Of a DNA stretch of 64,000 bases, positions 1-64,000 are shown in pieces; the stretch's first letter is position 1; each line of letters opens with the position of its first letter. The stretch is from the NCBI GenBank assembly GCA_019633425.1, contig WSUB01000131.1, positions 55,840 to 119,839 on the forward strand. Reading direction: 5' to 3'. The translations under genes were made by a program, and so were the position numbers. This DNA is from Tulasnella sp. 424 (lineage: Eukaryota; Basidiomycota; Agaricomycetes; Cantharellales; Tulasnellaceae). The notes beneath the pieces were generated by a model that saw nothing but the letters and a program-made list of their open reading frames with translations, was not told the origin of the DNA and ran no database searches.

Positions 1-869
1 GCCTGGTTCTTGGAATTGACGAGAACGTTGAGCTGTTTCCAGGTAAATGTTAGCCCAGGCAAGCAAGAGTAAGTACATCAAGCCCACCGATTTTAGATCA
101 CCGTGGCAGATTGGCGGGGTTCTTCCATGGAGGTAACTCAGTCCCCTGGCAACATCACCGATCTGTGGATCCGTAAGCGAAGGATGGATTACCGCAGCGA
201 AAGAGATGGGTTTACCAAAGACACGCGTTCTGGAAGCTCCCAGTTGGCGGACCGAACGAACTCACGCAAGTTGCCGTTCTTCTCCCACAAAAATACCATC
301 CAACCGATACTTTGCTCGACATCTTCGACAAAACCAACAATCTTCACCACGTTCGGATGGGATAAGTCGTTTAGAAGGTTGACCTCGTGAGCAAATGGCT
401 TGACACAGACGATATCCGTGTTAAAACCACCCACGGCGGTCAGTGAACAACTTGCGAAGACTTACAGCAAGGACCCGATCGTCGTCGGTGTCGGTGTCGA
501 AGCGTAGCTTCTTGACTGCGACATACTCTGTGTCTTTGGACCCCAGGAGATTCGAGGACTGGGCGGGAACGAGTAGGGCTGCCTCGACGTCCGCTTTCCC
601 GCCTGACTTGGGGGCTTTATCCTCGAGCGGTTTGATTCGGGCTTTCTCGATTCGTAGGTGGCCTAATGGTTCAAGTACGTTTCTCTAAAACGACACTTGG
701 TAATTAGCCTCTTGCAGTTCCAACGAAATTTACATAGAGCCGAGCCGCCCACCGGACAGATCTTAAGCCGCCTCATCGCCTCTTCAACTTCGTCGATTGC
801 GGCATCTTGAGCGCTTATCGGTGGGTGTGAACTATTTATTGCGTGAAGATCCTTGGGATCCTCGGACAT
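1..869 (-). CDS. Protein kinase, 5' part (runs off the window start)
   Basis: Five exons can be joined in frame on the minus strand: 869-734, 662-466, 398-216, 162-88 and 32-1, with GT-AG introns of 55-75 nt; the exon sums are whole codons. The N-terminal ~90 residues are variable and show no clear glycine-rich loop. The VAVKKLRF segment supplies the expected N-lobe lysine. LSHPNVVKIVGF is the usual helix-C to beta-4 stretch, and CHGDLKSLNVLVN is the catalytic loop with HGD in place of HRD, a variant common in agaricomycete serine/threonine or tyrosine-like kinases. The DFG and C-lobe lie outside the window. The start at 869 is the first ATG of an open exon. Substrate and pathway are unknown; fungal paralogues of this type are numerous. 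Confidence 0.75.
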
Positions 870-1567
870 GGTATCCTGCGTCTAATCAAGCTATGCGGTG
901 GTGGAGTGTATGGTGTCGTTGAGGTAGGAAGTGAAATATCGATTGAGCAGAGTGGTGGTGGTCGATAAAGAGGGGCTAGCGCACTTCGTGGTGCGTGGGA
1001 TCTCACCCCCTCTCGGCTGTGTTTATTGTGTACAACGCGGACTGTATCGGGTCAAATCAAGGTTCAACTTCATCTTTCTCGATTCGAAGATACGTGGCCT
1101 TTCCCGTCCGAACTCGACATCGGTCTGAGTGCAAATGACGACCATTATTCCAGCCCCTCGGTCTCTTCCGGCTACCTCGAAATATTTCGTGAAATTTACC
1201 CGCCGTTCGCGGCTGCATGTACTCCGATGCATAGAGTCGATCGGGGAAAGTGATTCCGTCATCTCACCTTTGTATCTCTTTTGCTGTCACCGGCATATTC
1301 ACTTGCTCGTCTTCCAGGCTAAATATAGGGCCGTACGGAGTCGACGATGCGCTGCTCAATAGCTGAACTACTCGATAGATTTGATTGCCCCACCCGAAAG
1401 ACCAAGATACACCTCTAATAATAAAACAACTAATTACCCTACCACATGGAACGGTATTTACAGCTTATATGAGAACGGCGAGATGTCAGATTCTTCTTCC
1501 CTGACAAGCATGTATTTAAGCTTACTCGAGAGACACTAGGAGAAGATCCCTTTAGTCACGTACTCTT
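870..1567. other. Intergenic, no gene seen
   Basis: Only short overlapping frames on both strands, none with recognisable content. A short piece near 1075-1095 resembles the kinase exon 2 start near 645-662 and may be a chance match or a tiny remnant. The part nearest 1567 is the 3' flank of the first transporter copy. Confidence 0.4.
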
Positions 1568-3694
1568 CTACTCTGTCCTAGATACCTTAGAGTGCATTGC
1601 ATAGTACCATAGGATCATTTGGGTGAACATCAACGCCACCATTCTAATGGGTAATCAATGAGGAATTCAAAACCAAAACGATGGGGAAATGGAACGTATA
1701 CGTACATGGGCTGAAGAACTTGTACACCATACTTCGACGCGATCGCACCTAAAAATTTTGAAGACCGGTTAACGTTCGTGACTCGAGTCAGTCAAAACTG
1801 AAAACTGAGATTTCACCAGTCATAAAGGGAAAAACAGCGCCCCCAGCTTGCCCGAAAGCCCCGATAAATCCAATCGCACCAGCGAGCAACCAGGCTGGAA
1901 GGATTCCAGCCGCGACGTTGATCGACACGGGGTAGATAGGGCCAAGGAAGAGACCAACGAAGGAGACGGCGATGGCATTTTCGATGAGGGAAGGCACGAA
2001 CCAAACGGTGAACTGCAAACTAGGATACGGAATGGAGAGAGGGATTTGTTAATATCCTGAAGCAGGAAATCATGGGACATAGGTGTATACCCAATGACCA
2101 GGGCGGTGTAGATGTAGATAACCCGTTGCTTGCCAACCTATCAGCACGAATGGGTCGTCACGTTGACTACAGGGAGATAAAAAATCATAGGTTTCGTACC
2201 TTCTGATTAAGAGGAAGCAGGAGCACTCGACCAACCATCATCCCTTTTAATGGAAGTCACAGATAAGAATGAACAAACAGAGGATAGAGGCAAGGCCCGA
2301 CGCACCCCCAAAGAAGCCGCTCGAAACATATCCTGATGACGGTCCACCGCCCCTTCGGTTGATTAAAAAGGTGACAATCCATCCGCTAGAGTAGCCCGAG
2401 TGAATATCAGTAAATGACAGACCAAGGTGAGCGGGCCTGAGACAAGACGTACCCAACAGACACCTCGATTCCGACGTAAATCAAGATGAATACGGCCAAG
2501 GTCAGGACAAACTTCTGGGTGAAAATCTTCTTGTATGTGGTTTGTAAAGCAACTTTGGATGGCTCTGAAGATGGATCAGGAGGAAGGAGGTCTGGTATCC
2601 ATTGCCGTCAATCACTCGGTCATGGCCAGCGCGTGTGAGGGACAACTAACTGACCGTCCTGTCTTTTCAGTCGGAACACGCCGACGATCGCCACCAGACC
2701 TGTCAAGGCTATTCCCATAGATATTAGGTAGTGGAATGACCAATGTTTCTTCTGAGAGAACTGGGTAGAGACCAAAGGAGCGGCGAAAGCCCCTAGCCCG
2801 TAGAATGCGTGAAGGACACCCATGTTGGTGGACGAGTTCCGGGGGATGCACGCGACAAAGGTTTGGGCGGTCGCCCCCTATGGGAAGATCCATTAGTAAG
2901 TTCAACTTAAAGAACTGCCTATAGCTCGGGAAGACCTGCCTGTAGTGCCATCGAGAACCCTAGTGGGACAAACATTACGCACATCACGGGGAAAGGTGGT
3001 GCCGCCGCCAAAACAGCGTAAACCGAGGTTTGCATTGATGCCGCTTGGTAAAACGTGGGGTTAAGAGGGAAATAGTTTCTCAGAATGGACTAGACTCACT
3101 CAGGACTAGCGTCTAGTATTTGGAGGACGTCATTGGAAGGCATCCAGGACTTGATCAGGTTTGACCCACCTTTCCAAATCCCAGCTTTTCATTCAGCCAA
3201 ACCACGCTGAACGAGCCAGTAATACAGCCCTAATGGCTCTGAGGAATGAGTAACAACTCGGGTGGGGAGGTATTCTGCCTACATACGATCGTACTGCAGA
3301 TGAACAACATTGACACCGTTGCATATCCTAGCTAAAACCGCCGAGGTGAGCTCGGTGCTGGCATCCTCAACAATCAAAAAGCTTATCTCACATGATAGTT
3401 TTCCTGAATACGAGGCAGTAACGGCCCCAACGTTCCATCGTTCCAGCCGCAAACAAGTGCACCCCAGCAGAGGGCAGCAAGAAATACTCTCTCTTTGGCT
3501 ACACTTAGCTGTTGTCCCAGCTCGGGCGTCTTGACTCCAGAGACAATGCTACCCTCCCTTCCCACCTTTGAGTCTTTCTCAGCATCGCCCAGTTCAGTCA
3601 GTTCAATTTCTTGATTGAACGATGTTCGCCGGTGTTTGGTGACCGGCGTGCCTTCTAACGTTGGTATTTCCAAAACCGTTGTAGTTGTCGACAT
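1568..3694 (-). CDS. MFS transporter, tandem copy 1 (fucose-permease-like)
   Basis: Multi-exon membrane transporter of the major facilitator superfamily. ATG at 3694 starts a ~100-residue soluble N-terminus leading into GWNDGTLGPLLPRIQ, the typical first membrane segment of the fungal fucose-permease/Bsc6-like group. Exon 1 is 3694-3392 and exon 2 is 3331-3287. Later exons carry the NEKLGFGK loop, NMGVLHAFYGLGAFAAPLVS, the central RRGGGPSSGYVSSGFFGG, a PIYPVSINVAAGILP helix and a last hydrophobic segment ending HSKVSRTE before TAG at 1568-1570. Family knowledge gives 12 membrane helices and proton-coupled uptake of sugars or small metabolites at the plasma membrane; the substrate cannot be read from sequence. 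No break was seen, but not every exon junction was checked. It is followed by two paralogues on the same strand. Confidence 0.8.
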
Positions 3695-3803
3695 CGTGTG
3701 GGTAGAGTCAAGACGCGGTCCAATTTTTCCCTCGGCGAGCTCATGATAAACGAGTCGTAATTGGGTGGATGAAGTGGAGGGACAGCGTAAAGACGGGCAA
3801 GGG

Positions 3804-3836
3804 ATTTACCCGGGATTACCCGCATTTTACCCGAAT
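3804..3836 (-). promoter_or_regulatory. Triple CGGGTAA box upstream of MFS copy 1
   Basis: TTACCCG (CGGGTAA on the coding strand) occurs at 3806-3812, 3816-3822 and 3827-3833, about 110 bp before the ATG. The spacing is 10 and 11 bp, one helical turn. Equivalent boxes lie at the same distance upstream of the other two transporter copies, partly degenerate in copy 2. A regulator-binding site is inferred. Confidence 0.4.
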
Positions 3837-4691
3837 CCTTGTCTCAATGGACCCTGAAGGCGCAATCACGCGGCGAGACCACGCCCCAACACGTATCATC
3901 AGCTGACGTGGAATTGTAAGTAAAAGATCTTTCCGAAAGCGGGAGGATGGAATGCCCGCGCATTCGACAAAGATCTTATGGTACGAAGAGCAAACTCTGG
4001 TTAATTCGCGTGGCGCGATCACCTACATACTGATACCCTTACCGACTACACAAAGAGGGAGGGTCCACTGAATCCCAACTGGACCAGGACAGGAAGATTC
4101 AAAAATTGCAGGATATCGACCTCTGAGTCAGGCTTTTCTCGTGAAGAGGCCTTCTCCATGAATGAGGACAAGGCAATCGATAGGTGAGAGAGTGAACCAA
4201 TCCGGCCGTATAAGCTCCGAGGATACAGATAGAAATGCTTCGGATAGATGCAGTGTCTGTATAATTCACTCTTAGAAGATGGTAGCTAGCTTTGGGACTT
4301 CGAGAAATCTCTCCGCTTACGCCGCTGAAAGCCTGTCCGAGATGGTTCGAGTCTTCAATCCGCCCGTCTCCATTACCCCCTTGCATGCCAAACGAATTTG
4401 GTCAGAAGATAGAGCTTGAGGCTCCGGTCCCTCGCAGTCCCGTCACAATAGACATCCCGGAGCAGCTCAAGTCTGGCTCAACGGATGCACGCAAAACCCA
4501 AATTAAAGCGACTGCTCTACTGATTTGCCAAGGTCAATGCACTCTATTTTTTCGCCGAAAGACCAACAGGAGCTACTAAAAAAAGCTGTTGATCACTGAG
4601 CTGCACTAGGTTGCATTTACACGGTCTCTAAGTGGGGCGACATGTCATTATCTCTCCACAAAGGCGATTCCATCCTCCTCCAGCTTTTGCT
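3837..4691. other. Spacer between MFS copies 1 and 2
   Basis: About 0.85 kb with only short, unsupported frames on both strands. The longest (4292-4579 plus, 95 codons) has no recognisable content. The segment is the promoter of copy 1 and the 3' flank of copy 2. Confidence 0.4.
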
Positions 4692-6833
4692 TTATTCCAA
4701 TGGAGAGACCTTGGAGTGCATTCCAAGGTACCATAGGATCAATTGAGCAAGCATGAGCGCCACCATTCTGGATGCGTAATTGGTGAGCGGCTTAAAATTA
4801 CGGGGCTTCGGAAGTTGAACTCACATGGGCTGAAGAACTTGCACACCGTACTTGGACGCGATTGCACCTGCACCCACCAAAGGCGATTTAGTAATTATAG
4901 CAAGAGTCATTCAATGCCAAAAACAGAGGTCTTACCCGTCATGAAGGGGAAAACCGCCCCTCCAGCCTCTCCAAACGCCCCGATAAATCCAATCGCACCG
5001 GCGCGCAACCAGACCGGTAGAATTTCCGCCGCGACGTTGATAGACAAAGGATAGATGGGCCCCAAAAAAAAGCCAACGAAGGATACGGCGATTGCGTTTT
5101 CGACGAGGGAGGGGACGAACCAAACGGTGAATTGTAGCCTATACGACAGGATGAGAAGGACAACGTTCAGCGCTCAGAGATCACAGAGCTCGAGGATGAG
5201 ATGCGGGTTCGCACGCAATGACTAGCCCAATGTAAATGTATATGACACGTTGCTTGCCGATCTGATCCCGTGAGCGGTTAACCTAGGCACGTCAGACTCT
5301 AATATAAAATGCATCGCTCGCACCTTCTGATTGACGGGGATGAGAAATACCCTGCCGAGCGTCATTCCTTGTTATAATGATCAGGATGTGAGCTGACGCA
5401 ACCGAAGGCTGTTCTAAAGAGTATAACGTACCACCAAAGAAGCCACTCGAAACATAACCTGACGAAGGTCCTCCGCCCCGTCGGCGTATCAGGAAAGTGA
5501 CGATCCATCCACTGGGGTGGCCCGCATTAGTTTTGGGACAAAATACATACCAAAATAGCCCCGGCGGACAACGACAAATACCCAATTGAAATTTCAGTGC
5601 CAACGTAGACCAAGATGAAGGCAGCCAGAATCAGAACAAACTTCTGGCGAAAAATATGCTTGTATGTGCTTTGGATGGCGATCTTGGACGGCTCAGAAGA
5701 CGACTCAGAAGACGGCTCAGGGGGGATAAGTTCTGCGATCGATTTACTTCAATCAAACCGAACCCCAAAGAAAAGAAAACGACCTTAACTCACCATCCTG
5801 CCTTTTCAACCGGAACACTCCGACGGTAATGCCCAAGTTGGCCAAGGCAACCCCCATCGATATTAGGTAGTGGAATGACCATCGTTTCAGCTGAGAGAAC
5901 TGCGTGGAAACTAAAGGAGCAGCAAAGGCCCCAAGCCCGTAGCATGCGTGCCATACACTCATGTTGGTGGACGAATTTCGAGGGATGCATGCGACGAAGG
6001 TTTGGGTGACTGTACCCTAAGGAAAGATCGATAATTGAGTTCAAGTTAACAAACTCCTATGCTCGGGCAGACTTGCCAGCGATGCCATAGCGAACCCCAT
6101 CCCAGCATATACGACACACATGACTGGGAAAGGCGGAGCCGGAGCCAAGATAGCGTAGAGCGAGATTTGGATCGACCCCACTTCAGAAAATATAGCGTTA
6201 AACGCTAACAAAATCTCTCCGAATGGGTCAGACTTACTCAGAACGAGCGACTAAACATTTGGACGGACGTGACTTAGCTGGGGATGTATCCTGATCAAAT
6301 ATGACACACCTTTCCAAATTCCAGCCTCTCGTAGAACCAGATCACGCTGAGTGAGCCAATAAGACAGCCCTTATGACTTGGGGAGTTAGTGGCGGCTCGG
6401 CTATGGGAGGATTCGGATAACGTACGACGGTATTGCAGACGAACAACATCGACACCGCTGTATATCCCAACTAAGATGAAAGCGAGATGAGGTCAAAACC
6501 AGCACTCCTAGAGATAGATACTTAACTTACGTGATAATCCTTCTGAATCCGTGGTAGTAACGGCCCCAAGGTCCCATCGTTCCAGCCGCAAAGGAAAGCA
6601 CCGCAACAAAGAGCAGCGACAAATACCCTCTCTTGGACCAAACTTAGTTGTTGTCCCGGCTTGCAATCCTGGATCGCAGATGCAACGCTGCCCTCTTTTT
6701 CCGCGCTCGGGTCTCTCGAGACATTGCCCAATTCAGCCAGTCCAATTTCGTGGTTGAACGACGTTCGCCGATGCTTTGTGTCTGGTGTTCCTTCTAACGC
6801 CGGCATATCCAAAGTAATTGTAGTTGTCGACAT
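4692..6833 (-). CDS. MFS transporter, tandem copy 2
   Basis: Close paralogue of the transporter at 1568-3694, with the same exon pattern and landmarks. The N-terminus begins MSTTTITLDMPALEGTP at 6833, followed by GWNDGTLGPLLPRIQ, NMSVWHACYGLGAFAAPLVS, RRGGGPSSGYVSSGFFGG, GPIYPLSINVAAEILPVW, and a C-terminal helix ending HSKVSPLE before TAA at 4692-4694. I saw no in-frame stop in the recognised exons, so it is probably functional. Differences from copy 1 are spread through the protein, indicating an old duplication. The substrate is unknown; a promoter box like that of copy 1 lies at 6952-6979. Confidence 0.78.
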
Positions 6834-6948
6834 TGGGGGGTAGATTCGAGATGTGGGCCAAGATTTGCATCGACGAGTCCATATTAAAACCCATCTGCGA
6901 TTGAGAGGAGGGGCGGCGTAGGATGAGCGTCTTGGAAGGGATCCAAAG

Positions 6949-6983
6949 GATTTCACCGGAGATTACCCGTGTTTAACCGAGGC
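6949..6983 (-). promoter_or_regulatory. Degenerate CGGGTAA triplet upstream of MFS copy 2
   Basis: One exact TTACCCG at 6963-6969 is flanked by TTCACCG at 6952-6958 and TTAACCG at 6973-6979. The 11 and 10 bp spacing is kept although two of three boxes have changed, about 120 bp before the ATG. Confidence 0.3.
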
Positions 6984-7311
6984 ATACGCCCTTGATTTCC
7001 TCAATGGAGATCGAATTCCGAGTTTCTAGTCTTAAGGAAGCATTATTGTCATAGTTCACTTGGGAAGTTGAAGCTCAGCTCAACGTCCGCGGGCCTGGGC
7101 CTTCATGTCGTCGAGCTTCCTGGACGAATCTCGTCGCTCGACCCACCGGTATGTGCTTCGTTAACAAACCAATCAATTACTCCTATTCAGAATGAGATTT
7201 CCAGGATATCTATAAACGACGAGATGTCATATTCTCTCACTCGACAAGGAGGCATTCAAGCTTTCACCTGAGCGATACTCGGAGAAATCCCTCGCCCTGG
7301 CACACGCACTC
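6984..7311. other. Spacer between MFS copies 2 and 3
   Basis: No gene recognised. It holds the 5' flank of copy 2 and the decayed 3' flank of copy 3. A short plus frame at 7068-7271 is unsupported. Confidence 0.35.
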
Positions 7312-9371
7312 TTCACCTCTGCCCTTGATACCTTAGAGTGCACTGCATAGTATCATAGGATAATTCGGGCGAGAATCAGCGCCACCATACCGGCGGGTAA
7401 TTGGTGAGGATCTCGGGACCAAAACTACAGGAAATGGAACGTACATGGGCTGAGGAACTTGCACGCCGCACTTAGACGCGATCGCACCTAGCAATTTGAC
7501 GGCCGATTAGCATTCGTGACTTGAGTTAGGTAACAATTAAACCCGAGAATTCACCGGTCATAAATGGGAACACTGCTCCTTGTTAGAGAGCCCCAATAAC
7601 TCCAATCGCCCCTGCGAGCAACCACGCTGGAAGAATTACGGCAGCCACGTTGATTGATATGGGGTAGATAGGTCCAAGAAGAAACCGACGAAGGAGACGG
7701 CGATAGCATTCTCGATGAGAGACGGCACGAACCAAACGGTAATTTGCAACCTTAGATATGGAGGGAAGAAAAGGGCTTGTTAAGATCCCGACGTGGGGAA
7801 CCATGGAAAATGACCCCATACGCAATGACAAGGGAGGTATAGCTGTAGATGAACCGCTGCTTGCCAACCTATCAGAGGAAATGAGTAGTCTAGGTGGCTT
7901 TAGGTAGGTAGAATAATAAAATAGGTTTCGTACTTTATGGTTCACAGGGAGAGGAAGCACTCGCCCAAGCATCACTCCTTTTAAAAAGAAGAAATAGCCG
8001 AGCAAGATCGAACAGAGGATAGAGGGAGAGTCTGGCGCACCCCAAAAAAAGCCGCTCGAAACGTATCCTGACGAAGGTCCACCGCCCCTTCTGTTGATTA
8101 CGAAAGCGCAATCCATCCTCTGTACTAGCCCCAATGAGTATTAGCAGACGACAGTCCAAGGTGGCGGGCTTGAGACAAGGCGTATGTACTCAATAGACAC
8201 TTCAATTCCGATATAAATTAAGATTGATACCCCCCAGGTCAGGACAAACTTCTGGGAGAGAATCTTCTTGTATGCGGTTTTTGAAGCAACTTTGGGTTGT
8301 TCGGAAGATGGCTCAGCGGGGAGGAGGTCTGCGATCCATTGCCGTCAATCACTCGGTCGGCGCGTGTGGAGGTCAACCGGAATTGACCGCCTTGTCGCTT
8401 CAGCCGGAACATGCCGACGATTATTACAAGACCTGTCAAGACTACTCCCATAGATTAGGCAATGGATGACCAATGTTTCTTCTGAGAGAATTGGGTAGAG
8501 ACCAAAGGAGCAGCGAAGGCCCCGGTCCGTAGAATGCGTGCACAACACCCATGTTGGTGGACGAGTTCCGAGGAATCCACGAGACAAAGGTTTGGGCGGC
8601 TGCACCCCAGGGAAAGACAGATAAAAGGGTTCAAGATAACGGAGGACCGATAGCTTGGGAAGATCCGCCTGAAATGCCATAGAGAACCCCAGAAAGACGA
8701 CGCTCATAACTGGGAAAGGTTGAGCCGGAGTCAAGATAGCGTAAACTGAGGTTTGGATGCCGCATCAAAAAATACGGGGTTAAAGGAGTAACATTTTTTC
8801 AGAATAGGCCAGGCTCACTCAGGATTAGCGTCTAGTATTTGGGAGGACGTCGTTGAATGGACGGATGCCGAATCTGATCGAGTTGACCCACTGTTCCAAG
8901 CCCCAGCTTCCCGTTCAACCGTACCACACTAAACGAGCCAGTAATACAACCCTAGTAGTTTTGTTGGGTGAGTAATAGCTCGGCTATGGAGGGGCCCTGC
9001 CTACATACGATGGTACTGGAACATTGACACCGCCGCATATCCCAGCTAGAATCACCGAGGTAAGTTCGGTACAGGCACGACCAAAAAGCTTATATCATAT
9101 GATAGCTTTCCTGAATACGAGGCAGTCACGACCACAAGGTCCCATCGTTCCAACCGCAAATGAGGGCACTCCAGTAGAGGGAGAGCCGCAAGATTTACCC
9201 TCTCTTTGGCTAGTTGTTGTCCCAGCTCGTGGGCCTTGACTCTAGAGACAGTGTTATCTTCATTTCCCGCCTTCTTTGCAAGTCTTTCTCAGCATCGCCC
9301 AATTCAGTCAGTTCAATATCTTAGTTGAACGGCGTTCCTTCTAGCGTTGGTATTTCCAAAGTTGTCGGCAT
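7312..9371 (-). pseudogene. MFS transporter, tandem copy 3, decayed
   Basis: Clearly homologous to the two upstream copies along its whole length but with many breaks. After MPTTLEIPTLEGTP the N-terminus has lost about ten residues and meets an in-frame stop. The region matching GQQLSVAKERVF is frame-shifted. GAIGVIGAL is followed by a stop where the others continue into GAVFPFMTG, and the SFVGFFLGP helix is shifted by a deletion. The tryptophan of the last helix is TGA. The C-terminal HSKVSRAE runs past the stop position used by copy 1. It retains RRGGGPSSGYVSSGFF and a nearly perfect promoter triplet. A non-functional relic is the simplest reading. Confidence 0.8.
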
Positions 9372-9493
9372 GGTGTGGGTAGAGTCAAGACGTGAGCCAC
9401 GTTTGCCTTTGGTGCATTCATGGTAAACGAGTCGTAATTGGGTGGATGAAGTGGAGGGCAGCGTTTGTCTCGCAGTCTCAGGAAGAGTTCAAG

Positions 9494-9533
9494 GGATTTT
9501 ACCCGAGATGATTACCCGCATTTCACCCGAATC
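9494..9533 (-). promoter_or_regulatory. CGGGTAA triplet upstream of MFS copy 3
   Basis: TTACCCG at 9499-9505 and 9512-9518 and TCACCCG at 9523-9529, about 125 bp before the relic start codon. It is better preserved than the coding region it serves. Confidence 0.3.
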
Positions 9534-9924
9534 ACTTGGACCACGTATCGTAATACCTCGAAGGACTCATATATCGGCCTTGTCACATGCCTATAGAGTG
9601 AAATATGATGGGAATGGAAAAGAATGAGAAAATCATTGGTTTAGTGGTCCCTGGGGCCCAGAGGCGAACGGGCGGGCGGGACCCTGTCAACACACTGAAG
9701 CGGCGAGAGTACGCCCAAGTACATATTTCTTGGCATGAAATGGTAGCTGAAATATCTTTCAGAAGCGGGGCTGGTATATCTAAAACAAGTAACAACGCCC
9801 AGTCGACGAGGGCTACATCATGGAAGAAGAGGGAGCATAGCGGCGCTAGCTCTGGCAGTCGCACTGGGTATTCCAAGTTTGCTGACGACACGGAACATGA
9901 GGTGCCCCCCGGACATTCGTTATT

Positions 9925-11288
9925 TCAGGACTTGAAGTTTTTTAGATACGGAAGGATATCTACATATGACCCAAACTCGTCTGGTCGAAGGAAGATGTCC
10001 GTGGATGCGGACAAACCATTCAACGGGCTCGAATTGGACGGATTCGCGAGCATTAGCTCCGGGGATACGACTAAAGACGCTTCCACTAGATGAAGTGTCC
10101 CCAGGGAGTAAAATGCGGGTAACTCTTGGAGCAGCTTAAGATGCGAGGTTGGGACGCCATAGAAGGTAGTTGACATCAGCTCGACGATAGATCCAAGTTC
10201 GAGTTTCCACTTACGATGGCCGCTGACATTCTCCCGCCAACCTTGAGCCTGAGATGTTCGATCGAAGGAAGGTAGCGCGCAATCATCCGGATCGTTTCTT
10301 GTACGAGGTCATCATCTGTGGGATTGTGCAGGGCCATGGAGAAACGTTTAATCGGTCCCGTCGACTGAGCCAGTTGCTTGAACCAACATTCGTCCTGACG
10401 CTGTTCAGCTAGGGCCCGAACCAACTGTAAATCTTCGACTGGTCGTCCGGGCACGATTACAGAGGCGTGGTGAAGCGTCGATCTGAGGGACCTCAACATT
10501 GGCAGGTCACTCTCCACGAGTCCTCCCAACCTTGCCGACCCTTGCAAGATGTGCAAATGTGTCAGCCCCGGCTGAGCTCGTAGAAGCGGTGCTACGTAGG
10601 TTGGTCGTCCTTGGATTTGCAAGGCCAACCTATCCAGTTTCATGCGACAGACCGCATCGAAGAGTCGACTCCACCTGACTTTCTCGTCGATCCAGTCGTG
10701 GCCGTCAATGAAGAACAGGTCCTGGATGTTGACGGCCTTTTCGAATATCCTGGTGGCCATCGCGGCTCTTCCGCTCTCATACGACGTCCACCCCCGCCTC
10801 CCCAAGACTTTGGCTCTTTCGATGGCAGACCGCTGGCTGGAGTCAGCGTAGTAGTGTGGCGGGATAACGGGTCCATGGTACGTCCGGACGTAGAGGATGA
10901 AATCGGGTCTGGAGTCGAGGGTCCTGTGGAGAAGGCCGCTTCGGACGTAGCGTTGGCCCTCTGTGAGTATAAGGTGGCGGTAGAGAACGGGTTCGACGAC
11001 ACTTTGGAAGTACTTGCACGTCCGGAGTAGACCGGTTTTGCGACTCTCGTCGAGGAACTCGAGTATAGCAAGAAGAACCTCCTCGGGTAAGTTGACAAAT
11101 CTGGAGTCCTTTTGTGGATTGAAATAGTGTGTAACGACTGAAGAAAGTGGGATGGTGCTGGATGGTATGCCCGTTTTCGTCCGAGACCAGGGGGGTACGT
11201 TCGGGAAGAACGAACTTGCGCTTGACTACAGAGATCAGTCAATTAGTACAGGTCTTATCGAATCGGCTTCCAAAATGTACTTCACCAT
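9925..11288 (-). CDS. F-box-like protein E, isolated family member
   Basis: Predicted 407 residues from three exons: ATG alone at 11288-11286, 11225-10215 and 10134-9925. The intron starts GTGAAG right after the ATG and ends CTGTAG. The F-box-like segment FVNLPEEVLLAILEFLDES, followed by the TCKYF and VEPVLYRHL helices, lies near residues 45-95. The C-terminal part has irregular leucine-rich strands, including the family signature IVPGRPVE and LLQELPAF at the start of the last exon. F-box proteins recruit substrates to SCF ubiquitin ligases through Skp1; the C-terminal repeats would choose the substrate, which is unknown. It sits 6 kb from the main array, on the opposite strand to A genes, and is the most divergent intact relative. 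The exon sum is in frame; the one-codon first exon rests on analogy with the array. Confidence 0.6.
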
Positions 11289-11878
11289 ACTCGAGCTCTC
11301 GACCTGCGAGTTTAGCTGGGTGGTGTGGTGAGAGAAGAGAGCACGTGCCTCAACTCCCGTGTGACACGTTCTTGGCTTCAATCTCCCACTCTCCTACTTT
11401 GCTAATTACAGGTCCCTGCCCCAGACGTCAACCGGCGTCGTTGAGTCAAAAAGAACCCCTGTCAATCAATGCGATGAATGAGAGCTGGCCCGCATGTGGA
11501 GCGGGCAATTTATCCGAATGCACGTGACGGCGGGACCGCACGAATTAGCCACTTGAAGAGTCATCGAGAACTTCGTCTCACCTCATCAATTGCCTTTTAC
11601 GGGTTCAGGTTGAGAACGGCTATTGCATCCCGTCTGTGTCATCGTCGGTCCCGTTCGCGCTTGGCGTAGAACAATGAGCACTTTGATCAGCATTGAAGTA
11701 TAAAATGGAACTTGAAAACCGAAATCCATTTCTCAGTAAATCGCAAGTGGACATTTGCGGATCACCCGTTTGACCAGGTCGCTAAAAATCAACGTAAGTT
11801 CCGCCTTCGCACTTCCTCCGTCTCTACCTACCCCTCACGCCCCGTCACCGCTAGCAATTCCTCTACCTCCACCAGAAC
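11289..11878. other. Intergenic between F-box gene E and the DUF899 gene
   Basis: Divergent promoter region of about 590 bp. A TATA box lies at 11699-11705 facing the DUF899 gene. No coding region was recognised. Confidence 0.5.
11699..11705 (+). promoter_or_regulatory. TATA box of the DUF899 gene
   Basis: TATAAAA, 174 bp upstream of the ATG at 11879, in an otherwise non-coding stretch. The distance suggests a 5' UTR of about 100-150 nt. Confidence 0.45.
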
Positions 11879-12574
11879 ATGGCTACCCTTCCACAGGTCG
11901 TTTCTCCGGATCAATGGCTTGAGTCCCGTCTCTCCCTCCTCACCAAGGAGAAGGAGCTCGCGAAGCTCCAGTCCGAAATTCGAGCCAAACGTAAAACCCT
12001 TCCCTGCGTCGAGGTGACCAAACCATACACCTTCACCAGCCCCACCAGCAAAGCCTCGCTCTCCGACTTGTTCGACGGCAAAAACCAACTCGTCGTTTAC
12101 CACTTCATGTTCGGTCCTCAATCCGACGCTGGATGTCCTCACTGCTCGTTCCTCGCCGACGACCTTAAAAACGTCGACCCGCACCTCTCCAAGGGACGCA
12201 ACACCAAACTCGTTTTCGTCTCGCGCGCGCCTATCGACAAGATCCAAGCCTATCAGAAGCGTCTTGGATGGGACTTTACGTGGTACTCGGTCTTCGAGGA
12301 CGATACGTTCAACAAGGACTATGGCGTCGCGTTCGAGGAAGGAGCCAATGAAATCACGTATAATTATGAGCGAACGGATGCGAGCGAGATGCCTAAAGAC
12401 TTACCTGGCATCAGTGTTTTTGTCAAGGGTGGGGATGGAAAGGTCTATCACACGTACTCGGGTTATGGAGAGTTTGGCCATGGATCGGAGACTCTCTTGG
12501 ACTGTACACCTTTGGGTCGAGGAGACGGCGAGTCCGAGTCCTGGGTCCGTCGCAATGACGAGTACGATGCCTAA
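11879..12574 (+). CDS. DUF899 family thioredoxin-fold protein
   Basis: Single uninterrupted exon, 231 residues, a usual length for the family. It opens MATLPQVVSPDQWLESRLSL, the standard DUF899 start. Then come VEVTKPYTF, the SLSDLFDGKNQLVVYHFMFG core, a GCPHCSF motif (C-P-H-C, residues about 88-91) and VSRAPIDKIQAYQKRLGW. GISVFVKGGDGKVYHTYSGYG follows, and the protein ends WVRRNDEYDA. The family is thioredoxin/peroxiredoxin-like; its substrate is not established, and a redox or detoxification role in the cytosol is inferred from the CxxC. It has no signal peptide. Being intron-free among intron-rich neighbours, and belonging to a family abundant in bacteria, it could be an old acquisition from bacteria. 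Confidence 0.9.
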   Translation: MATLPQVVSPDQWLESRLSLLTKEKELAKLQSEIRAKRKTLPCVEVTKPYTFTSPTSKASLSDLFDGKNQLVVYHFMFGPQSDAGCPHCSFLADDLKNVDPHLSKGRNTKLVFVSRAPIDKIQAYQKRLGWDFTWYSVFEDDTFNKDYGVAFEEGANEITYNYERTDASEMPKDLPGISVFVKGGDGKVYHTYSGYGEFGHGSETLLDCTPLGRGDGESESWVRRNDEYDA

Positions 12575-12970
12575 TCTGATTGAGTGTGAGTACACTTTAT
12601 ACTTGCCAACTTACTCTTTGGATGACCGACAAACCAACAGCAGCTTGACGTTGCCCTCTAAAGTGATGTTGCTTCCTAGCTCATGAAACCTTGTATGTAC
12701 GTCTTATACGAGAATTTTACGACCAATATGGAGGAAAGTATACTTCAGTGTGGCTCCGTAAGGACTTGGTGCATCGCAGGCAGTAGTTTAGGCAGGACAA
12801 GCCATGTAGTTTTCAGATGAGATTTCACGAAAACAAGAGACAACCGTTATAAGATGAAGTGTGAAGCACTTGAAAGGTCGAAAGTTATTGAGCCCAAGTT
12901 AGAAGGCACTGAAACCTGGCGAAGGAAGCACTTACTGATAAGGAAAAAAACGCGGCGCCAACCGACACCC
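12575..12970. other. Intergenic between convergent DUF899 and SDR genes
   Basis: About 400 bp between two gene ends; expected to hold both terminators. No gene or clear structure was seen. Confidence 0.4.
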
Positions 12971-14323
12971 TCAAAGAGTTGTCGACACTGGCTGACCATT
13001 CAACTGCCCATCCCTCAAAATCTCTTCGCACACCTTCTCAGCCAACACCCAAAACTGCTTCGCCAGCTCCACATCCGCCGCCTGCCCTTTCACCGTTTGG
13101 ATTTTGGCAGGAGAAAAAATGTACGCTCCCTTGTACTTTTCACGATCTTCCGCGACTTTGGTCGAGGTCGTAGCGAACTTGGACGAATATGAGCCGACCT
13201 CGGGTGTTTGGAAGGATAGTTTGATGCCTTGCCAGATGAGTTGGCGGAACGGTGTTGGTATGACGTTGAGGCTGTTGTTTACGCCCGTTGACGCCACTGC
13301 TCCCGGGTCGGCGCAAAGACAGGTGATGGGAACGTTCTCTTCGGTCATTCGGCGTTGGAGTTCGTGGATGATGAATACATCGCATAGTTTAGTGAAACCT
13401 AAAAAGCGTCAACGGTTAATTTTCCCCTTCTGGTTCGGAAAACTGAGAAAAGCGAATCGAACCGTATCGCTTCATGGCGTCCCACATTCCACCTCCTTTG
13501 GTTAGATATAGGTCTTCTATGCCTTCGATCTTGGGAATATGAGGAGGGTAGTAAATGGACCCGGAAGCGACCTATCGAGAACCCAAATTATTGAGCGGAC
13601 GGCAGGCTTGTTAGGCACCCGTACACGTACCGACACGACCCGAATGTCGGACCCTGGTTCCGATGCGGTCTTCTTCAAAATCGGAAGCAAAGTGTTTATG
13701 AAGAGGAAAGGGCCGAAAGAATTGATGGCAAAGAGCGTTTGCAGGCCCTCGTTGGTGTACTCCATTTTTTGGTTCGCGAGCATGCCGACGTTGTTCACTG
13801 GAACACGGGCGGTCAGTCAACGGCCTTTCCCCAGCGAATCTAATGACCCCCAGCTCGGTACTACTCACAGAGAATATCAAGCCTCTGCTCTTTGCTGGCA
13901 AATTCGTCCGCGGCTCGCTTGACATCTTTCAAAGAACTGAAATCGACGAGCAACATGTGGGCGCTTCCACCGTTTTCAAAAGCGCCGTTCTTGCGAAAGT
14001 CTTCGATAGACTCTTGTATGCGAGCTTCGTTTCGGGCTGCAATGTAAACTTTTGCTCCATATGTCACAAGGTGTCGAGCGCTCTACGGATTTTTCACCCC
14101 AACATCGTTGAGTTTTCACGATGCGGACGCAAAGGGGAAAAGTGAAATACACACCTCGCGTCCAATTCCCGCACTGAAATAGTGATGAAGGCACGTCAGT
14201 TTGACTTTTGGGTGGGGACACGAGTCCAGGGGCTTACTTCCCGCCCGTGACAACGGCCACTTTTCCACTAAGGTTCGGTGTTTCTGCTTTAGGGTCGTAT
14301 GCTGGTGAGCCGAAGCCAAACAT
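12971..14323 (-). CDS. Short-chain dehydrogenase/reductase (SDR)
   Basis: Six or more exons on the minus strand. Confirmed pieces are 14323-14238, a 19-nt microexon 14173-14155, 14082-13869, 13797-13631, an exon near 13573-13466, and a last exon ending at 12971. The Rossmann nucleotide-binding motif TGGNAGIGRE is split across the first three exons, followed by AKVYIAARNEARI, the NNVG motif (usually NNAG) and INSFGPFLF. The catalytic YxxxK appears as YGFTK, with the tyrosine and lysine on either side of an intron. Fungal homologues resemble retinol-dehydrogenase-like or WW-domain-oxidoreductase-like SDRs of about 310-330 residues. It should reduce or oxidise a carbonyl/alcohol with NAD(P)(H); the substrate is unknown. 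Its 5' third and promoter are copied at 24.5 and 31.05 kb. Confidence 0.85.
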
Positions 14324-15441
14324 GATGCGAAATTGGAGGGGGAGGGAAGGTAAAGGGGGAGAGGGGGAAGGGAGAGAATTTGGGAGGAGAAGTAAAAAGA
14401 TCGAAATCAACACGGTAGCGTCACAAACACTCCGAGTTGACCGAGGTCACGTGTATGGGACCTCAATTAAGGGACAACCGCAGGCGTTTGACGAGAAGCG
14501 TGGATCCGGTCTGTGTTTGTCTGTTTGTCCACCCGGCGACAAGCCTCGGTGAAACAGCCAACTCCCTCGCCAACTCACCCTCCCTCTGCGCCTCATGTAT
14601 GACAACTATCTATGCATGCATGAGAGGGGGTATTCTCGTGTCAGAGTGTGTGGACTATAGCAACAGTAGTAGTGGGAGGCGGGCATTGAGGGGTCGGCTA
14701 GCTCGGTCCCGGATTCAGCCGAGGCCGGAGCTCTTTTCAGACGTTTTCAGCTTTCTCCGTTCGAAACGTGCACAGAGCACAAGAGCATAAAAGCACCGAA
14801 CTCAAAGGCCTTTACCATTTCGCAGAGTATTTTCCATCGTAACGAGTAAATCGTCTGCCCTCACAAGACACGACAATGATGTGATAGAGCTGAAAGAGAT
14901 CGATAAAAAAACCTGCCAGTGCACATCTAGGCCTCAGCTAGATTGATGGAATGCTCCAGCCCTTTTGTATAGCGAAGGTAACACCAACCCCAGGTCTTAG
15001 AGTCTAATCAGATACTTCGTATTCGCAGAAGCGATCGTCGGAGTAGGAAAATGAAAAACGGAAGGCGCCTTCACATGCACACAGAACCCTTCCAAAATGA
15101 TGAAACCCACTTTTGAGCGCAGGGTTTGGGTAGCGACTAACTCTTACGGTCGTGTACAATGCCCTAGGTTACTGCGGCGCAAGCTTTGGGGTACAAGAGA
15201 ACTCGGGGATTGCCACCGAGGCGCCTTATGAAATAACGAGCGGGAATTTTCTACTCAGAATCGCCCGTTTAAGAAATCAAGGTACATTAGTGAGAAACGT
15301 TCATACAATGGTACAAGGGCGCAAACATTAAGTCCGTGGATACGTAACGATACATGGAAGTTATGAATGATGTCCGAGACATAGAAGAAGATGCAAGAAG
15401 AGTCCAGTGCATGTCGCGAAAAAGACTTAAGGGGAATTGCT
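14324..15441. other. SDR promoter and long intergenic stretch
   Basis: 14324-14500 is the SDR 5' flank, including TCACGTG near 14446 and a block shared with the SDR fragments at 24.9 and 31.4 kb. From about 14550 to 15441 I saw nothing beyond short unsupported frames. Confidence 0.45.
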
Positions 15442-16556
15442 TTAGATGTCGTCAGGGAAGACCATGATAACGGGGCCGGCGACTGTATTATCGTCAGAAA
15501 CTTTCTCATTCGAAGTAGTGACGACGCCGTATACAGTTCCAACTGCGTCTGATGGAATGATGACCTTCTTGTCGTCCGAGATCTCGATGAAGATTGTGCT
15601 CAGACCAGTGAAGACTGCGAAGAATTCCTTCTTTCCGGAGGAGTTGTATGACAACTGGACGGAATTTCCGGGGTGAGGACTGTCTGGGGAGAAGGAAAGA
15701 CCTGGGAAGGCTTTGACGGGCAGCTTGGGGTTGCTATCTGGGCATTCGTCGATGAAGGCCGCTAGAGAAGAGAAAGTCGTCACGTTAATGACCCGTATAA
15801 ACGCGCGAAGGCGAGAGAGCATTCAAACGACTCACCCGCAAGCGAGAAGACCTGGTCTAGGTCGAGGGGGGTGTCGAGTGGGCCGGACCACGGATCGCCC
15901 CCGAGGACAGCCGAGGAGACCCATCCTGCATGTCGAGCCTCGGTAGCGAGGACTGACGCAGCAGCAGTGAGATAATCCTTGTTGTCGATGAACCTAGCGG
16001 CACCGAGGTACGCGCTGGTACCAACACCTTCGAGCAACATAGACAAAGCGGCGAAGGACTTGGGGTCGGTGTAGGGGCTGTGCAACACGCGAGGACACGG
16101 CAAAGACGGTCATTTAACCGGTGAGCCCATCGAACAGCATATATCATCGGAAGCTGAGAGAAAGCTTACAATTTATACGTGCAAGGCTTGGTGGCGATGT
16201 CGCCGAGAGCCGTGCTGAGGAAGTTGACATGGGTTTTTTCGTGCTCGCCGATCTGAACGAAGCGTTTGCGGGCAAAGTCAGGGAGCCCCGCGTCGGTAAA
16301 GTCTTTGTCGTCGAATTTGCCGAGAGCTTGTTGGTAGAAGGTGCTTTCGAGGTGCTCGAGGGTTAGAGCGTATTGGAGAATGTCCGTGTCTGCGTAATGG
16401 AGGGAGGGGTGAGCGACGGGGCTTCGGAACGGGCAAACTATTGATGGGAGACGAAAGGCTAAGCTTACCTGTAGGACCATTATTGTTGCGAGCGATGGGG
16501 TGGGCCACAGCAGCGGAGGCGGCGAGAAGGGCGACGGCGAGGGATGAAGAGAGCAT
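15442..16556 (-). CDS. Secreted ferritin-like (Rds1-type) protein
   Basis: Four exons, 16556-16469, 16389-16170, 16077-15836 and 15761-15442, sum to 290 codons (289 residues plus stop). The N-terminus [20 protein letters not shown] is a clear signal peptide. The ferritin-like helical bundle (Ferritin_2/Rds1 family) is visible as [21 protein letters not shown], the [13 protein letters not shown] helix and [14 protein letters not shown]. These carry the E and ExxH carboxylate/histidine ligands of the four-helix fold. The last exon (about 106 residues) is a beta-rich, serine/threonine-rich tail. Fungal Rds1-like proteins are linked to stress or starvation responses; metal binding or catalysis is not proven. 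A TATA box lies 110 bp upstream. Confidence 0.88.
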
Positions 16557-16667
16557 CGTGAAAAGTGCGAAGAAAGAGTAAGAAGAAGTAATCGTGAGGA
16601 GTGAGGAAGAGAAGATATTCGAGTGAGATCCGATAAATTCCTTCCAACAGCTTTCTGGTCTGCGTCT

Positions 16668-16674
16668 TATATAG
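16668..16674 (-). promoter_or_regulatory. TATA box of the ferritin-like gene
   Basis: TATATAA on the minus strand, about 112 bp before the ATG at 16556. Confidence 0.45.
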
Positions 16675-17499
16675 CACTGTACTGACGGGGTAAGTTGGAC
16701 AGCCGCGTCCGACGGGCAGCAATGCATAGAGTTGACGCTCGATCGACGCTCGCTGACATCACGCCAAGAAGCACCGCCCAACATGGCAAATCTTCATTCA
16801 GACTTAGTAGAATTGATGTGAGCCCAGGCCGACCGAATCTGACCAATTTGCATCCGAACAGCACATCCTCAGGCTACAATAGGTCTTAGTGAGCTGGAGG
16901 CTCGGACTTCTCGGGCTCGTTTGTCATCCCGATCGCGACCTTTGGGCTTACTGTATGAGAGAGAAAGCGGAGATGGTTCTGGTGAATGGTTCGACTATTT
17001 TGTGAAAACTTTCTATTGGAGTTTATTGGCTTCGGATCGCCAGTCTTGGGGGGGGGGGGGATGATCGACGCTGGGGCTTGACCGGGGAGCCCGAGCGCGA
17101 TCGAAAGCGGTTTACATTGTCGATCCCGCGCCACAAAAAGGCCTCATGACAACACAGGGCAGTGTGTCGAGCGAACAAGGCTACCTCCGCCATATCCTTG
17201 CTCGTATGTGCTAACCGCCCGTGAGGCGTGGCATGGAGGGCCAGCCAGTTACGGTATTCTCGGAAGCCTGAGGACATCGCAGAGGTCAATTTCCGAACCT
17301 ATCCTAGCTATATTACACCTTTGCGCTGTACGTATAGCTAAGGAAGGAATGGTATCCGCTGGAGGCCAGATATTTGCGTCTTGGTATGGGGTATGCAGCA
17401 CAGCTTGTGAGGAATATCACCAATTCTCCGTTCCTGGTGGCTGTGCGACTCTCCATTTTTTCTCCCTCGCACCTCGTTCTCCCTCTCATCCACAAAACG
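16675..17499. other. Intergenic upstream of the F-box array
   Basis: Contains a G-run near 17049-17061. From about 17110 on it is similar to the A2 upstream regions at 24.95 and 31.45 kb, so the repeat unit starts here. No gene seen. Confidence 0.45.
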
Positions 17500-18878
17500 A
17501 TGGTACGCTCTCCCCTCTTGCTCGAATTCTCCCAGACTGATTGAGTTCTTTAGTCGACAAATCAACGGTCTAGACTGCTTTCCTTCGTCCCCAAACTTTT
17601 CGGCAGCAACAACCATCGGACGGCAAAAATCGACTTATCCGCTCGAAACGCAATACCGAAGACCCAAGAGAACTCGAAATTCGCCCAACTACCCACAGAC
17701 ATTCTCCTTCTCATCATGGAGAACCTGCGGAAAGAAGCAAAAGTCAACGTCATAAAAACCTGTCGATCTCTCCGCAGCCTCCTTGAATTCACTCTTTACA
17801 CCCACTTGAGCCCTATCGATCCTTGGGATGACTCCAACAAATACAAAACCGGCCTTCTGCATCGATCACTGGTCGGACGGGAGGACCTCATCCCTTGCAT
17901 ACGGAGCTACCGTGGTCTACTTCTGCCAGGCCCACCTACCCATCCTCGAAACGGAATGTCATCGATAGGCTTTGGAGACGAACGGGACTTGATTCCTTCA
18001 GCCGAGAAGATACTCCCATAACCGACACGGAAGCCTTCGAAAACGCAGTGTTCATGTTCAGCAGGGCTTGCAACATCACCATTCTGGAATTCACGGACCG
18101 TGATGATTGGACATCACACCTGCATTTTGAACCTATCCGAGCGGCGGTATCCAAAATGTCTCTGGTTCGACTTCACCTCAATTATTGCGAGGAGCCAGTA
18201 CAGGTCCTTCGGCCGCAACTGCTGTTAGAGCACCTCGAGATTAGTTGTCTTCACACATGCACCACGCTCGACGAAACCTACCTTCCAAAGCTCAGGTCGC
18301 TCAAGGCACGTTTCAAAGTGGCGTCAGAAATTGTTCCAGGTAATCCGATTGAAGAGTTGGACCTTACCTCCGGATACAGCAACTGGAACGACGAACGGTT
18401 CAAAAGGCTTACGCTTTCGACAAGACCAATAACCAGGTTCTCCGTACGCCTTGAATACCCCTGGGTGGCCGAAAGGACCCGGGGAACCTTGCAACTCATT
18501 TCACAGAACTTGCCGGACATCGAACACTTGACGATAATCGTCGCGGGGTGTATATCTGACCAAATGGTAAATTCTCACCTCTACTCCAATACAATTTTGC
18601 CGTGCTGAAAAAGAGACTCTCCGTTCGTTGAGCTTCTGGACGAGATACCCTCGTTCCAGTCCCTCCGCAACGTGACCTTCAGAGTCGCCAACTTAGCAAC
18701 CTTCCCTGTTCAGGACGGGATATCTGCTGCGCAAAATAATAGGCCTACTCATCAAGCTCACGCCTTAGGAGACTGGGAGGATCTCACCACGCGTTTGAAG
18801 ACAATGTGTCCATTTTTGGTTCACGTCGAGCATACGCCCCTCATAGACGGCTTCGCTTGCTGTCCGTCAACCGCATAG
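17500..18878 (+). pseudogene. F-box-like gene A2-1, one-base frameshift
   Basis: Same three-exon plan as A2-2 and A2-3: ATG alone at 17500-17502, 17554-18566 and 18633-18878. Exon 2 is 1013 nt where its sisters have whole-codon lengths. Alignment with A2-2 places a single missing base near 17925-17940, just after the LLLPGP segment. Upstream it encodes the F-box-like FAQLPTDILLLIMENLRKE and downstream the usual repeats with IVPGNPIEELDLTSGY and LLDEIPSFQSLRNVTF. Everything else is open, including intron 1 (51 nt with an internal stop, so it must be spliced). The break may be a recent inactivation or an assembly error; otherwise the protein would be about 420 residues. Confidence 0.75.
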
Positions 18879-19373
18879 TTCATCCTGCCCGTCGTTGTAT
18901 CGCGTGATATTTTCGTTGTATCATTTATCACTAATGCCGAAATAGCTTTGTTAACCCTCTCACTGGTCTTTTTTCCCTTCCAACTGGTACCGCGGGTATC
19001 TGCTTTCTCTCGCATAATTTTCGGTCCAGATACCTTTCACCACACCGAAGCCCCAGCCTTGCCGAAGTCGTTCAATCTCATAGAATGGCCTAACCCGAAT
19101 CAAGGGAGTTTCCAAACCTCCCAAGACGGGTTTGCCAGCTAGTCAGTTCAAGAATGGTCTGAAGGTGTGCAGGGTTTCTAAGGTAATGTAGCCACCTTTT
19201 GAGATATCGTCGAACTCCGTTTGTGCTATTCGGACTGAGTAATCCCGATCGTGACCCTCGAAGCTTGTGGCAGTGCCGACTATCTTGTGCCTGCTTCCAC
19301 CCACCACCGCCACAGCCGCCACCACCCAACTCTTGTCCACCTGTACCCTTTGCCCGCACCTCCATAAAGGACT
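18879..19373. other. Spacer A2-1 to A1-1
   Basis: 3' flank of A2-1 and promoter of A1-1. A pyrimidine-rich CCACCGCC tract near 19300-19330 is repeated before every A1 gene. No separate gene. Confidence 0.45.
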
Positions 19374-20778
19374 ATGGTAAGCCCGAACTCCTTTTTTTTT
19401 GCGTGTTTCCAGGACTGATTCTCGTTTCCAGAGAAGCCACAGAGGGTCTCTCCTCTCTTCTAACGTCTTCCGACGTCCCAAGAACCAGGTCAACGATCTC
19501 AAGCCTCAGAGCATCGACTTAGCCTACAGAGGAACTCCGTTAGAGTGCCAAAAGGGCTCGAAACTTGCTCAACTTCCGGAGGACATCCTTCTCCTCTTCT
19601 TGCTTCACCTGGACAGGGCAGCAAAAACACGCATTGTCCAGACGTGCCGGTACCTCCGCCACCTGCTCGAACCAAATCTTTACGTTCATTTCAGCCCTTA
19701 TTATTCCTGGGACTACGGAAAGGCCAAATTCCTGCATCGAACACTCGCAGAGCGCCCCGACCTGATCCAATACATACGGAGCTATAAGGGTCCCCTCATA
19801 CCGCCTCCCACCGTCCAACCATTTATCCAACCACCGCCTAAGCGATCTCTGCTCGATATGTTCCGAATATGGAAGGCCGTGGAGCCGGTTAGACCACCCA
19901 CTCTCCCCGAAACCGAAGCCTTTAAAAACGCAGTATTCATTTTCACCAAGGCAACCCAAATTGTCGATCTCGCCTTTACAGACCACCATGATTGGGACTC
20001 GGATCCCAGATTTGAACCCATCACAGCAGCGGTATCCAAAATGTCGTTGAATCGACTGTACCTTTGGGGCTGCGCGGAGCCAATCCCGGTCCTTCGGGCA
20101 CAACCGGAGCTGGAGCACCTCGAGTTTGGGTGGTATGTTGGTTCGGTAGAAAGATTGGATAAAACCGACATTCCCAAGCTCAAGTCGCTTAGAGCAACGT
20201 TAAAAGAGGCTTCAAATATTGTTCCGGGTCGCCCAGTTGAGCAATTCGATCTTGTCTCCTACCGCTGGTTCGACGACAGTGATATCAACTCGGGCCTGTT
20301 CAAAAGCCTTACCTTATCAACAGGACCCATAATTAAACTCTCCATGTGTACAATTCGCGCGTGGGATGACCAGAACGCTCGAAGAAAACTGCGAATCACC
20401 TCGCAAAATCTGCCGGATCTGGAAGAGTTGATTATAACTGTCTTCGGACCCATCTCCGGGCAAGCTGTAAGTCCTTCCAATCTAATACGCGTCGGCATCG
20501 AAATAATATAAAGACCCAATCAGATTCTTGACGAGATACCATCGTTTCAGTCTCTCCGTCGCCTGGCTTTTCTCAAAGCCGATTTGGCCGTGGCTACACC
20601 AATAACGCGCTCTCCTTCGGACGAATCAGTAGATCCCCCGAGAGGTGATGATGTTGCCTGCCAGGGTACTGTCATAAAGGACTGGGACGACCTCTTCCGG
20701 CGTTTGAAGATACTGTGTCCCTTGTTGGTTGGTGTTGAGCAGACACCAGCGAGGCCGGACCTGCCGTGGATCACGTAG
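19374..20778 (+). CDS. F-box-like protein A1-1
   Basis: Three exons: 19374-19376 (ATG only), 19432-20466 and 20524-20778; 430 residues in frame. After a ~45-residue basic N-terminus comes the F-box-like unit LAQLPEDILLLFLLHLDRAA with TCRYLRHLLEPNLYVH. A ~90-residue middle follows (LHRTLAERPDLIQYIRSYKG), then leucine-rich strands carrying FTDHHDWDSDP, RAQPELEHLEFGW, DIPKLKSLRATLKEA and IVPGRPVEQF. Exon 3 starts ILDEIPSFQSLRRL and ends with a WDDLFRRLKILCPLL helix. A Skp1-binding substrate receptor of an SCF ubiquitin ligase is inferred; the target is unknown. The intron after the ATG is 55 nt, not a multiple of three, so splicing is needed to reach this frame from the ATG. Confidence 0.82.
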
Positions 20779-21042
20779 TAGTCGAATCAAGAGTGCGAGT
20801 CTCCCCAGACCGGTTTTATGTCTTGGAGTTGGAGGACTTCACTCTGAATGTGTCCAGCGCTTCCAAGACGATATAGCTACCTCTTGTGAAATCTTAGACC
20901 CCTGTTAGTGCTATTTCACTGCCAAAGCGAGAGACAATTTGGTTGTGGCAGTGTCGACTGTCTGTATTTGTTCCCGGCCACCACACCACCACCGCCACCA
21001 CCCAACTCTTGTTCACCTCTTTTGCACGCACCTCCAACGACC
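20779..21042. other. Spacer between A1-1 and A1-2
   Basis: Short tandem spacer containing a CCACCACCGCCACC tract near 20983-21002 just before the next start codon. Confidence 0.4.
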
Positions 21043-22448
21043 ATGGTAAGCCCTAACTTTGGATTTTTGTACGTTTTCAAGACTGATCCTCTTTTTCCAG
21101 ACAAGGAACAGAGGGTCGCTGCTCCCTTCGAGTGTTCGTAATATTTTCCGTCTCAGGAACCAGGACGACGAGCCCGAGCCTCGGGGAATCGACGTAGCCA
21201 ATAGAGGAACTCCCCTCGAGCTCCAAAAGTGCTCGAAATTTGCCCAACTTCCAGAAGACATCCTTCTTCTCTTCTGGCATCACCTGGACAAGACAGCAAA
21301 AGCACGCGTTGTCCGGACGTGCCGATACCTCCGCCACCTGGTCGAACCAAGTCTCTACGTTCATTTGAGCCCTTTTTATTCCTGGGACTACAATAGGGCC
21401 AAACGTCTTCATCGAACACTCGCAGAGCGCCCGGACCTAATCCAATACATACGGAGCTATAAAGGTCCCATCGTACCGCCTCCCATCCAACCATTCCGCC
21501 AATCACCGCCTAAGCGAACTCTGCTCAATATTTTGCGAATACGGAAGGCTGTAGAATCGGTCACACCACCCACTCTTCCCATCCCGGAAACAGAAGCCTT
21601 CAAAACTGCAGTATTCATTTTCACCAAGGCCAACGGAATTGTAGATCTAGATTTCCTGGACAGCTATGATTGGGTTTCAGATCCCATATTTGAACCTATC
21701 AAAACGGCGGTATCCAAAATGGCGTTGAAACGACTGTTCCTTTGGCACTGTGTGGAGCCAACGCAAGTCCTTCGGGGACAACCGGAGCTGGAGCACCTCG
21801 AGATTGGATGGAATATTCATTCAGTAGAAGGATTGGATAAAGCCGATATCCCTAAGCTCAAGTCGCTTAGAGCAGCGTTGAAAGATGCTTCGTATATTGT
21901 TCCGGGTCGCCCAGTGGAGCAATTCGAGCTTGACTGCAGGTTTGAATCCAATTATTTCGATACAACCCTGTTCAAAAGCCTTGCCTTATCGACAGGACCC
22001 ATAATCAAGCTCTCCATTTGTCTACATCGACCATTGGATAACCCGAACGCTCCAGGAGCACTACGAATCGTCTCGCAAAACTTGCCGCATCTTGAAGAGT
22101 TGACTATAACTGTATTGGGACCTATCTCCGGGCAAGTTGTAAGTCGCCCCAACCTCATCCGTACAGCCGTAAAAATATTGATTACCTATTCAGATTCTTG
22201 ACGAGATACCTTCGTTTCAGTCTCTCCGCCGCTTGACCTTTCTCGAGGCGGAGTTAGCTGTAGCTACACCAACAACCAGCCCGCCTTCGGACGAGTTAGT
22301 AGATCCCTCGGGAGGTGATGCCCGCCATGATATTGTTGTAAACGACTGGGATGACCTCTTCCGGCGTTTGAAAACAGTGTGTCCCTTGCTGGTTGAAGCT
22401 GAGCGGACACCGGGAAACTTAAAGCCAACCAGACTGTGGCTCACGTAG
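21043..22448 (+). CDS. F-box-like protein A1-2
   Basis: Tandem paralogue of A1-1, 431 residues: ATG at 21043-21045, 21101-22138 and 22194-22448, all in frame. The F-box-like core is FAQLPEDILLLFWHHLDKTA followed by TCRYLRHLVEPSLYVH. Leucine-rich strands include RGQPELEHLEIGW, DIPKLKSLRAALKDA and IVPGRPVEQFELD. The last exon begins ILDEIPSFQSLRRLTFLEAE. Predicted role as for A1-1. Substitutions cluster in the repeat half, as expected if that half recognises variable partners, but no rate test was possible. Confidence 0.82.
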
Positions 22449-22794
22449 TTGCTGGATCGTGTCCGAATCTGTGCGGATGGGTTTTTGTCGGTTCTTCGAG
22501 TTAGAGAATCTCATTCTGAATGTATCCAGCTGTTTTAAGGCGATGTTGTTACATTTTGGCATCTGTAGTGGTATCTTAGAGCTCCTTTAGCGTTATACGA
22601 ACCAGTTCCCAACTTTCACGTAGCAGCGCGGACTGTTTGTGTTTGTTCCGCCACCACCGCCACCGCCGCACCACGGAACAAGGAAGAGGTCGCAACCGGT
22701 GAACCAAGACATATGTATATGCCGCTTTACTAATATACAGGCATTACGCCAGATGGTATCTCACACGACTTGAAAAAATGAAACACTTCGAGTC
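22449..22794. other. Spacer with truncated A1 promoter remnant
   Basis: After the A1-2 3' flank, 22615-22670 matches the A1 promoter (CCGCCACCACCGCC tract) but is joined directly to the 3' flank of the B gene. An A1 copy was probably lost here. Confidence 0.5.
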
Positions 22795-24201
22795 TCACCA
22801 TCCACAACAGCAGATTACCCTTGGGGTGTGCTCGACGTCGACTAATGAGGGGCACTTTGCTCGCAATCTCGGCAGCAGGACGTCCCAGTCATCGAGTACA
22901 GGGGTTTGGAGAGCAACTCCGTCACTTCTACCGTTGTCCGAATCGATAGACCAGCGGGAGGAGACCTGAATCGGGTCGCGAGCGACAAGCAAGTTGGCGC
23001 TGAGGAACTTCACAGAACGGAGATGTTGAAATGACGGTATCTCGTCCAAGAGCTGTTATATAAATTTGTCAATTTTCATGGATGAGGAACAAACAGGGGG
23101 ATAACCTACAATTTGTCCTGGGATGTCCCCGGCCACAGTGATTGTTAAGTGTTGGATCTCGGGTAGATTGCGAGCGAAGGTCTGGAGCGAGCTTCGGACC
23201 AAGTCGAGAGCCCATGGATTATGTAAACGAGTCGAGAGCTTGGTAATCGGAGAACTGGAGAGTGAGAGCTTCCGAACAAGCTGCTCGTCCAATGCGAGTT
23301 CTCCCGTTCCGAGGACGTGGTGAAATTCTTCGACAGGTCGGCCTGGAATAATCGTTGCTGCAGCTTGCAGTGTCGCTTTCAACGATTTCAGCTTCGGAAT
23401 GTCGCTCTCCTGCAGATCCTCCAATCTCAGTGGAAGCCATGAGACCTCCAAACTCTCCAATTCAGGCAGAACGCGAAGGAGAGAAACGAGTTCCGCCGTT
23501 TCCGAAGCTACCGGAAGAGCCAAGCGAGTCAGGGGCATCTTCGAGATGGATGTTCTCACCAGCTCCCAGATCGGATTAGACACCCAATCATAGTAGTCTG
23601 TAAATGCGAGTTCGCGGAGGTTGACGGCGTCGGTGAAAATCTTTATCGCTCTCCGGAAGGACTCCATTTCGGTGATAGGGGTATCAGCCCGTAGCTGAGG
23701 TGACGTTGTACTTTTTCGTAGCCGCAATTGGATTCGATTCTTTTTCTTTGTGGGCGGAGCGAAGATGATTGGCGTTAGCGGACCACGGTAGCTCACAATC
23801 CAGGGTACGAGGTCCGGGCGCTCTGAAAGTGTTCGGTGAAGGCGATCACTCCGGTAGTATACCCATGGATTGACTGTGTTGATGTGGCGATACTGAGTTG
23901 CTTCAAGCAGTGAGTGGAGGTACCGACATGTTTGGAGAAGATGGGCTGTGTCAGTCAAGCTCAAGTGGTCGGCGATGATGAAGAGGATGTCGTCGGGGAG
24001 TTGAACAATTTTTGACGACTTTTGGTACTCCAATGGAGGGCCTCTCGCAGTTGGGTCGATGCAAGATGCTTCGGGAGCCCTGACCCTAGGATGGACAATT
24101 TTCGAAATGAGGGAGAAGATCGTGTGTGCTTTGAATCTCGCCTGAAAAGAGCGTATGGTTAGGACGCAATGCAGGTAGCTTGTCACGGTTCCACATACCA
24201 T
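22795..24201 (-). CDS. F-box-like protein B1
   Basis: Minus-strand subfamily B, 430 residues. Exons are ATG at 24201-24199, 24141-23110 and 23052-22795; all lengths are whole codons. Intron 1 starts GTATGT immediately after the ATG. The F-box-like core KIVQLPDDILFIIADHLSLT is followed by TCRYLHSLLEATQYRHI. The middle contains LHRTLSERPDLVPWIVSYRG and a lysine-rich KKKNRIQLRLRKS patch. Repeats include AVNLRELAFTDYYDW, LPELESLEVSWLPLRLEDL and IIPGRPVEEFHHVLG. The C-terminal exon is LLDEIPSFQHLRSVKFL...CCCGW. Likely a substrate receptor for SCF ubiquitin ligase; the target is unknown. Confidence 0.82.
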
Positions 24202-24477
24202 GGTTGGGACGATGTGAGCTGGCTCCGCAAGACCGCGTTGGTGGCTGAAACCTGGCGACGAACTATGAGTCAAACGACAAATGACCAGGATCACGTGCAC
24301 CGTCACAGCCTCAAGCTCGCCGTCCCGAAGAAAACGTCCTGCCGCGATGGTCAGTTGGTCTAATCTTTAGTGTACATAGCGATCGTGACGTCACGGCATT
24401 AGAGCAAACTTACGCCCCGTTCCTTTATCCCCGGCGTTCGCTCTACAATCGGGCAACTCGCGCCATGTGTTGGCCGT
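24202..24477. other. B1 promoter region
   Basis: 5' flank shared with the other B genes; contains ATCACGTG at about 24291-24298. Confidence 0.45.
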
Positions 24478-24930
24478 GGCGAAAGCCTTCGATGATCCAT
24501 GGATGCGAGTTCCGTTTCAGGCTGTGATGCAAAATTTTGCTCCATATTTCACAAAGTGTCGGGCCTTACGGATTTCCCCCCCCCCCCCCACATCGTTGAG
24601 TTTTCACTGTGCGAGTTCAGGAGGGCCAAGTCAAAAGCACACCTTGAGTCCAATTCCGGAAATGAAATGCTGATGGAGGCACGTCACTTCGACCTTTGGG
24701 TAGGATACGATTTCAGGGCCTTACTTCCCACCTGTGACGACGGTTACTTTTCCATTGAGGTTCGGTGTATCTGCTTTGGGACTGTACGCTGGAGAGCCGA
24801 AGACAAACATGATGCGAAATTGAAGGGGAAGAGTAATTAAAGAGGCAGACTAGGGGAGGGAAATTCGGGAGAGGGGAGGAATAATAAAAGGCTGGTGCCA
24901 CGATCCAGGTCACGTGAATTGGTCCTCAAT
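24478..24930 (-). pseudogene. SDR gene 5' fragment, copy 1
   Basis: Homologous to the 5' part of the intact SDR at 12971-14323, including its start codon (24810-24808), the first exon, the microexon area, part of exon 3 and the promoter up to TCACGTG near 24908. It stops abruptly at the codons matching SIEDFRKN. The coding part has substitutions and a C-run of 14 near 24580-24593. It cannot make an enzyme. It marks a segmental duplication boundary and now lies just upstream of A2-2, on the opposite strand. Confidence 0.75.
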
Positions 24931-25355
24931 CGAAGGACAACGGCACGACACAGGCTTACGACCCCTAAATGCGGTGTATCGAACGAACGAGGCCTATCTT
25001 GCCGTATCCTTGTTTGCAAGTGATGACCGCCCAAGGTATGATATGGAGGGCCAGCCAGTTGCGGCGCTCTCGGAGGCCTGAGGATATATATCGAGGCCAA
25101 TCCCAAGCCTACGCTTTATACTTTCCTTTCGCTGTGTTTATTGTGAGATATAACCAAATAAAAAAACGTATACGGTGGTGGCCCAGGATCCCCTTCTTGG
25201 CTTCGGGGCTTGCGGCGCCTTCTGAGGGCATACGGACAACAATTCTCCAAGTTCTGTGTCCGTCCCTCGTGGCGTGGCTGTGCGACTCACGATGAGTCTT
25301 AAGTCCCACCTCTGCCTCCGAATTGACAGCTCGTCCTCCCTCTCATCCTCACGAA
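24931..25355. other. Promoter region of A2-2
   Basis: Repeat-unit sequence nearly matching 31.42-31.84 kb and, more weakly, 17.1-17.5 kb. No separate gene. Frames reading into exon 2 from 25256 are open but bypass the conserved ATG-intron start. Confidence 0.4.
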
Positions 25356-26751
25356 ATGGTACGCTCTCTTCTCGCTCGAACTCTCCCAGACTGATTAAAA
25401 GTTCTCAGGCAACAAGTCAACCGTCTCGGCTGCGTTCCTTCGTCCCCAAACCTTTCCGCAACAACAACCACCGGGCGGCGAAAATCGCCTTATCCGCTCC
25501 AGACGCAATATGGGAGATTCAAAAGAGCTCCAGGTTCGCTCAACTACCAGCGGACATTCTTCTTCTCATTATGGAGAACTTGCGGAAGGAAACAAAGGCC
25601 AACATCATAAAAACCTGCCGATATCTCCACCACCTCCTTGAATTCACTCTTTACACCCACTTGAGCCCTACCGATCCTGAGAATGACAATGGCAAATGCA
25701 AAACCGCTCTTCTACATCGAACACTGGTGGGACGGGCGGACCTCATACCTTGCATACGCAGCTACAGTGGTCTGCTTCTGCCTAGCCCCACCCAGCCACC
25801 CTCGAAACGGAATGTCATCGACAGGTTGTGGAGTCGAACGGGGTTTGACTCTATCAACCGAGGTGATACTCCCATAACGGAGACGAAAGCCTTCAAAAAC
25901 GCGGTATTCGTGTTCAGCAAGGCTTGCAATATCACCATTCTCGAATCCACCGACCGGCGTGATTGGACGATAGATCCGAGCTTCGAGCCTATTCGAAGGG
26001 CGGTATCCAAAATGCCACTGGTTCGACTTTACATCAGGATTTGCCATTATCCGACAGCAGTCCTTCGGGCGCAACCGGAGTTGGAGCACCTCAAAATTAA
26101 GACCTATAATAATTACCTGTTCACACCGCTTGATAAAAACGATCTTCCAAAGCTCAAGTCACTCAAGGCGCCTCTCAGAGACGCGTCACTAATTGTTCCA
26201 GGAAGTCCGGTTGAGGAGCTGGATCTTACCTCCGGATACATCAGCTGGAATGACGAACTCTTCAAAGACCTTACCCTATCAACAAAACCAATAACCAAGC
26301 TCTCCATCCGCCTTTACCGGCCCTGGCGGGTGGAACGGACCCGAGGAACCTTGCAAATCATCTCACGAAACTTGCGAGACATTCAACACTTGATGGTAAT
26401 TGTAGCAGGCTGTATATCTGAGCAGGTTGTAAGTCTTACCCGGAGTACAACACGTCCTACTTTGCTGAAAACCACCCGCTCGTTGAGGTTCTGGACGAGA
26501 TACCCTCGTTCCAATCCCTCCGCAGCGTGACTTTCCGCGTCGCCAACTTGGCGACATTTCCGACACAGAGCGAGTCCCCCACTCAGGCCCCAATAGATAC
26601 CGTGCAAAGTGATGGACCTACTCATCAAGCTCACGTTTTGGGGGACTGGGATGATCTCTCTGCGCGTTTGAAGACAATGTGTCCATATTTGGTTCACGTT
26701 GAGCATACGCCCGTCAGAGAAGGCAAACGTTGCTGCGCGTCAATGGCATAG
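25356..26751 (+). CDS. F-box-like protein A2-2
   Basis: Three exons: ATG 25356-25358, 25409-26428 and 26488-26751; 428 residues. The N-terminus ATSQPSRLRSFVPKPFRNNN is basic. The F-box-like core is FAQLPADILLLIMENLRKET with TCRYLHHLLEFTLYTHL. The middle reads LHRTLVGRADLIPCIRSYSG. The repeat half includes FKNAVFVFSKACNITILEST, LRAQPELEHLKIKTY, DLPKLKSLKAPLRDA and IVPGSPVEELDLTSGY. The last exon starts VLDEIPSFQSLRSVTFRVAN. An alternative start upstream at 25256 would read through intron 1, but intron conservation across the family favours the start given. SCF substrate-receptor role inferred. Confidence 0.8.
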
Positions 26752-27272
26752 TTGTTTTTTTCTGTTGCTAATGGCATGGAATTTTTTGTTGCATTCCTAT
26801 CTTTAGTTCTGAATTCGCTTTGTTTCCCCTTGACGGTTGTAGATGTTATCACTGGCCAATTGTTTTCTTCGACGGCGCGCGCAAACCTCTCCTTTCCCCA
26901 TATAACTTGGTCATGTTTTCGAACCGGAGGTCCTACACACGCCGAGGCCCCAGCTTTATCGAAATCATTCAATCCGATGGAATGGCCTTACTCAGAATTA
27001 AGCAAGTGCCCATAATCTCCCGAGACGGGTTTCGCCGGTTCTTGAAGTTAGACCATAACCTCAACTAAAAGTGTCCGGCGCTTCCAAATCGATTTAGCGA
27101 CCTTCTGGGATATCCTCGAACTCCGTTGGCGCGATTTCGAAGAAAAGATCCCAACCACCTGCCTCTTGCGAGCTTGAGGCAGTGCGGAGTGTTCGTATTT
27201 GTTCCATCCACCTCAGTCACCGCCGCCACCACCCAACTCCTGGACCCTTTTCCTGCCCCTTCCATCACGGCT
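26752..27272. other. Spacer A2-2 to A1-3
   Basis: About 520 bp: A2 3' flank followed by A1 promoter with the CACCGCCGCCACC tract near 27217-27234. Closely similar to 33.24-33.75 kb. No gene. Confidence 0.45.
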
Positions 27273-28676
27273 ATGGTAAGTCCTATCCTTAGCTGTCCAT
27301 GGGGTTTCAAGACTGATACCCTTTTTCAGACAAGCCACAGAGGGTCTCGACTCCCTGCTTTTATTGGGAACATATTCTGTCCCAAGGACCATGCCAACGA
27401 GCTCGAGTTTCGGAGAATCGACCTAACCAACAAAGGAGCCCTATTAGAGTGCCAAAAAGACTCGAAATTCACCCAACTTCCGGAGGACATCCTTCTGCTC
27501 TTCTCGCTTCACCTGGGCGAGACCGCAAGAGCACGCCTTGTCCAGACGTGCCGATACCTACGCCACTTGCTCGAACCCACGCTTTATGTTCATTTGGGCC
27601 CTTTTTATTCTTCGGAGCCTGATCAGGTCACTCCTCTTCACCAAACACTCGTGAAGCGCCCGGACCTGATCCAATACATACGGAGCTATAAAGGTCCCAT
27701 CATACCGCCTCCCATCCGATCATACCCCCAACCATCGGCTGAGCGAACTCTGCTCAATCTATTCCGAGTACGGAAGGCCATGGAATCGGCCAGCCCACCC
27801 AATCTTCCTATCCCGGAAACCGAAGCCTTTAAAAACGCCGTATTTATTTTCACCAAAGCGACCCACATCGTAGATCTTGAATTTACGGACTACAGGGATT
27901 GGGACTCGGATCCCATATTCGAACCTATCAAAGCCGCGGTGTCCAAAATGTCGTTGAATCGACTGTTCCTTTGGAACTGCGCGGAGCCAATCCAAATCCT
28001 TCGGGCACAACCGGAGCTGGAGCACCTCGAGATTGCGTGGAACATCTGTCCAGTAGAAGGATTGGAGAAAGCCGATATTCCCAAGCTCAGGTCGCTTAGC
28101 GCAACACCAAAAGAGGCTCCGTATATTGTGCCGGGTCGCCCAGTTGAGCAATTCAATCTTGTCGCCGGGTTCGAAGACAATGATCTCGATGAGGGCGCCA
28201 AAAGCCTTGCCTTATCAACAGGACCCATAAATAAACTTTCCATGTGTCTATATCGCCCATGGGATGATCAGAACACTCCAAGAAGACTGCGAATCGTCTC
28301 GCAAAACCTGCCAGATCTTGAAGAGTTGACTATAACTGTCTTCGGAACCATCTCCGCGCAAGTGGTAAGTTCATCCAATATAATGCGCATCGCCATAGAA
28401 ATAATATAAGGACCTAATCAGATTCTTGACGAGATACCGTCGTTCCAGTCTCTCCGTCGCCTGGCTTTTCTCAATGCCAATTTGGCCGTGGCCGCACCAA
28501 CAACTCGCCCCCCTTCGGACGAGTCAGTAGGTCCCTTGAGAGGTGACGATGGTGCCTGCCATGATACTGTAGTAAATGACTGGGACGAGCTCTTCCGACG
28601 TTTGAAGATACTGTGTCCCTTGTTGGTTGAAGTTGAGCGGACACCAGCAAGGCGGGGCGCGCTGTGGATCACGTAG
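27273..28676 (+). CDS. F-box-like protein A1-3
   Basis: 430 residues: ATG 27273-27275, 27330-28364 and 28422-28676, in frame. Core FTQLPEDILLLFSLHLGETA with TCRYLRHLLEPTLYVHL. Repeats include ATHIVDLEFTDYRDWDSDP, RAQPELEHLEIAW, DIPKLRSLSATPKEA and IVPGRPVEQFNLV. The final exon starts ILDEIPSFQSLRRLAFL. Here intron 1 is 54 nt and has no stop, so retaining it would add an 18-residue N-terminal insert (VSPILSCPWGF...). All other A1 copies forbid this by length. Predicted SCF substrate receptor. Confidence 0.82.
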
Positions 28677-28854
28677 ATCGCCGAATTGAGGGTTCAAGCT
28701 TCCCAGACCGGTGTTATCTGCCTTGGAGTTGGAGGATCTCACTCTGAATGTGTCCAGCTGTTCCGAGGCGGTATAGCTACCTTTTGGCATCCATGGTGTT
28801 ATCTTAGATCTCCGTCAGCGTTATAACAGCCAGTTTCCAACTTTCGTGTCACGA
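28677..28854. other. 3' flank of A1-3
   Basis: Non-coding; resembles the A1-1 3' flank, leading into the remnant of a further A1 copy. Confidence 0.4.
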
Positions 28855-29080
28855 CGCGGACTGTTTGTGTTTGTTCCGCCACCACCGCCACCGCCGCATC
28901 ACTGAACTCTTTGTGCAGCTGTACCCTTTGCCCGCGCCCTCATCAACGACTATGGCAAGCCTTTGTCTAGTTTTTCGTGCCTTATTCAATTCCGGCGAAG
29001 CCACAGAGGGCCTCTCCTTCGTTCTCTTGTTCGTAACATATTACGTCTAAAGAACCAGGTCAACGACCCCGAGTGTCGGA
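28855..29080 (+). pseudogene. A1 F-box-like gene remnant (promoter and 5' end)
   Basis: Promoter tract CCACCACCGCCACC, then ATG near 28951 followed by GCAAGC (the usual GTAAGC donor with a T-to-C change). An intron-like stretch and a short piece of exon 2 follow, matching the EATEGL/SHRGSL start, ending at about 29080. The rest of the gene is missing and the sequence joins B2 3' flank. It is a truncated copy left by unequal exchange. Confidence 0.65.
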
Positions 29081-29348
29081 GCACCGGTTTACCACCGGCT
29101 GGAGCCTCTCTGGTTTAGTGCGGAACTGTTTATGTATTTGTTGCCTATTTCAAGGACACCAGGTGCAGCGAGATAATCTGGACGTTGAATCGCACTGCTG
29201 CTGACCTGGTGGCTGGACGCTCATCACGAATCGAAAAGAAGAGGTCGCAACTCGTGAATCAAGATGTGTGTATATACCGCTTTACTAATATACAGGCATT
29301 ACTCCAGATGGTGTCTCACACAACTTGAAAAATGAGACACTTCGAGGC
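29081..29348. other. 3' flank of B2, repeated at other B genes
   Basis: About 29150-29300 matches 35.66-35.80, 39.78-39.91 and 45.49-45.63 kb. This is a conserved 3' flank shared by B genes. Confidence 0.45.
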
Positions 29349-30776
29349 TCACCATCCACAACTTGAACAGCAGATTAGTCTTCGGGTGTGCTCGATGTCG
29401 ACTAATGAAGGACACTTTGCTCGCAGTCTCGGCAGCAGGACCTCCCAGGCGTCGGGTACAGCGGTTTGGGGAGCAACTCCGTCATTTCTATCATTGTCCG
29501 AATTGATAGACACGCGGGGGGAGACCGGAATCGGGTCGCTAGCGACAAACAAGTCGGCGCTGAGGAACTTCACAGAACGGAGGTGTTGAAATGACGGTAT
29601 CTCGTCCAAGAGCTGTTAGATAAAGTCAGGGCTAAGTTTTAGTTTTTCATTGATGGGTAATAGACTAAGGGACGACCTACGATTTGTCCTAGGATCTCCC
29701 CGCCCACATTGATTGTTAAATGTTGGACCTCGGGTAGACATCGAGCAAAGGCCTGGAGCGCGCTTCGGACCAAGTCGTGAGCCCATGGATTATGTAACCG
29801 AGTCGAGAGCTTGGTAATCGGAGAACTGGAGAGTGAGAGCTTCCGAACAAGCCGCTCGTCTAACGCCAGTTCTCCCGTTCCGAGTATATGGTGAAATTCT
29901 TCGACAGGTCGACCTGGAATAATCGTTGCTGCATCTTGCAATGTCGCTTTCAACGATTTCAGCTTCTGAATGTCGCTCGCCTTCAGGTCCTCCAATCTCG
30001 CTGAAGCCCATGAAAGTTCCAAACTCTCCAATCCAGGGAGAGCGCGAAGGAGAGGAACGACTTCCGCCGTTTCCGAAGTTGCCGGAAGAACCAGGCGAGT
30101 CAGGGGCATCTTCGAGACAGATGTTCTCACCGACTCCCAAGTCGGATCGGACACCCAATCATGGTAGTCTGTAAATTCAAGTTCGCGGAGGTTGACGGCA
30201 TTGGTGAAAATGTAGATCGCTCTTCGGTTGAAGAGTTCCGTTTCGGTGACAGGGTTGTTATCCCATAGGTGAGGCGGCGTTGTGCTTTTTCGTAACCGCA
30301 ATTGGATTCGATTCTTTTTCTTTACGGGCCGAGCCAACCTGGTTGGCGTTAGCGGACCACGGTAGCTCACAATCCAGGGTACGAGGTCCGGGCGCTCTGA
30401 AAGCGTTCGGTGAAGGCAATCACTCCGGTAGTATACCCATGGATTGACTGTGTTGATGTGGCGGTACTGAGTAACTTCGAGCAGTGAGTGGAAGTACCGA
30501 CAGGTTTGGAGAAGATGGGCTCTGTCAGTCAACCTCAAGTGGTCGGCGATGATGAAGAGGATATCGTCTGGGAGTTGAACGATTTTCGACTCCTTTTGGT
30601 GCTCCAATGGTGGGCCTCGACCAGTTGGGTCCATGCCAGGTGTCCTGGGGGCCCCAACCTTGGGACGAATAATTCTCGAAATAAGGGAGAGGAGCGTGTG
30701 CGCTTTAAGTCTCGCCTGAGAAAAAGCGTATGATTAGGACGCTACGCAGGTAGTTTGTCACGGTTCCACGTACCAT
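29349..30776 (-). CDS. F-box-like protein B2
   Basis: 433 residues: ATG 30776-30774, 30715-29681 and 29612-29349, in frame. The N-terminus ARLKAHTLLSLISRIIRPKV is followed by core KIVQLPDDILFIIADHLRLT and TCRYFHSLLEVTQYRHI. It has the KKKNRIQLRLRKS patch; repeats include AVNLRELEFTDYHDW, LPGLESLELSWASARLEDL and IIPGRPVEEFHHILG. The last exon is LLDEIPSFQHLRSVKFL. Closest relatives are B3 and B5. Predicted SCF substrate receptor; target unknown. Confidence 0.82.
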
Positions 30777-31045
30777 GATCGGTGCTTGTGAGCTGGCTCC
30801 GCAAGACTGCGTTGGTGGTTGAAACCAACCCTGGCGGACAATCACACGACAGATCACGTCTGATCACGTGCACTGCAACAGCCTCAAGCTCGCCCCTGTC
30901 CCGAAGCAAACGTCCTACCGTGGTGGTCAGTTGTTAACCCTTAGTAGAAATAGTGACTGACGTAAGGGCATTAGAGGAAGTATACGCCCCGTTCCTTTGT
31001 CTCCGGTGTTCGCTCTATATTCGGGCAATTCGCGCCACGTCTTGG
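30777..31045. other. B2 promoter region
   Basis: Conserved B-type 5' flank with ATCACGTG at about 30863-30870, leading into the second SDR fragment. Confidence 0.45.
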
Positions 31046-31410
31046 CCGTGGCGAAAGTCTTCGATTGATTTTTGGATGCGAGTTTTGTTTCGGGCTGCGA
31101 CGTAAACTTTTGCTTCATATAACGCAAATGCCGGGGCTCTATGGATTATCGTTGAGTTTTCACTGTGTGGGCTCAGGAGGGGAAAGTCAAAATCACACCT
31201 CGAGTCCAATTCTGGTGACGGAGGCACGTCAGTTTGACTTTTTTTAGGGATATGATTTTAGGGCCTTACTTCCCACTCGTGACGACAGCTACTTTTCCAT
31301 TGAGGCTCGGCTGTTTCTGCTTTGGGATTGTAAGCTGGAGAGCTAAAGCCGAACATGACAAAATTGAAAGGGAGGCCCAGGTCACGTGAGTAGGTCCTCA
31401 ATCGAGGGAC
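31046..31410 (-). pseudogene. SDR gene 5' fragment, copy 2
   Basis: Second truncated copy of the SDR 5' region, from the codons matching SIEDFR back through the start codon near 31357 to the TCACGTG promoter site near 31384. It is shorter than copy 1 by small deletions, including the C-run and part of the intron area. Not functional as an enzyme. Confidence 0.72.
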
Positions 31411-31842
31411 AACCGCACAACACAGACTTACGGCTTTCTAAATGCGGTGTATCAAGCGAACGGGGTTTATCTTGCCACGTAGGCCGGATCCTTGCTTGCA
31501 AGTACTAGTGCTGAACACCCAAGGCATGATATGGACTCGGGCCCGCTAGTCACGGCGCTCTCGGAGGCCTGAAGGAATCGAGGCCAATCCCCAAGCCCAT
31601 GCTTTATACATTCCTTTCGCTATATTTATTGTGAGATATAGCCGAATAAGGAATGTATACGGTGGTGGCCCGGATCCCCCTCTTGGCTTCGGGGCATGCG
31701 GCGCCTTCTGAGGGCATACGAACAACAATTCTCCAAGTTCTGTGTCCGTCCCTCGTGGCGTGGCTGTGCGACTCACGATGAGTCTTAAGTCCCACCTCTG
31801 CCTCCGAATTGAGATCTCGTTCCCCCTCTCATCCCCACGAAG
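31411..31842. other. Promoter region of A2-3
   Basis: Highly similar to the A2-2 upstream region (24.95-25.35 kb), including the stretch just before the start codon. This points to a recent duplication of the unit. Confidence 0.4.
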
Positions 31843-33237
31843 ATGGTACGCTCGCTTCTCTTGCTCGAACTCTCCCAGACTGATTCAAAGTTCTCAGGCA
31901 ACAAGTCAACGGTCTCGGCTGCGTTCCTTCGTCCCCAAACCTTTCCGCAACAACAACCACCGGGCGGCGAAAATCGACTTATCCGCTCCAAATGGAATAT
32001 GGAAGATCCAAAAGAACTCCAAATTCGCTCAGCTGCCGGAAGACATTCTTCTTCTCGTTATGGAGAACTTGCGGAAGAACGCAAAGGTCAACCTCATAAA
32101 AACCTGCCGATACCTCCACCGCCTCCTTGAATCCACTCTTTACACCCGCTTGAGCCCTATCAATCCTGGAGATGACCATGGCGAATACAAAACCGCTCTT
32201 CTACATCGAACACTGGTGGGACGGGAGGACCTCATACCTTGCATACGCAGCTACAGTGGTCTACTTCTGCCTAGCCCCACCCAGCCACCCTCGAAACGGA
32301 ATGTCATCGACAGATTATGGAGTCGAACCGGGTTTGACTCTATCAACCAAGGTGATACTCCCATAACGGAGACGAAAGCCTTCAAAAGCGCGGTATTCGT
32401 GTTCAGCAAGGCTTGCAATATCACCATTCTCGAATTCACCGACCGGCGTGATTGGACGATAGACCCGAGCTTCGAGCCTATTCGAAAGGCGGTATCCAAA
32501 ATGCCACTGGTCCGACTTTACATCAGGATTTGCCTTCATCCGACAACAGTCCTTCGGGCGCAACCGGAGTTGGAACACCTCGAAATCAAGACCTGTGGTC
32601 ATTATATGTTCACAGGGCTTGACAAAAGCGATCTTCCAAAGCTCAAGTCGCTCAAGGCGCCTCTCAGAGACGCGTCACTAATTGTTCCAGGAAGTCCGGT
32701 TGAGGAGCTGGATCTGACCCGCGGATACATCAGCAGGGATGACGAGCTCTTCAAAAACCTTACGCTATCAACAAAACCAATAACCAGGCTCTCCATCCGT
32801 CTTTTCCGCCCATGGCGGCCGGAAAGGACTCGAAGAAGCTTGCAACTCATCTCACAGAACTTGCGAGACATTCAACACTTGACGATAGTTGTAGCAGGCT
32901 GTATATCTGAGCAAGTTGTAAGTATCAGAGTACAATTCGTCCGACTTTGCTGAAACCCACCCGCTCGCTAAAGATTCTGGACGAGATACCCTCGCTCCAA
33001 TCCCTCCGCAGTGTGACTTTCCGCATCGCCAACTTGGCGACATTTCCGACACAGAGCGAGTCCCCCACTCAGGCCCCAGTAGATACCGTGCAAAGTGATG
33101 GACTTACTCATCAAACTCACGTCTTGGGGGACTGGGATGATCTCACTACGCGTTTGAAGACAGTGTGTCCATATTTGGTTCACGTTGAGCATACGTCCGT
33201 CAGAGAAGGCAAACGTTGCTGCTCGTCAATGGCGTAG
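31843..33237 (+). CDS. F-box-like protein A2-3
   Basis: 428 residues: ATG 31843-31845, 31898-32917 and 32974-33237, in frame. It is the nearest paralogue of A2-2: same N-terminus ATSQRSRLRSFVPKPFRNNN, core FAQLPEDILLLVMENLRKNA with TCRYLHRLLESTLYTRL, and repeats with LRAQPELEHLEIKTC, DLPKLKSLKAPLRDA and IVPGSPVEELDLTRGY. The final exon starts ILDEIPSLQSLRSVTFRIAN and ends RCCSSMA. Role as for the family. Confidence 0.82.
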
Positions 33238-33753
33238 TTGATTCTTCCTGTTGCTAATGGCGTGGAACTTTTGCTACATCCATATCTTTAGTTCCGAAAT
33301 AGCTTTGTTTCCCCTGACGGTTGCGGATGTTATCAGTGGCCAATTTCCTTCTTTGACGGCGCGCTCGAACCTCTCCTTTCCCCTTATAACTTTGTCATGT
33401 TTTCGACCTGGAGGTCCCACAGACTCCGAAGTCCCAGCTTTATCGAAAACGCTCGATCCGATGGAATGGCCTCACCCAGCATCAAGGAAGTGTCCATAAT
33501 CTCCCGAGACGGGTTTCGCCGGTTCTTGAAGTTAGACCATGATATCAACTGAAGGTGTCCGGCACTTCCAAATCGATTTAGGGACATTCTGGGATATCCT
33601 CGAACTCCGTTGGTGCCATTTTGAAGGATAGATCCAACCACCTACCTCTTGCGAGCCTGAGGCAGTGCGGAGTGTTCGTGTTTGTTCCATCCACCACCGG
33701 CACCGCTGCCACGACCCAACTCCTGTTCAACTGGATCCTTTTCATCAACGACT
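33238..33753. other. Spacer A2-3 to A1-4
   Basis: Counterpart of 26.75-27.27 kb; A2 3' flank plus A1 promoter with a shortened CCACCACCGGCACC tract near 33690-33705. No gene. Confidence 0.45.
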
Positions 33754-35144
33754 ATGGTAAGTCCTATTAATAGTCCTTTGTGTGTTTCCAAGACTGATAC
33801 TCTTTCCAGACAAGCCACAGAGGGTCTCTGCTCCCTCCTTTTGTTCGTAACATATTCCGTCCCAAGCACCAGGCCAACAAGATCGAACCTCGAGGAATCG
33901 ACCTAGCCAACAGAGAAACTCTGCTAGAGTGCCAAAAAGGCTCGAAATTCGCTCAACTTCCAGAGGACATCCTTATGCTCTTCTCGCTTCAACTGGACAA
34001 GACAGCAAAAGCACGAGTTGTCCAGACGTGCCGATACCTCCGCCACTTGCTCGAACCAACTCTTTACGTTCATTTGGGCCCCTTTTCTTCCTGGAAGCCC
34101 GATCAGGGCAAACCTCTTCATCGAACACTCGCGGAGCGCCCCGACCTGATCCAATACATACGGAGCTATAAAGGTCCCGTCATACCTCCTTCCGTCCGAT
34201 CGTACACCCAACCGCCGCCTAAGCGAACTCTGCAGAATATGTTCCGAGTACGGAAGACGATGGAATCGATCAACCCACCCGATCCTCCCATCCCGGAAAC
34301 CGAAGGCTTCAGAATCGCCGTATTCATTTTCACCAGGGCGACCCAAATCGTGGATCTTTCCTTGGTGGACAACATGGATTGGAACTCGGATCCCATATTC
34401 GAACCTATCAAAACAGCCGTATCCGAAATGTCGTTGAATCGACTGTACCTTTGGGGCTGCGCGAAACCAATCCAAGTCCTTCAGACCCAACCGGAGCTCG
34501 AGCACCTCGAGCTTGGGTGGAATGTTGGTTCGGTAGAAGGATTGGATAAAGTCGATATTCCCAAGCTCAAGTCGCTTACATCCATGTTAGAAGACGCTTC
34601 ATACATCGTTCCGGGTCGCCCAGTCGAACAACTCATTCTTAGCACAAAGGGCCGTCTCGATACGGATCTCTTCAGCTGCCTTGCCTTGTCAACAGGGCCC
34701 ATACTAAAGCTCTCCATGTGGGCATATGACCACTGGAGCATTAGAAATGGTCTATGGTTCGCTCAGAATGGTCAGCGTCCACTGCAAATTGCTTCACAAA
34801 ACTTGCCAAATCTTGAACAGTTGACCATCGATGTGAATGGACGAATCCCGATCCAACTTGTAAGTTCTTCCAGTCTAACTCGTAATACAAAAAAACATAT
34901 ACCACCTCTTCAGATTCTTAACGAAATACCATCATTCCAGTCCCTCCGCCGCTTCGTCATTCTAAATGTCGAAATAGACACGAATGCGGAAACAGCTCAC
35001 TCCTCGTCGGACCACATAACAGGCCTCTCGGGAGGTGATGATGGAACCCCCGATTATCCTATTGTAAACGACTGGGACAATCTCTTTCGACGTTTGAAGA
35101 TACTGTGTCCCTTGTTGGTTGAAGTTGATGGAACACCGTGGTGA
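33754..35144 (+). CDS. F-box-like protein A1-4
   Basis: 427 residues: ATG 33754-33756, 33810-34859 and 34914-35144. Core FAQLPEDILMLFSLQLDKTA with TCRYLRHLLEPTLYVHL; repeats include ATQIVDLSLVDNMDWNSDP, TQPELEHLELGW, DIPKLKSLTSMLEDA and IVPGRPVEQLILS. Near residues 310-325 it carries a short extra segment around WSIRNGLWFAQNGQ not present in the other A1 proteins. It ends after LLVEVDGTPW, shorter than its sisters. Intron 2 lacks a stop and is in frame, so an unspliced reading is also open. Confidence 0.8.
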
Positions 35145-35494
35145 ACGGCGTCCCAACTGCCCATGTCATACTGATCAATGCATCTTGTTGTTTTTCACAA
35201 CATATTCTCGCCTTTCTCTCCTTAAATTTCTTGGGTGATGTGCCTGCTATGGTTGGACTTATCGGGTATCTGGACTAGCCTCAGACGGCACCTCGTCGGG
35301 CTCGGCGGCTAAGCTAAAAGCCGATGAAAAGAGAATTAGATCCAATCGAATGTCATTTCGGCAATTAATTGAACTCTCTGTTCGCAAGCGAATGCTTCTA
35401 CGTTGCTCCTGAACTGGGCCCAGAACTCTCCTCTCCGTAAAGGATTAGCGCGATTCCGTGTGGCAGTATGCGATCTCAGTCCCGAATACCCCGA
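35145..35494. other. Divergent spacer after A1-4
   Basis: Does not resemble the other A1 3' flanks beyond the first bases. No gene recognised. Confidence 0.35.
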
Positions 35495-35625
35495 GGACCA
35501 TTGAGATGAAGAACATTTCAAGAGTCTTACCCAATCAACACGACCGATAGCCAAGCTCTCCATTTACCTTTATCGCCCTTGAGAGGCGGGGAGGACCCGA
35601 ACAACACTTCAACTGAACCGAAAGG
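35495..35625 (+). pseudogene. A2 F-box-like gene fragment
   Basis: Encodes a piece matching the A2 C-terminal half: FKSLTQSTRPIAKLSIYLYRP, then a stop (TGA) and EAGRTRTTLQL. No start, F-box region or last exon is present. A small relic trapped between A1-4 and B3. Confidence 0.6.
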
Positions 35626-35847
35626 CTTTACTACTTGCCTCGGTCGTAATGGGAGAAATAGTTGCAGCGAGATAACCTGGATGTTGAGGCGCACTGATGT
35701 TGACCTGGTGGCTGGACGCTCATCATTAATCGAAAGGAAGAGGTGGCAACCCGCGAAGCAAGACGTATGTGTATGCCGCTTTACTAATATACAGGCAGTA
35801 CGCCAGACGGTATCCGACATAACTTGAAAAATGAAGCACTTCAGGTC
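35626..35847. other. 3' flank of B3
   Basis: Conserved B-type 3' flank (matches 45.46-45.66 kb very closely). Confidence 0.45.
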
Positions 35848-37263
35848 TCAACAACATCCGCAACAGCAGAACGGCCTTGGGGTGCGCTCGGTGTCGACTA
35901 ACAAGGGACACCTTGCTCGCAGTCTCGGCAGCAGGACGTCCCAGTCCTCGAGTACGGGGGCTTGGGAAACGACTTCGTCACTTCTATTGTTGTCGGAATC
36001 GATCCACACGCGAGAGGAGCCCGGAATCCGGTCGCGAACGACAAACAAGTCGGCGCTGAGGAACTTCACAGAACGGAGATGTTGAAATGACGGTATCTCG
36101 TCCAAGAGCTGTTAGATGTCATGGCTAAATGTCAATTTTTAATGGATGGGGAATAGACAGAGGGACGACCTACAATTTGTCCTGGGATCTCCCCGCTCAC
36201 ATTGATTGTTAAATGTTGGACCTCGGGTAGACAGCGAGCAAAGGCCTGGAGCGCGCTTCTGACCAGGTCATGAGCCCATGGATTATGGAACCGAGTCGAG
36301 AGCTTGGTAATCGGAGAACTGGAGAGTGAGAGCTTCCGAACAAGCTGCTCGTCCAAGCCAAGTTCTCCCATCCCGAGTACATGGTGAAATTCTTCGACAG
36401 GTCGACCTGGAACAATCGTTGCTGCATCTTGCAATGTCGCTTTCAACGATTTCAGCTTCGGAATGTCGCTCTCCTTCAGGTCCTCCAATCTCGCTTGAAC
36501 AAATGAGAGTTCCAAACTCTCCAATCCAGGGAGAGCGCGAAGGAGAGGAACGATTTCCGCCGTTTCCGATGTTACCGGAAGAGCCAAGCGAGTCAGGGGC
36601 ATCTTCGAAACGGATGTTCTCACCGGCTCCCAGGTCGGATTAGAGACCCAATCATAGTCGTCTGTAAATTCGAGGTCACGGAGGTTGACGGCGTTGGTGA
36701 AAATGTATATCGCTCTTCGGTTGAAGAGTTCCGTTTCACTGACAGGGTTGTCATCCCATAGGTGAGGCGGCGTTGTATTTTTTCGTAGCCGCAACTGGAT
36801 TCGATTCTTTTTCTTGGTGGGTGGAGTGAATATGGTTGGCGTTAGCGGACCGCGGTAGCTCACGATACAGGGTATGAGGTCCGGGCGCTCTGACAGTGTT
36901 CGGTGAAGGCGATCACTCCCTAGCCATGGATTGACTGCGCTGATGTGACGGTATTGAGTTGCCTCAAGCAGTGAATGGAGGTACCGACAGGTTTGGAGAA
37001 GCCGGGCTCTGTCTCTCGAGCTCAAGGGGCAGGCGATTATGAAGAGGATATCATCTGGAAGTTGAACGATTTTAGACGACTTTTGGTTCTCCAATGGTGG
37101 GCCTCTAACAGTTGGGTCCATGCCAAGTGTCTGGCGAGCCCCAACCTTGGGACGAATAATTTTCGAAATAAGGGAGAGGAGCGTGTGCGTTTTAAGTCTC
37201 GCCTGAGAAAAAGCGTATGATCAGGACGCTACGCAGGTAGTTTGTCCCGGTTCCACGTACCAT
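35848..37263 (-). CDS. F-box-like protein B3
   Basis: 430 residues: ATG 37263-37261, 37202-36174 and 36108-35848, in frame. N-terminus ARLKTHTLLSLISKIIRPKV, core KIVQLPDDILFIIACPLSSR with TCRYLHSLLEATQYRHI. WLGSDRLHRTL is shortened relative to WVYYRSDRLHRTL in B1. Repeats include AVNLRDLEFTDDYDW, LPGLESLELSFVQARLEDL and IVPGRPVEEFHHVLG. The last exon starts LLDEIPSFQHLRSVKFL. Predicted SCF substrate receptor. Confidence 0.82.
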
Positions 37264-37761
37264 GATTGGGGCTTGTGAGCTGGCTCCGCACGACTGTGTT
37301 GGTGGTTGAAACCAACCCTGGGAACTATGAGTCACACGGCAGGTGACCTCGTATATCACTATATCGCTATACCCATTATATTCTCAATTGACCTATTTGC
37401 AACGCGCTATGACCGAGGCGGACCCTGATGTACCGCCGCGGCAAGACTCAAGTCAACAACCTCTCAGCAACGCGCCCTCAGGCGACTGACATTTATTTTT
37501 TAGTGCCTGTATTGCGCATACTGGGTAACTTCATGTTTGCATCTTTTCTGGTTTCCTTTGAGATGTGTTATAAGAGCAAAGACGGATGGAGCGAGCTTAC
37601 CGGGCCAAGAGCCGAAATCGAACTCCGGCGAACAGGCTACAACCGTGAGAGTGAACGATCACGTTGCTCCCACACACCCAGGCCGAACCACGGGTCGAAA
37701 CCTCTTCTTTTGAATGGTTAGTTAGCTTTTCTTCCCTCTAATTCATTCTTCAGAAAAAGTC
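37264..37761. other. B3 promoter and C gene 5' region
   Basis: Conserved B promoter to about 37350, then unique sequence. ATG at about 37718 followed by GTTAGT may be an upstream start of gene C. With a donor four bases later (ATGGTTA then GTTAGC) it would join in frame to gene C as MVKKVMNVPL. Confidence 0.35.
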
Positions 37762-39163
37762 ATGAATGTTCCTCTTTCAAAGGAAAAATCCAGAGCCCTC
37801 AAATCTGTTTTTCGCATCTCTCGAACTAGCTGCACCAAAACCAAAAAACCCAAGTCGGCTGAACTTAATCCATCCAACGGGAGGACTTCTCCGGACTTTC
37901 AGGAGCATTCCAAGCTAGTTCGACTTCCTCAAAACATTATTTGTATAATTACCGATCCCTTGGACACGATCAGCAAAGCTCGTCTCATCCAGACATGCCG
38001 GTATCTCCGCGCGACTCTCGAACCATCGCTTTACCGCACCCTCAACCTCGACAAGAAGTCAACCTGCAACCGCGCGGATCTGGTTCACCGGACGCTTCAA
38101 GAGCGACCGGACCTTATACCATACATTCACACCTACAGTGGACCCCTCGTCAGAACCAACCTGGCACCCCTTCCAACATGGAGGGACCGGTTTGGACAAC
38201 GAAAGAGAACCATTACCCTCTCTGAAACCGAAGCGTTCAACATGAGAATGCATGTCCTCTGCAAAACCATCAGTATCCGTGACCTCGACTTCTCGGACTA
38301 TGTCGACTGGGCGTCCGATCCGAGGTGGAAACCTGTGAGGAACGCAGTGTTCAAGATGGAACTGACGCGGCTCGTCTACTGCTTCAAAGGCTTTTCTCGA
38401 GGCCTGCTTCAAGTTCTTCGATCCCAACCAAGTTTGGAGGTTCTGGATCTAGGGTGGAGCACCCCCGAATTGGCGGGACTCAAGGAAACCGATATCCCGA
38501 AACTCGCATCTCTAAGAGCGATGCTTCCGGAAGCAATAGAAATTGTCCCAGGTCGCCCAATCGAGAAATTACACATTATATTTGGTCGTGGAGAAACACG
38601 TATTCTGGAGGGCGTCTTCCACCGTCTTTCCCTTTCCACCCGCGCCATCACCGAATTACACCTTCATTTTGAAAGCCGATGGAGTGCACATAAAACACAA
38701 GATTTGCTCAGAGTTCTCTCACGGAACCTACCCGACGTTGAGGAGTTGACAATCAAGTTCAGTGGTGCCGTCTCCGGTACCGTGGTGAGTCGACCTCCCC
38801 TCTGGTGATCTCCGAATCAATAATTGACAAAAACTTACCGTGCTGAATTCCAAGCTCCTAGAAGAACTTCCGTCTTTTTCGTTCCTCCGGTCTTTGTCTT
38901 TGCTCGACCTTGACCTGACTGGGACGCACAATCTGACCACCGATGCGCGGCGCGGCGTGGCGTTCCTCCCGGCTGGTGATGACATCACCCCCCAACCTCC
39001 TGGGATAGACGACAATGATTGGCTCTGCAGCGTCCTCAAGGAACGTTGCTCCTCGTTAGTTGACATTCAGTATAAGCCTGGGGTATTCTATTGCTGTTGT
39101 GGGTCATCGTTTTCATTTGCATGGCCCTCTGCGATGCGCTTATCGTTTTCCGCTTTCTCGTGA
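37762..39163 (+). CDS. F-box-like protein C
   Basis: Divergent family member, 443 residues from 37762-38784 and 38855-39163. Core KLVRLPQNIICIITDPLDTI with TCRYLRATLEPSLYRTL. The middle reads LVHRTLQERPDLIPYIHTYSG; repeats include TISIRDLDFSDYVDWASDP, LRSQPSLEVLDLGW and IVPGRPIEKLHIIFG. The last exon begins LLEELPSFSFLRSLSLL and has a unique cysteine- and serine-rich tail with YCCCGSSFSF. It differs from the A and B genes in lacking an obvious ATG-only exon; see the preceding stretch for a possible 7-nt first exon. Its 3' end is duplicated at 42.6 kb. Predicted SCF substrate receptor. Confidence 0.75.
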
Positions 39164-39820
39164 AACACAAGTGGATTGCTTTATGAAACGCCAGAAACCT
39201 CATTATGCTGAAAGTGCTTGAAACCCTTGGGCCTCGGGCACATGGCGGGTCGAATAGCCAGAAATTGCGTTTGGATCTCCAATACAGTACACAGGGACTA
39301 GGGATCCGGCTCTTACGGAACTTCTATACTGGCTCCAACCAAGCATGTGAATAAATGACCGTATCGTGTCCCCTTATCTATGCTGGTGGCAGTCAATTGA
39401 GTCTACAAGACTAAACTAAGATGGCAGCGGGCGAAGTCCTCGCGTCAGGGACTAGTGTAGCTGTGTGTACCTGGCTCAGGCGGTGTAAAAGGTGGAGATC
39501 GAGAAAGAGTAAGCCTAACTCCTTCATAAATATAACTAGCAGCTTGCTCATGCCACAGAGGTATTAATGGAGTCCCTCGTATCAAAGATACCTCTGGTTA
39601 TTTGTATGACTAAACCGGTTCTCGTGGGAGATGCGAGGGTTCGGTACGCCGACCCTAACCGAAGGCTTGGCGACATTATCGCTGTGCTCAAAGTCCATTT
39701 TGCAAACGGTTGGGTCTTCTCTAGTTTGATGCTGAGCTTTCAATCCATAGGTGGCTTATTCGACTATAGAGATCGCAGTGAGATAAGAGGAATTTTGAAG
39801 TGCACTGGTGTCGACCTGGT
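39164..39820. repeat. C gene 3' flank, copy 1 of a ~0.96-kb direct duplication
   Basis: 39164-39820, together with the last C exon, matches 42600-43560 at roughly 90 percent by eye. No firm gene. A short frame starting MAAGEVLASG near 39421 is present in both copies but carries amino-acid changes and is probably not coding. Confidence 0.6.
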
Positions 39821-39955
39821 GGTTTGACCGCCATGATGAGTTAAAGAAAAAGGTCGCCACTCGTCAACTAAGATGCATATACCGCTTTTCTAATATGAAG
39901 ACACTACGCAGGCGGATACTCGACGTAACTCGAGAACGAAATGCTTCGAGTCTCA
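39821..39955. other. 3' flank of B4
   Basis: Diverged form of the B-type 3' flank. Confidence 0.35.
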
Positions 39956-41294
39956 CTACAAGGGTCTGCAGAATGGCCCTGAAGTGTGCTCGATATCAAC
40001 TAAGGAAGGGCACTGTGCTTGCAACCTCGGCACCAGGACATTCCAATCGTTGACCATGGGCGTCTGGAGAGCAATTCCGCTACCTGTACCGTTATCGGAG
40101 TCGACCATGCGATCCAGGTTGGCGCCGAGGAACCTCACAGAACGAAGAAGTTTAAACGACGGGATCTCATCTAGGAGCTAATATTAGATAACGCATCAAT
40201 TTTTCATGTTCACGTAATAGAGAGAGCGACGACCTACAATCTGGCCCGGGATGGTACCGTTCACAGTGATTGTTAAGTGGTGAATTTCAGGTAGATGACG
40301 AGCAAAGAGCTGGAGCATCCTTCGGACCGACTCGTGATCCCATGGGTCGAGTAAACCAGTCGTGAGCTTAGTAATCTGGGATCTAGAGAGAGACAGCTTC
40401 CGGAAGAGCTCCTCGTCTAATAAGAATCCTCCTGCTCCGAGTAGGTGGTGAAATTCTTCGACAGGTCGGCCTGGAATAAGCTTTGCTGCATCTTCTAGTG
40501 TCGCTTTCAGCGACCTCAGCTCCGGAATATCGCTCTCCTTCAGAGCCTCCAATCTCGTTGAAAACCACAAGAGCTCCAAGCTATCCAATCCCGGGAGAGC
40601 ACGAAGCAGGGAAACGACTTCCACCGACTTTGTTAGGAGAACCAAGCGAGTCAAGGGCATCTTCGAGACGGATCTTCTCACCGGCTCCCAAATCGGATTG
40701 GAGGCCCAATCATTGAAGTCTGTAAATTCAAGTCCGCGGAGGTTGACAGCATGGGTGAAAATGTAGATCGCTCTTCTGAAGGATTTCGTTTTGGTGACAG
40801 GTGGCGTTGTACTTTTTGGTAGCCGCAGTTGGATTCGATTCTTTTTCTTCCGAACTCGCCGAGTGGAGATTGGGGTTAGCGGACCACGGTAGCTCATGAT
40901 ACAGGGAATGAGGTCCGGACGCTTTGAAAGCGTTCGATGAAGGCGATCACTCCGGACGTGGCTGAGTATGTTGATGTGGTGGTACTGTGTTGCTTCGAGC
41001 AACGTGTGGAAGTATCGACAGGTTTGGAGAAGACAGGCTCTGTCCGTCAAGCTCAAGTGGTCGATGATGATAAACAGGACGTCATCAGGGATTTGGACAA
41101 TTTGCGACGACTTTTGCTGCTCCAAGGCTCTAGCCGTTGTGGCGATGCGAGGTGCCTTAATAGCACCGACCTTGGGACGAATAATTTTGGAAACAAGAGA
41201 GAGGAGGGCATACGCTTTAAACCTCGCCTGGAAGAGAGTGTATGATTATTAGGCTAGTAGGGTGCTGCGCTAATCGGGTAGTTCTGCATACCAT
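39956..41294 (-). CDS. F-box-like protein B4
   Basis: 404 residues: ATG 41294-41292, 41227-40238 and 40177-39956, in frame. It is the most divergent B member. N-terminus ARFKAYALLSLVSKIIRPKV, core QIVQIPDDVLFIIIDHLSLT with TCRYFHTLLEATQYHHI. The loop before LHRTL and the segment before the first repeat are shorter than in B1-B3. Repeats include AVNLRGLEFTDFNDW, LPGLDSLELLWFSTRLEAL and IPGRPVEEFHHLLGAG. The last exon starts LLDEIPSFKLLRSVRFLGAN and lacks the RSDG-type stretch. Predicted SCF substrate receptor. Confidence 0.78.
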
Positions 41295-42599
41295 GATTGG
41301 GGGCAAGTGAAAGGCTTCGTAGGAGTGGTTGCAATGAACCTGGCCAAAACACGAGTCACACGCCGGCGGGGGGATCACTAAGCCTTCGGCCCCCGGCTCG
41401 CTAGCCAGTCTTATCTCCGACCTCCGCCCGAACAAGTTCGGCTCGTCATGTCAGTTGCTCTACAGTAACCTTCAGTTTACATGGCGCGCGACTAACATAG
41501 ACACATTGGAGCAAATCATAAACTGCTCCCTGTGTCTCGGGCGCTCACTCCACATTCATATGATTCCAGGCCGTCACTGTGAGGGCCCCGGGTCGGTCTG
41601 AAGTCCTGGTGAGAAATTGCTCAAACTCAGCGGGCCTGGGGCAGGGCAACGGGAGGTTGAACAAAACCCCACCCAGCCCGTTCCCGTGGACACCCGTTTT
41701 TTTGACCCACGTCGGTGAAACAATGTACGGGACCCTATATTTGAGCCAAAGCCGGTGTTTAAAAGCCCGGCCCGTCGCTTTGCTCACTTGTGGACGCTCA
41801 CCACGACCTGGAATTTACAGCCAAAATCCGATGTATTAATGAAAAAATGAAAATACAGAACATACAGTACTAATTGTGAGATAGCGTGGTAGCTATATAA
41901 CTACTATATAACAAGCAAAAATAATTAAGAAAAAAGAACAATGAAGGAAAGACGCCGACGTGTCACACAGGATTCCATAATAATGAGGGGCAGGTCATAG
42001 CATCTGTAGAGCGAGCACGGAATATATGCCGCTAAGCCTTGGAGCAGAAAAGGTTAACATCAGCTCACCTTGGCCCGGACTCAGAGAGCAGTAGGTACAT
42101 ACTATAGCGGAGAAAGGTCTTGTGGTGAGTGGTTGCCTTCAAGTCAAGGGACCTGGCTCGCCATGTGCATCCATTTCGAAATGGACTGGCTGTTGAGGAT
42201 GCGGTGAACAATACTGTTCTTGAGGAGTCTTGATGGGGAACAAGGGTGACCAGTCAACAAGTTGTATCTATTAAAAAAAAATGAAAAGGCGGCCCGGGTG
42301 AATATGAGACAGGTGGGGTCAGAAACAACTCACTGTGGGGGTTGGACGACGGAAATTTGCTGCTCGCGCTTGTGTTGTCGTTCGATTCATGGTATTTGTC
42401 ATGCAGGTAGAGTTCGGTTTGGACTTGAACAGAGACCGACTCGCGTCACCTCGAGATATTCAAAATCCCTAGCCACGGGTGACTACAGGACACCCGTGGC
42501 TGGGAACAAATACACCGAGAACCCGTCGCACGGCCCCTGTCGCGCGGCTCACAGTGCGTACGTAGCGCCCATTCGCCATGTCAGCCACTTAGGCTCCTC
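41295..42599. other. Long intergenic stretch
   Basis: To about 41560 it is a B-type 5' flank. 41830-41950 is AT-rich. The rest holds only short unsupported frames. An 11-bp perfect hairpin lies at 42471-42501. No gene recognised. Confidence 0.4.
42471..42501. repeat. Perfect 11-bp hairpin
   Basis: AGCCACGGGTG at 42471-42481 and its exact complement CACCCGTGGCT at 42491-42501, separated by a 9-nt loop. No U-run follows, so it is not a bacterial-type terminator; function unknown. Confidence 0.45.
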
Positions 42600-43020
42600 A
42601 CGACCTTAGAAGAACTTCCGTCTTTCTCCTCTCATGTTTGCCTTCGCTAACCTTGTCTTAACGAGGACGCACAATCTGACCAACAAACCTTCGGATAATT
42701 CTATACAGCAATCCCTCCACCGGCCGCAACCCCTGCCCAACACCCGGAAACGACGCCTCAGCAGCCTTCATCCGGGGTTAAGCTCTGGGCCCCAGGGACC
42801 ATCCGAACGCCGTCAGGGTCCCCTTGGTGTGTCACCTCACGCGATGTGACCCGCCGCTGTCAGGGACCATCGTAAACCCGACTGACGCGTCGTGGACGTC
42901 ATCGTTTTCATTCGCATGGCCCTCTGTGTTGCGTTTATCGTTTCCGCTTCCTCATGAAACACAAGTGGATTGCTTCATGAAACGCCAGAAACCTAACTAT
43001 ATCGAAAGTGCTTGACACCT
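42600..43020 (+). pseudogene. F-box-like C gene, last-exon fragment
   Basis: Begins TTAGAAGAACTTCCGTC, matching the start of the last C exon (LEELPSF). It continues through a shifted FANLVLTRTHNLT region and ends with the SSFSFAWPSVLRLSF tail. Several frame changes and no F-box part. It is the 5' end of the duplication that continues to 43560. Confidence 0.65.
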
Positions 43021-43560
43021 TTGGGCCTCGGGCATGCGGCGGGTTGAATAGCCGGGAATTGCGTTTGGATCTCCAATACAGTACACAGGACTAGGGATCC
43101 GGCTTTTACGGAACTTCTCTACTGGCTCCAACCAAGCATGTGAATAAATAACCGTATCGTGTCGCCTTTCTCCCTATACTGGTGACAGCCCATTGCGTCT
43201 CTAAGGCTAAACTAAGATGGCGGCGGGCGAAGTTCTTGCGTCCGGGACTGGTGTAACTGTGCGTGCCTGGCTTAGGCGGTGTGGAAGGCGGAGGTCGAGA
43301 AAGAACAGGCCTAACTCCTTCATAAATACAAATAGGAGCTTGCCCATGCCACAGAGATATTCATGGAGTCCCTCGTAGCAAAGTTGTTTGTGTGACTAAA
43401 TGAGTTTTCGCTGGACGTGCAAGGGTTCGTTCCACCGATCCTGAACGAAGCCGTGGCGACAATATCGCTGTGCTCAAAGTCCGGTTTGCAAACGGCTGGA
43501 GCTTCTCTGGTTTGACGCAGAGTTGTCCATGTCTTGGCTGCTTATTTCAAGTACAACGGT
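43021..43560. repeat. C gene 3' flank, copy 2 of the direct duplication
   Basis: Matches 39164-39820 with scattered substitutions and small deletions. No gene seen. Confidence 0.55.
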
Positions 43561-43982
43561 AGTAGCTACCTTTGTCTTGCCCTCCACTATTCTCGCAATC
43601 GAGTCTAAATAATCACGTCAAACATGGAAATTCATCAAAGATCATACTTTATATTTTTAACAGTCGAATCGTGTAAATCTAAGCAGTGGATCGTTCTAAC
43701 AATCTATGGGGGTCTTAAGATAGGCACTGCGCTTTGCGATCCGACTTGATGCTCTTCCTCGGAAGGCAATGACGTAGAACACGAGAGCTGCGCTTTAGCA
43801 CTTCTGATTCCATCTAGGATGGAGCAGGGATCTGCAGTGGGGAGGATTCAAGGGGTCATTTGGGGAGGGTCGCCACACCGGGGCTGATGCTGACGGCGGA
43901 GTCAAAATGATTCCTACAGGAGAATTATCCCTAGGAAAAAATTATATCAGAGTTTAAATAAGTGATGAACACTGCCATGGAC
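43561..43982. other. Intergenic
   Basis: AT-rich non-coding stretch downstream of the minus-strand gene at 43983-44950; nothing recognised. Confidence 0.35.
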
Positions 43983-44950
43983 TTACAATCCTTGCAATAT
44001 CCCGCTCTCGTCAAAGGCATAATCACTATACCGAACTCCCTCCCTTTTCTGCTCACGAGAGATGGGGAAGGACCACGTGAACTGGGCCCAGGAAGCCAAA
44101 GCCTCACTTTCGGAGTCGCTAGAGGTTGCTGTGGAACCGTCTGACGGGTCGTCGCCTAGCCAGGTTCGGGAACACTCCAATTGCGAGATAGCGATAGGTG
44201 CGCGGACTTCCCGATTGACAGTACGGAATTTGGGGGGCTTGTCCTCAACGCGTATGAGGCTTTGGGGGTTGTTGACGTTCAGGCAGACGCTCCCGAAGCT
44301 CTTCTGAAAAATCATACCAATCCGGTCAGAAACCAAATGGTGGAGAACTTACGCCCCAATCGCTTACCTCGCTTCCAAAAGCACACTCGAGATCCTCTTT
44401 TAACGCCCTTGAATCTATTCCACCCTGCTGTTGGCACCGCCGAGAGTGTAGATCACCCCCCAGAAGCCCTCTCGTGGCCGTCTCTAAGCGATTGGCCGAA
44501 TCCTGTGGAATGACCCCGGAAAGCGATACAGGGTCCCCATAAGAGGTTAGCTTAGCTCCGGGATATCTATAGGGCTGAGAAAGATCGTTAGGCTGATGTG
44601 AGAGTAGAGGCAGGACAGGAACATACTCTGCCGCGTCGGCGACTCAAAAAACTGCAATCGGCGAGCTTCGCCTCTCGAAGCTTCACGACTTCCCTCAATT
44701 TCGCGTAGTCGTCGTCGGTGGTCTCTGTATTCCCGAAAGCGGTCGACGCTAAGGCTCCCTCCACAGTAAGACGATGTTGTGACTGAGGGTTGAAGGTACT
44801 AGGTCGCTGATAGGGTTGAAAGGCAGAAATTGACGCCGTAGACGACAAGAGGCGCTGTGGGTATTGAAATGGTTGGTCCTGTGGTTTGGGCCGGTTCGTG
44901 GTGATCGGAGAACCTCGGTCGAAGGACGATGGCGAATGGATAGCGAACAT
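43983..44950 (-). CDS. Uncharacterised basidiomycete protein
   Basis: Three exons, 44950-44627, 44574-44368 and 44303-43983, each a whole number of codons, give 283 residues. Not recognised. The N-terminal ~70 residues are rich in S, P, Q and F (SSTASISAFQPYQRPST) and probably disordered. A charged helix DYAKLREVVKLREAKL follows near residues 80-96. The C-terminal exon carries an acidic serine stretch SDGSTATSSDSESEALASW. No signal peptide or membrane segment. Composition suggests a nuclear or regulatory protein, but that is a guess. It interrupts the F-box array and shares nothing with it. Confidence 0.55.
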
Positions 44951-45671
44951 GGTAGGGCTTAGGTGGAAGAGGAAGAACGAGAAGTTTTCAAGGCCTGTAC
45001 TTGCATTTTATATATAGACATCGTCGATTGAATAACGGAGTCTCTCCGAAAGCCATTGGGCCTGATCGCAATGGACTGAACGATAATGCTGACAAAGCAT
45101 GTTTTGTTTTGTACTGGTCACGCCTTTCACTAGAGATAGTGGTACAGAGAGTTACAAAATCCGGGTTGATCAGTCGTCATATTCTGGTTTCTCGTTGTGG
45201 TCTTTCGGCAGTCCAGTTGGGGAAGGGGATGACGTCATCTCAGCACAGACCATACAGGAAAACGCCGAGGTCACTGTCGGACGCATCACCATCAACAGTA
45301 TATCAAGAAGTTTGAAAGGCTGCTATACGAAGCACCACTATGTCCTCGAAGTACGATTTTTCGCGTCTGGCAGATGCCATTCCAGCCGTCGCTTGTTAAA
45401 GCTCGGAGCTAATGACTATGCAACTAACGGTTCTTCAAGTCAAACAAACCAAAAGGCTCTAATACTTGCCTCGGTTGTGATGGGAGAGATAGTTGCAGCG
45501 AGATAACTTGGATGTTGAGGCACACTGGTTTTGACCTGGTGGCTGGACGCTCATCATTAATCGAAAGGAAGAGGTGGCAACCCGCGAAGCAAGACGTATG
45601 TATATGCCGATTTATTAATATACAAGCTGAACGCCAAACGTTGTCTGACATAACTCGAAAAATGAAGTACT
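44951..45671. other. Spacer before B5 with an unassigned open frame
   Basis: An open frame at 45099-45506 plus (135 codons, non-ATG start) includes a serine/glycine-rich, beta-like stretch (YKIRVDQSSYSGFSLWSFGS). It could be a relic of an unrelated gene; no family recognised. 45460-45660 is the conserved B-type 3' flank. Confidence 0.3.
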
Positions 45672-47272
45672 TCAAGTCTCAATATATCCACAACAGCAGA
45701 AAGGCCTTGGGGTACGCTCGGTGTCGACTAACGAGGGACACCTTTCTCGCAGTCTCTGTAGCAGGACGTCCCAGTCCTCGAGGGCGGAGGCTTGGGGAGC
45801 GACTCCGTCACTTCGATTGTTGTCCGAATCGATCGACACCTGAGAGGAGCCCTGGACCGGGTCGCTAGCAACAAACAGGTTGGCGCTGAGGAACTTCACA
45901 GAACGGAGGTCTTGAAATGACGGTATCTCATCCAAAAGCTGTTAGATAGAGTCATGGCTAAGCGTCAATTTTCATGGATGGGGATTAGATAGAGGGACGA
46001 CCTACAATTTGTCCTGGAATATCCCCGCCCACATTGATTGTTAAATGTTGGACCTCGGGTAGATAGCGAGCAAAGGCCTGGAGCGCGCTTCGGACCAAGT
46101 CGTAAGCCCATGGATTATATAACCGAGTCGAGAACTTGGTAATCGGAGAACTGGAGAGTGAGAGCTTCCGAACAAGCTGCTCGTCCAACCCAAGTTCTCC
46201 CATCCCGAGTACATGGTAAAATTCTTCGACGGGTCGACCTGGAATAATCGTTGCTGCATCTTGCAGTGTCGCTTTCAACCATTTCAGTTTCGGAATGTCG
46301 CTCTCCTTCAGGTCCTCCAATCTCACTTGAGCAAATCCGAGTTCCAAACTCTCCAATCCAGGGAGAGCGCGAAGGAGAGGAACGATTTCCGCCGTTTCCG
46401 AGATTGCCGGAAGAGCCAGGCGAGTCAGGGGCATCCTCGAGACGGATGTTATCACTGGCTCCCAGGTCGGATTGGACATCCAATCACAGTAGTCTGTAAT
46501 TTCAAGTTCGCGGAGGTTGACGGCATTGGTGAAGATATATATCGTTCTTTGATTGAGTTCCGCTTCGATGACAGAGTTGTCATCCCATAGGTGAGGCGGC
46601 GGTGTATTTTTTCGTTGCCACAATTGGATTCGATTCCTTTTCTTTATGGGCCGGGGTAACCTGGTTGGTGTTAGCGGACCACGGTAGCTCACGATACAGC
46701 GTACGAGGTCCGGGCGCTCTGAAAGCGTTCGGTTCAGGCGATCACTCCGGTAGTATACCCATGGATTGACTACGATGTGGCGGTACTGAGTAACTTCGAG
46801 TAGTGAGTGGAAGTACCGACAGGTTTGGAGAAGATGGGCTCTGTCAGTCAAGCTCAAGTGGTCGGCGATGATGAAGAGGATATCGTCTGGGATTTGAACG
46901 ATTTTCGACGCCTTTTGGTGCTCCAATGGTGGGGCTCGACCAGTTGGGTCCATGCCAGGTGTCCTGGGAGCCCCAACCTTGGGACGAATAATTCTCGAAA
47001 TAAGGGAGAGGAGCGTGTGCGTTTTAAGTCTCGCCTGAGAAAAAGCGTATGATCAGGACGCTACGCAGGTAGTTTGTCNNNNNNNNNNNNNNNNNNNNNN
47101 NNNNNNNNNNNNNNNNNNNNNNNNNNNNNNNNNNNNNNNNNNNNNNNNNNNNNNNNNNNNNNNNNNNNNNNNNNNNATAAGGGAGAGGAGCGTGTGCGTT
47201 TTAAGTCTCGCCTGAGAAAAAGCGTATGATCAGGACGCTACGCAGGTAGTTTGTCACGGTTCCACGTACCAT
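45672..47272 (-). CDS. F-box-like protein B5 (spans an assembly gap)
   Basis: 432 residues: ATG 47272-47270 beyond the gap, 47034-46006 and 45938-45672. The N-run (47079-47176) falls in intron 1. Because the sequence on both sides is a perfect 79-bp duplicate, the true intron is probably the usual ~58 nt. Core KIVQIPDDILFIIADHLSLT with TCRYFHSLLEVTQYRHI. The basic patch is KKRNRIQLWQRKN. Repeats include AVNLRELEITDYCDW, LPGLESLELGFAQVRLEDL and IIPGRPVEEFYHVLG; the last exon starts LLDEIPSFQDLRSVKFL. Very close to B3 in the 3' flank and last exon. Predicted SCF substrate receptor. Confidence 0.78.
47079..47176. other. Assembly gap (98 N)
   Basis: The 79 bases before it (47000-47078) and after it (47177-47255) are identical, so the gap is very likely an unmerged overlap of two contigs rather than missing sequence. 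Confidence 0.85.
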
Positions 47273-47569
47273 GATCGGGGCTTGTGAGCTGGCTCCGCAA
47301 GACTGCGTTGGTGGTTGAAACCAACCCTGGCGGACAATCACACGACAGATCACGTGCACTGCAACAGCCTCAGGCTCGCCACTGTCCCGAAGCAAACGTC
47401 CTGCCATGGTGGTCAGTTGGTCTGGCCTTGAGTTTACATAGCGACTGATGTAGACACATTAGAGCAAAACTGTACCCCGTTCCTTTGTTTCCGGTGTTCG
47501 CTCGCATTCGGGCAACTCGTGCCAGGTGTTAGCCGTGTCAGCCGTTCAAGTTCCTCAAGACCTTCCCCA
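47273..47569. other. B5 promoter region
   Basis: Conserved B-type 5' flank with ATCACGTG near 47350. Confidence 0.45.
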
Positions 47570-48751
47570 TTGAGATGACAATCCGACTCAAGGCTTTCCC
47601 AGGTCCCGGACGAGATTCTTCTTGTCGTTGCACAATTCCTGAACGCATCTGGAAAATCTCTCATATCCAAACTTGCCGGTACTTCCAGCTGCTATTCGAA
47701 CCGACACATTCTCAGCACCTCCTCGTATCCAGCACGCACGTCGATATACTACTGGGGATATCATCTTCGTGCACTGCTAAAAGCACGAAAAGATCTTCTT
47801 GTTCATGTTGCTACCTTTTACGGACCACTTCGACCAATCGGGATTACCCGAAAGGGACGATCTCAGCAAAAGAATGCGCCAACGCAGACGGCACCCACTT
47901 CCCGAGTTGTGCTCTGAAAGACCTCTGGAAACCGGGAGTATCGAACTCGCGACATTATTGTTCACCCAGGCAACCAACATCCGTAATTTTCTTTACCGGC
48001 TACGCCTATTGGGTGGGGCGATCCGAAGTGGGAACCTCTGAGAGCAGCGGTTTTACAGGTGAAGCTGAACCATTTGGTCGTTCAAGTTGAGGGAGGAAGC
48101 TCAGCAAATGTCGCCCCGGTGCTTCGTACCCCGTTATGTAAACCTCACACACCTCGAGCTCCTTTCACGACCGGCACGAAAGACCTCACTTTGACCACCA
48201 TTCCAAACCTGAAATCGATAGAGTCGACACTAACTGGCGCTGCTCGTATTATTGCCGGACGTCTCGTGGAAGCGATAGCTCTCGTTCGCGACCCGGGCAT
48301 GAATGCTCTGGAGGAAAGTTATGCATTGTATCCAAAGCTGGCCCTTTCCACTCGTGCAATTACCAAGCCCCAAATCCGGTTACAGAAGCCTTGGAACAAG
48401 ATTCACGTTCGAGTTTTGCTCCAAGTGGTCACATCTCACCTTCCAGACGTTACGCATCTTGACATCGTGGTTGGGGGATTCGTCTTTGGAGATCTGGTAG
48501 GTTTTTGCTTCACCTGTATGGTATTCTAATCCAACAGTATCCTGGACCCTCATTGCCAGCTCCTCGAAGAAATACCGTCATCCAAGGCCCTCGGCAGTGT
48601 CGAGATCCTTGACGCTGGATTAAGTCATGGAAATTTTGCAACCCTCGAGCAGAGAGACCCCTTCATCAGACCCGAGGGTACCATATGGGCCGGAATGGAA
48701 GCCCAAAGGTGGCGCATCCTATTCAAGAGAGCGACGGAGCTTTGCCCGTAG
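47570..48751 (+). pseudogene. F-box-like gene D, decayed
   Basis: Family features are spread over several frames. VPDEILLVVAQFLNASGKS (F-box-like) and TCRYFQLLFEPTHSQHL lie in different frames, so at least one shift occurs near 47660. Two more changes separate the middle from PELEH-like and repeat sequences. The later half, TIPNLKSIESTLTGAARIIAGRLVEAIAL (a degraded form of the IVPGRPVE signature), continues to LPDVTHLDIVVGG. A last exon with LLEEIPSSKALGSVEIL ends at TAG 48749-48751. The basic part of the middle is lost. A non-functional copy. Confidence 0.7.
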
Positions 48752-49528
48752 TGAGCACATCCCGTTCCCCTTCGATTGGATCTGGGAAGGAGGGTCGGGT
48801 GACTCGACTATAGACATCTTCCGCTACCCGTTCTCCCCTTGACCTTTGTTCCATTTCGTGACCCAAAGTGGTGCCCTTCCCACCACTTCGTTAAGAGGAA
48901 TTATCTAAATAGCTGGATGTATACTGGGCATAGTAATAGCGCATCCCACATCTGGTTTTCCGATAAGTGCATGACCTTGGATGGTGCCGCCCCAGGCTGA
49001 CCTAACCGACTACCCACGCTCGTTTTGCGACCATGATGAGCCATTGTAAAACATTGGCAAATACAATCAATAAGGCTCAAGTTGGAGCATGCTCCGCCAG
49101 TCTCTATTTCGACGATACCTGGGCAAGACCTTGATTCCTTTTCCACTGGTAGGTACATCCGACTGGACCAGGTGCGCATGACCTGTTCTCCTCATTTTGC
49201 AATTAGGTTTGCGCAATGCTAAAAACGGAACCGGCCGAGGACTTCGTACCCCGCTGACTAGGGTTTTGCCGCTAGATGACGTCACGAGGTGCCCTTGGCC
49301 AGCGCTCCATATGTGCAGTTGTTCTCATTTGGTCCTCGACTTCTCTTCTGTTGGATTTGACCTATTCCCGTCTTGATTATACTGTTCCTCGGAGAATCCA
49401 ATGTCTGTACCAAACATAGCTCAGATCTGATTGGCAGGCAGGCCAAAGCCCAGCCTCACAGCTTCCTTCAATAATCTCCGTACGAACATTGCGATGCTTT
49501 ATTCTCACTTAAGCTCTATTAGGACATA
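48752..49528. other. Intergenic, no gene seen
   Basis: Only short unsupported frames on both strands. Confidence 0.35.
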
Positions 49529-49933
49529 TTAAGGCTCTCGTTGCGGAGCAGTAATGGAGCCTGCTGTGCAGATCGCCCAGGCGCGGCAACTCCCAGACCG
49601 CCAGGAACCCCGTTCGAACACGTGACTCTGCTTCGGCAATTTGAGCCTCCAGCAGCTCGCGCCGTCTGGACTCGGACCCCAGTGTCGCTTAGCCTCACGT
49701 ACAATTGGATTTCCGGCCGGACCTAAAGTTCCACTGGCCAATAGTTTCTTTATCAACACCATCAGTTCCGACACAACCGATGCACAGTCCAGCTTGAGAG
49801 TCGAGATCGAACGTTCATTCCAAGAGTCATTTCCAATTCTTAACCCGCAAAGCAAGCTCATCCAATGAGAAGCCATTCTTTGCCTCGCAACCACACGAAC
49901 GAGGCATTTCATCGTCTCAATTGCAAACCACAC
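49529..49933 (-). other. Open frame of unknown status
   Basis: A 134-codon frame including LKLDCASVVSELMVLIKKLL, a plausible amphipathic helix. A second frame over 49550-49660 reads LLEAQIAEAESRVRTGFLAV, equally coding-like. This may be the remains of one gene with introns or a shift. No family recognised. Confidence 0.2.
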
Positions 49934-50125
49934 CCAGCCACCAACTTAACCCTGGGCCCCAAATCCAAGGTTCTCGTGACGGACTCCAACGTTCTACTCG
50001 GCTTCTCGATGGGACTTTGGGTTCGAATGGATGACACATCGAGTGAGAAGCGCCCCCTTGACATGCTGGAACGAATAGATGGAGACAAAGCCGTCGAGGG
50101 ATTAGGCGAAGACCCATTTGGTCAG

Positions 50126-50527
50126 TCAGGTGGGGGCACTTCTCCTCGGAGTCGGACAACAGCCACAGCAGCCGCCCAGCACAACGTTCATTGTCTTGTG
50201 GGGGAGTCCCATAGACGCCATGACCATCCAGACGTACCCATAGACTGTCGACCACGACGATACAGAGAACCAATATCCTTTCAGAAGTTCAAACGTGTTA
50301 CGTTCTCGTATGCAATGAGGGCTTAGGGGTACTTCCGGATCCGTCATTGGGCTAGAGAATTGTCTTTGTACGCCAGCTTCTAAGAGGTTTTTGGCCGTCT
50401 TTGGTCCTTCGGCGCCAGCAAAAAAAGAGCTAATCCCGAAGTTCGTGGTAACGTTCTGCCTAGAGCGTTCGAAGAATTTGAATTCGAGTTGCCGGGAGAC
50501 TTTGGGGGGCCACCTTGCGTCCATCAC
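50126..50527 (-). CDS. Hypothetical protein, uncertain
   Basis: 133-codon open frame from ATG at 50527, divergent from the lectin gene. The first half (FKFFERSRQNVTTNFGISSF) looks like a real exon. The later part (CCGCCPTPRRSAPT) does not and may include an intron. No family recognised. Confidence 0.25.
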   Translation of the reverse strand: MMDARWPPKVSRQLEFKFFERSRQNVTTNFGISSFFAGAEGPKTAKNLLEAGVQRQFSSPMTDPEVPLSPHCIRERNTFELLKGYWFSVSSWSTVYGYVWMVMASMGLPHKTMNVVLGGCCGCCPTPRRSAPT

Positions 50528-50604
50528 GAGGATTTCGCTTTCCTCTCGAGCTCGTTAATGGCCACGGAAGGTTCGACACCGCGTCGCCTGAATACGCATG
50601 GAAG

Positions 50605-50611
50605 TATAAAA
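50605..50611 (+). promoter_or_regulatory. TATA box of the lectin gene
   Basis: TATAAAA 113 bp upstream of the lectin ATG, typical spacing for a fungal gene with a short leader. Confidence 0.5.
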
Positions 50612-50723
50612 GTGCATTTATTGCATGGCAAATCGCCCCTCAGCAACCATCACGCTCACTCTTCCACCGCACACTCCATTCGCCCTCTAAATCGTTTTCT
50701 GTACCCCTCACATTCCTATCAAA

Positions 50724-51563
50724 ATGTCTGCCACTGGCTCTTTCAACACCCAGGAGGTCCACCTCTGGAATAATCCCCAGGCACAAACTTCCAAGGTCAT
50801 TAACTTCCCCAAAGCATATGTCGCCGCTCCCCGCATTCCTGTCGGTCTCACCTCGGTCGACATGCAATCCGGAACCAACCAACGTGTTCGAGCCTACCCA
50901 GACAACGTCGATAGCCAGAAGTTCACCGCGCATATCGATACCTGGGCCGATACCGTGCTCTATTCCGCTGGCTTGGATTACCTCGTCGAAAAGCCCGCCG
51001 ACCTCGACTTCCAGTCCGGCGAGTTCAGCACCCAGGACGACCATTCTTGGGACAAGCCTCAGCTGCAGACCTCGCGCCGTATCAACTTCGAACGTCCCTT
51101 CGTTACTACTCCCAAAGTCCTAGTTTTCCTCAAGGAGTGGGACATGGGCGGAGGATCCAGCTCTCGCGTCAGGACCTACACCTCGGACGTCGACCCCAAA
51201 GGCTTCACCATCCATATCGATACCTGGGCCGACACGAAACTCTACTCGGCTATCGCCGGCTGGGTTGCCTACCCTGAGGACAAGGACTACATCTACAGCG
51301 GCACAGCCAACACCATGGACGTCCGCCCTTGGCAGGATCCTATACTGCAAAACCACAAGGATATCAGCTTCCAAGGCACTCAGTTCTGGAGGAAGCCTAG
51401 TGTCTTCTTGGCTCTCAACTCTATCGACATCTCCACCGAAACGAACTGTCGGGTCAGGGCTTACGTGGACAACGTTCAAACTGGAGGCATGACTTGGCAC
51501 ATCGACAGCTGGGCGGATACGAAGCTCTGGTCTGCGGGAATCAGCTATATTGCCTTCAACTAA
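50724..51563 (+). CDS. H-type lectin with three tandem domains
   Basis: Single exon, 279 residues, no signal peptide, as usual for cytoplasmic fungal lectins. It consists of three H-type lectin units of about 90 residues (roughly 5-92, 95-187 and 190-279). Each starts with a FNTQEVHLWNN/FSTQDDHSWDK/NTMDVRPWQDP segment, continues with a strand such as INFPKAYVAAPRIPVGL, and closes with HIDTWADT or HIDSWADT. H-type lectins (Helix pomatia agglutinin fold) bind N-acetylgalactosamine or galactose and usually work as trimers of six-stranded sandwiches; three fused copies could form one trimer. Fungal family members are associated with fruiting bodies and defence against grazers; sugar specificity here is unknown. 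The gene ends 375 bp before a transposon-like insertion. Confidence 0.92.
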   Translation: MSATGSFNTQEVHLWNNPQAQTSKVINFPKAYVAAPRIPVGLTSVDMQSGTNQRVRAYPDNVDSQKFTAHIDTWADTVLYSAGLDYLVEKPADLDFQSGEFSTQDDHSWDKPQLQTSRRINFERPFVTTPKVLVFLKEWDMGGGSSSRVRTYTSDVDPKGFTIHIDTWADTKLYSAIAGWVAYPEDKDYIYSGTANTMDVRPWQDPILQNHKDISFQGTQFWRKPSVFLALNSIDISTETNCRVRAYVDNVQTGGMTWHIDSWADTKLWSAGISYIAFN

Positions 51564-51933
51564 AGTCAGTATTTTTTGTGGGTGCCAATTCGTATCTTAC
51601 GCTAACGTAGGCCCGGGCTTCTTTAGGAAAGTTTGTGGTCGGATTAAAAAGAAAGTCGATGGACTTTAGTTCTTGTGCTCTGTAGTCCCCATAAATCATA
51701 AAATGAATGAAGTGTGTTATCGAATAGTTTTGGCAGAGGACCTGGTTATCAAGGAGTTGAGACGTAATGCGGTCTTTGCGGCTCTGCGAGATTTCGAATG
51801 GTGAGGCAATCAGGTGTAGCAAAGATAGATCCAGGCTGTCCTTTGGCGCGCTCAAGAGGATTTGAACGTATTCTAAGATATGTTCGTGGGAAAGGAAACA
51901 GGCACACCGGGCGAGATTTAGGCCAGCCGCCAA
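51556..51933 (-). other. Open frame truncated at the element insertion site
   Basis: A minus-strand frame of about 125 codons (ARCACFLSHEHILEYVQILL, SPFEISQSRKDRITSQLLDN) runs up to the target duplication at 51930. Bridging to 59187 on the far side adds only five more codons before a stop. It overlaps the lectin stop by a few bases. Family unknown; it may be an exon of a gene split by the insertion. Confidence 0.25.
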
Positions 51934-51938
51934 GCTAT
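51930..51938. repeat. Left target-site duplication
   Basis: CCAAGCTAT, identical in the same orientation to 59178-59186, directly abutting the inverted repeats. Confidence 0.88.
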
Positions 51939-52088
51939 TAGCCTCCCAGTCTCAGGCGTGTCGTTGGTGGTCACGTGTACTCAATTTGCACCCGTGGGAC
52001 CAAACAAGTTTGGTGGGTGCAGAGTATCCCCCAAGAACGCCTGACGTACTTCGTAGGGTGCCATCGCCGAAACGCGCGCCATACAGTA
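51939..52088 (+). repeat. Left terminal inverted repeat (150 bp)
   Basis: Inverted match to 59028-59177 with a single T/G difference near base 30; the match extends five more bases with one further mismatch. It contains TCACGTG and an inner palindrome (CCAAAC at 52000-52005 with GTTTGG at 52008-52013, inside GCACCC/GGGTGC). Confidence 0.9.
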
Positions 52089-52093
52089 TCGTA

Positions 52094-53496
52094 GCGGCGC
52101 ACACGCCATTCCCCGACTCTACCTCAGTACCTAAATCCATCAGCATTAATATTAGTATATATACGAAGGAAACAATTTAATCTTCTCAAAGCGGCTCACT
52201 CATCGCGTGAGAGTACCTCCCTGATATAGCCCGAGACAATTAGGGGCGAAAAAATGCGTAGGCACAACAATTGCTGCAAGGCTTTGGAAGTCCAATGGAA
52301 AGGATAAGCTTGTAAATTATGAAGTAGAACTCCACAATATGGACCATCTGCACGTGGATAGCGTAGCACCCCGCCCTTGTCCAACATCATATGAGCTTCC
52401 TCTTACAAGATGACCTTCCCAATCCCCCTCTCCCATTGCTTACTCGGGGCGACGACGACGACGACGACGACAAGAAAAAGAATGACAACGCCAACACCGC
52501 TGACGCCCACCGACAAAACCGAAAACCCACTCACAACCAACCGCTGGCCGAGCTCAGCCATCCTCTGACGCCTCTACCGCATCAGCCGGACACGTGATGG
52601 GTTGGGCTCACATTGGCATCAGCTTACGCACAAAGAGCGATGTCGCCCGTGCCGGAATCAAACAGTTGCCCGGTGGGGGATTTTAGATAGATAGTTTTTG
52701 TAAATAGAAAATAATGTAGTTATTTTTATCTAAATACACTATAGCTCTGTATACCCCAGACCGCGCAATGTCAACCAAAACTGCTCTTTGGTTTACTGGG
52801 CCGCGGCGCGTGGAATCGCGTAGGGGACCAAATGTGACGTTACGGTCACATTTATCGTTCTTTTCTTTCTTTTTTTGAAGCGAGTGCCGCGCGCGGAGAA
52901 ACGTGGACAGATATTTGTTGTTCTGGGGGTTTAATTCGCCATGGAGGGCGTGGGGGGATGTTTCTTAGGTCGGGATCGTATAGAGGATGTTGAATAAGAC
53001 TCTGAGGCACGGGAAACGCGCCGATTTTTTCGAGGTGTAAGCCCTAATATCCGCGGAGAATCACCCGAGAGCCATTATACCTCTGGTGGTATTGGGTTTT
53101 GGAGTTCCCTTTGAATTCCATCTACACTACCCTCCATACGCGGCCTACGAGATTGTGTGACGACATCGCCGCTCTCCGACCGGCCCACCACTTACAAATA
53201 TCGATATCGAGCCATAAAGCATCGAGGCTTACAATCCCAAATGGTTGTTCACCGCTCGTCATGTGGTACGCATTATGAGGTAATAAGTAGCTAAAGAGGG
53301 GGGTAGATACGGACTCGGAAGACCACTCCATTGGTATTGAGCGGATGCTGAGATAAGCCAGCCACGGGGTGGGAATTTCATACCTGAAACCACATGAAAC
53401 GCGTACGTCCAGCCCCGACAAAACCCTCCTCTACTACGTAGAGTCGGGGACCGTACCCCAATAACGACCCCCGTTCCAACCACCCACCCTCAGATC
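52094..53496. other. Element left interior, non-coding
   Basis: Contains a GAC trinucleotide run near 52449-52470, an AT-rich block at 52680-52745, and a 64-codon minus frame at 52196-52390 (DKGGVLRYPRADGPYCGVLL) of unknown meaning. It probably holds the DUF6589 promoter. No gene assigned. Confidence 0.4.
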
Positions 53497-56443
53497 ATGG
53501 CCTCACAGCAGACTGGAATCACAGGAGAGCTATATGAGAATGAGTCTGAACATCGGAAAGACATAGCTGGCAGGGTTTCAGCTATCTTAGACGCTTTAGA
53601 GGCGGAAAATCTCGAACTGGGTGAGTTCCTCACTGCTCTCGCCGGGATCGACAACCCAAGATGTCAGAAGGAGCGCCGCTTCGCTATGACGCGATCAAAG
53701 CTCTACTCAAGCTCTCACTTCACGAACCTTATCCGTCGCTGGTATCGACACCGTCCCAACATGAACGGTCCGAGAAAGAAAATGCTTGAACTCGCTACGG
53801 AAGAGCTCCTCAGAACCTGCGATCAAGAAATGCTACGCTTCGATAAAAGAATGACTAATATACCCACTAATCATGCTATGCTCAAGGCCTTTAGCTTTGT
53901 TGAGCTGATGGAATGGGCTCGGTCCGAGGAAGGGTTGCCGACGCTGTGGAGTCTCCTTGACGGCGTTGCCCAGAGGCCCCGAGCGCGACTAGAGAATACG
54001 GAGAAGGATCCTTCAATGGTGTGTTTCTCACTATGAGACATGAAGCGCACCATACTGACTTGCTTGGTTTAAGATGCTTGTTGTCGTCCTGGGACAGCTG
54101 TCGTATTCACGCTCAACACACAACAATTGGATGCAGCAAGTCCTCTCCGTGTTTCTGGAGGGCATCGGAGTTCCGACTCGTGCCTTTGAGCTCATGCATC
54201 AAATTGGTCTAACTCTGTCTCTCAAGTGGTCTCAGAATGCTGTCGGAACGCTGTCACAGGACAACCTGACTCGGATGGCTCAGGACCTCTTGGATCACGC
54301 GTTCTTCATGAGCGGTGACAATGTAAACATTCGAGAACGCGTCTTCTCTCAGCGCCTGCATAACAGAAATCGCTTTGACAGTGGGACCGCTGTAACTCTC
54401 TTCATCACGCAGCAACCGCCACTCCGTTCCGACCTTGCGGCCGAATATCGCCGACTGCACGGCCAGCATGCTACAATCGGGTATCCCGACTTCTATGACC
54501 GTGACGCTCTGATCAGACTGCAAAATCTAAAAGAGTATCACATCCTAAATGTCCTTCTCACCTCACCGTACTTCGACCATTACAAACATAAAAAGCACCC
54601 AGCACTCAGATCTCCCCCCCGCCGTCAGTCTTGCTGCTTCTGGACCATCAAACGCTATGAAGATGTACGTTATCAAAACGATGAAAATCGATCAGGCCTC
54701 CCTGGAAGGCAACGTGCAGTGGGTTATGGAGGCTGTCAAGCAAATCGGATACGGTGGTACATTGGACGCAAAAAAAACCCTCGCTACTTCGACCATCATT
54801 CCTATAGTCGGAGATGAGCTCACTCATAAATGTCTTCGACGCATCCGTCGCCTTCGCGGGCGGGACCATAACTGTCTCGAACGATTCGACTTTACCGACC
54901 AAGTCTTCGGATGGTTCCATGCCGAAATGGCACTCGCACAAGCACTATGGCAGCTCCATAGTGGTTCAAGACTTGGTACGGGATTGAGTCGCGACGTATC
55001 GCTTCTCAAGAGAATTCACTTTCCTGGTCGGAGAGAAAAGGGTGCGCAGACGGACTTTGATGGGACGGACGATAGAAGGGAGGAACAGGCTTCCGCATCG
55101 GCAAAGAACGACACAAAGGCCAAAGGTCCAACGGCCAAAGAAGCATCCCAGATATGCTATCACGATCTTGACGAGCTTATTCACCATTCGTTTACCGGAC
55201 ACGTGCTGGCAGTCTGGGTGAAGGAGGCTGGAGTTTCGGATCTTGACGGCCTGAAGACCTGGAATCCCGCTCCAGAGGAGCTGGTCCAACTCAAGAAGAA
55301 AATATTGAACGACTATGCGTCAACTCGCGCTCTTCCAAAGGGAAAGCCTGAAGATCTTAATCGCTTGACCAAAGCTCAGAAGAAAGCTGCCGAAGAGGCT
55401 AAGTCTAACGATGATCCGGACGCTACCGAAAGCGCAAAGAACCAAGCTGCAATATTTTTTAACTCCGCTCGATTTATGAGAGACGCTTTAAACTACATTA
55501 CTCTACGCGCCGCAATCAGAGCTGGAGATGTGAGGGTAATGGAAGATATGCTGCCAATCTTGGCTTTGTTCTTCAAAGGGTCGGGTCGGCCGAAGTATGC
55601 GATTTTGATGCTCGAGGAGATGCAGAGACTGAAAAACGAGTATCCAGCTGAGTACAGGTCAGTTTTGATAATTAAAAGAGCAGCGGATTTCTCTTAATTA
55701 TCAAACTACATAGGGAATGGCGGCTCAAGCACTGCTGGGTTGTGAGCGGCACCGGGCGGCCGGGAGACTTCTATCCTGTCGATCTAGCACAAGAACACAA
55801 TAACCGAGATCTCAAAGTCGTTCACGCAGCAAAAGGATCGAATGCCTCCTGGGCTTATATTGCCAAGATGTCGCCTGTTATTCCTACCTTCAAGGAAGTC
55901 ACAAACACAATCGCTCGGTCATTTCCGACGACGATCAACGGAAATAAGCACTCTTCTCCCGATGAATGGCCGGATATTCAGCGACTTGCTGAGTTTTATA
56001 TCTCCGAACGCTTGGCATATCAGGTTCCAGAGTCGGATGGAGACAGCCGAACCAAGCGGGTCAATGCGGTCAAGGTGTCGACAGACGCACTGAACTCAGG
56101 CACCAACGCATTACAGTCGAAGGCCTGGCTTGCGGAGTGGATAAACAACCGACGAGTAGTTATTTCAACACTAGAACTATGGAAGGAAGAAGAAGAACGG
56201 GATGTAACTATCGTCTCTGAACAGTCGGAACTCGATGGCGAGGACCTCTCAACAGCAGGGGACAATGAGCACCTGGAACAGATGAAGACGGAACATGAAA
56301 CAGAGACTTACAGAGATTATGAGTCGGATGTTGACGGGTCGGATATTGAGTATGAGCCAAGTGGCGAGTGGAGCTTTCGCCTGGACGACTCACCCCGAAC
56401 ATCTATGGAGCGGGCGGCTTTTGTTTCGATTTCCTTCGAGTAG
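53497..56443 (+). pseudogene. DUF6589 protein, putative DDE-type transposase, frameshifted
   Basis: Three exons, 53497-54018, 54074-55657 and 55714-56443. The sum is one base more than a whole number of codons. The reading frame changes at the C7 run near 54614-54620; removing one C restores a 944-codon protein, so this copy is either broken by one insertion or mis-sequenced. Family landmarks are FMSGDNVNIRERVFSQRLHN (about 54305-54360), PIVGDELTHKCLRRIRRLRG with FGWFHAEMALAQALW downstream (from about 54802), and CWVVSGTGRPGDFYPVDLAQ followed by EHN (about 55735-55800). Conserved D, D and E in these three blocks fit a RNase-H-like DDE transposase, which is my inference. The acidic, coil-like C-terminus is variable. 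DUF6589 proteins are multicopy in agaricomycetes. Convergent with the helicase. Confidence 0.8.
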
Positions 56444-56620
56444 TAAAGCTTTGAGAAGCTGAGGCAAATAATATTGGAGCAATTGAGTTTGCATTTCCTC
56501 TATTCGTTGCGGAAGAGCTGGTCGTGGTAGAATGTTGTGTTGCGGTTTGTGTGCTGCCGGCAAGGAGAGGTGTCGATGCATGCAGAGAAGTATAAGAAGA
56601 GCGAGTGGATGGTAGATTGG

Positions 56621-58968
56621 TCAAAGTCGAAAGAGGGGGACAAGCTGTATAGAATGATGAGGTTTGTGTACCCGACTGTGAGGCCCCATATTGCTGAAGT
56701 GCGGGGTTGTACGGTGCTTCGGCGAGTCTGGGTCGCTTCTTCTCGGCTTTGACCTCTTCTTTAGCTTTCTTTTTGCGTCCGCAGCTTCTTGAACCTTTCT
56801 ACGTCGCTCAGATTCTTCGTTATCTAGTGTCTTCTGGATTTCGAGAACTTCGGGACCGAACACGTGTTGGAGATGCCAACGTGTCGTCGTTACCTTGTCA
56901 AAATCTTCGATCTCCGTCATACCTTGCCTCGCTGCTATCTGGCGAAGGTGCTGGTCCGACAGAAGGAACTTTTCCCCAAGGTCATTTGCCAGAGCGTCCG
57001 TTTGAGAAGTGTTGTGTCTCCAGTTCCACAGTTTGGCTCGAGCTTTTTGAAGAAATGTGTTGGTTCGTCTCTGAAACAATGCCGCTGAAGAAGGCTCTTC
57101 CGGTTCAGAATCCGAATCATCTGAATTGCTAATGGACTCGGGATCGAGGTTTGTTCCATTAACAAGCGTCTCGTTGGCAAGCTCCATTTCGACGTCGTTC
57201 CTGGCACAACGGTCACAGCACAGATAGCCACTTTCGTTATCTGAAAAAGCATAGCATTAGAATGATCTTCAGAAGCACAAGAGGAGGGACTGGAACCTTG
57301 ATCTTCACGAGCTGGGTTAGAATAGACTCGGTCGAGGAGAGCGCGACGACAGACCGGCTCCCTAATGAATAGAAGAAGATCCTTCTCGACCTTTTTAGAC
57401 TCTTTTTTCGCGTCGGGTTCCTGTGTAGTATCAGTAGCATTCCGAGTCTGTTCAGAGTGCAGTGCAGCGTGAAGAGCAACTTCATGAGTTCGGGGCTCGG
57501 CTGGTTCAGCGTCGGTGTAGGGGTCCACTGGAGGTTCATCTCCCGGGTCGAGGTTAGCATCCGCAACACCTTCACCTTCAGAAGCCAACAATTCTCCCCC
57601 CTCGTACACAGAGCGTTCAACAATAAGTCTTGCCCTGACCTGGTCTTCCGTACTCCGCCCGGCTCTCCCAGCTCTCTGAACCCACACCGAGAGGCTTGAG
57701 GGACATCCGTAGTTGCCGACATATTTGACACCATCCATATCGAGTCCCTAGAATAAAATCTAGCATCAGATGATTAACAGAACGATTCAAGTGAGAGGTA
57801 TACCATGGCCAAGGCTTCAGAAGCAAACACCGCTTTGATCTTGCTCTCGGCCTTCATATATTCGGTGAGGATGCGCGCCTTCGTCTCCTCGCCACGGAGC
57901 GAATGGTAACACTCGACCTGAGGATGAAGATGATTTGGGATCATGTCTAAAAAGGTGTAGAACAGCCGTTCGCATTGATCAAGCGACTGCGCGAATACAA
58001 TACCCTTCTCGAGGACGGCGTCTTGACCCAAGTCTTGGGGGATCATGAATGCCAGGTCTGAAGAGAGATCATTCTTCTTTCCAGTCATCTGAACAGCCTC
58101 CCAGCAGATATTGGGCCTATTGTTGCCTAGGTTGATGAACATAGTGCGTCGTTCCTTGAAGCCGAGGTGTCGTCGGACGTCTGCCCTCACGTCAGCAGTA
58201 AGAGTTGCTGACAGCGCGAGTACGGGGAGTTTCCGGTTGAGAAAGGATCTGATGGCCGAAACTCTTCCATAGTCGGGCCGGAAATCAGCTCCCCAGGTCG
58301 AGATACAATGTACCTCATCGACAACGAGGTACTCGATGAGCCCCATCGACTTGTTGTCGCCGAGAACCTGAGCCCAGCCCTCATTCGAAAGGATCATCTC
58401 CGGGGACGTTAAGACAACTTGATATCCTCCGGCCTTGATTCTCTGAATAACTTCCTGTCACTGTTCCGTGCTACCAAAAAGAGCAAAACAAACTTACGGC
58501 GAAAATTGACGTGGAGGCCGTTTGCCCGTTGACCGCCACCGCCTTCAGACCCATCTTGTTGAATGCATTTGCCTACAAAGCCTGATAAGCGAAGCTATAT
58601 GATCTCTCATGGATAACTGTTCTTATACCTGACTGATTTGGAGCGCGTTCAGCGGTGAAAGTACAAGCGCGAAGCCTTGCTGCTTCAGAAGCATCGGAAG
58701 GATTATTGGCAAACTCTTGCCTCCCCCTGTTGGCGCTACAACCAAGCAGTCTACACCACTCAGAATCGTAGCAGACGCGTGGGCCTGCCATGTGAAGGGT
58801 GTTTTCTGAAGGAGCTCTTGACATTTGATCGTGACGCGTTCCACAGATTCATCGTAGAGGTCGTCAAACACGTCTTTGGGTCCCTAATATAATATGGCTA
58901 TTAACGCGAATTAAAGTACAAGGACTGTAGAGGCGCAATCGTACTTCGATAAAAGACGGGTAGGTCAT
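56621..58968 (-). CDS. RecQ-like DNA helicase of the element
   Basis: Six exons, 58968-58945, 58883-58629, 58572-58498, 58454-57804, 57747-57297 and 57240-56621, sum exactly to 692 codons. Motif I is APTGGGKS (about residue 55), with DEVHCISTWGADFRPDYGR as motif II, LALSATLTADV as motif III and VQRAGRAGR as motif VI. A C-terminal region with LFIREPVCRRALLDRVY and CCDRCARND, probably zinc-binding, follows, then a basic tail. This is the SF2 RecQ core without an evident HRDC domain. It should unwind DNA 3'-5' using ATP, in the nucleus. The ATG is 60 bp from the right inverted repeat, so its promoter lies in or near the repeat. Its role in transposition is inferred. All frames are intact. Confidence 0.85.
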
Positions 58969-59027
58969 TGTGAGCGGGAGGTTCAGGAGGGAGGATTGGT
59001 GAGGGTGGTGTCGGTGAGGGGGTACGG

Positions 59028-59177
59028 TACTGTATGGCGCGCGTTTCGGCGATGGCACCCTACGAAGTACGTCAGGCGTTCTTGGGGGATACTCTGCACC
59101 CACCAAACTTGTTTGGTCCCACGGGTGCAAATTGAGTACACGTGACCCCCAACGACACGCCTGAGACTGGGAGGCTA
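59028..59177 (-). repeat. Right terminal inverted repeat (150 bp)
   Basis: Complement of 51939-52088 with one mismatch. Confidence 0.9.
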
Positions 59178-59186
59178 CCAAGCTAT
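59178..59186. repeat. Right target-site duplication
   Basis: CCAAGCTAT, identical to 51930-51938. Confidence 0.88.
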
Positions 59187-59524
59187 GCTTCTCAAGTTAA
59201 ACACGGCGCCTGGATTTTACCGCCTCTCATGAAACTACTACCACATCCCTACTCTTATTACACTAATGCATCAGGGGCTCTGAAGTCAGACACAAGTCCT
59301 CCCATGGGGACAAGCAGAACACTTCGGCCTCTCTGTACGTCTGAAGTCCAAGATGTTACTGGCATGACTCGTAACCACCCGCATCATTTCCGCTAGTGCC
59401 GTCAAAGGGAAAACCTGGCCTAGTATCGCTCCCCAGCTACTCCCGCGCCCCGATGTGACTCCGAGTCCACCCACAACCTGTCCGAATCACGTTCCGCATA
59501 CAGAACGCCTGTGAAGTCAGAATC
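59187..59524. other. Right flank of the element
   Basis: Unique sequence, no gene recognised. Confidence 0.35.
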
Positions 59525-60310
59525 CAATGGATTGAACGAGCCGATAAACATGGTCGCCAGCATTCAACAAAGTCTAGGTGAAAGGAGATATCGCCGCCCA
59601 CCCGCTGGCCACCCAGCCATTCCGCTCCCGACTACCCAGAAGTCGCCGCACCCGTCCAGCTCCACGTCTACCAATCGAACTTCGCCGCATCCCAACCTGA
59701 ACTGACCAAAAAGGCAAGACTGGATCTCTCCGTTGCGCAAGAGCCTCAAGCTGCCCGTGGCGTGCTGGCAGATCCATTGGCCAGCAAACCGCCACACGAA
59801 AAAGAGAATATTATCGAGTACTGAGCGGGGGCCTCGACACACCCGTCGAGCGACGGGATTCGTTGGAAGCAGTAAAGCATGCGCGGTCTCCCCCACCACC
59901 CCGATGAACCACGTTCCGCATGCCAAAGCTTACGAGGGAAAGATAAAACGACTTGAATGGGCCTTTAAACATGGTCGTCAGCTTCAACGTAGGCCAAGTG
60001 ACAGGAGATGGCATCGCTCACCTCGACCCCACCCAAGCCCACTGGCTGCCCAGCCATTCCACTCCCGACTACCCAGAAGTCGCCGCGCCCGTCCAGCTCC
60101 ACGTCTACCAGCCGAACTTCGCCGCATTAACACCAGAACCGACCAGAAATCTTCGGACACGTACCTCGCCACTGGCGTTCCAAACCACCCCTCTCGCTAT
60201 CGGGCACCAAACGTGGCATCAACACCTAGTCGGTATGCTTATAGTGAAAGAGGTGTCGCTTACCAGAAGAATGACCCATCTCGATGGGGTTGAGGTTGGT
60301 GGTTGAGGTC
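59525..60310 (+). pseudogene. Two tandem decayed copies of an unknown gene fragment
   Basis: 59560-59700 and 59970-60130 are about 85 percent similar. Copy 2 has the intact opening MVVSFNVGQVTGDGIAHLDP. Both copies share SHSAPDYPEVAAPVQLHVYQ (or HSTPDYPEVAAPVQ). Copy 1 continues in that frame through a charged tail ending KPPHEKENIIEY before TGA at 59822-59824, but its start is frame-shifted. Neither copy is complete. Family unknown. Confidence 0.4.
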
Positions 60311-61720
60311 GGTGGGTTGAGGGAAAAGCAGGAAAACATCCCTCTTTTTATATGGCGTCACGCGTAGATTACGTCAGCAGCCCAAATCAAGATCGGTGCT
60401 ACGCTGACACCCTCGCATCACTCTAAACCCACCTACATATCACAAGAACGTTTGATTTGGATCTTTGAGTGGTGCTGATTTGATTTCATGCGAGTCTAAG
60501 CGGGTTTGAAGGGCCGTTGGGCCTCTTCCAACCGATAGCGTCCATTCCGTCTCTCAACGTACCCCATACCATCGAATTGTATGTACTAATCTTCACTTCC
60601 AGTCGAGAACAGACGCTGAATAGAGGCGAAATATAATACAGTGCCGTCAGGAACTCGAGGCCTATCCCCACAAACGGAGGCTAGGATGATCAAAGGCACG
60701 CGTAAAATAATGCCGACAACTAAGCCACAGCTATTTAAAGTAATTTGCCTTTGGATCTACCGGAGCCCTCTAAGTAAAAAACAAAAGCTCGACACGGTCG
60801 AGCTAACAACCCGCGATCACGCAGTGACTATAGTGATACATTCCCTCGAACGCGGCGCGTTTGGCAACGGAAGAGCGAGGAAGACGCAAGGTAAAGACTT
60901 AGCAATCAAAGTGGGACAAATACTTGACGTCCAGATGCCAGAGAAACCTGAGGCTGATGAGCTGGCTTCAGCGCACCCTGAATCGAGGTATCGAACCCCT
61001 ATCCTTCGGGAAATCCAGTTGGTCTATTAATATCAAACGTACTTACCCTGCCATTTTTCGGTATTCAGCAAAAATCGCAGTCTATATTTAGTTTAACTTA
61101 TCTCTTCACGGCCCAACCATGACAGTGAGCAATAACTTCTTCCAGATATCCCGAACTGTCAGGTGGTCGGGGGATCAACCTTTCGCCAAAAGTTTGGCAT
61201 ATATGCCTCCGAGAAGCCAGGTCCATCGAGACTTCTGACGTGTTGGGAAAATTGGCAGAAGGCGAGTAGCAAGCCTTCTTCCTAAGCTGTGCCCGATCCG
61301 GCTGGCCGCGCCGATTGGTAGTTCCGAGAAAGACCCTATCAACAACGCCAAGCACCGTTCTACGAAACTTCCCATCTCACCCAATCGGCTCTCTCCCTGA
61401 CTTGTGCGTCTTCGGCAAGAAGTCTGGAATAACCCCCTTGCTCATTGACCCGTCGGCAGAAAAGGAGCTGCATTTCCACGCCTCTGCGACGATTCGAAAC
61501 AAGCAGACACAAAGCTTCCACCAACCCCGAAAGGAGAACAGCTGATTCATTGCTCCATATGAAGTTGGATGCCCAAGGATAGCTCACCTTGCAGAATGTT
61601 TTACCGTCGCTTCAATCTGATTTACCCTCAAGTCTCAAAATGGTGCTTTTGCCGCGCCGGGCGCCACATCGCATCCCGCCGGGGCAAGCAGAACTGGCTC
61701 TAAGATGTGTTTTCTAACCA
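60311..61720. other. Long intergenic stretch
   Basis: Several short frames only. The longest, 60641-61030 plus (129 codons, GTG start, basic), has no recognisable domain and is not called. Nothing else seen. Confidence 0.35.
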
Positions 61721-61727
61721 TATAAAA
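61721..61727 (+). promoter_or_regulatory. TATA box of the DUF1996 gene
   Basis: TATAAAA about 100 bp upstream of the ATG at 61824. Confidence 0.5.
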
Positions 61728-61823
61728 AGAGCCGCTTGACGTCTTGGCTTGAATCTTCAGCAACAGCAGCAGTCTCATATCGCTCTACCAGCTTGCCTTC
61801 AACAAACACTCTTCGTCTCCAGA

Positions 61824-63489
61824 ATGTTCCTCAAACCTTCTTTCGCAGCCATCCTTGCATCTCTCGCAAGCGTCGAGGTCGCCAACGCATGGTTCCGGTA
61901 CGCATCTTTTGCTCTTGAAGTTGATCAGTGCAGCATTGACTGAAAAAATGGGCTTATCTCTAGTCTCCCGTGCGCTACGCCTCTGGTCCAAGAGCGAGTC
62001 GACCCTATTATCTCTCCGGGTCAGATCAGCCAACACTTGCACAGTCTTCATGGTGGTAACAGCATCTCTATGAACTTGTCAGTCCATGCGTCCAGATATT
62101 CCACTTGCATATACGTCTGACTAAATTTGCCCTTGAAGGACATACAATTCTGCCCGCGCATCTACTTGCACCTCTTGCGCAGTCACTCAAGATCTCAGTA
62201 ACTACTGGACTCCCACCCTGTACTTCAAAGACCCCACCACGGGCCTATTCGAGAAAGTTCCCAATGGCGGCCTCCTTGTCTACTATCAGAACCGCGGTTC
62301 TGGAGACGTCGCGAATGGAGGCACAGGTCTGAAGGCTTTCCCTCCCGGCTTCCGCATGCTCAGCGGTGACGCTACGAAGCGGAGCAAGCTATATACCGAA
62401 GGTTTGGGAACTCAGGCCGAGTTGGCTGAACGCGCCATCAAGAGTACCTGCTTGCGATACGGCACTAACAATTCGGGTTACGATTTCTACGGTAAGCATA
62501 GCCCGGAATTTACCGGGACGGAATAGTTGGATTGAAGCGAACATTCCCGCGCAGGATTCCCTACAACCGATTGCGAGGCTGGCCTCAACGTGAGTTTCAA
62601 GTGTATTATTACCATATATTGCACGGGTACTGATACCGAAATCATCCTTCAGGCCCGTCTTCACATGTGAATGCCGATTTCCACCACCCTCCTGCCGTGC
62701 CACATATACTCACATCCTCGAACCTTTTCAGGCCCGCTTGCTGGGATGGCGTGAACCTCGACAGCGCCGATCACAAGTCCCACGTAGCTTATCTTTCTAT
62801 GCTCGACAACGGTGATTGCCCATCGACTCACCCGGTGCCCCTCATGAAGGTGTGTAATAATCCTTCATGGCGCCCTGAAAAACACATCACCTTACTATCT
62901 CAAACTCTTCAAGCTATTCTACGAAGTTACTTGGGACCTTTCGTCCTTCAGCAGCCGCTGGGTGGGCAAGCCCTGGCCTTTCGTCTGGAGCAACTCCGAC
63001 CCTACTGGTTATGGCTGGCACGGAGACTTGTGCGTCTTTCCGCCGCGCTACCTCTGTTTGATGCGGCTTACTCATCACATCAATTAAATCTTATAGCTTT
63101 AACGGCTGGGATACCACCGTTTTGTGCGTCCTTTGCTATGATTTATCTCCAACTGGTTGGCTTATCTTTGCCCCGTGCCTTTCTCTAGCCAAAATGCCAT
63201 CGACCACTGCAATTCGACACCTGACCAGCTAGCTGGTGTCGTTGAAGCCTGTCCCTACTTCACGGTGCAGCCGTCGACGACCTTTTCGGCCTGCCGCGCC
63301 AAGACTACTGAGGTTGTCGAGTCCATCAACGGACCCATGGCCAAGCTCCCTGGGTAAGGCTCTGCCCGTTCCCGGAAGGGTTCGTTGTATTGACAGTCCC
63401 TTATTCGACATAGCTGCAACCCTCTCCAGTACGGACCTGGTGCTGCTACTCTCTACAGTAGTAAGTCTTCCTTCGCGATTCTGGGCTAA
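61824..63489 (+). CDS. Secreted DUF1996 protein
   Basis: About nine exons with GT-AG introns. The start MFLKPSFAAILASLASVEVA with ANAWF is a signal peptide (exon 1, 61824-61897; exon 2 from 61964). DUF1996 landmarks follow in order: LVQERVDPIISPGQISQHLH with GGNSISMNL, TCTSCAVTQDLSNYWTPTLY, GLLVYYQNRG, AFPPGFRMLSGD, MPACWDGVNLDSADHKSHVA, DNGDCPSTHPVPLMK, WPFVWSNSDPTGYGWHGDFF, and a cysteine-rich tail ending GAATLYSSKSSFAILG. One junction (ARLH to MPACWDG) needs a GTGAAT...TTTTCAG intron, which restores the frame. The family is common in fungi, extracellular or wall-associated, and of unknown biochemical role. The cysteines suggest a disulphide-stabilised secreted protein. No breaks seen. Confidence 0.88.
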
Positions 63490-63832
63490 TGATTACGACT
63501 CATACTCCGACCTCTGCCCTTAGCTTCCAACTGCCCGATCTAAATTCTCTACGCCGGTCCGAGTTGCATCGCTGCTGTCTTGACTTTGTATCGCTTCCCT
63601 GCTGCGCAGACTGGAACCGCGAATATATATAAAATATATATTCTTAGAGATTTCCTCGAGTGTCATTGCGTGCCAACGCTGTCCTTGGAAGTTTGGGACT
63701 CGATCTAACTTAGGATACGGGACTGGAAAAGATGAAAGGATGAATTAAGGAAGTCTAGCATAAGATTTTTGGTCCAGTATAACCATACAACACGTACAAT
63801 AATACAATGTTCGTTACAGCGCAGCGGGAGCT
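63490..63832. other. Intergenic between convergent genes
   Basis: Contains an AT palindromic stretch near 63621-63642 (TATATATAAAATATATAT). Both neighbouring genes end here; terminators expected. Confidence 0.4.
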
Positions 63833-64000
63833 TTAGAGAGTCAGGGTTCTTCCTTCCTTTTCCTCATCCACCACTTTCTTCTTCTCCTCCAAGCCCCAGT
63901 TCTCATCCGTCACCTCATGCATATCCAACTGCTTCATGCCAAAGACCGTGACGAATCCAACCAAACTGATCGCTAGCATCACGAACCACATCGTCCTCAA
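63833..64000 (-). CDS. C-terminal end of a probable membrane transporter (partial)
   Basis: 56 codons open to the window edge, ending TAA at 63835-63833. A hydrophobic helix MWFVMLAISLVGFVTVFG is followed by a charged tail (MHEVTDENWGLEEKKKVVDE). This resembles the last membrane helix and cytosolic tail of an MFS or similar permease. The rest of the gene lies outside the window. Confidence 0.5.
   Translation of the reverse strand: MRTMWFVMLAISLVGFVTVFGMKQLDMHEVTDENWGLEEKKKVVDEEKEGRTLTL

What the first reader, a model, noticed from the sequence alone, without database searches (positions are those of the whole stretch)
51930..59186. Complete element with 150-bp inverted ends, 9-bp target duplication, DUF6589 gene and RecQ-like helicase
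Both ends, both target duplications and both gene structures can be read directly. The pairing of a DUF6589 protein with a RecQ-like helicase inside one set of near-perfect inverted repeats argues that both are transposon functions, not host genes. Host annotation of DUF6589 and RecQ families in agaricomycetes may therefore be inflated by such elements. Whether it is new or belongs to a described helicase-bearing superfamily such as Academ is open.
Basis: partly seen in the sequence, partly recalled or inferred. Interest (0 to 1): 0.88.

Follow-up and report, generated by a model that had tools for sequence, protein, structure and literature searches.

The report
Fungal transposon carrying its own helicase
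This is a real cut-and-paste transposon of the fungus Tulasnella that carries a helicase gene and, most likely, its transposase gene; it looks like a new member of the known AcademH group and ties a protein domain of unknown function (DUF6589) to transposons.

Summary
The window is from Tulasnella sp. 424. The element (51939-59177) has ~159-bp TIRs, a perfect 9-bp duplication (CCAAGCTAT), a DUF6589 gene (+) and a six-exon RecQ-like helicase gene (-). The genes converge, each starting 40-50 bp inside a TIR.

New here: (1) 52089-53450 is a later nested insertion without target duplication, probably Helitron-like; the transposon proper is ~5.9 kb. (2) Seven copies with both ends share the same terminal TAG; five have perfect 9-bp duplications, including 192- and 196-bp MITEs. 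(3) The 192-bp MITE has paralogous empty sites, the best with one target copy. (4) A second family (C427, 43% protein identity) has the same layout, 209-bp TIRs and a perfect 9-bp duplication; a third, decayed one (C280) agrees. (5) DUF6589 is frame-broken in the window and has an in-frame stop in C427; the helicase frame is open.

TSD length and helicase match AcademH as described in print. Kolobok (TTAA) is excluded; MULE has no profile support. Homology to an AcademH transposase could not be tested. Verdict: new member of a known kind; the useful part is assigning DUF6589 to the transposon.

The parts
51930..51938 (.). left target-site duplication CCAAGCTAT
51939..52088 (+). left TIR (its last ~9 bases are displaced to 53451-53459 by the nested insertion); terminus TAGCCTCCCAG
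52089..53450 (.). nested insertion of 1,362 bp, a separate repeat without target duplication; probably a nonautonomous Helitron-like element (boundary ambiguous by one A)
   Evidence: near full-length copies at C317, C142, C447; absent from the C400 and C193 copies of the transposon
53451..53459 (+). remaining inner bases of the left TIR
53497..56443 (+). DUF6589 gene, probable transposase: exons 53497-54018, 54074-55657 (frame broken at a C run near 54612-54620), 55714-56443
   Evidence: public model FRC04_002015
56621..58968 (-). RecQ-like helicase gene, six exons: 58968-58945, 58883-58629, 58572-58498, 58454-57804, 57747-57297, 57240-56621; open frame of 691 aa
   Evidence: public model FRC04_002016
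59019..59177 (-). right TIR, ends ...GGGAGGCTA
59178..59186 (.). right target-site duplication CCAAGCTAT

Best explanation
A cut-and-paste DNA transposon of the AcademH type. Shown here: the element is a unit bounded by TAG...CTA inverted ends; insertion duplicates 9 bp; deleted copies and MITEs with the same ends have inserted too; an empty site carries the target once. Inferred: the DUF6589 protein is a DDE-type transposase that binds the ~159-bp TIRs, cuts at the TAG ends and joins them to target strands 9 bp apart, with D256, D401 and E709 of P0001 as candidate catalytic acids. The RecQ-like helicase, expressed from the opposite TIR, probably unwinds the ends or helps to resolve and repair the gap. 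Short copies are moved in trans. The window copy was later hit by a Helitron-like insertion between TIR and DUF6589 start, and its DUF6589 frame is broken, so it is probably no longer autonomous.
For: Same TAG terminus at 14 of 14 ends of seven two-ended copies; perfect 9-bp TSDs in 5 of 7. Ungapped 240-bp empty-site alignment for the C34 MITE. Second family at C427 with 209-bp TIRs, perfect 9-bp TSD and the same convergent gene pair; its short relative at C72 has a perfect 9-bp TSD; third locus C280 with the same pair and 8 of 9 TSD bases. In print: AcademH has 9 or 10 bp TSDs and a helicase (PMC10045372, passages); AcademH occurs at low copy in Basidiomycota (PMC10799480, passages).
Against: No AcademH transposase sequence was available, so homology to Academ is untested; the defining paper is not held. 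DUF6589 has no other Pfam match at E up to 10 and its structure model failed, so its transposase role rests on context. One of seven two-ended copies (C193) has no clear TSD and C240 has 8 of 9. The helicase scores below NCBIfam's recQ_fam cut-off (174 against 219.8 bits), and HRDC is below its Pfam cut-off.
Confidence: 0.8

Rival explanations
1. The elements form a transposon superfamily of their own, outside Academ, that acquired a RecQ-like helicase independently of AcademH and KolobokH.
For: No Pfam link from DUF6589 to any named transposase at E up to 10; no AcademH sequence could be compared.
Against: 9-bp TSD plus helicase is the combination given for AcademH in print (PMC10045372), and AcademH is known from Basidiomycota (PMC10799480).
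Confidence: 0.1
2. A MULE (Mutator-like) transposon with a very diverged transposase; 9-bp TSDs and long TIRs are also typical of MULEs (recalled).
For: TSD length and TIR length.
Against: No MULE profile match to either DUF6589 protein at E up to 10; a helicase gene is not a usual MULE feature (recalled).
Confidence: 0.05
3. A KolobokH element, which also carries a RecQ helicase.
For: RecQ-like helicase in a fungal DNA transposon; KolobokH is known only from fungi (PMC9587614, passages).
Against: [quoted passage not shown] here TSDs are 9 bp of varied sequence and the genes converge on opposite strands.
Confidence: 0.02
4. Two host genes that happen to lie between inverted repeats.
For: Both are annotated as ordinary hypothetical proteins.
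Against: The pair recurs at three loci with 9-bp or near 9-bp TSDs; deleted copies, MITEs and an empty site exist.
Confidence: 0.01

Closest known systems
AcademH lineage of Academ (Kojima 2020, Mob DNA 11:15; paper not held, seen only as cited)
   Same: 9-bp TSD, helicase gene, fungi incl. Basidiomycota, low copy number
   Different: transposase homology not tested; whether AcademH has this two-gene convergent layout and TAG ends I could not check
KolobokH
   Same: RecQ-like helicase, fungal host
   Different: [quoted passage not shown] 9-bp TSD and opposite strands here
AcademX
   Same: same superfamily as AcademH
   Different: 3-4 bp TSD and a nuclease instead of a helicase
MULE / Mutator-like elements
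   Same: 9-bp TSD and long TIRs (recalled)
   Different: no MULE profile match; helicase present

Membership tests
AcademH | TSD of 9 or 10 bp | tested here: met
   perfect 9 bp at 5 of 7 two-ended copies of this family, 8 of 9 at one, unclear at one; perfect at C427 and C72; 8 of 9 at C280
AcademH | encodes a helicase | tested here: met
   DEAD and Helicase_C above Pfam cut-offs; RECQ5 best PDB match 1.9e-34
AcademH | transposase homologous to Academ transposases | not testable with these tools
   no Academ profile in the libraries used and no Repbase sequence; paper not held
Kolobok / KolobokH | TTAA 4-bp TSD | tested here: not met
   9-bp TSDs of varied sequence; definition from PMC9587614
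[quoted passage not shown]
   separate gene on the opposite strand
MULE | MULE-type transposase domain | tested here: not met
   only DUF6589 matched at E up to 10 in two proteins; remote homology not excluded
RecQ helicase family | RecQ-type helicase core above curated cut-off | tested here: inconclusive
   recQ_fam 4.9e-51 but 174 bits against a cut-off of 219.8; PDB hits led by RecQ proteins; HRDC 14.2 bits against 23.8
Helitron-like (nested insertion 52089-53450) | no target duplication; 5' TC and 3' hairpin (recalled) | tested here: inconclusive
   no duplication against the C400 empty site nor at C142, C317, C447; 5' TCGTAG at 3 of 6 printed ends; asymmetric inverted repeat near the ends; no CTRR end and no autonomous partner sought

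The most novel reading that the evidence does not exclude
DUF6589 is the transposase of a transposon superfamily of its own, not Academ, whose convergent helicase-plus-transposase layout arose independently of AcademH and KolobokH.
Probability: 0.1. Interest if true: 0.65.

Novelty: new member of a known kind. Interest (0 to 1): 0.4.

Why it matters
It ties a Pfam family of unknown function (PF20231) to a mobile element by structure: TIRs, 9-bp TSDs, MITEs and an empty site in one genome, and the same gene pair at three loci. Fungal gene counts for DUF6589 and RecQ-like helicases should be checked for such elements. It also gives well-bounded TIRs and non-autonomous copies for testing why some cut-and-paste transposons carry a RecQ-type helicase.

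Tried and rejected
Host-gene reading: rejected by recurrence and the empty site. Kolobok: rejected by TSD. MULE: no profile support. A tRNA gene as target of the C427 insertion (its TSD resembles a B box, recalled): ARAGORN found none in the joined flanks. Structure of DUF6589: model unusable (mean pLDDT 31.4), so no fold search was run. Wider DUF6589 relatives: two protein searches gave only two Tulasnella proteins and one viral-contig scan gave none; these searches need shared short words, so the spread of the family outside Tulasnella is untested. A tree with host RecQ proteins: their DNA was not obtained, no tree was built. No target consensus was seen among the five perfect TSDs of the window family (by eye). 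tRNA scan of the window: none.

Full report
What is there. The window is part of a 119,839-base contig (C37) of a 46.8-Mb assembly. The protein search names the host: the best match to the DUF6589 gene is FRC04_002015 of Tulasnella sp. 424 (Cantharellales, Agaricomycetes), on a contig of that same length. Inverted arms at 51939-52102 and 59014-59177 are 96% complementary, and CCAAGCTAT flanks both ends.

Nested insertion. Bases 52089-53450 are a separate repeat with near full-length copies at C317, C142 and C447. In the C400 and C193 copies of the transposon the TIR runs straight into the leader of the DUF6589 gene. C400 reads ...CATACAGTA-CCGTACCCC..., which is the window sequence without the insert. 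No bases are duplicated around the insert here, nor around the repeat at C142, C317 and C447. CCCCGACTCTAC some 20 bases inside the 5' end and GTAGAGTCGGGG at the 3' end form an asymmetric inverted repeat. I read it as a nonautonomous Helitron-like element; the label is tentative and rests on recalled features. Without the insert the transposon is 5,877 bp, with TIRs of about 159 bp and one mismatch.

Genes. DUF6589 starts at 53497, just under 40 bases inside the left TIR; the helicase starts at 58968, about 50 bases inside the right TIR; they converge. Each TIR may therefore hold the promoter of one gene (inference). The helicase has six exons, five GT-AG introns of 43-61 nt and an open frame of 691 aa. 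Its best match in the PDB is RECQ5 (1.9e-34). It matches NCBIfam's recQ_fam below the curated cut-off (174 against 219.8 bits) and HRDC below its cut-off, so I call it RecQ-like. Its closest database relatives are agaricomycete proteins, three of which (P0004, P0005, P0008) align over 85-90% of its length; the listed proteins bearing PF09382 align over 46-52% (120 of 4,560 matches listed). That suggests a fungal helicase family with its own C-terminus; seven members are aligned. The DUF6589 gene has three exons and a frame break at a C run near 54612-54620. The public model skips the break with a predicted intron (P0001). I think this is the gene caller's way round it, because the skipped stretch aligns as protein with C427 and the frame runs on there and in C280. 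A real intron is not excluded.

Other copies. A search with the left end found 28 places: 18 are TIR matches at ten loci and 10 are the nested repeat. Two more loci (C17, C436) came with the other half of the element, so 12 loci in all; the tool calls such counts lower bounds. Seven loci have both ends (window, C400, C240, C193, C129, C34, C16) and all 14 ends begin at the same TAG base. Nine-base duplications are perfect in five (window, C400, C129, C34, C16), 8 of 9 in C240, and unclear in C193, which looks split by other insertions. Sizes run from 192 bp (C34) and 196 bp (C16), little more than two TIR ends, to 1,855 bp (C400, which keeps parts of the helicase and of the DUF6589 5' end). 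Four loci show one end (C44, C197, C323, C17); C436 matches inside the TIR only.

Empty site. Joined flanks of seven insertions (six of this family, C193 left out, plus C427) were searched in the genome. Of 42 matches, 26 cross the junction of the C34 MITE, which sits in a repeated sequence family mostly on C34; 14 are the insertions' own flanks; 2 touch one side only. Two of the 26 were read: C34:84648 (88% identical over 289 bases) aligns for 240 bases without a gap and has TGGTCAGAC once; C34:73013 aligns through the same point with a diverged target. None of the other six insertions gave an empty site in this search.

Second and third family. A scan for PF20231 gave 13 matches on five contigs: C37, C427, C280, C322 and C414. 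C427 carries a 6,650-bp element with TIRs 99.5% identical over 209 bases, GTTCGAATC on both sides, a TAG start, and DUF6589 plus helicase in the same convergent order. Its annotated protein (P0002, named in Tulasnella sp. 425; its stretches match the C427 frames by eye) is 43% identical to the window's. The C427 frame has one in-frame stop. A 591-bp relative at C72 has GTTTCGACT on both sides. C280 has the same gene order, weak TIRs and TTGTACTCC / TCGTACTCC, and its DUF6589 match holds stops. At C322 and C414 no helicase match was found in the 9.5 kb fetched. C436 has helicase without a DUF6589 match.

Transposase. DUF6589 is the only Pfam match of both proteins at E up to 10. D256 (SGDN), D401 (GDELT) and E709 (VDLAQEH) are kept in the C280 and C427 copies, D256 in the C322 fragment too. 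They are my candidates for a DDE triad by inference only; several other acids are also kept, and C414 gave no alignment in that call. The AlphaFold model from two sequences is unusable (mean pLDDT 31.4).

Comparison with known systems. AcademH generates 9 or 10 bp TSDs and AcademX 3 or 4, a difference ascribed to the helicase and nuclease they encode (PMC10045372, passages). AcademH is reported as low-copy in Basidiomycota, Ascomycota and Mucoromycota (PMC10799480, passages). [quoted passage not shown] The defining AcademH paper is not held, so I file this as AcademH-type on TSD and helicase, not on transposase homology. DUF6589 is named in no held paper; that rests on one search of one library.

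Verdict. A real, well-bounded transposon, damaged but, by its TIRs, fairly recent; a new member of a known kind. The value lies in naming DUF6589 as the transposon's own, probably catalytic, protein.

Noticed in passing
52089-53450: Nested 1,362-bp repeat without target duplication, with an asymmetric inverted repeat at its ends; related pieces on many contigs. Probably a nonautonomous Helitron-like element.
   Followed up: partly
50691-51563: Open frame with three H-type lectin domains (PF09458, 1.2e-62) directly left of the element.
   Followed up: no
L044 and L045 (C193:4217-26331): A copy of the transposon apparently split by two further insertions: one inside a TIR with a 7-base overlap of the flanking matches, and one of about 17 kb.
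   Followed up: no
C124:27057-28755 and C124:141528-143220: Two RecQ-family loci over the curated cut-off on one contig, probably the host's own RecQ genes, near-duplicates by their scores.
   Followed up: no
L054:4939-5722 (C414): Long near-perfect inverted repeat (187 nt at 95% plus two further arm pairs) close to the DUF6589 fragment.
   Followed up: no
C34:2529-94524: A repeated sequence family along one contig (and C87, C357, C201), into one member of which the 192-bp MITE inserted.
   Followed up: partly
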